From positions 1 to 36,760 of the forward strand of contig JAOZMC010000015.1 in the NCBI GenBank assembly GCA_029934475.1: a stretch of DNA of 36,760 nucleotides, given 5' to 3'. The DNA comes from Arcobacteraceae bacterium. Lineage in GTDB: Bacteria > Campylobacterota > Campylobacteria > Campylobacterales > Arcobacteraceae. The notes under the pieces are model-generated. The model was given only the letters and a program-made list of their open reading frames with translations. It had not been told where the DNA came from and made no database searches. Position 1 is the stretch's first letter; the number at the start of each line of letters is the position of its first letter. The position numbers and the translations under genes are program-made. This document shows positions 1 through 36,760 of the stretch, one piece after another.

Positions 1-438
1 TTTTACAATATCATCAAGATGTTGGACGTCATGAATATTGCGATACAGATTGTCCTTATATCTATAGTGCTGATATCTATCTTAAATGTGATGATCATGA
101 GTGTGTATGAACGCATAAAAGAGGTAGGAACTATAGCTGCCATGGGCACACCACCATCAACTATAGTCAAACTGTTTATGACAGAGGGTTTGATGCTAGG
201 AGTTTTTGGTGCTATACTTGGCGGTGCTTTGTCGTATATCATAGTCAAGGTTTTGTATCTATCAAAGATAACTTATAGCTTTGGCAAACAAAGTGAGCTG
301 ATACTTGAGCCGATATTGGGCGGCAGTGATGTCGTAGTAGTAGGTGCTATAGTGATAATAATATCTCTTGTTGCTTCAATTAGTCCAGCCTTTAAGGCAT
401 CAAAGCTAAACCCAGTGGAAGCTTTGAGGACAAATTAA
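1..438 (+). CDS. ABC transporter permease, FtsX/MacB type (C-terminal part, 5' cut by window)
   Basis: The reading frame is open from base 1, so the start lies outside the window; about 145 C-terminal residues are visible. They show a membrane segment rich in I, L and V, then the cytoplasmic 'coupling' stretch YERIKEVGTIAAMG, a second membrane segment (GVFGAILGGALSYIIV), a periplasmic loop, a last membrane segment and the typical ending PAFKASKLNPVEALR. That ending is a hallmark of the FtsX-like permeases of the MacB/LolCE group, which pull substrates from the inner membrane or periplasm using a separate ATPase. The next three genes all encode envelope proteins, one LolA-like, so a lipid, lipoprotein or similar envelope substrate is plausible. 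The family is clear; the substrate is not known. Confidence 0.88.
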   Translation, partial: FYNIIKMLDVMNIAIQIVLISIVLISILNVMIMSVYERIKEVGTIAAMGTPPSTIVKLFMTEGLMLGVFGAILGGALSYIIVKVLYLSKITYSFGKQSELILEPILGGSDVVVVGAIVIIISLVASISPAFKASKLNPVEALRTN

Positions 439-458
439 AAAAAAGAAAAGGAAAAAAG

Positions 459-857
459 ATGAGAAAAATAGTTTGGATGACAATAATAACAAGTGCGTTA
501 ATGTTTGCCAGTAGTGCAGATCAATTAATCAAAGAGAACGGCTGTATGGAGTGCCACAACATCATGGGCAAAAAAGCGGCACCTGCTTTTATGGGAACTG
601 CAAAGAAAAATATACGATGGTATGGAGACAAAGCAAAACAAAATCTGATAAAAAGTATAAAAGATGGAAGTAGTGGTAAATATGGTAATTTTAAACACAC
701 AGCCATGCCAGCATACGGACACTTAAAAGCAGAAGAGTTAGACACCATCGCTACTTGGATATTGGGCGAATATGACAAAAACAGAAAGTTGTATCCAAAT
801 AGCAAAAACAACAATAACAACAAAACTCAAAATAGGCAAGGCAAAAATAGACAATAA
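459..857 (+). CDS. small monoheme c-type cytochrome, periplasmic
   Basis: 132 residues. An N-terminal signal peptide ends near MFASSA (cleavage about residue 20). One heme-binding CMECH motif lies at residues 29-33 and a likely axial methionine at M83 in AMPAYG, the class I cytochrome c arrangement. The last 20 residues are rich in Asn, Gln and Lys and probably disordered. The start is set by a purine-rich AAAAGGAAAAAAG just upstream. It sits 20 bases after the ABC permease and 10 before the LolA-like gene, so it is probably cotranscribed. A soluble electron carrier inside an envelope export operon is unexpected; it may feed a terminal oxidase or accept electrons from a periplasmic dehydrogenase. 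Family certain, role unknown. Confidence 0.88.
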   Translation: MRKIVWMTIITSALMFASSADQLIKENGCMECHNIMGKKAAPAFMGTAKKNIRWYGDKAKQNLIKSIKDGSSGKYGNFKHTAMPAYGHLKAEELDTIATWILGEYDKNRKLYPNSKNNNNNKTQNRQGKNRQ

Positions 858-867
858 AGGATAAAAA

Positions 868-1581
868 ATGACAAAACTAATAGGAATCGTAGTATTGACT
901 ACATCGTTGTTTGCTAGCAACTTATTGCTACAAATAGACAAAAATCTACAACCTGGTAGCAGTGAGACATACAAAAAGCTCATAAATATAGAGCCAGATG
1001 GTAGTAAAAAAGAGTTTCTGCTGTATCAAGCAAAAAGTGGCACTGACAAGATGGTGTCTTCTTTTTTGAAGCCAGTATCTGAAAAAGGACGAAATACTCT
1101 AAGATTGGGCGAAAATATGTGGCTATATATGCCCTCTGTGGGACGACCAATACGGATAACATCTATGCAAAGTGTAGTAGGAGGTGTGTTTAACAATGCT
1201 GACATCATGAGGGTGGATTTTAATAGTGAGTATAATCTAGTCAAAGAAGAATCCAAAAAAGATAGATTTTTGCTAGAGTTAAAAGCAAAAAACGACACCA
1301 TAGCATATGATAAGTTGCTTATGATAGTGGATAAAAAAACTATCACTCCCATACAGATAGAGTGTTATAGTTCCACAGGTATGCTTATCAAAACTTTGTA
1401 TTATAAAGATATCAAAGATTTTGGCAGTGGCATAGTGCGACCATCTGTCATAGAGACCAAAAGCCCGTTTTATAAAGGTTATAAATCTATCATGATATAT
1501 GGCAAAATCACACCGAAAAAATTTACACCAGAGACATTTACCATAGATAATATCAACAAGGTAGATGATCTGAGACGATAG
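868..1581 (+). CDS. LolA-like outer-membrane lipoprotein-sorting protein (PF17131-type)
   Basis: 237 residues with a short signal peptide (MTKLIGIVVLTTSLFAS). The body resembles the LolA-like family annotated as outer membrane lipoprotein-sorting protein: a repeating amphipathic beta pattern, the block NMWLYMPSVGRPIRI near residues 90-104, and later PIQIECYSSTGMLIKTL. These proteins are thought to form a half-barrel with a hydrophobic cavity that carries acyl chains through the periplasm. SD AAAGG lies 7 bases before the ATG. It falls between an FtsX-type permease and an outer-membrane barrel gene (2 bases downstream), which fits a shuttle between the two membranes. True LolA function is not implied; this family is separate from canonical LolA. 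Confidence 0.78.
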   Translation: MTKLIGIVVLTTSLFASNLLLQIDKNLQPGSSETYKKLINIEPDGSKKEFLLYQAKSGTDKMVSSFLKPVSEKGRNTLRLGENMWLYMPSVGRPIRITSMQSVVGGVFNNADIMRVDFNSEYNLVKEESKKDRFLLELKAKNDTIAYDKLLMIVDKKTITPIQIECYSSTGMLIKTLYYKDIKDFGSGIVRPSVIETKSPFYKGYKSIMIYGKITPKKFTPETFTIDNINKVDDLRR

Positions 1582-1583
1582 AT

Positions 1584-2660
1584 ATGAGATATGTAGTAGC
1601 TGTTTGTTTGTGGTTTGGGCTTGTGTCTGCCAGTGAATATGAGTTTGATATGGATGATATAGAGACAAAAACATATGAATACAGCGGATACCTAAAAGCA
1701 TCTCACAAACATCAAAAGTCAAGACAAGAAAAGACGACAAACAGCTATCTAGCAGAGGCACTAGTAGGGTTTGACTATTTTGTAGGCGACTGGACTTTGA
1801 AGTCACAGTTTCAAGCAAGCTACCACGACACACAAAGCGAACAAAAAAGCACCGACACTACAAATCAACTTTATATAGACTACAAAATATCATCAAATAG
1901 TAGGTTTGATATAGGCAAACAGTCTCTTATGTGGGGCAAGGGATATTTTTTTAATCCAGTGGCATTTTTAGATAGAAAAAAAGACCCCATCAACCCAGAG
2001 GCATCCAAGGAGGGTTATGTGATGGCGAGATACAAATACAATAAAAGTTATGAAAAAGCACTACAAAATTTTAGTTTAGATATAGTCTATATGCCAACAT
2101 CGCAAGAGACGAACGATGATTTTTTGAACGATAACTCAAACACAGTAGCACTCAAAGCCTACCTTTTGTATCTTGATACCGATATAGATATAATCTATTT
2201 TTACAACGACAAACTACAAGATAAAGTGGGGTTTGATTTTTCTAAAAATCTCTTAACCAACTTTGAAATACATGGCGAATATGCTAGACAAAACGATGAA
2301 AATCACTCCTCTTTGCTGGGTATAAAATACTTGACAGCATATGACTTGACTATCACTAGTGAATACTTTGATCGTTCCTATAAACTACCAAAGCCAGAGT
2401 CGTTTTATGACAAAAGATATTTTATAAACAAATTTTCACTCAAAGAGCCGTTTGGCATAGTGTATAGCTCGGTGTATTATAAAAATAGCTTAAACATAGC
2501 AGATAACTCCACACAAGATAGCATGGGAGCTATATATAACTTTCGAAACAATATCCAACTAGATGTGTCATATATTAAAAACACAGGTGAAGAAAAAAGC
2601 GAATTTGGAAGCAAAAATATAGAAAATACTATTTTGTCAAAGCTTGTTTGGTATTTTTAG
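1584..2660 (+). CDS. outer-membrane beta-barrel protein, unknown substrate
   Basis: 358 residues. A signal peptide ends near FGLVSA (residue 16). The rest alternates polar and hydrophobic residues in many short strands with Tyr, Phe and Asn at strand ends, and the protein ends SKLVWYF with a terminal phenylalanine, the usual C-terminal signal for outer-membrane barrel insertion. A conserved-looking block, GKQSLMWGKGYFFNPVAFL (about residues 112-130), is like that of DUF1302 or alginate-export-like barrels. It starts 2 bases after the LolA-like gene and has only a weak SD, so translation is probably coupled. It is the likely outer-membrane end of the module that starts with the ABC permease. 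Barrel fold likely; substrate unknown. Confidence 0.75.
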   Translation: MRYVVAVCLWFGLVSASEYEFDMDDIETKTYEYSGYLKASHKHQKSRQEKTTNSYLAEALVGFDYFVGDWTLKSQFQASYHDTQSEQKSTDTTNQLYIDYKISSNSRFDIGKQSLMWGKGYFFNPVAFLDRKKDPINPEASKEGYVMARYKYNKSYEKALQNFSLDIVYMPTSQETNDDFLNDNSNTVALKAYLLYLDTDIDIIYFYNDKLQDKVGFDFSKNLLTNFEIHGEYARQNDENHSSLLGIKYLTAYDLTITSEYFDRSYKLPKPESFYDKRYFINKFSLKEPFGIVYSSVYYKNSLNIADNSTQDSMGAIYNFRNNIQLDVSYIKNTGEEKSEFGSKNIENTILSKLVWYF

Positions 2661-2661
2661 A

Positions 2662-2667
2662 TATAAT
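2662..2667 (+). promoter_or_regulatory. -10 box TATAAT five bases before the response-regulator ATG
   Basis: TATAAT lies just after the stop of the barrel gene, preceded by a T-rich stretch (TATTTTTAGA) as is common at Campylobacterota sigma-70 promoters that lack a clear -35. Only five bases separate it from the ATG at 2673, and there is no SD. Transcription would start at or next to the ATG, giving a leaderless mRNA. Confidence 0.5.
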
Positions 2668-2672
2668 ATGCT

Positions 2673-3335
2673 ATGATAAAAATACTATTAATAGAAGATG
2701 ATTTAGAGTTTGCAGAACTTATAAAAACTTTTTTGAGCGACAGAAATATCTCAACAGATATATGTGATGATCCATATATGGCGATGGTGACACCGTTGGA
2801 CAAGTTCAATCTGGTACTTTTGGATTTGGGATTGCCGGGCATAGATGGGCTTGAAATTTGCAAAAATTTTAGAAAAAAGAGCAACATACCTATCATCATA
2901 TCAACAGCAAGAAGTAGCATCACAGACAAGGTGTTGGGGCTTGAGATAGGAGCAGATGATTATCTACCTAAGCCATATGATCCAGATGAGCTATATGCTA
3001 GAATCAAAAGTTTGATAAGGAGATACAAAACCACTACACAAAATTCAAAAGAACAAAGAGATTTTGTAGTAGATAAAAAAACAACAGACATAAGATACAA
3101 AAACCGTCCCCTGTTTTTAACTATGGCAGAGTTTGCTGTATTTGAGGCTATGATACAAAATTATGATGGAGTATCATCGAAAGAACAACTTATAAATAGT
3201 TGTGAAAATATTGGTCTGTATAGTGCCAATAGCTTGGAGATGCTTATAAGCAAAATACGAAAAAAGATAGCTCTCCATAGTGACAAAAAGCATATAATAT
3301 CTTTAAGAAACATAGGATATAGAGTTGTGGAATAA
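2673..3335 (+). CDS. OmpR-family response regulator (ArsR/acid-response type)
   Basis: 220 residues. The receiver domain (1-115) has acidic residues D9 and D10, phosphoacceptor D51 in LLDLGLPG, T78 in STAR and K100 in LPKPYD. The winged-helix DNA-binding domain covers about 123-220 and ends RNIGYRVVE, the OmpR/PhoB signature. The histidine kinase follows with an 11-base overlap, so the two form a pair. In Campylobacterota, such pairs with an ArsS-like kinase respond to acid or to metabolites. The natural targets would be the neighbouring envelope genes, but no operator was identified. No SD precedes the ATG; a -10 box lies five bases upstream. Confidence 0.93.
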   Translation: MIKILLIEDDLEFAELIKTFLSDRNISTDICDDPYMAMVTPLDKFNLVLLDLGLPGIDGLEICKNFRKKSNIPIIISTARSSITDKVLGLEIGADDYLPKPYDPDELYARIKSLIRRYKTTTQNSKEQRDFVVDKKTTDIRYKNRPLFLTMAEFAVFEAMIQNYDGVSSKEQLINSCENIGLYSANSLEMLISKIRKKIALHSDKKHIISLRNIGYRVVE

Positions 3336-4548
3336 AGCTAGACACTCTGTGGTCATGCAGATAGGATTGTTGTTTGTTGTCTCTTTTATCTTTATAGTAT
3401 TGTTGTGGCTGTTTTTTAACAACCTGCAAAAAACAGAAGAACAAAAAAACAATATCAATAGATATTTCAATATCGCAAGGATAATACAACCTTTGCTGAT
3501 GCAAGCTATACCAATATATGACGAGGATTTGTCTGTATTTGATATGAAACTATATGCCAAAACTATACCAAAAAACTACAAACAGGTTTTCAAAAAAGGC
3601 AATACCATGAGAGGGTTTGAGGTTTTTGAGCTTGATGACAAAAGGCTACTTTATATATATAACCATATAGATGAGGTGCTACTAGAGGATATAAAAGAAA
3701 CATCAAGCAGATATATCTTTCACATACTGTTTTTGATCCTCTTGATATTTCAAGCTCTTTTGTATATAAGTGTTCAAAAGTTGCTAAGACCATTGTCCTT
3801 GATAAGAAACAAACTTAAAACACTACAAGATGGCGACTCTACACCGCTTGAGATTGATACAAGTTACGACGAGATAAGCCAGATGGTGCTTTCATACAAC
3901 AAAGCAGTACAGAAGATACGATATATGTTAAATACAAGAGAGATGCTCAACAAAATTTTTATGCATGAGCTTAAGATGCCTATAGCCAAAGGGATGTTCT
4001 ATCTCAAAGCAGAGCCATCTTGGCACACACAAGATAAACTTAAAAAAATTTTAATACTGCTAAACCAAGAGTTAGATAAGTTCGCACAGTTAGAAAGCTT
4101 GATATCGTATGATGAAAAGATAGACCACAGCCCAAACAAAACTATAGAGATTTTGCACGAAGCAATAGCAAAGATAGACACAATACCAAAAAACAGTATT
4201 CAGATAAACTGCTCAAAAACAGCGACTATCAAGGGCGACAGGCAGTTGTGGGTGATATGTTTTAAAAATATCATAGAAAATAGCTTGAGATATTCACCTA
4301 ACAATAGCATAGATATAAACAGCACAAAAGACCAAATAAGCTTCATAAATATTGGCGAACCGCTACCGATAGATATATCTGGCGATGTTACAAACTGGAA
4401 ACTAACCAAATACCAAAGAAACAAAAGCTCCACAGGATATGGCTTTGGATTGTTTATCATCAAGACCATCACAACTATAAACAGATACAAGCTTGACTAC
4501 AGCTATGACAAACAAAAAAGAGTGCTAGAAATAGCTATTTTTGGTTAA
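3325..4548 (+). CDS. sensor histidine kinase, ArsS-like
   Basis: 407 residues from TTG at 3325; an in-frame ATG at 3355 would remove ten residues. Two membrane helices (about 11-33 and 131-150) bracket a small periplasmic sensor region of roughly 100 residues. The phosphoacceptor is H214 in MHELKMPIAKG, the form typical of ArsS-like kinases of Campylobacterota. The N box is at about 315-325 (NIIENSLRYSPN) and the G box GYGFGLFIIK at 371-380. It overlaps the response regulator by 11 bases and the convergent membrane gene downstream by 14 bases. The kinase is complete; the signal sensed is unknown. Confidence 0.93.
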   Translation: MWNKARHSVVMQIGLLFVVSFIFIVLLWLFFNNLQKTEEQKNNINRYFNIARIIQPLLMQAIPIYDEDLSVFDMKLYAKTIPKNYKQVFKKGNTMRGFEVFELDDKRLLYIYNHIDEVLLEDIKETSSRYIFHILFLILLIFQALLYISVQKLLRPLSLIRNKLKTLQDGDSTPLEIDTSYDEISQMVLSYNKAVQKIRYMLNTREMLNKIFMHELKMPIAKGMFYLKAEPSWHTQDKLKKILILLNQELDKFAQLESLISYDEKIDHSPNKTIEILHEAIAKIDTIPKNSIQINCSKTATIKGDRQLWVICFKNIIENSLRYSPNNSIDINSTKDQISFINIGEPLPIDISGDVTNWKLTKYQRNKSSTGYGFGLFIIKTITTINRYKLDYSYDKQKRVLEIAIFG

Positions 4549-5758
4549 ATTTTTCGCTATATTTTATATAGTTTTTATCTTTTAATAGGTGTCTTTCTTC
4601 AGTTTTGCCACGAAGCCAATAGATTGTATTCCATGTTGCCAGACCAGCAGTAGCCCATATATTTGAAAGCACATAGCTGTTTTCTAGCCACCATGAGATA
4701 TTTTTTGATATATATGCAGGGTGCTTTGTGTGTCTATATGGACCGATAGTTACTATGCCTTTGTTTGTAAGGTTTCCAAACTTGAAGCCCAAAGCCGCCG
4801 TAGCCCACACATATATAAGATACATAAACAAAGTCAAGACTGACAGTGCCATAAGTATATATTCATTTGTAAAGATAGCGACTGTTTGTTGGTTGTTATA
4901 GTTTACAAATTCGCCTACGAAAGCATAGTTTAGAGGTGGATAACACATGATGGCGACAACCCACCCACTCATGGTCATATCTACACTTTTGATACGATTG
5001 TCCAGCCATCTACTAGGAAAAGTATATGCGATGATAGCGATAGTCAAATCAACCACAAAGATGAGATGAAACATCGTCCAATATCCGTTGTCAAAACTTC
5101 CATGCTTTAAATAGTTTGCAAAACTGTTTTCAAATGCATGAAACTCTACAGCTATAAATCTAATCATAAGAGAAAGAAAGAAAAAATTGACCAAATATAT
5201 CAAAAAGATTTTTTTGACTCTTCTGTTTTTGTGTAGGGTGTTTTGTTTTATGATAGATCTTATAGCTATGATAGACAACACAGCATAGTCGCCAAACTCG
5301 TAGGCTCTGTCGCCCTTGTATTTGAGAGTGATAAAGTTATAAACAAAACCAAAAGATAGGAAAATATATAAAAGCCAATCAAAAAATTCAACAGTAGGTG
5401 CGAAGAAATTGTTTTTTATAAAATAGTTATGGTGGTTTAAAATCAGATAAAAAACCAGAAACGGCAAAAACAACACGATAAACCGCAAAAAAGCAGACTT
5501 TGCTATGTATAGATTTGAGCGGTTTGTCGCGATAAATATTTTGCTTATATTGTGTTTTTTATTGTAAATATTTTTTTGGTAATATTCTGTAAGTAGCATA
5601 GTAAAAAAAACAAACAACACCAATAAAAATATATAACTATTTGATATATTTTCAACGACAGCCAAATCTTTTAGATACAGCAAAACCAATGAGCCCAAGA
5701 ATGTTGCAAAAGCACCAAAATAGCCAGACCTTGACTGAAAACTATCGTTGGATATCAT
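4535..5758 (-). CDS. polytopic membrane protein with ICMT/PEMT-like methyltransferase tail
   Basis: 407 residues with about ten hydrophobic segments. The last 100 residues hold a block GPYRHTKHPAYISKNISWW and then an E-E-R-H-L segment (KTEERHLLKDKNYIKYSEKF). This arrangement (GPY-R-H-P-Y followed by an EE motif) is that of the isoprenylcysteine carboxyl methyltransferase / phospholipid methyltransferase superfamily, which use S-adenosylmethionine at the membrane face. Family members are usually about 150-250 residues, so the N-terminal 250 residues are an added membrane region of unknown role. The gene lacks a good SD, and its ATG overlaps the TGA of a possible 35-codon ORF (ATGA). A methyltransferase role is likely but unproven. 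Confidence 0.7.
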   Translation of the reverse strand: MISNDSFQSRSGYFGAFATFLGSLVLLYLKDLAVVENISNSYIFLLVLFVFFTMLLTEYYQKNIYNKKHNISKIFIATNRSNLYIAKSAFLRFIVLFLPFLVFYLILNHHNYFIKNNFFAPTVEFFDWLLYIFLSFGFVYNFITLKYKGDRAYEFGDYAVLSIIAIRSIIKQNTLHKNRRVKKIFLIYLVNFFFLSLMIRFIAVEFHAFENSFANYLKHGSFDNGYWTMFHLIFVVDLTIAIIAYTFPSRWLDNRIKSVDMTMSGWVVAIMCYPPLNYAFVGEFVNYNNQQTVAIFTNEYILMALSVLTLFMYLIYVWATAALGFKFGNLTNKGIVTIGPYRHTKHPAYISKNISWWLENSYVLSNIWATAGLATWNTIYWLRGKTEERHLLKDKNYIKYSEKFNQK

Positions 5759-5862
5759 AAGTCAACGACACCAAAGAGGCTTGAGCTGTGCTTCTGCTTT
5801 GGTATATTATAATATATAATTGCACTATTTTGTAGATAAAATAAATTTAGAGATGAATTCAT
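5755..5862 (-). CDS. possible 35-residue leader ORF coupled to the ICMT-like gene
   Basis: An ATG at 5862 is preceded by a strong SD (AAAAAGGA, then TTAAT, then ATG). The ORF encodes 35 residues and ends in a TGA that overlaps the ATG of the 407-residue membrane gene as ATGA. That gene has no SD of its own, so the small ORF could carry the ribosome to it. The frame stays open further upstream, but nothing supports those starts. The peptide (starts MNSSLNLFYLQNS, ends HSSSLFGVVDL) matches no family I recognise and may not be functional in itself. Confidence 0.35.
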   Translation of the reverse strand: MNSSLNLFYLQNSAIIYYNIPKQKHSSSLFGVVDL

Positions 5863-5978
5863 ATTAATCCTTTTTGACAATTGTATCGTATTAACATAAA
5901 AACAAACTACAACAATAACTATTTGAGACAAAATTTCCAAAAAATAGTAAAATTTTGGTAAGTTTTATAAATTTTTGC

Positions 5979-5984
5979 TATAAT
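5979..5984 (+). promoter_or_regulatory. -10 box of the liv operon
   Basis: An extended -10, TTGCTATAAT (hexamer TATAAT), lies 25 bases before the ATG of the substrate-binding protein. An AT-rich stretch with T-tracts lies upstream and no clear -35, as expected for Campylobacterota sigma-70 promoters. SD AAAAAGGAAA follows in the 5' leader. Confidence 0.65.
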
Positions 5985-6009
5985 ATCGCAATTTTAAAAA
6001 GGAAATAAT

Positions 6010-7236
6010 ATGAAAAATATATTTAATATGGTTGTAGCACTCTTGTTGACTGCTACTTTGTTGTCAATAAGCGGTTGTGGGTCTAAAGAGGACAAACAAG
6101 AGGATAAGTCAAAAGTGACTGTAGAAGACAAGGCACAAGAAAAAGTTGCCGACAAGGCCGCAGTAGCGGATGTCAAAGAGATAAAGATAGGTATAGTTAT
6201 GCCTATGAGTGGTCCTATAGGTGGCTTTGGACAATATGCTGACAAGGGTATAAAGCTAGCAAATGAACTAACTCCCAAGCTAGCAAACGGTGCTGTCATC
6301 AAAACTATTTTACTAGACAACAAATCCGACAAGATAGAAGCAGCAAATGCTATCACTAAACTGATATCAAAAGAGAAGGTATCTGCTGTTATAGGTGCTT
6401 TGACATCTACAAACACTATGGCTATCACCAAGATAGCAGAAGATGCAAAGATACCAGTAGTAGCTCCAGTAGCCACAAACCCACTGGTCACCAACAGACG
6501 AGATTTTACTAGCAGAGTTTGTTTCAACGACAACTTCCAAGGCGAAGTTGCTGCAAACTTCTCTTTCAATGATCTAGGATTGAAAACAGCAGTGGTCATC
6601 ACAGATGTCAAAAATGACTACTCTATAGGTATATCAAGTGTATTTAACAAAAAATACAAAGCTTTAGGTGGAGAGATCAAAAAAGCAGTCAAGATAAATC
6701 AAGGTGATACAGACTTCAAAGCTATATTGTCAAACATCAAGACACTCAATCCAGAACTTATATTTATACCGTTTTATTCAGCTGAAGTTGCACTCATAGC
6801 AAAACAAGCAAAACAATTGGGCATAAAAGCCAAATTTTTAGGCACAGATGGTATGGCTGGTGATAAGATATTTTTCGAAGTAGGCAAAGATGCAGTAGAA
6901 GGATTTTATGGTACAAACCTATATAGTCCAGATGCACCAAAGACTACAGATGCTTCAAAAGATTTCGATGCAAAATACAGAGCGAAATACAACGAAGCTC
7001 CACATCCATTTGGTGTGCTTAGTGCAGAAGCTTACAATGTAATAGTAGCTGCCATGAACAAGTGTGAAAATCCTGCGGATACTGTGTGTGTAAACAAAAA
7101 CATCAGAGCCACAAAAGATTTTCAAGGAGTATCAGGTGTGATATCACTTGATGAAAAAGGTGACGCAGTTCGTTCTGCTGTCATAGAAACTATAAAAGAC
7201 GGAAAAAGTATATACTTAAAAACAGTCAATCCATAG
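6010..7236 (+). CDS. livJ: branched-chain amino-acid type ABC transporter substrate-binding lipoprotein
   Basis: 408 residues. The signal peptide has a lipobox ISGC, making C23 the lipidated residue, so the protein is membrane-anchored rather than freely periplasmic as in E. coli. A highly charged linker of Lys, Glu, Asp and Ala (about 24-58) separates the anchor from the periplasmic-binding fold, which starts at IKIGIVMPMSGPIGGFGQYA and runs to the C-terminus (type I, Leu/Ile/Val-binding family). SD AAAAAGG precedes the start. First gene of livJHMGF. The ligand could be branched-chain amino acids, but the family also binds amides, urea and other small organic molecules. Confidence 0.9.
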   Translation: MKNIFNMVVALLLTATLLSISGCGSKEDKQEDKSKVTVEDKAQEKVADKAAVADVKEIKIGIVMPMSGPIGGFGQYADKGIKLANELTPKLANGAVIKTILLDNKSDKIEAANAITKLISKEKVSAVIGALTSTNTMAITKIAEDAKIPVVAPVATNPLVTNRRDFTSRVCFNDNFQGEVAANFSFNDLGLKTAVVITDVKNDYSIGISSVFNKKYKALGGEIKKAVKINQGDTDFKAILSNIKTLNPELIFIPFYSAEVALIAKQAKQLGIKAKFLGTDGMAGDKIFFEVGKDAVEGFYGTNLYSPDAPKTTDASKDFDAKYRAKYNEAPHPFGVLSAEAYNVIVAAMNKCENPADTVCVNKNIRATKDFQGVSGVISLDEKGDAVRSAVIETIKDGKSIYLKTVNP

Positions 7237-7254
7237 CAGGTTTAAAATAAACTT

Positions 7255-8151
7255 ATGGATTTTCTCACTTTTATCCAACAGATAATCAACGGCATAAGTG
7301 TAGGCAGTATGTATGCACTTATCGCTATTGGTTATACTATGGTATATGGAGTTTTGCGACTTATCAATTTTGCCCATGGCGAGATCATGATGGTAGGTGC
7401 ATTTGTAGCATATAGTGCTATGGCTGTGCTTGGACTTACCTTGTTGCCGGCAGTTGCCGTAGCTATCGCAGTATCTGTGCTAGTAGGTGTCTTGACAGAT
7501 AAGATAGCATATAAACCTCTACGAGAAGCTCCTCGGATATCTTTGCTTATCACGGCTATAGGTATAAGCTTTTTACTACAAAACTCTATCAATGTATTTG
7601 CCGGTGGCACGGCTAAGTCGTTTCAAGTTCCGCCATTTTTTGATCATCTTATAGATATAAACGGTATCATATTTACCCCTACGGTCATCATAGTGCCTAT
7701 AGTTACTATGCTGTTGTTGGGTGTGTTGTTGTATGTGCTGTATAGGACAAAATACGGTATGGCTATACGAGCACTAGGCTTTGATATCAAGACAGTCTCT
7801 CTCATGGGAGTAGATGCAAACAAGATTATCATGCTAGTGTTTATCATAGGTTCATCACTGGCCGCTGTGGGTGGTATATTTTGGGCTTTGTCCTATCCAG
7901 TGCTCACTCCATATATGGGTATCATGATAGGTCTCAAGGCATTTGCCGCTGCGGTGCTAGGTGGTATCGGTAGTGTTAGTGGTGCTGTGTTGGGTGGATT
8001 TATACTAGGATTTACAGAAGTTATATTTGTAGCATTTTATCCAGAACTTGGTGGCTACAAAGATGCCATAGCGTTTGTATTTTTGATACTCGTTTTGCTA
8101 GTCAAGCCTAGTGGTATCATGGGTATAAACTTTGAAAAGAGTAGATTTTGA
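7255..8151 (+). CDS. livH: branched-chain amino-acid ABC transporter permease LivH
   Basis: 298 residues, polytopic inner-membrane protein. It carries the LivH signature VLRLINFAHGEIMMVGAF (about 34-51), the EAA-like loop around YGMAIRALGFD and the GLKAFAAAVLGGIGSVSGA block near the C-terminus. Length is usual for LivH. It pairs with LivM to form the pore. It begins 18 bases after livJ with no SD at normal distance (an AGG lies 14 bases upstream); a TAAAAT six bases before the ATG could be an internal -10. It overlaps livM by four bases (TTGA). Confidence 0.93.
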   Translation: MDFLTFIQQIINGISVGSMYALIAIGYTMVYGVLRLINFAHGEIMMVGAFVAYSAMAVLGLTLLPAVAVAIAVSVLVGVLTDKIAYKPLREAPRISLLITAIGISFLLQNSINVFAGGTAKSFQVPPFFDHLIDINGIIFTPTVIIVPIVTMLLLGVLLYVLYRTKYGMAIRALGFDIKTVSLMGVDANKIIMLVFIIGSSLAAVGGIFWALSYPVLTPYMGIMIGLKAFAAAVLGGIGSVSGAVLGGFILGFTEVIFVAFYPELGGYKDAIAFVFLILVLLVKPSGIMGINFEKSRF

Positions 8152-9188
8152 TAGATAAAATTAATATAAAACTAATACTATTTGTATCATTGGCGATACT
8201 GTTTATGGTCATAGCACAAAATAGTTTCGATGATTATACACTGAGGATTACCAACAACATAGCTATATTTATAATTCTAGCGACCTCTTATAACCTTATA
8301 AATGGTGTCACAGGACAATTTTCACTAGAACCAAACGGCTTCGTAGCTATAGGTGCTTATGTGACAGCTCTGGCACTACTAAGCGAGGAGATGAAGTTTG
8401 AACTTTTTCAGCTAGAAGACCCTAGCTGGTGGGTATTGGCTTTGGAGTTAAACTTGATACCAGCACTACTGCTATCTGGTATGGTGGCAGCGGTAGTTGC
8501 CGCGATGTTGGCTTTTCCTGTGTTTCGTGTACGAGGAGATTATCTAGCTATCGTGACATTGGGCTTTGGGTTTATTATCAAAGTGATCGCTATAAACTCA
8601 CCATCTGTCACAAACGGAGCTATAGGATTAAACGAAATACCATCACTTATCAATATCTACTGGACTGGTGGTATCGCTATCATCACGACTGTCATCATAC
8701 TAAATATCATATACTCCAAATACGGCCGGTCTATGAAAGCCGTCAGAGACGATGAAGATGCCGCACAGGCCATAGGCATAAACACTATGAAGATAAAGAC
8801 ATATGCCTTTACTACTTCTGCTTTTTTTGAAGGAGTTGGTGGTGGATTGTTGGCTATATTGTTGACTACTATTTCTCCTGATCTATTTCAGTTTTTCTTG
8901 ACTTTTCAGTTGTTGATTATCATCGTATTAGGTGGGCTGGGTTCTATGACTGGAGCTATCATAGGCACTGTGCTAGTAGTCGGTGGGACAGAGTGGCTAC
9001 GAATACTAGACGGACCTATCAGTGCCTTTGGCTATGACTTTGGAGCTCACCCGGGGCTTCGTATGGTTGTGTTTTCTGTGCTTTTGGTAGTGGTGATGTT
9101 GTATGCTAGAGAAGGAATCATGGGTAAAAGAGAGCTTGGAGATCTGTTTAAGAAAAAACCGAAACAGAAGGATACAGATGATACTTGA
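8148..9188 (+). CDS. livM: branched-chain amino-acid ABC transporter permease LivM
   Basis: 346 residues from a TTG start that overlaps the livH stop as TTGA, so translation is probably coupled. It has about nine membrane helices, the LivM block NGVTGQFSLEPNGFVAIGAY, the coupling loop SKYGRSMKAVRDDEDAAQAIGI and a C-terminal LGGLGSMTGAIIGT. The usual motif is GQxSLGHAAF; here GHA is replaced by EPN, so a ligand other than Leu/Ile/Val is possible. The last 25 residues are highly charged (Lys, Asp). It overlaps the livG start by 11 bases. Confidence 0.92.
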   Translation: MIDKINIKLILFVSLAILFMVIAQNSFDDYTLRITNNIAIFIILATSYNLINGVTGQFSLEPNGFVAIGAYVTALALLSEEMKFELFQLEDPSWWVLALELNLIPALLLSGMVAAVVAAMLAFPVFRVRGDYLAIVTLGFGFIIKVIAINSPSVTNGAIGLNEIPSLINIYWTGGIAIITTVIILNIIYSKYGRSMKAVRDDEDAAQAIGINTMKIKTYAFTTSAFFEGVGGGLLAILLTTISPDLFQFFLTFQLLIIIVLGGLGSMTGAIIGTVLVVGGTEWLRILDGPISAFGYDFGAHPGLRMVVFSVLLVVVMLYAREGIMGKRELGDLFKKKPKQKDTDDT

Positions 9189-9945
9189 GTTGAAAAATAT
9201 CACCAAAACATTTGGCGGTGTCAAAGCTATAGACAACCTCAGTTTAGGTGTCCAACAAAAGCAAATATATGGGCTGATAGGACCAAACGGTGCTGGCAAG
9301 ACTACTATATTTAACATAATCACTGGAAACTATAGTGCCACCAAAGGCGATGTGATATTTGACGATCAAAATATCACAAATATGAAAAACTACAAGATAG
9401 TCAGGCGAGGCATAGCTAGGACTTTTCAAAATATCCGGCTGTTTAAAAGCATGACCGTACTAGACAATCTGCTAGTAGGTATGGACAAAGATATCAAATA
9501 CACATACTTTGAGTCTATTTTTCGGTTGCCTAGATACTTTAAACACGAAGCATCGTCATATAAGTTTGCTATAGATTTGCTAGACAACTTAGGCATACTA
9601 CAGCACAAAGACGAGATAGCCACGAGTTTAAGCTATGGCATTCAACGAAAAGTAGAGATAGCCAGAGCTCTAGCTACCAAGCCAAAGATACTGCTACTAG
9701 ACGAGCCTGCCGCTGGTATGAATCCAAATGAAACCACTCAACTAGCCCAGCTGTTGTTTAAGATACGAGACGACTATGATATCTCTATACTACTCATAGA
9801 GCACGATATGAAGTTTGTAAATCATCTGTGCGACAAGGTGCTGGTGCTTGACTATGGCGAGACTATATTTTGTGGTGATATAAAAGATGCTATCAAAGAC
9901 AAAGAGGTCATCAAGGCTTATCTGGGGGATTTTAAACATGCTTAA
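9178..9945 (+). CDS. livG: branched-chain amino-acid ABC transporter ATP-binding protein LivG
   Basis: 255 residues from the ATG at 9178 (MILELKNITKTFGG), chosen because ABC domains normally start there and the upstream in-frame extension only reads livM sequence. Walker A is GPNGAGKTT (35-43), the signature region is SYGIQRKVEIARAL and Walker B is ILLLDEPAAGMNP, with the switch His in LIEHDM. The AAGMNP ending of Walker B is characteristic of LivG. An SD-like AGAAGGA lies upstream inside livM. Works with LivF as the ATPase heterodimer. Confidence 0.94.
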   Translation: MILELKNITKTFGGVKAIDNLSLGVQQKQIYGLIGPNGAGKTTIFNIITGNYSATKGDVIFDDQNITNMKNYKIVRRGIARTFQNIRLFKSMTVLDNLLVGMDKDIKYTYFESIFRLPRYFKHEASSYKFAIDLLDNLGILQHKDEIATSLSYGIQRKVEIARALATKPKILLLDEPAAGMNPNETTQLAQLLFKIRDDYDISILLIEHDMKFVNHLCDKVLVLDYGETIFCGDIKDAIKDKEVIKAYLGDFKHA

Positions 9946-10630
9946 CATATCCAATCTATCGGTTTATTATGGTCTAATAAAAGCTGTCAAAGATATCAAT
10001 ATAGAAGTAAAGACAGGCACTATAGTGTCGCTCATAGGCTCAAATGGTGCCGGCAAGACCTCTGCTTTGCACTCTATAGTCAACGATGTCAAAAAGACAG
10101 GCACAGTCCTATACGATGGTGTAGATATAGCAAAATACCCCACACACAAGATAATCCAGCAAAAGATAGCTCTAGTGCCGGAGGGTCGGCGAGTATTTAT
10201 AAACCTCACAGTAGATGAAAATCTAAAGATAGGTGCATACAACAATCCAAGCTATGGAGACCTCAAAGAGAAGATGTATGAGATGTTTCCACGACTTGTT
10301 GCCAAAAGAGACCAGCTAGCAGGGACTATGAGCGGTGGCGAACAGCAGATGCTAGCAATTGGACGAGCTTTGATGAGTGCGCCTAGACTTTTGATGTTGG
10401 ACGAACCAAGTTTAGGACTAGCACCAAATATAGTATCCGAGCTGTTTGGTATCATAGAACAGCTCAAAAAAGAGGGTATCACTATATTGCTAGTAGAACA
10501 AAATGCCTATGCGGCATTGAGTGTGAGCGACTGGACCTATGTGCTTGAAAATGGCGAAATAGTCATGAGTGATGTATCGTCTAAACTCATCAAAAGTGAC
10601 GAGATTATCAGCAAATACCTAGGTGGGTGA
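9938..10630 (+). CDS. livF: branched-chain amino-acid ABC transporter ATP-binding protein LivF
   Basis: 230 residues from the ATG at 9938 (MLNISNLSVYYG); GGGGG upstream serves as SD. The longer in-frame start only reads livG sequence. Walker A is GSNGAGKTS (34-42), the signature MSGGEQQMLAIGRAL and Walker B LLMLDEPSLGLAP, with VPEGRRVF between, all typical of LivF. It overlaps livG by eight bases and is the last gene of the operon. It converges on crcB with a 27-base gap that holds two copies of GGTGAGCTT but no clear terminator. Confidence 0.94.
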   Translation: MLNISNLSVYYGLIKAVKDINIEVKTGTIVSLIGSNGAGKTSALHSIVNDVKKTGTVLYDGVDIAKYPTHKIIQQKIALVPEGRRVFINLTVDENLKIGAYNNPSYGDLKEKMYEMFPRLVAKRDQLAGTMSGGEQQMLAIGRALMSAPRLLMLDEPSLGLAPNIVSELFGIIEQLKKEGITILLVEQNAYAALSVSDWTYVLENGEIVMSDVSSKLIKSDEIISKYLGG

Positions 10631-10657
10631 TTTTTAGAGGTGAGCTTAGGGTGAGCT

Positions 10658-11050
10658 TTAGTTTCCTAGCAATATGTTTGTAGCCCTAAACCCTATGAAA
10701 GCTAGCAAAAGCGAGCCAAATAGATTTATGGCTATATTTAAAACTGCCAACTCCCACGATGACTTGACTAGTAGCACAGTCTCTATAGCAAAAGTAGAAT
10801 AAGTAGTCAAACTTCCTAACAAACCTGTCATGAGCATTAGCTTGTAACTGTTTGATATATTTGTATAGACAAACAGAGCAAACAACACTCCAGCGACAAA
10901 ACTACCTAGCAGATTTACGATGATAGTCGCTAGTGATATGTGGTGGCTGTAGTTTTTTAGCATATATATATTTATAGCATATCGCATACTAGCTCCAACT
11001 GCACCACCAAATGCTACAGCGAAAAAATTGCCGATATTTAAACCTATCAA
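10658..11050 (-). CDS. crcB: fluoride ion channel CrcB/FluC
   Basis: 130 residues with four membrane helices. The family motifs are GGAVGASMRYAI near the N-terminus and GLLGSLTTYSTFAIE (about 77-92), the latter holding the TM3 break and the Phe/Thr/Ser residues that line the fluoride pore in Fluc channels. It works as a dual-topology dimer. The TTG start overlaps the TGA of the 377-residue gene (TTGA), so it is the last gene of a three-gene operon. No fluoride riboswitch fits in the 51-base gap before that operon, so regulation is not evident. Confidence 0.92.
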   Translation of the reverse strand: MIGLNIGNFFAVAFGGAVGASMRYAINIYMLKNYSHHISLATIIVNLLGSFVAGVLFALFVYTNISNSYKLMLMTGLLGSLTTYSTFAIETVLLVKSSWELAVLNIAINLFGSLLLAFIGFRATNILLGN

Positions 11051-12180
11051 AACAACAATCCCCTTAGTATTTGAGAGATAAGATCAAACGAAAGATATAT
11101 GCCGAGCGATATAAATAAAAGTGCGATTATACCTTTTGGTTTGAAAAAGTTGAACTTAAAAAATTTAAACAACTTGTATTTTATGTCGTTTCCACCATAC
11201 ATATAGCTTGTCAAGTCACATCTAATACCAACATAATAGACCATGCTCCATACAAAAGCAACAAAAATAAACATATCAAACCTATCAAATTCCATATGAA
11301 AGAACTGTAAAAGTGAGTATTTCTCTATCTTGTAAAATGGATTTAAAACTATATTTGTAGCGATAAACAAAGCGGTTATAGTCAAGGCTGTGGCTTTAAA
11401 GTGTATTGCCAAGCTCTCTTTTTTTTCTCGTTTGTTTATGGTTGATTGTAAATTGTCCTTGATATTGTGTGCTATTTTTATGTTATTGTCTGAGTCTTTA
11501 ATTTTAAACAAAAGAACAAATGTATTCATATATGATATATATCCAGCAACATCATCTATTGATATATTTTGATATAATTTAGTTTTGCAACCTTTTAAAA
11601 ATTTAGCATTTCTTTCTATAAGCTTGATATGCGTTAGCATACTATTTAATATCTTTTGTGGTTTGAAGCTTTTGTGTGTTATTTTGATAGCTGTGTCTAT
11701 CTTTTGTCTGTGGTTGTCTCCGTGAACTATAGATTTCAATATCACAAAAATTGATTGTTTTATAGTTTTGAGATTATTTATTTGAAATTTTTTATCTATA
11801 TTGTCTATATTTGTAAACTTAAACCTTGTTTTGCCATCTGTCTTTATATTAAATATAACTAGATATTTGATACTATTTTTATATGACAAATCAATAGTGC
11901 CGACTATTGAGTCTTTCTTTTTGGTTAGTTTTATTTCTACATCTGGAAAATGCTCTTTTTTATTATTTATGATTTTATTGTATAGTCGTGAACAATAGGA
12001 CGAATCAGACAATAGTTGTATCTCTTTTAACGAAATATGCTTTGTGTTGGTTTTTTCATCGTAAATGTAAGTAAATTTAGGATAATTTCTTTCTATACTT
12101 TTTGTGTCTATAAAGTCAAAATTGATATAGCCCAGATTTGTAGGTATCCACCCATACCATTTGTTATGCAAGCAGACCAA
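11047..12180 (-). CDS. unknown 377-residue protein, cytoplasmic N-terminal region and C-terminal membrane helices
   Basis: I do not recognise the family. The first 250 residues are polar and rich in Lys, Ile and Asn with no signal peptide; a WYGWIPTNLGYI block lies near the start. The C-terminal 125 residues have three hydrophobic segments, around ALTITALFIATNIVL, MFIFVAFVWSMVYYVGI and GIIALLFISLGIYLSF. The start is TTG at 12180, overlapping the upstream 85-residue gene by 17 bases with a poor SD, so the exact start is uncertain. Placed between a small membrane protein and crcB in one operon. It is slightly more AT-rich and more Lys/Ile-rich than the housekeeping genes downstream, which may mean weaker constraint or later acquisition. 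Confidence 0.7.
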   Translation of the reverse strand: MVCLHNKWYGWIPTNLGYINFDFIDTKSIERNYPKFTYIYDEKTNTKHISLKEIQLLSDSSYCSRLYNKIINNKKEHFPDVEIKLTKKKDSIVGTIDLSYKNSIKYLVIFNIKTDGKTRFKFTNIDNIDKKFQINNLKTIKQSIFVILKSIVHGDNHRQKIDTAIKITHKSFKPQKILNSMLTHIKLIERNAKFLKGCKTKLYQNISIDDVAGYISYMNTFVLLFKIKDSDNNIKIAHNIKDNLQSTINKREKKESLAIHFKATALTITALFIATNIVLNPFYKIEKYSLLQFFHMEFDRFDMFIFVAFVWSMVYYVGIRCDLTSYMYGGNDIKYKLFKFFKFNFFKPKGIIALLFISLGIYLSFDLISQILRGLLF

Positions 12181-12421
12181 TATCGCAAAGTTCTGCTTGT
12201 CTTATAAACTTTTTTTGTTTTGTTTTTCTGTTTTCTATAAGGGCAATACCTTCTGTATAAACTCTACCTTGTGATCTCCAGCCTTTTGGCTTCTCGTTAT
12301 ATTTAAATAAATATCTATCTGCTTCATCTTTCATGAAGCTATCTTTTCTATTTTTTATAAAACTTAAAAGCATATCGCACCCTATGATTATAAAAAATAT
12401 ACCTATTAGACTTGTCAACAT
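12164..12421 (-). CDS. small unknown membrane-anchored protein
   Basis: 85 residues. One hydrophobic N-terminal helix (LTSLIGIFFIIIGCDMLLSFI) is followed by a basic, polar tail containing YNEKPKGWRSQGRVYTEG and EKR/KQKK clusters. The start is well supported: SD CAAGGAG, six bases, then ATG, with TATAAT upstream. It is the first gene of an operon with the 377-residue unknown gene and crcB. Family not recognised; the likely topology is a single-span protein with a cytoplasmic tail. Confidence 0.65.
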   Translation of the reverse strand: MLTSLIGIFFIIIGCDMLLSFIKNRKDSFMKDEADRYLFKYNEKPKGWRSQGRVYTEGIALIENRKTKQKKFIRQAELCDIGLLA

Positions 12422-12445
12422 CTACTTCTCCTTGAAAACTTTATG

Positions 12446-12451
12446 ATTATA
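12446..12451 (-). promoter_or_regulatory. -10 box for the 85-residue/377-residue/crcB operon
   Basis: On the minus strand AGTATAATCAT lies 24 bases before the ATG at 12421, followed by a strong SD (CAAGGAGAAGTAG then ATG). It falls in the only gap between tmk and this operon, so it marks a separate transcription unit. Confidence 0.55.
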
Positions 12452-12472
12452 CTAAAAATTTCTTAAACCTAC

Positions 12473-13057
12473 TCAATCTTTTGATATTCTGCCGAGATTT
12501 ACATATTCTTGGACTTTTCTAGCGATGGTCTCTTTGTCTAGTGAAGCATCTAGGATTATATGGTCTATACCCAATATCTTTATGGCTTTTGATATATTGT
12601 CTTGTATCTGTAACAGATATTCTACTCCTCGTTGTTCTATCTTGTCGTGAGATTTTTCGCCTAGTCTCTTTTGTAGTTCATTTTTACTTAACTTTAGAAA
12701 TATTACTTTTGTAGGCAGCAACCCATCGCAGCTAAGCTTGTTTAGTTGGACAGCTTTTTCTATATCTATATTGACAGCATATGCTATACCACTGATGAGC
12801 GATCTGTCTGTGATAATTGTGTCATTTTTGAGCTGTTTTAGGTCGTGTATATGCTCTGCTCTGTCGCTCAAAAACAGAAAAAACTCAGCATAGCTAGAGT
12901 TGATATGCTCATGTAGTAGTATATCTCGTATACTCCTGCCTAGTTTTGTGCCACCTGGTTCTTGAGTAAAATATGCTTGTGGATATCTCCGCTTTAATAT
13001 ATCTATCTGTGTAGATTTACCAGAAGTATCAACTCCCTCTATGGCGATGTATCGCAT
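12473..13057 (-). CDS. tmk: thymidylate kinase
   Basis: 194 residues. The P-loop GVDTSGKST (8-16), the DRS motif in TDRSLISGIAYA that contacts the dTMP phosphate, and a LID region around RLGEKSHDKIEQRG are all present. It phosphorylates dTMP to dTDP in the cytoplasm. Length is near the family norm. SD AAGGATATTT precedes the ATG. It overlaps coaD by 29 bases, an arrangement common in Campylobacterota (coaD-tmk), and is the last gene of the yajC-secDF operon. Confidence 0.95.
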   Translation of the reverse strand: MRYIAIEGVDTSGKSTQIDILKRRYPQAYFTQEPGGTKLGRSIRDILLHEHINSSYAEFFLFLSDRAEHIHDLKQLKNDTIITDRSLISGIAYAVNIDIEKAVQLNKLSCDGLLPTKVIFLKLSKNELQKRLGEKSHDKIEQRGVEYLLQIQDNISKAIKILGIDHIILDASLDKETIARKVQEYVNLGRISKD

Positions 13058-13517
13058 AAATATCCTTTGATATCTCTTTAGGGACTAGGTGTTCGAACTT
13101 ACCATCAAACCGTATAAGCTCTCTTATGATAGATGAACTTATAAAAACATTTTTAACTTTTGGCATGAAAAACAGAGTCTGTAGGTCTTTGTTTAGAGAA
13201 TTGTTTGCATATCCCATCTGAAACTCATATTCAAAATCACTCACAGCCCGAAGCCCTCGTATTATGTGCAAGATACCAAGCGATGAAGCTAGATCTACTA
13301 GCAGATTGTCAAATGCCACTACTTTGATATTTTGCAAACCCGCCAGAGCATTTTTCGCCATCTTGACTCTGTCATCTATATTAAACATAGGGTGTTTGTT
13401 TTGACTGACCGCCACAGCTACCACAACTTCATCAAACACACTAAGTGATGCTTTGATGATATCTATATGCCCTATAGTTATAGGGTCAAATGTGCCACTA
13501 TATAGAGCTTTTCTCAT
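13029..13517 (-). CDS. coaD: phosphopantetheine adenylyltransferase
   Basis: 162 residues. The nucleotidyltransferase motif SGTFDPITIGHIDI (6-19) contains the TxGH catalytic pair, and ISSSIIRE near residue 128 is the conserved ISSTxxR-like loop. It makes dephospho-CoA from 4'-phosphopantetheine and ATP. It begins four bases after the secF stop with no SD; a TATATA five bases before the ATG is present but overlaps the secF stop, so coupling from secF is at least as likely as an own promoter. Confidence 0.95.
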   Translation of the reverse strand: MRKALYSGTFDPITIGHIDIIKASLSVFDEVVVAVAVSQNKHPMFNIDDRVKMAKNALAGLQNIKVVAFDNLLVDLASSLGILHIIRGLRAVSDFEYEFQMGYANNSLNKDLQTLFFMPKVKNVFISSSIIRELIRFDGKFEHLVPKEISKDIYAIHRHRGS

Positions 13518-13521
13518 ACTG

Positions 13522-14493
13522 CTATATAGTGCCTTGTTCGAACTGAGCTCGCAATCTATCTTTTTCTTGTTGTTGTTTGAGTTTCAATGCTAGCATTTTT
13601 TTGTAGTTTGTTATAGAGAAGTTAAGCTGTATCAATATAGCAGAAGCTACAAATATAGATGAATATGTCCCCACGATGATCCCTACAAGTAGAGTAAAGC
13701 TAAAGCCACTGATGATCTCGCCACCAAACATATATAGAGTAAAAACCACGAAAAATGTAGTCAACGATGTGAGTGTAGTCCTAGTCAGTGTCCTAGATAC
13801 GCTGTCATTTATCACTACATCTAGTTTGTCGGTCTTCGCTCCTGCTATACCCTCTCGTATCCTGTCAAACACTATGATAGTATCATTGAGAGAGTATCCT
13901 AGTATCGTCAATATAGCTGCTAGTATGTCAAGATTGATATCTATAGCCAACAGCGATAGAGCTCCCATAGCTATAGATATATCATGCACCAAAGCTACCA
14001 CCGAAGCTAAAGCAAATCGCCACTGAAATCGCCACGATACATATAGCAGTATGACAAATATAGACAATACAACAGCCATGATACCTTTGTTTCGTAGCTC
14101 TCCGCCTACCTTTGGTCCTACCATATCTACTTTTCGTATCTCAAACTCTCCTGTGTCAGCTAAAGCTTTGGATACTTCGTCTCCTATGTCGTTTGATATA
14201 TTTTTGGTGCTTGTAGGTATCTTTATAGAGACCTCATCGTCTGCTCCAAAATAGGACACGATAGTGCCGTCAAACTGGCTATGTTCTCTCAGTTTCGCTC
14301 GTATTTTGTCTATAGGAGCATTGCTAGTATATTTGACCTGCACTGTAGTACCACCTGTAAAGTCTATACCAAAGTTCAAGCCCTTTGTAGACAACAAAAC
14401 AAGCGAACCAATCACCAGCACCAAAGATATCGACAACGACAACTTTCTTTTTCCCATAAAGTCATAACTTTTGTATTTTTTAAAAAATTCCAT
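13522..14493 (-). CDS. secF: protein translocase subunit SecF
   Basis: 323 residues from the ATG at 14493, which overlaps the secD stop as TAATG; a start 18 bases further up is open but would read into secD. It has six membrane helices, the first followed by LNFGIDFTGGTTVQVKY (the D1 motif of SecF), and the conserved late block GYSLNDTIIVFDRIRE. SecD and SecF form the proton-driven RND-type complex that helps complete Sec-dependent export. The C-terminus is rich in Gln, Lys and Arg. Confidence 0.95.
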   Translation of the reverse strand: MEFFKKYKSYDFMGKRKLSLSISLVLVIGSLVLLSTKGLNFGIDFTGGTTVQVKYTSNAPIDKIRAKLREHSQFDGTIVSYFGADDEVSIKIPTSTKNISNDIGDEVSKALADTGEFEIRKVDMVGPKVGGELRNKGIMAVVLSIFVILLYVSWRFQWRFALASVVALVHDISIAMGALSLLAIDINLDILAAILTILGYSLNDTIIVFDRIREGIAGAKTDKLDVVINDSVSRTLTRTTLTSLTTFFVVFTLYMFGGEIISGFSFTLLVGIIVGTYSSIFVASAILIQLNFSITNYKKMLALKLKQQQEKDRLRAQFEQGTI

Positions 14494-16061
14494 TATTTTA
14501 TCCCGAACCATTTTCTTAAATTGTTTGCTTTTGCCATATTTGGCATGAGAGTATGATATATCCCATGAGTGCCTAGTATAGCTGTGAGCATAGAAGCTAA
14601 TATACCTATAGATATAGTTACCGCAAACCCTTTGATAGGTCCTGTGCCATATACATATAGTATCACCGCTACTAGCAAGGTGGTGATGTTGGCATCCAGT
14701 ATAGCACTCATGGCATTGTTGTAGCCGTGAGTTATACTATACGATATAGAGTTGCCTGTCTTTAGCAGTTCTCTCACTCTCTCGTTTATGATGACATTGG
14801 CATCTACAGCCATACCCACCGTCAGCACGATACCAGCCATACCAGGTAGTGTCAAAGTCGCTCCAAACATTGCCATGACCGCTATGATTATAAATATATT
14901 TGCTACAAGTGCCACATTTGCTATGATACCTGCATATCCATAATAGATCACCATAAACAGGATGACTAGCATAAATCCTACTAGCAGTGCCAGTATAGAT
15001 GACCGCACACTATCAGCACCTAGACTAGGTCCTACACTTCGTTTCTCTAGCAACACTACAGGAGCCTGCAAAGCTCCGCTTCGCAAAGCTATAGCTACAT
15101 TGCCAGCTTCATGGACTGTAAATCCGCCGCTTATCTGTCCGCTACCGCCACCTATTCGCTCTCGTATTACAGGAGCAGAATATACCAAGCCATCTAACAC
15201 GACAGCCAGTCTCACACCTACATTTTTGCCAGTAAAGTCTCCAAATATCCTAGCACCTGTGGCATCTAGCTTGAAGTTTATGATGGGTTGGTTGTTTTGG
15301 TCAAATGCTACAGAAGCATCGGTGATCTGTGAGCCAGTCAGTAGTGGCACTGCTTTTAGGAGATATTTTGTCTCGTTGCTATCTGATGATGGCAATATCA
15401 CATCGCCGTGATTTTTGACATCCTCTTGTGATATAGTATATACTTGATCGGCTCTTTGTTCATCAACTGTCATCATCTCTAGCTGTGCTGGTTTGGCTAT
15501 AAGTTCTCTAGCTCTTTGCTCCTCTTCAACCGTCTTGATACCAGGTAGTCCTACAGATATATCAGTAGGACCTTGTCTGGTGACCGATGGTTCTGCTAGT
15601 CCGAACTGATCCAGACGATTTCGTATCGTCTCTACCACTTGTGAGACAGCTTTGTCTTTGATATTTGCTTGCTCTATCTCGTCTATAGTTATCTTGTATC
15701 GCAGGTCGTCGTCTTTGACAAACTTCAACCCAGCATTGGCACTTAGCATCTTTTCTATAGTCTCTATCTCATCACTATCAAGTAGCAAAAAACCGAAACT
15801 ATAATCCTCTATGATAAGCTCCTCTATAAGTATAGAGCTATCATCTGCAAAATACTTGACAGAGGATGCTATGGACTTGATCTTCGACACCACTGCCTTG
15901 TCTGTCTGGACTCCTAGTAGCATATGCAAGCCACCTTGCAAGTCTAGTCCTAGTGAGATTTTCTTGCCTCCACTTGTCTGCAAAAATGACGGTAAAGAAA
16001 ATGCTACAGCTGCTATCAAGGCTATAGCAAATATGACTATACGATAATTTATCCTATTCAT
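14493..16061 (-). CDS. secD: protein translocase subunit SecD
   Basis: 522 residues. The N-terminal helix is followed by LGLDLQGGLHMLLG, then the large periplasmic P1 domain (about 50-340), then five helices with GMAVDANVIINERVRELL in TM4-5, where the Asp takes part in proton coupling. Length is usual for Campylobacterota SecD. It overlaps yajC by four bases (ATGA) and secF by one (TAATG), so the three are translationally coupled. Confidence 0.96.
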   Translation of the reverse strand: MNRINYRIVIFAIALIAAVAFSLPSFLQTSGGKKISLGLDLQGGLHMLLGVQTDKAVVSKIKSIASSVKYFADDSSILIEELIIEDYSFGFLLLDSDEIETIEKMLSANAGLKFVKDDDLRYKITIDEIEQANIKDKAVSQVVETIRNRLDQFGLAEPSVTRQGPTDISVGLPGIKTVEEEQRARELIAKPAQLEMMTVDEQRADQVYTISQEDVKNHGDVILPSSDSNETKYLLKAVPLLTGSQITDASVAFDQNNQPIINFKLDATGARIFGDFTGKNVGVRLAVVLDGLVYSAPVIRERIGGGSGQISGGFTVHEAGNVAIALRSGALQAPVVLLEKRSVGPSLGADSVRSSILALLVGFMLVILFMVIYYGYAGIIANVALVANIFIIIAVMAMFGATLTLPGMAGIVLTVGMAVDANVIINERVRELLKTGNSISYSITHGYNNAMSAILDANITTLLVAVILYVYGTGPIKGFAVTISIGILASMLTAILGTHGIYHTLMPNMAKANNLRKWFGIK

Positions 16062-16333
16062 TTGGCTATTTTAGATGCGATATAATCCACTGCAACTTTC
16101 ATTTTTGATCCGTCCATATTTTTCACTTCATAAAAATTTTCAGTGATCTTGGTCAATGTGACTATAACTCCGCCATTTATCACTACTTCATCGCCTATCT
16201 TTAGATCTGCTACCATCTGTTTGTGCTCTTTTGCTTGTCTTTGCTGTGGTCTTATAATAAGAAAATAAAATATAGCAAACAATGCCACCAACGGCAACAA
16301 CGACCCCAATAAATTTCCGCTCCCTGCTTCCAT
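16058..16333 (-). CDS. yajC: Sec translocon accessory protein YajC
   Basis: 91 residues: one membrane helix (LLPLVALFAIFYFLIIRPQQ) followed by the family motif RPQQRQAKEHKQMVADLKIGDEVV and a small SH3-like beta domain. SD AAAAAAGGATATTT precedes the ATG. First gene of the yajC-secD-secF-coaD-tmk operon, read away from lnt; the 57-base gap to lnt holds the promoters of both units. Confidence 0.95.
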   Translation of the reverse strand: MEAGSGNLLGSLLPLVALFAIFYFLIIRPQQRQAKEHKQMVADLKIGDEVVINGGVIVTLTKITENFYEVKNMDGSKMKVAVDYIASKIAK

Positions 16334-16379
16334 AAATATCCTTTTTTTGGTTATTATATCAAAATTAACTTATATATGA

Positions 16380-16385
16380 TACAAT
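16380..16385 (+). promoter_or_regulatory. -10 box TACAAT five bases before the lnt ATG
   Basis: TATATATGATACAATAAGTC runs straight into the ATG at 16391. There is no SD between the hexamer and the ATG, so the expected transcription start falls on or beside the ATG. The same geometry occurs at 2662 and 32453. Confidence 0.5.
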
Positions 16386-16390
16386 AAGTC

Positions 16391-17575
16391 ATGAATATAC
16401 TGAAATCTTTTTTTGTCGCTTGTGTTTTTTCGTCGTCAATATACCTAGAACACTATGGTTTGGGCTATTTATGGTTAAACAGTCTAATAGGTATAGTCGC
16501 TATATATTTGATACTTATTCAGACAAAGCGAGAGCTGTTTTGGGTAGGATTTTTTGCAGGACTGCTGTGGTTTTGGTGGATATTTTATAGTTTTGAGCAT
16601 TATGGTGTGTTTTATCTGTCGTTTGTAGTCATCGCTGTCGTAGGACTGATATATGGAACTATATTTTATATCGTAGGAGTATCGCGAAACACATACATAA
16701 GAGCTGGGCTGTTTAGTGGCTTGTATTTTTTGTCTGTGCTTGGGTTTAACTGGTTTAAACCACAAGCGATATTTGCAAATAGTTATTTTGATATATCGTT
16801 TGTAGCATTTGCTATCATACTAGCTAGTTTGTCGCTAGTTATAGACAGGCGAAACTGGGCATATTTGTTGCTACTGGTTTTTGCTTTGGATTTTGATAAC
16901 CAAAAGATACCACCACCAAATATGAAAATATATATGCCACAATACCACACCGCACAAAAAGACAAATGGCAAAAGTCGTATAGATCAACACTGATAAATG
17001 AAAACAAACAAAACATAGAACATGCCATAGATATGGGCTATGATCTAGTGATACTTCCAGAGACTACATTTCCACTGGCTCTCAATAAAAATGAAAAACT
17101 GCTAAACTATCTAAAAGACAAAAGTAAAGATATAGCCATAATAACAGGAGGTTTGGAGCTAGATGAACGGCGGCACTACAACACATCCTATTTTTTCCAT
17201 CGTCAAAAGCTCCATATCGCTAGAAAGCTAGTGCTAGTGCCGTTTGGCGAAGCTGTGCCACTACCTGCCATGATACGAGATTGGATAAATGATGAGTTTT
17301 ACAACGGAGCTAGCGACTACAAAGTAGCGAAACACCCTACAACATTTGATATAGATGGGACAAAATTTCGCAATGCCATCTGCTACGAAGCCACAACCGA
17401 TAAGATATTTACCGACCTAGACACATCATATATGATAGTGCTGTCCAACAATGCTTGGTTTGTGCCATCTATAGAACCAGTGTTGCAAAATATACTATTG
17501 AGATACTATGCTAGAAAATACGATATGCTAGTGTATCATAGCTCAAACAGCTCGCCAAACAGTGTCATAGATTGA
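16391..17575 (+). CDS. lnt: apolipoprotein N-acyltransferase
   Basis: 394 residues. About six membrane helices in the first 165 residues are followed by a nitrilase-like domain with the catalytic triad E224 (LPETTFP), K279 (ARKLVLVPFGE) and C331 (NAICYEAT), and the NNAW block. It adds the third acyl chain to lipoproteins in the inner membrane. E. coli Lnt is about 510 residues and ends in a further membrane helix; here the protein stops at SSPNSVID, about where the nitrilase core ends, so that helix is missing. All catalytic residues are present. Divergent from yajC; the end lies beside a diverged repeat. Confidence 0.9.
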   Translation: MNILKSFFVACVFSSSIYLEHYGLGYLWLNSLIGIVAIYLILIQTKRELFWVGFFAGLLWFWWIFYSFEHYGVFYLSFVVIAVVGLIYGTIFYIVGVSRNTYIRAGLFSGLYFLSVLGFNWFKPQAIFANSYFDISFVAFAIILASLSLVIDRRNWAYLLLLVFALDFDNQKIPPPNMKIYMPQYHTAQKDKWQKSYRSTLINENKQNIEHAIDMGYDLVILPETTFPLALNKNEKLLNYLKDKSKDIAIITGGLELDERRHYNTSYFFHRQKLHIARKLVLVPFGEAVPLPAMIRDWINDEFYNGASDYKVAKHPTTFDIDGTKFRNAICYEATTDKIFTDLDTSYMIVLSNNAWFVPSIEPVLQNILLRYYARKYDMLVYHSSNSSPNSVID

Positions 17576-17592
17576 TATGGTTCAAGAGCACT

Positions 17593-17640
17593 GCCAAACA
17601 TTTATAAAATCAAAATTAGGTAGTCCAAAGTTGTAGTTTG
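17593..17640 (+). repeat. dispersed repeat, copy A
   Basis: GCCAAACATT, 20 bases, then GTCCAAAGTTGTAGTTTG. The same two blocks occur on the opposite strand at 35588-35638, with 10/10 and 17/18 matches and a 23-base spacer that is not conserved. This copy begins 18 bases after the lnt stop. Confidence 0.6.
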
Positions 17641-17802
17641 TGTTATGATTGACTCCAAATAAATTCGGGGTTCCGGATAGGTTACCAAACATTCACTCCG
17701 CTTTCCACTCTGCGAACTATGTTATGATAGTATTTTAAATCACAGCAAACTATAAATTTTCACAAATGACACTATTTTTGATCAACTTTTATAAAAATAT
17801 GA

Positions 17803-17808
17803 TATAAT
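17803..17808 (+). promoter_or_regulatory. -10 box of ahpC
   Basis: TATAAT in ATATGATATAATAGC lies 27 bases before the ahpC ATG, preceded by T-tracts. A purine-rich SD (AAAAAAAGGAAAG) follows. This gives a normal leadered mRNA for ahpC and the superoxide reductase gene. Confidence 0.65.
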
Positions 17809-17835
17809 AGCTCTCAATTTAAAAAAAGGAAAGAT

Positions 17836-18432
17836 ATGTTAGTCACAAAAAAGGCGCCAGATTTTACTGCAAAAGCAGTGTTGGCAAACGGTCAAATAGT
17901 AGAGGATTTTAATCTATATGAAAATATCGGGGAAAAGGGAGCAGTGTTGTTTTTTTATCCGCTGGATTTTACGTTTGTTTGTCCTTCGGAGATTATTGCT
18001 TTTTCAAAAAGAGCAGATGAGTTCAAGGCACGTGGCATAAATATCATAGGAGTATCTGTAGATAGTCAGTTTTCACACTTTGCTTGGAGAGAGACTCCAG
18101 TAGAAAAAGGCGGTATAGGTGCTGTCAATATGCCACTAGTGGCGGATCTGACCAAAAGTATTAGTGCAGATTATGATGTGTTGCTAGATGGAGCAGTAGC
18201 TTTACGAGGTTCGTTTCTCTTGGACAAAGATGGCACAGTCAGACATGCGGTTATAAACGACTTGCCACTAGGTAGAAATATAGATGAGATGATAAGAATG
18301 GTAGATACCATGATATATACCAACGAACACGGCGAAGTATGTCCTGCTGGCTGGGTCAAAGGTGATGATGGTATGAAAGCTAGCACAGAAGGTGTAGCAC
18401 AGTATCTAGCAAAACATGAAGGAGATTTATAA
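17836..18432 (+). CDS. ahpC: 2-Cys peroxiredoxin, AhpC/TsaA family
   Basis: 198 residues. The peroxidatic cysteine is C49 in DFTFVCPSE and the resolving cysteine C169 in GEVCPAGW, with the C-terminal tail typical of typical 2-Cys peroxiredoxins (Prx1/AhpC). It reduces hydrogen peroxide and organic peroxides in the cytoplasm, usually with thioredoxin as partner in Campylobacterota, since they lack AhpF. The stop overlaps the next ATG (TAATG), so it is coupled to a superoxide reductase whose product, hydrogen peroxide, is its substrate. No PerR box was identified. Confidence 0.96.
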   Translation: MLVTKKAPDFTAKAVLANGQIVEDFNLYENIGEKGAVLFFYPLDFTFVCPSEIIAFSKRADEFKARGINIIGVSVDSQFSHFAWRETPVEKGGIGAVNMPLVADLTKSISADYDVLLDGAVALRGSFLLDKDGTVRHAVINDLPLGRNIDEMIRMVDTMIYTNEHGEVCPAGWVKGDDGMKASTEGVAQYLAKHEGDL

Positions 18433-18815
18433 TGCCAAAGATAAACAGATACATAGATATAAGCGAAGTTGATAGAGAAGCAAAAAAGGATTTGATAGAC
18501 AGGCACAGTCCGTTTGTCCATTGTGAGGATAACGCAAAAGTTGGTGAGCCGTTTGAAGTTACCGTAAAGATGGGTCGTGAATATACTCATCCAGATGATT
18601 TTGATCACTATATAGAGTCTGTAGCTTTGTATGACGGCGACAAACTACTGGCAAAAGCTACATATGTGCCAGGAACTTTGGGTAATATAAAAGCACACAA
18701 TACCACAACTTTTACGATAGTCCCACAAGGCAAAAAGCTAAATCTAGTAGCTCACGGATACTGCACCAAGCATGGTATCTGGGAGGGAACTACTAGGCAA
18801 GTAGCGGTCAGCTAG
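18432..18815 (+). CDS. superoxide reductase (neelaredoxin/desulfoferrodoxin domain)
   Basis: 127 residues made of the single SOR domain (PF01880), without the N-terminal desulforedoxin Fe(Cys)4 domain. The iron ligands can be assigned: H25 (DRHSPFV), H53 and H59 (YTHPDDFDHYI), and C111 and H114 (YCTKHGIWEG), giving the His4-Cys centre. It reduces superoxide to hydrogen peroxide without making oxygen. The usual EKHVP lysine loop reads DRHSP here, so the residue that steers superoxide differs. Coupled to ahpC by a one-base overlap. A hairpin lies 25 bases after the stop. Confidence 0.85.
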   Translation: MPKINRYIDISEVDREAKKDLIDRHSPFVHCEDNAKVGEPFEVTVKMGREYTHPDDFDHYIESVALYDGDKLLAKATYVPGTLGNIKAHNTTTFTIVPQGKKLNLVAHGYCTKHGIWEGTTRQVAVS

Positions 18816-18839
18816 AACTTTGTAGATACTCTACATGCA

Positions 18840-18860
18840 AGCCGTGTTTGATACACGGCT
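18840..18860 (+). terminator. hairpin between the superoxide reductase gene and ccoS
   Basis: AGCCGTGT, loop TTGAT, ACACGGCT: a perfect eight-base-pair stem in the gap between two convergent genes. It lacks an immediate T-run on either strand, but TTATTTGAGTTTTT follows on the plus strand. Probably a bidirectional terminator or RNA-end stabiliser for the ahpC and cco operons. Confidence 0.55.
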
Positions 18861-18901
18861 CGCGGATTCTTATTTGAGTTTTTAGTTTGACAAGAGTTGT
18901 T

Positions 18902-19093
18902 TTATCTCTTTTTTCTATTTTCCATCTCTTTTGCGATATTTAACTCCTCTTCGCCATCATATAGCGCTCCTTCTAAAAATCTCTCTTTGTCATCAAATTG
19001 TCCAGTCTTGATACCCCACAAAAAAGCAAACAACCCCAAAGCTCCAAGTCCTATAGAGACTGTGAGCATGGCTATAAGTATATTGTCATCCAT
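18902..19093 (-). CDS. ccoS: cbb3-type cytochrome oxidase assembly protein CcoS
   Basis: 63 residues: one membrane helix (LIAMLTVSIGLGALGLFAFLWGIKTGQFDD), with the GQFDD segment that marks CcoS, then an acidic and basic tail. CcoS is needed for heme and copper insertion into cbb3 oxidase in Rhodobacter. Its start overlaps the ccoI stop by eight bases. It is the last gene of the cco operon, before the hairpin shared with the convergent unit. Confidence 0.92.
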   Translation of the reverse strand: MDDNILIAMLTVSIGLGALGLFAFLWGIKTGQFDDKERFLEGALYDGEEELNIAKEMENRKKR

Positions 19094-21506
19094 TTTTGAT
19101 CCTCATAGAGTTGCCCACTACGACAAGCGAGCTTATAGACATAGATATAGCTGCCACTAGAGGTATCACAAACCCAGCAACAGCAAGAGATATAGCAAAA
19201 ACATTGTAGCCCAAAGAGAAAAGAATATTTTGCTTGATAGTGCGAAAAACATTTCTACACAATTTTAAAGTTTCATATACAGATGTGATATTGCCATCTA
19301 TGAGCACGATATCACTCATCTGGACGGCTAGGTCGGTATCGTTGCCCATAGCTATGGCTATATCACTTTTGCCCATAGCTATAGCATCGTTGATGCCATC
19401 ACCTACCATGACAACTATTTTGTTTTGTTTTTTTAATCTATCTATGATATCTGCCTTGTCTGTAGGTGTCATAGAGCTATAAAAGGTCTCTATGCCTACT
19501 TTTTTGGCTATCTTTTCTACAGCTTTTGTGTTATCGCCACTACATATTATAGGATTTAGTCCTAGTTTTTTGATATCCTTTATAGTTTGAACTGCTCCTG
19601 TTTTTAGCATATCTTCAAGCTTGAAGCTACACACCACATCTTTATCAATAGCAAAGACAAACACAGATGTCTCCTGCTTCATATCAAACTTGATATTCAT
19701 ATCGTTTATAAACTCTATATTGCCACCATATATCTTGTGCTCTTTGTAGCTCGCTTTCAAGCCTCTAGCTTCTATATGCTTGATATCCTCTAGTCGATAT
19801 TCGTGTGAAACTTGTTTATTTGCTTGTAGATATTTCACTATAGCTTTGCTTATGGGGTGGTTGGATTTTTGCACCAAAGCATATAACATATCTATATCAA
19901 AATCTTTATACTTGATATATCCTACAACTTGTGGTTTTGCTTGTGTTATAGTGCCTGTCTTATCCAAAACTACTGTAGTAGCTTTTGCTATAGTTTCGAG
20001 ATGAGATGCACTTTTAAATAATATTCCTCTTTTTGATCCTACTGCAACTCCGACTAGTGTGGCTACAGGAGTTGCCAACCCTAGTGCACAAGGACAAGCG
20101 ATGACAGTCACAGATATGGCGACTATCAAAGCATATTCAAATGAACCAACAAAAACATACCAACCCACAAATGTAACTATAGATATAGCCAGCACAACAA
20201 ATGAAAAATACCCAGATATAGTATCTGCTACTTTTTCAATATTTGGCTTTTTGGTAAGTGACTGCTCTAAAATAGATGCGATACTTTGTATGGTCGAGTT
20301 GGCAACATCTTTGGTGGTCTTGTATATTATGGTGCTATCAAGACACAAGGTTCCGCTGAATATTTTGTCATTGTGTTTTTTATATACTGGGAGTGATTCT
20401 CCGCTTATAGATGATTCGTCAAAACTTGCACCACCTTTTTGCATTACACCATCTATGGCTATCTTCTCTCCAGCTTTTACCTCTATAATATCGCCTATAT
20501 TTATCTGTGTAGTATCTACCAAACTACTCTTGCCATCCCTTATGACAGTCACATGCTCTGGTATAGACGATGATATATTGTCCAGAGAATCTACTGCATT
20601 TTTCTTGCTCAATACCTCTAGATATTTTCCAATAAATATAAAAGTGATAACCATAGTCACAGAATCAAAATAAACTTCGCCTGTGCATGTGATAGTCGCA
20701 TATATGGAGTATAGATATGCACTCAATGTGCCAAACACTATCAATATATCCATATTTGCAATCTTGTTTTTAAAAGCAAAATATGCACCTCTAAAATAGG
20801 GCCAACCTGTCCAAAAAAGTGCAGGAGTAGCCAACACAAACTCTGCTATATTTAGTATGGTTTTGGCACTTTGTGTTATACCAGAAAAGTAGCCTGCATA
20901 TTGTGCTACTGCTATCCACATGATATTCATGGTGCAAAATATACCTACGACTAGACGAGCATAATAATCCTTTCTAGCTTTGTTGGCTTTTGCTTCACCT
21001 GTTTTTGTATCATAAGCATAGGCATCATATCCTATAGATTGGATTTTTGCTATGATTTGTGATAGCTTTATATCGTCTGGATTCCAAACTATTTTTGCTT
21101 TGTAGTTGGTATAATTGATATTTGCTTTGATGATTCCGTCTGTTTTGTGTAATATTTTTTCATTTAGCCATACACAAGCACTACAGTGAATGCCCTCCAT
21201 GATCAACGATATCTCACAGTATCCATCATTTTTAGTCACATATTTTTTGGCAAAACCTTCTGTGTCAAACTTCGCGAGGTCTTGATCTTTGTCTATAACT
21301 GAGTGTAGTTTGTTTTTGCCAAGTTTATCATAAAAGCTATCCAGATGACCATCTTTTAGTATATGATACACAGTTTGACAACCCTTGCAACAAAAAAACA
21401 ACTCATTATCATAACTATTTTGTGATATCATCACATCTTTTGCAAACTCTAAATTACAATGCGAACAAGGTATTATGACATCGTCATAATGTTGCATAGG
21501 TCTCAA
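19086..21506 (-). CDS. ccoI: copper-translocating P1B-type ATPase CcoI/FixI
   Basis: 806 residues. The N-terminal 45 residues are cysteine-rich (C14, C17, C39, C40, C43), the metal-binding extension seen in FixI-type ATPases; the HMA domain has C108-S-A-C111 (GIHCSACVW). Eight helices follow, with the CPC motif in VIACPCALGLATP, the phosphorylated Asp in DKTGT, and GDGIND in the hinge. CcoI exports copper across the inner membrane for delivery to cbb3 oxidase. It overlaps fixH by 23 bases at the ATG used here; an in-frame ATG nine bases later is an equal candidate. Flanked by fixH and ccoS as in classic FixGHIS clusters. Confidence 0.95.
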   Translation of the reverse strand: MRPMQHYDDVIIPCSHCNLEFAKDVMISQNSYDNELFFCCKGCQTVYHILKDGHLDSFYDKLGKNKLHSVIDKDQDLAKFDTEGFAKKYVTKNDGYCEISLIMEGIHCSACVWLNEKILHKTDGIIKANINYTNYKAKIVWNPDDIKLSQIIAKIQSIGYDAYAYDTKTGEAKANKARKDYYARLVVGIFCTMNIMWIAVAQYAGYFSGITQSAKTILNIAEFVLATPALFWTGWPYFRGAYFAFKNKIANMDILIVFGTLSAYLYSIYATITCTGEVYFDSVTMVITFIFIGKYLEVLSKKNAVDSLDNISSSIPEHVTVIRDGKSSLVDTTQINIGDIIEVKAGEKIAIDGVMQKGGASFDESSISGESLPVYKKHNDKIFSGTLCLDSTIIYKTTKDVANSTIQSIASILEQSLTKKPNIEKVADTISGYFSFVVLAISIVTFVGWYVFVGSFEYALIVAISVTVIACPCALGLATPVATLVGVAVGSKRGILFKSASHLETIAKATTVVLDKTGTITQAKPQVVGYIKYKDFDIDMLYALVQKSNHPISKAIVKYLQANKQVSHEYRLEDIKHIEARGLKASYKEHKIYGGNIEFINDMNIKFDMKQETSVFVFAIDKDVVCSFKLEDMLKTGAVQTIKDIKKLGLNPIICSGDNTKAVEKIAKKVGIETFYSSMTPTDKADIIDRLKKQNKIVVMVGDGINDAIAMGKSDIAIAMGNDTDLAVQMSDIVLIDGNITSVYETLKLCRNVFRTIKQNILFSLGYNVFAISLAVAGFVIPLVAAISMSISSLVVVGNSMRIKNG

Positions 21507-21987
21507 CTCTTGTGAAGCTTACCAGTTTGCCTATGCTGACTTTTAGCATTATTTGCCATCTGCCTTTCTTTTCTATATCAAATGGCTCAAATATATAATA
21601 CCCATCTTTTATCTCTAAGACAGATAGTTTTTTGTCAAATTTCGATGAATCTGGTCTCGTGACAAGTAGTTCTAATTTTGCATTTTTTACATCTTTTGTG
21701 GTGACTTTGTCTGCTATTTTTATTTTTATATTGTTATTTTTTTTGATAAATTTCTTTTTCATATCTATCTGTATAGTGTATTTTTTGTCAAACTTTTTTT
21801 GTGATATTATAATTTTATTTATATTTTCATCTACATCTTGGTATTTTTCTAGATAAAAGTCGTCCATATAGACAGGATTTTTCAACGATATCATGATCAT
21901 ATCAATACACAATACAGCTACAGCGACTATACTTATAGTTATACCATAAGGCCAAAAGTTAAATCTCTTTTTGTTGTTATTTTGCAA
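21484..21987 (-). CDS. fixH: FixH/CcoH-like cbb3 oxidase assembly protein
   Basis: 167 residues. A single N-terminal helix (FWPYGITISIVAVAVLCIDMIMISL) is followed by a YMDDFYLEKYQDVDENINK segment and a periplasmic beta domain rich in Lys, the FixH layout. CcoH/FixH binds the oxidase during assembly and is needed for its stability. It lies between the TPM-like gene (11-base overlap) and ccoI (overlap), in the usual FixH-FixI-FixS order. Sequence conservation in this family is low, so the call leans on context. Confidence 0.82.
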   Translation of the reverse strand: MQNNNKKRFNFWPYGITISIVAVAVLCIDMIMISLKNPVYMDDFYLEKYQDVDENINKIIISQKKFDKKYTIQIDMKKKFIKKNNNIKIKIADKVTTKDVKNAKLELLVTRPDSSKFDKKLSVLEIKDGYYIFEPFDIEKKGRWQIMLKVSIGKLVSFTRVETYATL

Positions 21988-22579
21988 ATTTTCGCCTCAT
22001 GAACATTATAAAAAATATCAAAATAATAAGATAAAAAATAGCTCGTATGAAACTGACAATATTTCTATTTGTATTGCCGATGGCAGAATCCAGCTCTATG
22101 TTGTGATAGCTAGCTACTTGCTCTGCTATATCAGCATAGCCATTTAAAAGTGCGGCACTTATAGTATCATCTACTTTTATGCTAGTTTTTACTTTTGTTA
22201 CAAGTATTGGGATGATCGAACCACCTATGGGGCTTAGCACTTGCTCTTTGTCAAATTTTTTGCACTGCTCTTTTGAGCAAACTATCTCTATCTTTTTTTC
22301 TTTTTTTGCAAAGACCATAGCTATATATGGTTTGTCTAGCTTTTTTGTAAGTTTTTTTGAGTATTGAGTTATATTTTCAGAGTTTATATCATTTAAGATA
22401 TAGAGATACAATGATATATCAGTTTTTTGCTTTAACTCTCGTGCCATCTCTTGTAGCTTGAGAACTGTTTTTTGATTTATTATATTTTCATCGTGTATAA
22501 ATTTCGCATCAACACAGGTCGTCAAAAACAGAAACAATACGACAAGATATGCCATATTGTTTTTCATCGTTTTAGGCAA
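21977..22579 (-). CDS. TPM-domain-like membrane-anchored periplasmic protein in the cco operon
   Basis: 200 residues. A signal peptide (NMAYLVVLFLFLTTCVDA), a domain of about 130 residues with LQEMARELKQKTDISLYLYI (residues 42-61) that resembles the first helix-strand of TPM domains (YgcG/Psb32 type), then one C-terminal membrane helix and a basic MRRKFAK end. TPM domains occur in assembly or repair factors such as plant Psb32. A role in oxidase assembly or repair is inferred from its place between DUF4006/microprotein genes and fixH. The start used is TTG, preceded by AGGGTGAT, a good SD; an ATG 12 bases later is the alternative. Confidence 0.65.
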   Translation of the reverse strand: MPKTMKNNMAYLVVLFLFLTTCVDAKFIHDENIINQKTVLKLQEMARELKQKTDISLYLYILNDINSENITQYSKKLTKKLDKPYIAMVFAKKEKKIEIVCSKEQCKKFDKEQVLSPIGGSIIPILVTKVKTSIKVDDTISAALLNGYADIAEQVASYHNIELDSAIGNTNRNIVSFIRAIFYLIILIFFIMFMRRKFAK

Positions 22580-22584
22580 CTATA

Positions 22585-22680
22585 TCACCCTACAAATAGA
22601 TGATTTGGTGTGACTACTGCCCACAATGTGACAGCAGCAGAAACTACTAGAGCCCATGCTATTATGACTTCAAGTTTCAT
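22585..22680 (-). CDS. 31-residue single-span membrane microprotein in the cco operon
   Basis: Small ORF read from ATG at 22680 to TGA at 22585. The SD AGGAG lies seven bases upstream, and the ATG overlaps the stop of the DUF4006 gene as ATGA, so it should be translated by coupling. The protein starts MKLEVIIAWALVVSAAVTLW and continues VVTPNHLFVG: one helix of about 20 residues with a short polar end. This size and topology are like other tiny oxidase subunits (CydX, CcoQ, CcoM/CcoH-like helices), which pack against the core. Function as a subunit or assembly factor is inferred from location and topology. Confidence 0.75.
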   Translation of the reverse strand: MKLEVIIAWALVVSAAVTLWAVVTPNHLFVG

Positions 22681-22892
22681 TGTTTTTCTCCTATGATCTT
22701 ATAGTGAGAAGCATTATTTTTGTTGATCATCTTTATATCTTGGATATTTTCTATCTTGTAAAATTTTGTCGCACTTTCTCGCTGAGCATCTATAGCCCAT
22801 ATAGTCAATCCAACTAAGATTGACAACAACAGAGTTGTCGCTATTAGCATCCCACTTATACCGTGTAGTGAAAAAATATTTCTTTTGTTCAT
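22677..22892 (-). CDS. DUF4006 family small membrane protein
   Basis: 71 residues with one membrane helix (GMLIATTLLLSILVGLTIWAI) after a short HGISG segment, then a polar periplasmic tail. It matches the DUF4006 family, which I know as a Campylobacterota protein sitting after ccoP. It follows ccoP by eight bases and overlaps the 31-residue ORF by four. Its role is unknown, but constant linkage to ccoNOQP points to oxidase assembly or an extra subunit. Confidence 0.8.
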   Translation of the reverse strand: MNKRNIFSLHGISGMLIATTLLLSILVGLTIWAIDAQRESATKFYKIENIQDIKMINKNNASHYKIIGEKQ

Positions 22893-22900
22893 AATTTCTC

Positions 22901-23728
22901 CTATTTTCCTATAGATAATATATAATTACCTACAGCTTCTTTTTGAATATCTGTCAATCTACCATCATCAAACTTTGGCATAGTGCCTATGTCTCCTATC
23001 TTGCCTCTGTTTAGCACCTCTGTGACAAATGCCGGTGTGCCATATGTGGTCAAGTTTGCACTCATACCTTCCATACCTTTGCCATCTGCTCCATGACATG
23101 CTACACATGCCGTATCAAACACCTCTTTGCCTTTTGGGTTGCCACTCATACCGTTTGCTACATATGCAGATACCGCTTTGATATCAGCTTCATCTGGCAC
23201 CAATCCGCCAGGCATATCACCCATAGTGTATCCCATGCCTTTTGAGCCATTTTTGACAACAAGTTCTATGCCTTTTGCTGTCCCCCATGTCTCAAAACTA
23301 GCTGCTTTGCCATCTATACCATCTGCAGCGATACCATGACAAGGAGCACATTGTAGCAGATAGACACCTTCGCCCATTCCCATCAATGTTTCTTTGTCTG
23401 GGTCTTTCCATTTTTGCGCAAAATGTTTGTTGTATGATTTGACCTCTTCGTTGTATTCGCCTATTTGTGAATATGAATTTACAGGATATCCTGCTACCAT
23501 ATACCAAACAGCCCAAACGATAGTCAATATATACACGACACCCCAGCCTGTAGGCACTTCGTTTTTATACTCACCTATTCCATCCCAATTGTCATCGGCT
23601 AGCTCACCTTCACTTTTGTCGTTTTTGATATTTTTGATATATTTGCCAACGACACCAACTGTGATCAAAACGATCGCAGCCGCACCTAGCAGGGCTAGCT
23701 GATTTATATTATCACTTAACCAGTTCAT
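22901..23728 (-). CDS. ccoP: cbb3-type cytochrome c oxidase subunit III (diheme CcoP)
   Basis: 275 residues. Two membrane helices (about 11-31 and 61-80, with IGEYKNEVPTGW between) are followed by two cytochrome c domains with CAPCH (127-131) and CVACH (208-212) and axial Met in GDMPGG (M172) and GTMPKF. It takes electrons from soluble cytochromes and passes them to CcoO. It overlaps ccoQ by 17 bases. Length is typical of Campylobacterota CcoP. Confidence 0.96.
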   Translation of the reverse strand: MNWLSDNINQLALLGAAAIVLITVGVVGKYIKNIKNDKSEGELADDNWDGIGEYKNEVPTGWGVVYILTIVWAVWYMVAGYPVNSYSQIGEYNEEVKSYNKHFAQKWKDPDKETLMGMGEGVYLLQCAPCHGIAADGIDGKAASFETWGTAKGIELVVKNGSKGMGYTMGDMPGGLVPDEADIKAVSAYVANGMSGNPKGKEVFDTACVACHGADGKGMEGMSANLTTYGTPAFVTEVLNRGKIGDIGTMPKFDDGRLTDIQKEAVGNYILSIGK

Positions 23729-23948
23729 TATTTACTCCATTTTTTGTTTTTAAAATACCATTTATAGGAGTTGAATCCAAAGCATCATCGAGAGCTAGCT
23801 TGGCATTTATCTCATAGTTTGTCAAGCCTTTTTTGTCGCTGTTGTATATATGATAAATATATGCATAAAACACAACGACAAGCAAGCCAGTAACTACTAC
23901 ATAAGCATATACTTGTATCTCTCTCAATCTCTCTATATCAAACTCCAT
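23712..23948 (-). CDS. ccoQ: cbb3-type cytochrome c oxidase subunit CcoQ
   Basis: 78 residues: one membrane helix (YAYVVVTGLLVVVFYAYIYHIY) then a polar tail, the CcoQ layout but slightly longer than the proteobacterial norm of 50-60. Located between ccoO and ccoP, with 10 bases to ccoO and a 17-base overlap with ccoP. CcoQ stabilises the interaction of CcoP with the CcoNO core. The call rests on topology and position, since CcoQ sequences are poorly conserved. Confidence 0.88.
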   Translation of the reverse strand: MEFDIERLREIQVYAYVVVTGLLVVVFYAYIYHIYNSDKKGLTNYEINAKLALDDALDSTPINGILKTKNGVNNELVK

Positions 23949-23958
23949 GATGGTATCC

Positions 23959-24624
23959 TTATTTTAAACTATTTAGATAAGCTATCAAAGCTACTATTTG
24001 TGGTATCTTTCCATCATCCACAAGCTGTTTGATACTCTTATTTTTCATATCTGCCGCTATCGCTTTGGCATCATCCAAAGCTCTCTTTTCTGCTTCGTCC
24101 AAAGTTCCTAGCTTTGGCATATGCTTTTCGTCATAAGGGACATTGAAAACTTTTTTTACAGTCAAAGCTTCTGCATATGCTGTCTGGATATCTGCCTCTT
24201 TTGTAAACATATGTGTATATGCAGGCATGATAGACCCCGGCACGACAGAAGTAGGATCTAGCATATGATTTTCATGCCAATCCGTAGTCCTGTAGTTGCC
24301 TACTCTCATGAGATCTGGACCTGTTCTTTTTGATCCCCACAAAAATGGTCTGTCATAAGCATACTCGCCACTTAAAGAATAAGCGCCATATCTGTCGGTC
24401 TCACTCTTAAATGGTCTTATCAACTGTGAGTGGCAGGCATTGCAACTATCTTTTATATATATATGTCTTCCTGCAAGCTCTAGCACTGTATATGGTTTTG
24501 TCCCCACTACAGGCTGTGCCGACTTAGCAAAATTTGGCAGTATTGTAATAATCCCTGCAAATGCTATAACCAAAAATACTCCAACCGCAAAAAAGAATGG
24601 ATTTTTTTCTAACCAATGAAACAT
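23959..24624 (-). CDS. ccoO: cbb3-type cytochrome c oxidase subunit II (monoheme CcoO)
   Basis: 221 residues. One N-terminal anchor helix (FFFAVGVFLVIAFAGIITILP) is followed by a cytochrome c domain with CNACH at 61-65 and the likely axial Met in GSIMPAY. Blocks GRHIYIKDSCNACH and SKRTGPDLMRVG are strongly CcoO-like. It passes electrons from CcoP to heme b in CcoN. It is 14 bases after ccoN and 10 before ccoQ. Confidence 0.96.
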   Translation of the reverse strand: MFHWLEKNPFFFAVGVFLVIAFAGIITILPNFAKSAQPVVGTKPYTVLELAGRHIYIKDSCNACHSQLIRPFKSETDRYGAYSLSGEYAYDRPFLWGSKRTGPDLMRVGNYRTTDWHENHMLDPTSVVPGSIMPAYTHMFTKEADIQTAYAEALTVKKVFNVPYDEKHMPKLGTLDEAEKRALDDAKAIAADMKNKSIKQLVDDGKIPQIVALIAYLNSLK

Positions 24625-24638
24625 CTTTTCGCCCTCCT

Positions 24639-26108
24639 TTATATTGCCATAGGTGAAGCAAATTGAGGTTCTTTCTCAATAACTTTACCAGATGAAAATG
24701 TTTTATACATATTGTATGCAAACATAAAAAACCCAACCAGATACAACAATCCACCTATACCCCGTAGAGTATAATAAGGATGCAAGATAGTAACTGTATC
24801 TATAAATGAATATGCTAGGTTTCCGTATTGGTCGCTAGCTCTCCACATCATGCCTTGTGTGATACCTGCTATCCACATGCTAGAAAAATAAAACACTATT
24901 CCTACTGTCTGTATCCAAAACTGTGATTCCATAAGTTTCTTGCTGTAGATCTCTCTTTTAAATACTCTAGGTGCCATATGAAATAGTGATGCTATGATCA
25001 TAAATCCAACCCAACCCAAAGTCCCATCGTGAACATGTCCAGGTATCCAATCAGTGAAGTGTGCTAGAGCATTTACAGATTTGATAGCTTGTATGGGACC
25101 TTCTATAGTAGAAAACATATAAAATGTAGATGCTAGTATCATAAACTTGATCAAAGGACTCTCTTGGACTTGATTCCACTCGCCTTTCATAGTCAAAAGC
25201 ATATTGATAGCAGATCCCCAAGATGGCAATATCAAAACCACCGAAAACACAGACCCCATAGTCTGTATCCAGTCAGGAACTGTAGAATAGAGCAAGTGGT
25301 GACCACCTGCCCAAAGATAGACAAACATCAATCCCCAAAATGAAGCCAGAGACAATTTATAAGAAAATATAGGTTGTCCTGATTCTTTTGGCAAGAAGTA
25401 GTAAATCATAGCTATGATAGGCACAGTAAATACAAATGCTACTGCATTGTGTCCGTACCACCACTGAACCAAGGCATCGTTTGTGCCTGCATACATAGAT
25501 ACAGAGTGAAGCCAGTCGCCATATCCGCCACTAGCAAAATATGTAGGGATAGCCATATTGTTAAACAGATAAAGCATAGCAACACCTAAAAATGTTGCTA
25601 TAAAATACCATATAGAGATATAAAGATTGTTCTCTCGTCTTATGCCTATGAGACCAAATATTCCCATACCCCACAAAACCCATACGACTACTATGGCTAT
25701 ATCTATAGGCCACTCAAACTCTGCATACTCTTTTGATGTAGTATATCCCATAAGCAATGTTACCACAGCAGCCAGCACAGCTATCACATATAACCAAAAC
25801 TGTAGCTTGCCTATCACCATGAGAAACTTTGACTCTGCCATAGATACTTTCAATACCCTTTGCCCTATGTAAAACCATGTAGCAAAAACACCACTAATAG
25901 TAAAACCAAATGCCACAGCATCTGTATGAAGTGGTCTTAGCCTTCCAAATGTGCTATACTCACCAGCTATATAGTTAAGCTGTGGGTATGCCATCTGAAA
26001 AGCGATAAGAACCCCTATCGTCATACCGATAATTCCGAAGACTATTGTTGTTATCATAAAATATTTAGCAACAGTATAGTCATACTTCAATACATTGTTA
26101 GATTGCAT
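24639..26108 (-). CDS. ccoN: cbb3-type cytochrome c oxidase subunit I (CcoN)
   Basis: 489 residues, twelve membrane helices. Heme and copper ligands are visible: an early His in LRPLHTDAVAFG, CuB ligands in WWYGHNAVAF and GGHHLLYSTVPDW, and the heme ligands in HFTDWIPGHVHDGTLGW. The Tyr cross-linked to a CuB His in cbb3 oxidases lies in the region STIEGPIQAIKSVNALAH. It reduces oxygen to water at high affinity, suited to microaerobic life. SD AAGGAG precedes the ATG. First gene of the ccoNOQP-DUF4006-microprotein-TPM-fixH-ccoI-ccoS operon. Confidence 0.97.
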   Translation of the reverse strand: MQSNNVLKYDYTVAKYFMITTIVFGIIGMTIGVLIAFQMAYPQLNYIAGEYSTFGRLRPLHTDAVAFGFTISGVFATWFYIGQRVLKVSMAESKFLMVIGKLQFWLYVIAVLAAVVTLLMGYTTSKEYAEFEWPIDIAIVVVWVLWGMGIFGLIGIRRENNLYISIWYFIATFLGVAMLYLFNNMAIPTYFASGGYGDWLHSVSMYAGTNDALVQWWYGHNAVAFVFTVPIIAMIYYFLPKESGQPIFSYKLSLASFWGLMFVYLWAGGHHLLYSTVPDWIQTMGSVFSVVLILPSWGSAINMLLTMKGEWNQVQESPLIKFMILASTFYMFSTIEGPIQAIKSVNALAHFTDWIPGHVHDGTLGWVGFMIIASLFHMAPRVFKREIYSKKLMESQFWIQTVGIVFYFSSMWIAGITQGMMWRASDQYGNLAYSFIDTVTILHPYYTLRGIGGLLYLVGFFMFAYNMYKTFSSGKVIEKEPQFASPMAI

Positions 26109-26124
26109 TAACTCTCCTTTTCAA

Positions 26125-26146
26125 AAAATCACTAAATTGTGATTTT
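26125..26146 (-). promoter_or_regulatory. perfect inverted repeat at the ccoN start region
   Basis: AAAATCAC, six-base loop, GTGATTTT: an eight-base-pair palindrome, 17 bases before the ccoN ATG. It overlaps the expected transcription start set by a TAAAAT at 26149-26154 on the minus strand. Either an operator for a dimeric regulator or, because the minus-strand arm runs into TTTTTT, a terminator/attenuator for transcripts coming from the upstream ccoG operon. It is not an FNR-type TTGAT-N4-ATCAA site. Confidence 0.45.
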
Positions 26147-26148
26147 GT

Positions 26149-26154
26149 ATTTTA
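26149..26154 (-). promoter_or_regulatory. probable -10 box of the ccoN operon
   Basis: On the minus strand, AATATGATAAAATAC contains TAAAAT, about 40 bases before the ccoN ATG. A TTGAGA lies 19 bases further upstream. The expected transcript start falls inside the inverted repeat next to it. Confidence 0.4.
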
Positions 26155-26196
26155 TCATATTGTTATTAATTTATCTCAAAAAATGGCACAAATCTA

Positions 26197-26928
26197 TTAA
26201 TTTGTTGAATTTGATTCAAATTCACAGCACTGAAGTATCGATTTCTCAGGATATTTTATATACTCAAACCCTTGATAAGCAGTCCATATACCAAACAATA
26301 CTACACTTATGGATGCTAACTTTATCATGTTGTTTCTCATCAAACTATTTTGAAACATACCTACGAAAAACCCCAAACCAAAAAGAGCAGGTATAGTGCT
26401 GATACCAAATATCAACATAACCAAAGCACCATAAAAAGCAGTAGCAGTGCTAGCAGAAGCTATAGCAAAAAAATAGACCAAACCACAAGGCAAAAGTCCA
26501 TTTAGCATACCTAGCACCAAAAAACTAAACAAACTTTTGTTATAAATATATTTACGAAAAAGTTTTTGATACCAGCCGTTTTTGTCTATGGAGTATTCTA
26601 TGATAGTCAAAAATTTTATCTTGCCAGAAAGTGAAACTCCTATCAAAATCATCATCAACCCAGCAAACAAAAGCAACAAACCATTTGTCAAGCTGTTAAA
26701 CATAGCCACACCGCCTAGATAGCCAAAAAGAGCTCCCAACAACACATATGTAAAAACTCTACCTATAGAGTAGAGCAGATGTGCAAAAGCTTGTGTTTGT
26801 TTGTTTGCGGTGCTGTCTATTTTTGTGCTAGTGTATGCTACGACTATGCCACCACACATACCTATACAGTGTCCAAAAGAACCCAAAAATGCTATGACCA
26901 CGATAGAAAAGATATTGACCGCTTCCAT
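26197..26928 (-). CDS. TauE/SafE- or DsbD-like inner-membrane protein (COG2836 type)
   Basis: 243 residues, six or seven membrane helices. It begins with SFGHCIGMCGG (C21, C25), the motif of COG2836 proteins annotated as sulfite exporter TauE/SafE or DsbD_2/UreH-like. These are often linked to cbb3 oxidase clusters, where a role in copper handling or cytochrome thiol chemistry is proposed. An NGLLPCGLVY motif in the middle is the second cysteine-containing helix, as in DsbD-like proteins. The C-terminus ends in CCEFESN, a possible metal site. Its ATG overlaps the stop of the NosL-like gene (TGATG). Sulfite export is unlikely on context; copper or redox work is favoured. Confidence 0.75.
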   Translation of the reverse strand: MEAVNIFSIVVIAFLGSFGHCIGMCGGIVVAYTSTKIDSTANKQTQAFAHLLYSIGRVFTYVLLGALFGYLGGVAMFNSLTNGLLLLFAGLMMILIGVSLSGKIKFLTIIEYSIDKNGWYQKLFRKYIYNKSLFSFLVLGMLNGLLPCGLVYFFAIASASTATAFYGALVMLIFGISTIPALFGLGFFVGMFQNSLMRNNMIKLASISVVLFGIWTAYQGFEYIKYPEKSILQCCEFESNSTN

Positions 26929-27428
26929 CAGTTATCTCCTAGCAGTTGATTTTTGATGAGTGGATTGCCTAGATGTTCGCCTCGTGCTACAAACAACAAC
27001 ATCGTCTCAAAATCAACAAATCCATCTTGATATTTTTCATAAGCACCAAAGCCATAATTCATAGGGGTCTTGTCTATCCTACTATACCAGAGTTTTTTTC
27101 CATTTTGCCATCTTTTGCCATCTTTTGTCATCGTCCATATGACGGCTTGGTCTTTAAATTGTTTCTCTTTTAGCCAGTTTGCCATACCGCCGTGATCATG
27201 AAAAAACCAAGTTTTGCCACCAGGTGAAACAACTTGCGATGCATATGTAGTGTCATCTATGATCATACCACAATCACTATCTTGAAAGTGGTTTAGCACT
27301 ATATGTATGGGCTTTTTGTCATGATTTCCTTCATAAACTACTGTCATCTTTGTATTTTGTGATATAGTTGTAAACACCACAGCCACAGCGACTATAAATA
27401 GAAACAAAAAACCAAACTTACCTAGCAT
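26928..27428 (-). CDS. NosL-like periplasmic protein, possible copper chaperone
   Basis: 166 residues with an N-terminal helix (FGFLFLFIVAVAVVFTTI) that anchors it or acts as signal. The core reads DSDCGMIIDDTTYASQVVSPGG then FFHDHGGMANWL (C53, M55, H77, H79, M82). NosL, a copper(I)-binding lipoprotein, has CGMxI...A-Q and F-D-D-x-G-C-M-x-x-WL in the same order, so the match is good although the lipobox and second cysteine are missing. Placed between ccoG and the DsbD/TauE-like gene, it is a good candidate for copper delivery to cbb3 oxidase. No nos genes are in the window. Confidence 0.65.
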   Translation of the reverse strand: MLGKFGFLFLFIVAVAVVFTTISQNTKMTVVYEGNHDKKPIHIVLNHFQDSDCGMIIDDTTYASQVVSPGGKTWFFHDHGGMANWLKEKQFKDQAVIWTMTKDGKRWQNGKKLWYSRIDKTPMNYGFGAYEKYQDGFVDFETMLLFVARGEHLGNPLIKNQLLGDN

Positions 27429-27440
27429 AAATCTGCCCGT

Positions 27441-28814
27441 CTATTTTAACTTATCGTATCGTGGAAAGACAAAAGTGGTATCTCGTATCACTCTTATCTT
27501 CTCTTTGTCGTCTTTTGCATAAGCCTCTATCTTGATAGGTATAGCTGTGTCTTTGCTAGCATCTTTGACCAAGATATTGTCTGTTTTTAAGATTACGATT
27601 TTTTTAATCTTTTTGCCTGCTTTTATCATAAATGGTTCGGTCGGTCTTTTTATCACTATATTCTCTTGGTTTAGAACTTTGAAATAGTAACGATGCTCCA
27701 CATTGTCTGTGTTTTGAAACAACATAGTATATGTGTTTTCTACTATATTATTTTCTTTTATTTTATATAGCTGTGTAGTCCTGTTTATATTTAACAACAT
27801 ATACTCTTTTGTGCTACCCATATACAAAAGCAGTGAAAGAAGTCCGGCCAAAACGGCTATATATACCAATATCCTAGCTCTAAAATAGTGCGGTTTTCTT
27901 TTCTCCTTGATAGCATATTCATTTGTCCATGTTATGAGCGACTCTCTACCTAGGGCGCCTTGAACTTTTGTACAGGCATCGGCACACTCTAGGCAGTTTA
28001 TACACTCTAGTTGCATACCCTTTTTTATATCTATATGTGTAGGACATACTGCCACACAAGCATCGCACAAGACACAATCTGCACTAGGAGTTGTGGTCAA
28101 AAGTTCTTTTTTGTTTTTATAAATTTTTTTGCCATCTTTATATATCTCTCCTCCTCTTTGCTTGTCATACACCGTTTGGACTGTCTCATCATCGTACATG
28201 ATTGACTGAATTCTAGCATATGGACATACATATATACAGTAGTTTTCTTGGAGCTTGACTATATCATATACCAAAAATATTGTCAAACTAGCTATGATAC
28301 CAACCATCAAAAGATGTTGTGATGGATTTGCCATATATACAAAAAAATCATGCGGTGGCACAAAATACCACATAAAATTTATAGATGCCAACAGCGACAA
28401 AAGAGTCCATATAGATACAGCCGTAAATCTTTTGAGGTATTGACCGCTTGGTTCTTGTTGTTTGTTTGATATCTTTTTTCTGATTTTGAGCAGTTTTGTC
28501 TGTATAAGGTCTCTATATATGATACGAAAAATCGTATGAGGACACAGCCATCCGCACCACACTCTACCACCCAAAGCAGTCATGAAAAACAGACCCACAA
28601 AGAGTAGCATGATGAGAAACGGAAACAGATACAGCTCTTGCATATCAAACTTAGTAAAAAACAGATGAAACTGAAACTTATCAAAGTTCAATAATACAAG
28701 ATGATCACCATCAATATTGGCAAACGGTATTGCTAAAGCTACCACAGTAAACAATACAAACACAAAATATCGTTTATAACGATACAACGACTGATTTACC
28801 AATTTTTTTTTCAT
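27441..28814 (-). CDS. ccoG: cytochrome c oxidase accessory protein CcoG
   Basis: 457 residues. Membrane helices frame a conserved GGRVWCGWLCPHT (C87, C91) and a YCIYVCPYARIQ motif; two 4Fe-4S sites follow (C247, C250, C253, C257 and C271, C274, C277, C281). The C-terminal 100 residues form a periplasmic beta domain. CcoG acts as a copper(II) reductase in cbb3 assembly in Rhodobacter. Length is the family norm. It lies 31 bases after the parvulin gene and 12 before the NosL-like gene. Confidence 0.95.
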   Translation of the reverse strand: MKKKLVNQSLYRYKRYFVFVLFTVVALAIPFANIDGDHLVLLNFDKFQFHLFFTKFDMQELYLFPFLIMLLFVGLFFMTALGGRVWCGWLCPHTIFRIIYRDLIQTKLLKIRKKISNKQQEPSGQYLKRFTAVSIWTLLSLLASINFMWYFVPPHDFFVYMANPSQHLLMVGIIASLTIFLVYDIVKLQENYCIYVCPYARIQSIMYDDETVQTVYDKQRGGEIYKDGKKIYKNKKELLTTTPSADCVLCDACVAVCPTHIDIKKGMQLECINCLECADACTKVQGALGRESLITWTNEYAIKEKRKPHYFRARILVYIAVLAGLLSLLLYMGSTKEYMLLNINRTTQLYKIKENNIVENTYTMLFQNTDNVEHRYYFKVLNQENIVIKRPTEPFMIKAGKKIKKIVILKTDNILVKDASKDTAIPIKIEAYAKDDKEKIRVIRDTTFVFPRYDKLK

Positions 28815-28845
28815 AATCTATCCTAACTTATTTTTAAATTTTTCT

Positions 28846-29658
28846 TTAGTATCTTTTGATACTTGACTTTTGTCTAAAAGTTTTGATATCTTTTGATATC
28901 TTTTTTTGAAACTTTATGTTCTTTAGCTTCTCTTTGATATCTTTTGAAGCATCTTTTAAACTCATGGTATATGCTGGTTGCACCCCATCTACATATATGA
29001 TATGATAGCCAAACTCTGTTTTCAGTGGTGTGGTGGCAAACTCATTTTGCTTGAGACTATCACAAACATCCCAAAAACTTTTCAACATCTTGCCTTTGTC
29101 AAACCATCCTAAGCTTCCGCCATTTGATGCGGTAGGTCCTATGGAGTGTTTGATAGCTAAGTTTATAAATACCTTTTGTAGTGTGGTTTTGCTTTCTTTT
29201 TTTAGCTTCTCTATGATATCCTCTGCTTCTTTTTTGGTAGCTAGGATTATGTGTCTAGCTTTGATCTCATGTTTGGTTATGTAGTCTTTTTTATTTTTGT
29301 TGTAGTGTGCTTTTATCTCTGCTGAAGTGACTTTTATATTGTCGTGTGTTGTTTTCATCCATACTTCTACTAGCAGTTTGTCCTCTATGGTTTTGAGGCT
29401 ATCTTTGTATAGCTTGGTCTGTGCTATCTTGTTTTTGACCGCTAGCTGTTTGCTAAGCTTACTATCTATGGCTTGGTCTATAATGATCTTTTGTTGCTCC
29501 TTTTTTAGCTTATCAAACTGCCCTAACTTTGGAAAATTTTTCATCATATTTTCTATATCTTGGCTGGTTACCGCCTCACCATTTACCTGTCCGTAATTTT
29601 TCGCTACTGCCGTGCTGACACACAACACTACTACAATCCATATTTTCAATAACTTCAT
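28846..29658 (-). CDS. periplasmic parvulin-type peptidyl-prolyl isomerase (SurA/PpiC-like)
   Basis: 270 residues. A signal peptide ends near STAVA (residue 19). The N-terminal 120 residues are helical and charged, as in PrsA/SurA chaperone domains; the parvulin domain runs from KHEIKARHIIL (about 133) to FGYHIIYVDG (about 233), with GGSLGWFDKG inside. The tail is Lys-rich. It folds exported proteins, probably including cytochromes and oxidase subunits. It overlaps the pentaheme cytochrome gene by four bases, so it is coupled to it. This is like the Campylobacterota PEB4/Cj0596 family in architecture. Confidence 0.88.
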   Translation of the reverse strand: MKLLKIWIVVVLCVSTAVAKNYGQVNGEAVTSQDIENMMKNFPKLGQFDKLKKEQQKIIIDQAIDSKLSKQLAVKNKIAQTKLYKDSLKTIEDKLLVEVWMKTTHDNIKVTSAEIKAHYNKNKKDYITKHEIKARHIILATKKEAEDIIEKLKKESKTTLQKVFINLAIKHSIGPTASNGGSLGWFDKGKMLKSFWDVCDSLKQNEFATTPLKTEFGYHIIYVDGVQPAYTMSLKDASKDIKEKLKNIKFQKKISKDIKTFRQKSSIKRY

Positions 29659-30800
29659 CTTCTTTTCTCCTTAAACAGTATATATTGCGCTTTTTTTTGT
29701 CTCGTCTTTTTGGCTATATCGTCTTTATATCGCTGATATAGTAGCTGGACTACTATCTCCTCGTCACTAGCTACGATATATTTGTAGTCTATCCTTTTGG
29801 TCTGTTTGGATTTGATACTATTTTTGTAATCCACCCTATCTTTTAGCCACGATAGTGGCTTTGCCTTGCTAACTATCGCCTCTTTTTGGAACTTTATCGT
29901 CTCAAATGTTTTGACTATCTTTTCATCTTTTTCTATATGGACTTTCAAGAACAATCCACGAGTAGGGTGTAGCAAAAGGTTGTGCGATGAGTTGTTGGTG
30001 ACAGCTACTTCAAACCCTTTGTCGCTCTTTGTGATATTGATATCGACATATTTGTCTAGCATAGTGATATTTTCACCAATACCGCTGAAACCATGATATG
30101 CATGAGTAGTAGTATCTAGCCTATCGCTTAGACTTCCCTCGACTTGTGGCATATGACATGTGATACAGTTTTGTTTGTCTGTGTTTGGGTTGCGGCTTTC
30201 GTTTTCGTCAAGCTTGGAATAGACACAATAGATCTGCCCCTTTTTTGCTACTAGGTTTTTTTGTCTGGAATGCTGTGTATGACAACCTAAGCAGATATCG
30301 CCTCGGTTAAACTGCTTGTTGGAGCTGTTGACATCGTGAAAAGGTGAGTCCAAAGTTTGTTTTCGTTTGCCATAATAGACCAGCTTTTTGTCATTTATGA
30401 TATTTTTGTGTTTTTTGCCGTGTTTGGCTATCGACTTGATACGATGACAATAGGCACATGATATACCCTCTGTGTCTTGTCTGTTTTTCTTGCTCATCTT
30501 TGCTTTGCCTGCCATAACTTTGTCAATATTTTTAGCCGTAGGTGCATGGCAACTAGCACATATGTATCTCTCTTTTTTGCTTAGTGGATTTTTGCTATAC
30601 ATTGCTTTATGAAAGGAGTTGTTGAGGATGTTGGAGTTTTGGTGTTTGCTATCTTTAAACTCCATATAGATATCGAGATGACACCTGACACACTCTTTGT
30701 TTGATGCAAAATGACCTTTGATCTCATACTCTTTGGGTATGTCTGCTATATTTGCAGACAAGAAACTAGACAAAAATAATATAGTATAAATAAATTTCAT
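29655..30800 (-). CDS. pentaheme c-type cytochrome (cytochrome c554-like)
   Basis: 381 residues with a signal peptide ending near FLSANA-like residues (about 16-19). Five CxxCH motifs are present: CVRCH (37), CASCH (81), CAYCH (115), CLGCH (170) and CITCH (212), all in the first 220 residues, followed by a 160-residue beta-rich domain with SSHNLLLHPTRGLFLKV. The spacing fits the cytochrome c554/multiheme NapC-linked families (PF13435), which have four hemes as a rule; the fifth and the C-terminal domain are additions. First gene of the operon with the parvulin and ccoG genes. Possible roles: periplasmic electron transfer to nitrogen or sulfur compounds. The enzymatic role is not known. Confidence 0.82.
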   Translation of the reverse strand: MKFIYTILFLSSFLSANIADIPKEYEIKGHFASNKECVRCHLDIYMEFKDSKHQNSNILNNSFHKAMYSKNPLSKKERYICASCHAPTAKNIDKVMAGKAKMSKKNRQDTEGISCAYCHRIKSIAKHGKKHKNIINDKKLVYYGKRKQTLDSPFHDVNSSNKQFNRGDICLGCHTQHSRQKNLVAKKGQIYCVYSKLDENESRNPNTDKQNCITCHMPQVEGSLSDRLDTTTHAYHGFSGIGENITMLDKYVDINITKSDKGFEVAVTNNSSHNLLLHPTRGLFLKVHIEKDEKIVKTFETIKFQKEAIVSKAKPLSWLKDRVDYKNSIKSKQTKRIDYKYIVASDEEIVVQLLYQRYKDDIAKKTRQKKAQYILFKEKRR

Positions 30801-30886
30801 GCGGCATTTTATCTAGTAAAGCTTAATTGATAAGTAAAAAGATGAAAAAACAGAAAAGATTTTGAATTTTAATAAAATTATGATAT

Positions 30887-30892
30887 TATAAT
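30887..30892 (+). promoter_or_regulatory. probable -10 box of mscS
   Basis: TATAAT in TGATATTATAATCAAAA, in the 101-base gap divergent from the pentaheme cytochrome operon. It lies 15 bases before the third ATG of the run at 30902-30910, giving a very short leader. A TAAAAT at 30873-30878 would give a more usual leader and cannot be excluded. Confidence 0.45.
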
Positions 30893-30907
30893 CAAAAAAG
30901 GATGATG

Positions 30908-31951
30908 ATGTTAGATACGACATTTTATATGAATACAATATTGCAGTGGTTTGTAGCCTTGGGGATAGTTTTGGGTTTTGTCATAGTAGCAAAGATTTTG
31001 TATTGGGTAGCTACAAATATACTTAAAAAAGTTGCCAAAAAAACAGAAGCTAAGCTAGATGATATACTTATAGATATCATAGAAGAGCCTCTGGTGTTTG
31101 TGGTGATACTCGCAGGTATATGGGTGGCTTTGGGAACTTTGCACAAAACACAAAGCATAGACAATCTGCTCACAGGTGGCATATATATAATAGTAGTGCT
31201 AAATATCGCTTGGTTTTTATCAAGATTGCTAGATGCTATGGTCAAAATTTATCTAGTCCCTCTAGCACAAAAATCATCCAGCACTATGGATGACCAGCTC
31301 ATACCGATAGTGCGAAAAGGTCTGAAGCTATGTATTTGGTCTATAGCCATACTGGTAGGACTCAACAATGCAGGCTACAACATAGGAGCACTGCTAGCAG
31401 GTCTAGGTATAGGTGGTCTGGCTTTTGCTATGGCGGCCAAAGACACTGTGGCAAACCTGTTTGGTGGTTTTACAATATTTGTAGACAAACCGTTTGTAGT
31501 AGGCGACAGGATAGTCACAAATGGTTTCGATGGGGTAGTAGAAGATATAGGTCTAAGAAGCTCACAAATACGGACACTACAAGGCAGACTGGTAACTATG
31601 GCAAACGCCGACATAGCAAACGGTGCTGTAGAAAATATATCTAGTGAACCGCATAGAAAAGTCTCTATGAGCTTGGGGTTGACATATGATATGGACGAAA
31701 ACAAGGTCGCACAAGCTATAAGTATAGTAGAAAATATCATCAAACAAACGGCAGAAGTCAAAGATGAATCTGTCGTAGGATTTAGCAGTTTTGGGGACTT
31801 CTCGCTCAATATATCTGTAATATATTATATCATCAAAGGCGAAAATATGACAACGGCTAAAAACAACATAAACCTAAATATATTAAAAGAGTTTAACTCT
31901 CACGGCATAGATATGGCATATCCTACACAGACGGTCATAGTCCAAAAGTAG
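30908..31951 (+). CDS. mscS: small-conductance mechanosensitive channel, MscS family
   Basis: 347 residues from the third ATG of a run ATGATGATG at 30902-30910. The SD AAGGA overlaps the first ATG, and only the third lies at a proper distance (five bases), so it is preferred; the others add one or two residues. Three or four helices lead to the MscS pore block GLGIGGLAFAMAAKDTVANLFGG, followed by VDKPFVVGDRI and the beta domain. The channel releases solutes when membrane tension rises. It begins the mscS-asparaginase-like-lpxD-ftsK run of plus-strand genes. Confidence 0.92.
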   Translation: MLDTTFYMNTILQWFVALGIVLGFVIVAKILYWVATNILKKVAKKTEAKLDDILIDIIEEPLVFVVILAGIWVALGTLHKTQSIDNLLTGGIYIIVVLNIAWFLSRLLDAMVKIYLVPLAQKSSSTMDDQLIPIVRKGLKLCIWSIAILVGLNNAGYNIGALLAGLGIGGLAFAMAAKDTVANLFGGFTIFVDKPFVVGDRIVTNGFDGVVEDIGLRSSQIRTLQGRLVTMANADIANGAVENISSEPHRKVSMSLGLTYDMDENKVAQAISIVENIIKQTAEVKDESVVGFSSFGDFSLNISVIYYIIKGENMTTAKNNINLNILKEFNSHGIDMAYPTQTVIVQK

Positions 31952-31957
31952 CAAGAT

Positions 31958-32452
31958 ATGCGAGATATTGTCATAATAAACACTGGCGGGACTTTCAACA
32001 AATGCTACGACCAAAAGAGTGGAAATATGGTCATAAACAAAGAGACAGAGGATCTCAAAAGTTTGACAAAAAAGATGTTTAGAAAAGATATCCGTATCAT
32101 AAACATAATCCAAAAAGATTCTCTTTTTTTTGATGATGAGGACAGGCAGTTGCTGCTAGAGACCATAAAATCACAAGCCAAAGCTAGGACTATAGTCATA
32201 CATGGCACAGATACTATGAACCAAAGTTGTGAGTTTGTCGCACAGCACATCAAAGACCAAACCATAGTTTTCACAGGTGCTTTTGTGCCATATAGTATAG
32301 ATGAGACCGAAGCGGTGGCAAACTTGAGTTTAGCAGTAGGATACGGACAGGCGGTCGAAAAATTTGGCACCTATATAGCTATGCATGGAGTGGTATCGCC
32401 ACACAAAGATATCAAAAAAGATAAAGTAAACGATACTTTTATATATTTGTGA
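31958..32452 (+). CDS. single-domain asparaginase-like protein
   Basis: 164 residues. It matches the N-terminal domain of type I/II L-asparaginases: NTGGTFNK (8-15, with the Thr nucleophile position T12) and HGTDTMNQS, which holds the second Thr-Asp catalytic pair, plus VFTGAFVPYS. Full asparaginases have about 330 residues with a second C-terminal domain that is missing here. It could work as a dimer or have another amidohydrolase role. Six bases after mscS with a weak SD. It ends close to lpxD, whose own -10 box lies around its stop codon. No frameshift or remnant of a second domain follows, so it is a natural short form. Confidence 0.8.
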   Translation: MRDIVIINTGGTFNKCYDQKSGNMVINKETEDLKSLTKKMFRKDIRIINIIQKDSLFFDDEDRQLLLETIKSQAKARTIVIHGTDTMNQSCEFVAQHIKDQTIVFTGAFVPYSIDETEAVANLSLAVGYGQAVEKFGTYIAMHGVVSPHKDIKKDKVNDTFIYL

Positions 32453-32458
32453 TACAAT
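32453..32458 (+). promoter_or_regulatory. -10 box TACAAT six bases before the lpxD ATG
   Basis: TTTGTGATACAATAGCCCC runs straight into the ATG at 32465, with no SD (the last bases are CCCC). The element shares TGATACAAT with the lnt promoter at 16380. A transcript would start at about the ATG. Confidence 0.5.
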
Positions 32459-32464
32459 AGCCCC

Positions 32465-33421
32465 ATGAAACTTTCACATATAGCAAAAGACTACGGCACA
32501 ACGATAGCAAACGATATAGAGATCACAGGACTAAACGACATAACCCATGCCACAGTAGGGCAGATCACATTTGTAGACAATACAAAATACCAAAACCTAC
32601 TAGCAAACACCAAAGCTAGTGCTGTGTTTATCAAGCATGAGCTAAAACACCTATGCCCCAAAGATTGTATAGCGATAATATGCGATGACCCATATGTAGC
32701 TATGGCAAAGACTACGAAGTTTTTTGCTAAAAGTTTGTATAAAACGGATGGTGCTAAACCACACATAGACCCAACCGCTACTATCAAAGAGCGAGTATCT
32801 ATAGGGCTAGATGTAGCTATAGGCCGCAGTAGTGTAGTGTTTGATGGTGTGTTTATAGGGGACGATGTAACTATAGGGGCAAACTGTATCATATACCCAA
32901 ATGTTACTATATATAGTGGCACAACTATAGGTGATGACTCTATAATCCATGCAAACACAGTGTTAGGAAGCGATGGTTTCGGATTTGCCCACGAAGGTGG
33001 CAAATATATCAAGATACACCACAACGGCATAGTCGCTATAGGCCGTGATGTAGAGATAGGGTCAAACACTTCTATAGACAAAGCTGTATTTGGAGCTACT
33101 ACTATAGGTGATGGAGCCCGCATAGACAACCTAGTGCATATAGCACACAACTGCCGTATAGGACGAGGAGTTATCATCACAGGGCAGTGTGGATTTGCTG
33201 GTTCATCAACTATAGGTGATTACACTATCATAGGCTCACAAAGCGGAGTAGCAGGACACTTGAGCATAGCACCGCACACGACTATATCAGCACGAAGTGG
33301 TGTGACCAAGACGATAAAAGATAGCCACCGCCAATACACTGGGTTTCCACATATGGAGCATAAAACATGGCTCAAAATCCAAAGCAAAATAGCAAAGCTA
33401 CTACCAAAGGATCGAAAATAA
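32465..33421 (+). CDS. lpxD: UDP-3-O-acylglucosamine N-acyltransferase
   Basis: 318 residues. An N-terminal uridine-binding domain (MKLSHIAKDYG to about residue 95) leads to a left-handed beta helix of hexapeptide repeats (IGDDVTIGANC, YSGTTIGDDSIIHANTVLG and so on). The catalytic His lies in DNLVHIAHNCRIG (about 224-236). It adds the 3-hydroxyacyl chain to the amino group in lipid A synthesis. Length is slightly below the E. coli enzyme (341). The gene has no SD and a -10 box close to its ATG. Its 3' end is overlapped by ftsK for 55 bases. Confidence 0.94.
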   Translation: MKLSHIAKDYGTTIANDIEITGLNDITHATVGQITFVDNTKYQNLLANTKASAVFIKHELKHLCPKDCIAIICDDPYVAMAKTTKFFAKSLYKTDGAKPHIDPTATIKERVSIGLDVAIGRSSVVFDGVFIGDDVTIGANCIIYPNVTIYSGTTIGDDSIIHANTVLGSDGFGFAHEGGKYIKIHHNGIVAIGRDVEIGSNTSIDKAVFGATTIGDGARIDNLVHIAHNCRIGRGVIITGQCGFAGSSTIGDYTIIGSQSGVAGHLSIAPHTTISARSGVTKTIKDSHRQYTGFPHMEHKTWLKIQSKIAKLLPKDRK

Positions 33422-35577
33422 AACAAAAACTTTTTTCCATAGTGCTAGTGTTTGTGGCACTGTTTATCACATTTTCTTGTCTAGCCCCTGACAAAAAAAT
33501 AGTAGGCGACATAGGATTTATGCTATCGTCATATAGTTTGGAGTATATAGGATTTATAAGCTACATATACTTAGTGTTGCTACTCTATCCACTATATAAA
33601 CTCAACTTTGCTAAACTAGAAAACATAGCTTTGAACTCGTTTGTATTGGTCGTGTTTTTTGTAGTATTTTTGATGTTTCAGTCGCTTATGATAGATAGCT
33701 CTCTATCTGGCAAGATAGGTGATATGATGGTGGATTATCTAGCATCTGTCATAGGATATGTGGGTATTTGGCTCATCATCGTCATAAATTTCGCGGTTAC
33801 ATATATACTGTTTTTTGGTAAATATCACGATGGGGCACAGATGCTAAAAGATATTAAAAAGTGGTTTGAAACTACAGAAAAACCCAACTTTGCCAAAGCT
33901 ACTGCCACACCACGACACCCACCCACACCACGACAAGTAGCTAGACAAACAATGAAGCACACCAAACCCACAAAACAAGCTGTGATAGATGATGAGGTTC
34001 ATGCTATACTTGACGATAGTGGAGATGTGCCGAAGATATATCTCTCTAGCGATATTCAAAAACAATCTACACCGACACCAGCTCCAATACCAAAGCCTAT
34101 CGTGATAGTCAAAGAACTAGCAGAAAACAAAGAACTACTAGCAAACACTATAGACCAAGGCAAGTCAGCGACAAACGATAAGTTCAAACTACCCAAAACG
34201 GAGTTTTTCCAAAAACCTAGCGGACAAACTACAAAAATAGACGAGACCGAGATAGACAAAAAAGTCCAGCACCTGCTAGAAAAACTAGCGATATTTAAGA
34301 TAGACGGCGATGTGATACGGACATATTCTGGGCCACTAGTGACCACTTTTGAGTTTAAGCCGGCTGCTAGTGTAAAAATATCAAAGATATTGGGGCTTCA
34401 AGATGACCTAGCTATGGCCTTAAAAGCACAAACCATACGGATACAAGCACCCATACCTGGTAAAGATGTGGTAGGGATTGAAGTGCCAAATGACCAAAGC
34501 GATATCATATATATAAGAGATCTGTTTGAGAGCAAACTGTTTAAAAACAGCTCCTCGCCTCTCACACTAGCTTTGGGCAAAGATATAGTGGGCAATAGTT
34601 TTATAACTGATCTCAAAAAGCTACCACATCTGCTAATAGCCGGCACTACTGGAAGTGGCAAAAGTGTAGGGATCAATGCTATGATAATGTCGCTGTTGTT
34701 TAAAAACTCGCCAGCAAGCTTACGGTTAATCATGATAGACCCAAAGATGCTAGAGTTTTCTATATACAACGATATACCACACCTGCTAACACCAGTCATT
34801 ACTAAACCAGCAGTCGCTATCACTGTGCTAGCAAATATGGTATCTGAGATGGAAAGCAGATATAAACTTATGGCAAATACAAAGACCAAAAATATAGAAA
34901 ACTACAACACAAAGATAGTCAAAAACGGCGGAGAAAAGCTACCATATATAGTCATAGTCATAGATGAGCTAGCTGATCTCATGATGACTAGTGGCAAAGA
35001 TGTGGAGATAAGCATAGCCCGACTGGCACAGATGGCTAGAGCTAGTGGCATACACCTCATAGTAGCGACACAGCGACCATCTGTAGATGTCATCACAGGA
35101 CTCATCAAGGCAAACTTGTCAAGTCGTATAAGCTACAAAGTAGGACAAAAGATAGACAGCAAGATCATACTTGATTGTATGGGAGCAGAAGCACTACTAG
35201 GTCGTGGCGATATGCTTTTCACACCACCGGGTAGCTCGACTATAGTGCGACTTCATGCACCATGGATGACAGAAGAGGAGATAGACACAGTAGTCCAGTT
35301 TCTAAAAGCCCAACAAGAGCCAAACTATGACGAAAGCATAATACAACAAGAGATAAGCATAGGAGCAGTCAGCAAAGGCGGAGGCGGTGGTATAGACAAA
35401 GACGAGCTATACGAACAAGCAAAAGAAGTAGTCCTCACAGACCAAAAAACATCTATAAGCTACCTACAACGAAAACTAAAGATAGGCTACAACAGAGCAG
35501 CTACTATCATAGACCAACTACAGACAGGACAGGTATTGTCCGCTCCAAATACCAAGGGAATCCGCACTATACTATAG
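33367..35577 (+). CDS. ftsK: DNA translocase FtsK
   Basis: 736 residues. Four N-terminal membrane helices (about 22-150), a Pro-rich linker with PRHPPTPRQ and PTPAPIPKP (about 180-245), then the motor: Walker A GTTGSGKS (about 426) and Walker B IVIVIDELADLMM (about 530), and the C-terminal gamma winged helix (about 665-736, SISYLQRKLKIGYNRAATIIDQL), which recognises KOPS-like DNA. It moves chromosome ends to the septum for dimer resolution. SD GGAG lies eight bases before the ATG at 33367, inside lpxD, so the 55-base overlap is probably real. No internal start before the first helix fits better. Confidence 0.94.
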   Translation: MAQNPKQNSKATTKGSKIKQKLFSIVLVFVALFITFSCLAPDKKIVGDIGFMLSSYSLEYIGFISYIYLVLLLYPLYKLNFAKLENIALNSFVLVVFFVVFLMFQSLMIDSSLSGKIGDMMVDYLASVIGYVGIWLIIVINFAVTYILFFGKYHDGAQMLKDIKKWFETTEKPNFAKATATPRHPPTPRQVARQTMKHTKPTKQAVIDDEVHAILDDSGDVPKIYLSSDIQKQSTPTPAPIPKPIVIVKELAENKELLANTIDQGKSATNDKFKLPKTEFFQKPSGQTTKIDETEIDKKVQHLLEKLAIFKIDGDVIRTYSGPLVTTFEFKPAASVKISKILGLQDDLAMALKAQTIRIQAPIPGKDVVGIEVPNDQSDIIYIRDLFESKLFKNSSSPLTLALGKDIVGNSFITDLKKLPHLLIAGTTGSGKSVGINAMIMSLLFKNSPASLRLIMIDPKMLEFSIYNDIPHLLTPVITKPAVAITVLANMVSEMESRYKLMANTKTKNIENYNTKIVKNGGEKLPYIVIVIDELADLMMTSGKDVEISIARLAQMARASGIHLIVATQRPSVDVITGLIKANLSSRISYKVGQKIDSKIILDCMGAEALLGRGDMLFTPPGSSTIVRLHAPWMTEEEIDTVVQFLKAQQEPNYDESIIQQEISIGAVSKGGGGGIDKDELYEQAKEVVLTDQKTSISYLQRKLKIGYNRAATIIDQLQTGQVLSAPNTKGIRTIL

Positions 35578-35587
35578 GACAGACCAG

Positions 35588-35638
35588 CAAACCACAACTT
35601 TGGACAATATCCAGTTTGTAGTCCGTTCAATGTTTGGC
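35588..35638 (-). repeat. dispersed repeat, copy B
   Basis: On the minus strand: GCCAAACATT, 23 bases, then GTCCAAAGTTGTGGTTTG. It matches copy A at 17593-17640 in both blocks (10/10 and 17/18), in opposite orientation. It begins 10 bases after the ftsK stop. Confidence 0.6.
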
Positions 35639-35669
35639 CCTAAGCCAGAAAAGCAAGGCGGTTCGCTTC

Positions 35670-35695
35670 AGCGAAAACAAGAGAATCGCTTTTTT
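35670..35695 (+). terminator. weak intrinsic terminator candidate after ftsK
   Basis: AGCGA and TCGCT pair across an 11-base loop and are followed by six Ts. An outer AAGCAA/TTGCTT pair (35651-35656 with 35694-35699) could extend it. About 95 bases after the ftsK stop; short stem, so moderate support. Confidence 0.4.
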
Positions 35696-35849
35696 GCTTG
35701 CAAAAAATGTTTCCTGCAAAAACTTTCTGTGAAATATCTGCGATAAGTGCTTCCGGGTTCCGAAAGACAATCAATCATCAGGTATAAAAACCAGTTTAAA
35801 ATGACCTACATTGATTTTTATAGAATGTCCTATGTGATAATGAAAATCT

Positions 35850-35873
35850 AAAAGCCTTTATCTATAGGCTTTT
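35850..35873 (+). terminator. hairpin, possible second terminator
   Basis: AAAAGCCT, eight-base loop, AGGCTTTT: a perfect eight-base-pair stem with Ts on its descending arm. It would terminate on either strand, but no gene ends nearby except ftsK, about 270 bases away. Confidence 0.35.
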
Positions 35874-35939
35874 GACCCCTCTCCAAAATCAATTTTCCCT
35901 GATAAATGATAGTGAAGCATACATACAAATAGGAGAATA

Positions 35940-36023
35940 TTGTCCTGTATAATGTCCTATGAGCCTATATATGGCGGTGGTTGCCCTATCAGTGCCGCAC
36001 AAATAGAAAATTGCCGAAAATAG
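35940..36023 (+). CDS. 27-codon micro-ORF candidate
   Basis: TTG at 35940, with AGGAG four bases upstream, opens a frame of 27 codons with an internal ATG at 35952, ending at TAG 36021-36023. The product contains EPIYGGGCPISAAQIENCRK, with three cysteines. It could be a degraded remnant of a small cysteine-containing protein rather than a working gene. Low confidence; no other evidence. Confidence 0.15.
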   Translation: MSCIMSYEPIYGGGCPISAAQIENCRK

Positions 36024-36189
36024 CTAAGCATACTTTTTTGTAAAGATATAACAAAAGGTTATGGATAGTATAGGTGATAAGATATAGGTATTTAATGGTG
36101 ATTTAATAGCTATTTAAGTGTCGTTGAATGGAGAGTTGCTAGTTGCTGGAGACTGGAGGCTAGTAGATGGAGTGAGCGAAGCTGACTCG

Positions 36190-36211
36190 TTCCCAACGTC
36201 CTCGTTGGGAA
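36190..36211. repeat. perfect palindromic repeat (REP-like)
   Basis: TTCCCAACG, loop TCCT, CGTTGGGAA: nine-base-pair stem with a four-base loop, 195 bases before the Rpn-like gene. A second partial copy of its right arm, GCTTGGGAATGAG, is at about 36290-36302. Short imperfect or perfect palindromes of this TTCCC...GGGAA type are dispersed in many bacterial genomes. Confidence 0.6.
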
Positions 36212-36353
36212 TGCATACACGACAAACAACTGAAATAATAGATAAAAAGCGATATAAACACAAAGTACACAATCTGCTAAGCAAAGAGAGCTTGGGAATG
36301 AGACATTTTATGAGCTATAGAGATTTTTTGTGGTGTTTCTTATATTATTTCGC

Positions 36354-36359
36354 TATAAT
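36354..36359 (+). promoter_or_regulatory. -10 box of the Rpn-like gene
   Basis: TATAAT in TTTCGCTATAATACAAA, 46 bases before the ATG at 36406, with T-rich sequence upstream. SD AAAGGA is at about 36392-36397. This is a normal leadered promoter. Confidence 0.55.
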
Positions 36360-36405
36360 ACAAAATATTAAAAATAAACACAACTCAACACAAAGGATTT
36401 TTAAC

Positions 36406-36760
36406 ATGAGATTTGTAGACCCCAAAAATGACCTAGCATTTAAAAAGATATTTGGCGATGAAAACAAAACAGAAGTGCTGATAAGTTTTCTAAATAGTGT
36501 ATTGGACTTCAAAGATGGCAAAGCTATAGTCTCTGCATCGCCTACAAATCCATACCAGCTACCAGATATCAAAGAACTCAAAGAGACCATACTGGATATA
36601 AAGGCTACCAACCAAGACGGTGAGACATTTATAGTAGAGATGCAAAAGAAAAATGATGGTAACTTTGCCAAGCGAAGTATATATTATACTTCCAAAGCCT
36701 ATGTGTCACAGATAGGCAAAGCAGTGAACTTTGACCAGCTTAAAAAAATATATTATATAG
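36406..36760 (+). CDS. Rpn/PD-(D/E)XK nuclease family putative transposase (N-terminal part, 3' cut by window)
   Basis: At least 118 residues, open to the end of the window. The protein starts MRFVDPKNDLAFKKIFGDENK, the characteristic beginning of the Rpn/PF12784 family (PD-(D/E)XK nuclease family transposase, also called YhgA-like). The nuclease residues are likely D64 (TILDIKAT) and E78-x-Q80 (FIVEMQKK). E. coli Rpn proteins promote RecA-independent recombination and cut DNA in vitro. SD AAAGGA lies nine bases before the ATG. Such genes are often multicopy and mobile; the palindrome upstream could be related to it. Confidence 0.85.
   Translation, partial: MRFVDPKNDLAFKKIFGDENKTEVLISFLNSVLDFKDGKAIVSASPTNPYQLPDIKELKETILDIKATNQDGETFIVEMQKKNDGNFAKRSIYYTSKAYVSQIGKAVNFDQLKKIYYI

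Follow-up and report, generated by a model that had tools for sequence, protein, structure and literature searches.

The cco operon of the window

The window, by which we mean the whole stretch of 36,760 nucleotides analysed here, carries on one strand the genes ccoN, ccoO, ccoQ, ccoP, ccoX, ccoY, ccoZ and ccoH in this order, followed by a P-type-ATPase-like ORF and ccoS. The product of ccoN (24639-26108, minus strand, as for all genes given below) matches cbb3 subunit I chains of the PDB with an E value of 1e-140, and ccoO (23959-24624) was assigned from its ORF, the operon order and an iterative HMM. The next genes are ccoQ (23712-23948; TIGR02736 / FixQ) and ccoP (22901-23728), which by domain match encodes the dihaem cytochrome c of the FixP type. 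Domain matches likewise identify ccoX (22677-22892; DUF4006, PF13179, E 7e-29), ccoZ (21977-22579; TPM domain) and ccoH (21484-21987; FixH family), whose Campylobacter jejuni counterparts are cj1486c, cj1484c and cj1483c respectively. We read the large P-type-ATPase-like ORF past ccoH as ccoI-like. A 166-aa ORF at 26928-27428 (minus strand), upstream of a DsbD-like gene, is without a Pfam match.

The original prediction concerned a microprotein with a single membrane helix, encoded between the DUF4006 gene and the TPM gene. The ORF is found exactly where it was proposed, at 22585-22680 (minus strand), directly 5' of ccoZ, and encodes the 31 residues MKLEVIIAWALVVSAAVTLWAVVTPNHLFVG. Its ATG (22680-22678) lies on the TGA stop codon of the DUF4006 gene (22679-22677), confirming the proposed ATGA overlap. 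The Shine-Dalgarno spacing was also correctly described: an AGGAG (22688-22692, minus strand) stands 7 nt 5' of the ATG, and an SD-like motif is present in 194 of 199 homologous loci. AlphaFold2 models residues 3-23 as a helix followed by a non-helical tail (mean pLDDT 85), the hydropathy maximum is 2.5, and the C-terminus carries a conserved TPNHLFVG. No family model of Pfam or NCBIfam matches the ORF.

Over 45 independent pairs of ccoY sequences, dN/dS in the coding frame is 0.115 (about 0.12), compared to values of 1.1 and 3.0 for the two alternative frames, and pN is lower than pS in all 45 pairs. The ORF is a genuine gene under strong purifying selection on its frame, and the single-helix microprotein of the original prediction is upheld by the helix model, the hydropathy and the dN/dS. 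A short ORF that overlaps ccoX by 4 bases and lies directly 5' of ccoZ could also act through its translation only, as a coupling or leader element that tunes ccoZ expression whatever its product. We regard this as very improbable given the strong selection at the amino-acid level, the conserved C-terminal motif, the occurrence of the -4 overlap in just 18 of the 199 loci, and the residue-level coevolution of CcoY with CcoP described below.

The gene is ccoY

A study of C. jejuni published in 2021 named ccoX (cj1486c, DUF4006), ccoY (cj1485c), ccoZ (cj1484c, TPM) and ccoH (cj1483c), and described Cj1485/CcoY as a protein of 33 residues with one TM helix (PMC8267372). Four deletion and screening primers for cj1483c-cj1486c from that work (PMC8267372) match one of our sampled genomes exactly (loci L023/L117). 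The ORF in the slot between ccoX and ccoZ of this genome encodes the 33-aa MSKALEYLIVIGLVAAAAITAWSVLTVNHLHIG, fitting the published description of Cj1485, and the window protein is 48 % identical to it (alignment A2). The window ORF is therefore almost certainly ccoY, the ortholog of Cj1485. The two proteins share the slot within ccoNOQP-XYZ-H, the length class, the central TM helix and a related C-terminal motif (VNHLHIG in C. jejuni, PNHLFVG in the window), and differ by residue-level divergence only. Other lineages have tails of their own, such as D[PSA]TRVFVG in Arcobacter and PNxFLxLV in Helicobacter.

The microprotein is not an unknown one: Cj1485/CcoY had already received its name, and its deletion had shown that Cco activity depends on it in part (PMC8267372). 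Deletion of ccoX or ccoH abolishes Cco activity in C. jejuni, and deletion of ccoY or ccoZ lowers it without abolishing it (PMC8267372). What is already known is thus the gene and its C. jejuni phenotype; what is added here is its near-universality, the orthologs of Helicobacter and a predicted binding site on CcoP. The idea that gene callers with a minimum length would miss the gene is overstated: 31 aa is not obviously too short, although 62 of the 199 family members have only 29 aa. The C. jejuni ortholog carries an annotation (cj1485c).

Several small oxidase proteins invite comparison. The cbb3 oxidase of Pseudomonas stutzeri has an accessory protein, CcoM, of a few tens of residues with one TM helix, and deletion of CcoM reportedly affects assembly or stability of the enzyme. 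The window CcoY resembles it in size, in its single helix and in enzyme class, a likeness of kind. Profile A1, our first CcoY profile, matched no PDB chain at E<=10, a search in which 31 positions give little power with regard to CcoM. CydX and CioY are likewise single-TM microproteins from oxidase operons, but they belong to the bd-type enzyme family and to another operon, whereas the neighbours of the window gene are cco genes. No CydX model of Pfam or NCBIfam matches the window ORF and we rejected CydX homology; of the proposed resemblance to CydX and CcoM the likeness of kind stands. CcoQ / FixQ is also a small single-TM cbb3 subunit linked to CcoP; it is encoded separately at 23712-23948, and CcoY matches neither FixQ nor TIGR02736.

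Distribution across Campylobacterota

To estimate how widely ccoY is distributed, we examined 397 sampled Campylobacterota genomes, 380 of which have ccoX (DUF4006). Profile A1 missed the Helicobacteraceae. Inspection of the Helicobacter-type loci (L107-L116, L125, L126 and others) revealed divergent CcoY proteins of 33-41 aa after DUF4006, for example MKFTTLEKILALMVVVTILMTIVISFVPNLFLFST. An ortholog was present in every Helicobacter-type slot inspected, and a loss of CcoY in Helicobacter was therefore rejected. With the Helicobacter forms added, the profile matches 379 of the 380 ccoX-bearing genomes; the 380th (G285) has an unmistakable CcoY, MIKYMDKILIACMVFSAIAAMYLSITKEHLLYVG, in the slot. 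CcoY is thus found in 380/380 ccoX-bearing genomes, divergent Helicobacter forms included, a tally that gauges completeness and not independent discovery since the profile was built partly from these genomes. The slot position of the profile matches was checked in the loci read, a subset of the 380.

Among the 17 genomes without ccoX, 15 also lack ccoN, and in the other two the operon is cut off by the end of the contig, just past ccoP or within ccoN. A weak profile match (2.7e-4) in G300, which has neither ccoX nor ccoN, was treated as chance. For H. pylori, none of the genes flanking the ccoY slot was found in the full-text literature under the locus tags tried.

Of the 201 loci with sufficient sequence, some of which are not independent of one another, 199 have an ORF of 29-41 aa that matches the family profile directly 3' of DUF4006, far more than chance would give. 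Both exceptions come from one genome, which has an inserted ccoG with the ORF behind it. The ORF is conserved between the DUF4006 and TPM/fixH genes, where the original prediction had proposed to look for it; it is intact in relatives sharing the operon, and the claim stands.

Families f8 and f11 have an insert of about 1.5 kb between ccoX and ccoY (L118, L309, L275, L361, L362). In L118, the locus examined closely, the insert is ccoG; in both families ccoY still adjoins ccoZ. Neither these families nor G285 proved to be true absences of CcoY once the loci were inspected. Genome G218 (locus L120), from the genus of the window, has ccoNOQPXY, and its contig shows nothing like ccoZ or ccoH 3' of ccoY. 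With ccoY adjoining ccoZ past the inserts and ccoX in G218, its behaviour is that of an independent gene that has been retained.

Coevolution with CcoP

We looked for the partner of CcoY in 220 complete operons, a set of low effective depth (Neff 124 at 90 % and 46 at 80 % identity), by pairing CcoY with every other subunit in turn in a mean-field direct-coupling analysis. The top coupling joins CcoY column 19 to CcoP column 71, with a z of 12 (13 with 80 % reweighting), compared to within-clade shuffle maxima of 4.6-8.0 for CcoY couplings. Among the next pairs are 23-80, 12-67 and 16-70. On the CcoP side all of these lie in the second TM helix (TM2, residues about 60-83; 23480-23551, minus strand) or at its end. 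Pair 22-41 reaches into a cytoplasmic loop and is off register. The predicted residue pairs are CcoY V17 with CcoP V74, A21 with V83 and A10 with I70. For CcoN, CcoO, CcoQ, CcoX, CcoH and CcoZ the peaks have a z of 4.6-6.7, within the shuffle level, and we rejected these subunits as partners of CcoY.

In a helix-register scan over all subunits, devised after the first coupling result was known, each of the top 7 of 2,732 registers is CcoP TM2 in parallel orientation (offset 51-57). The score of the register is 8.78, compared to a maximum of 7.61 in 60 shuffles. This parallel register still fills ranks 1-3 when the strongest column (column 19) is left out, and it is seen again in disjoint genome sets; in one of the smaller subsets, the odd clusters (90 genomes), pair 19-71 ranks only fourth. 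Co-change mapped on a CcoN+CcoO tree ranks the three key CcoY-CcoP pairs 1, 3 and 4 of 31,204; after correction for branch rates the ranks are 1, 29 and 18, and no single p value passes strict correction.

CcoH and CcoN served as a positive control for the method: their strongest couplings lie in CcoN TM9 (hydropathy-based TM numbering), and a contact of CcoH with CcoN TMH9 has been reported in Rhodobacter capsulatus (PMC7876108). Taken together, the coevolution results and their controls suggest that the CcoY helix packs against CcoP TM2 in a parallel register.

A possible role for CcoY

Because the haem domains of CcoP are periplasmic, TM2 must start on the cytoplasmic side and end on the periplasmic one, and a helix parallel to it would have its N-terminus inside and its C-terminus outside. 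On this sequence-based evidence we consider it probable that CcoY is a small structural subunit of the cbb3 oxidase that sits on CcoP TM2 and stabilises the complex or assists its assembly. With slightly less assurance, we favour a mechanism in which the CcoY helix would span the inner membrane N-in/C-out and pack parallel to TM2 of the dihaem subunit CcoP. There it may stabilise CcoP in the complex or help its assembly, and its conserved tail, TPNHLFVG, would reach the periplasm close to the haem domain of CcoP. The extra cbb3 subunit originally proposed is accordingly worded here as the most likely reading of the operon linkage, the co-occurrence and the coevolution with CcoP.

Two observations weigh against a resident subunit: the deletion phenotype is partial, and mass spectrometry of C. 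jejuni did not list CcoY. Both would fit a factor that binds CcoP or a CcoQP sub-complex via CcoP TM2 during biogenesis and then leaves. Such a factor predicts the identical coevolution with CcoP, and the linkage of ccoY with ccoZ and ccoH is consistent with it. However, a universal, operon-bound protein this small resembles the resident microproteins of other oxidases. CcoY is absent from the subunits detected by mass spectrometry in the BN-PAGE bands of C. jejuni, where a peptide of this kind is hard to see (PMC8267372), and the absence of a hydrophobic peptide of 33 residues is weak evidence. We consider a transient assembly factor unlikely, though it deserves to be kept in mind beside the resident subunit.

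The face of CcoP to which CcoY may bind raises the question of the respiratory supercomplex. Across Campylobacterota, CcoP TM2 itself coevolves with CcoN TM8 (column 70 x column 288, z 13.8), a coupling usable as a model restraint. In R. capsulatus, CcoN TMH8/9 and the CcoP TMH form the side of cbb3 that faces bc1 in an engineered supercomplex (PMC7876108). CcoZ of C. jejuni runs in a single BN-PAGE band together with Qcr subunits (PMC8267372), and ccoY is immediately 5' of ccoZ. It is conceivable from these data that CcoY serves as a linker on the CcoP TM2 face that docks cytochrome bc and, together with CcoZ, couples Qcr to Cco. The ccoY deletion phenotype was, however, measured with artificial donors (ascorbate/TMPD) that bypass Qcr (PMC8267372), and G218 retains ccoY without ccoZ or ccoH after it on the contig; we find such a linker less likely still than a transient assembly factor. 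The broader proposal, that CcoY is an obligate phylum-specific cbb3 subunit, Helicobacter included, placed at the complex III face of CcoP TM2 and aiding a bc-cbb3 supercomplex, appears doubtful to about the same degree as the assembly factor.

The coevolution with CcoP yields a concrete prediction, namely CcoY V17 beside CcoP V74, for a role that the discoverers of CcoY listed as an open question. PDB searches returned no homologous solved structure for CcoY, no convincing relatives of CcoX or CcoZ, and no structure containing CcoX, CcoY or CcoZ. A subunit of about 30 residues that is co-present with the enzyme and has no Pfam or NCBIfam model would easily be omitted from models and purifications. 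Helicobacter, Campylobacter and vent Campylobacterota have the cbb3 oxidase as their high-affinity oxygen enzyme, and a role of CcoY in the supercomplex, if true, would concern microaerophilic pathogens as well as vent bacteria.

Placement of the window operon

The CcoN of the window and its CcoY tail PNHLFVG stand apart from those of other Arcobacteraceae, including G218 of the same genus (tail DPSRIYIG). Among the loci compared, which include L120 and L128, the placement of the window CcoN is not settled, the nearest sequences being those of Sulfurospirillum. A tree that holds the Arcobacteraceae CcoN together is rejected at the borderline (p-AU 0.049, or 0.087 with G401), and a replacement of the cco operon in the lineage of the window is possible.
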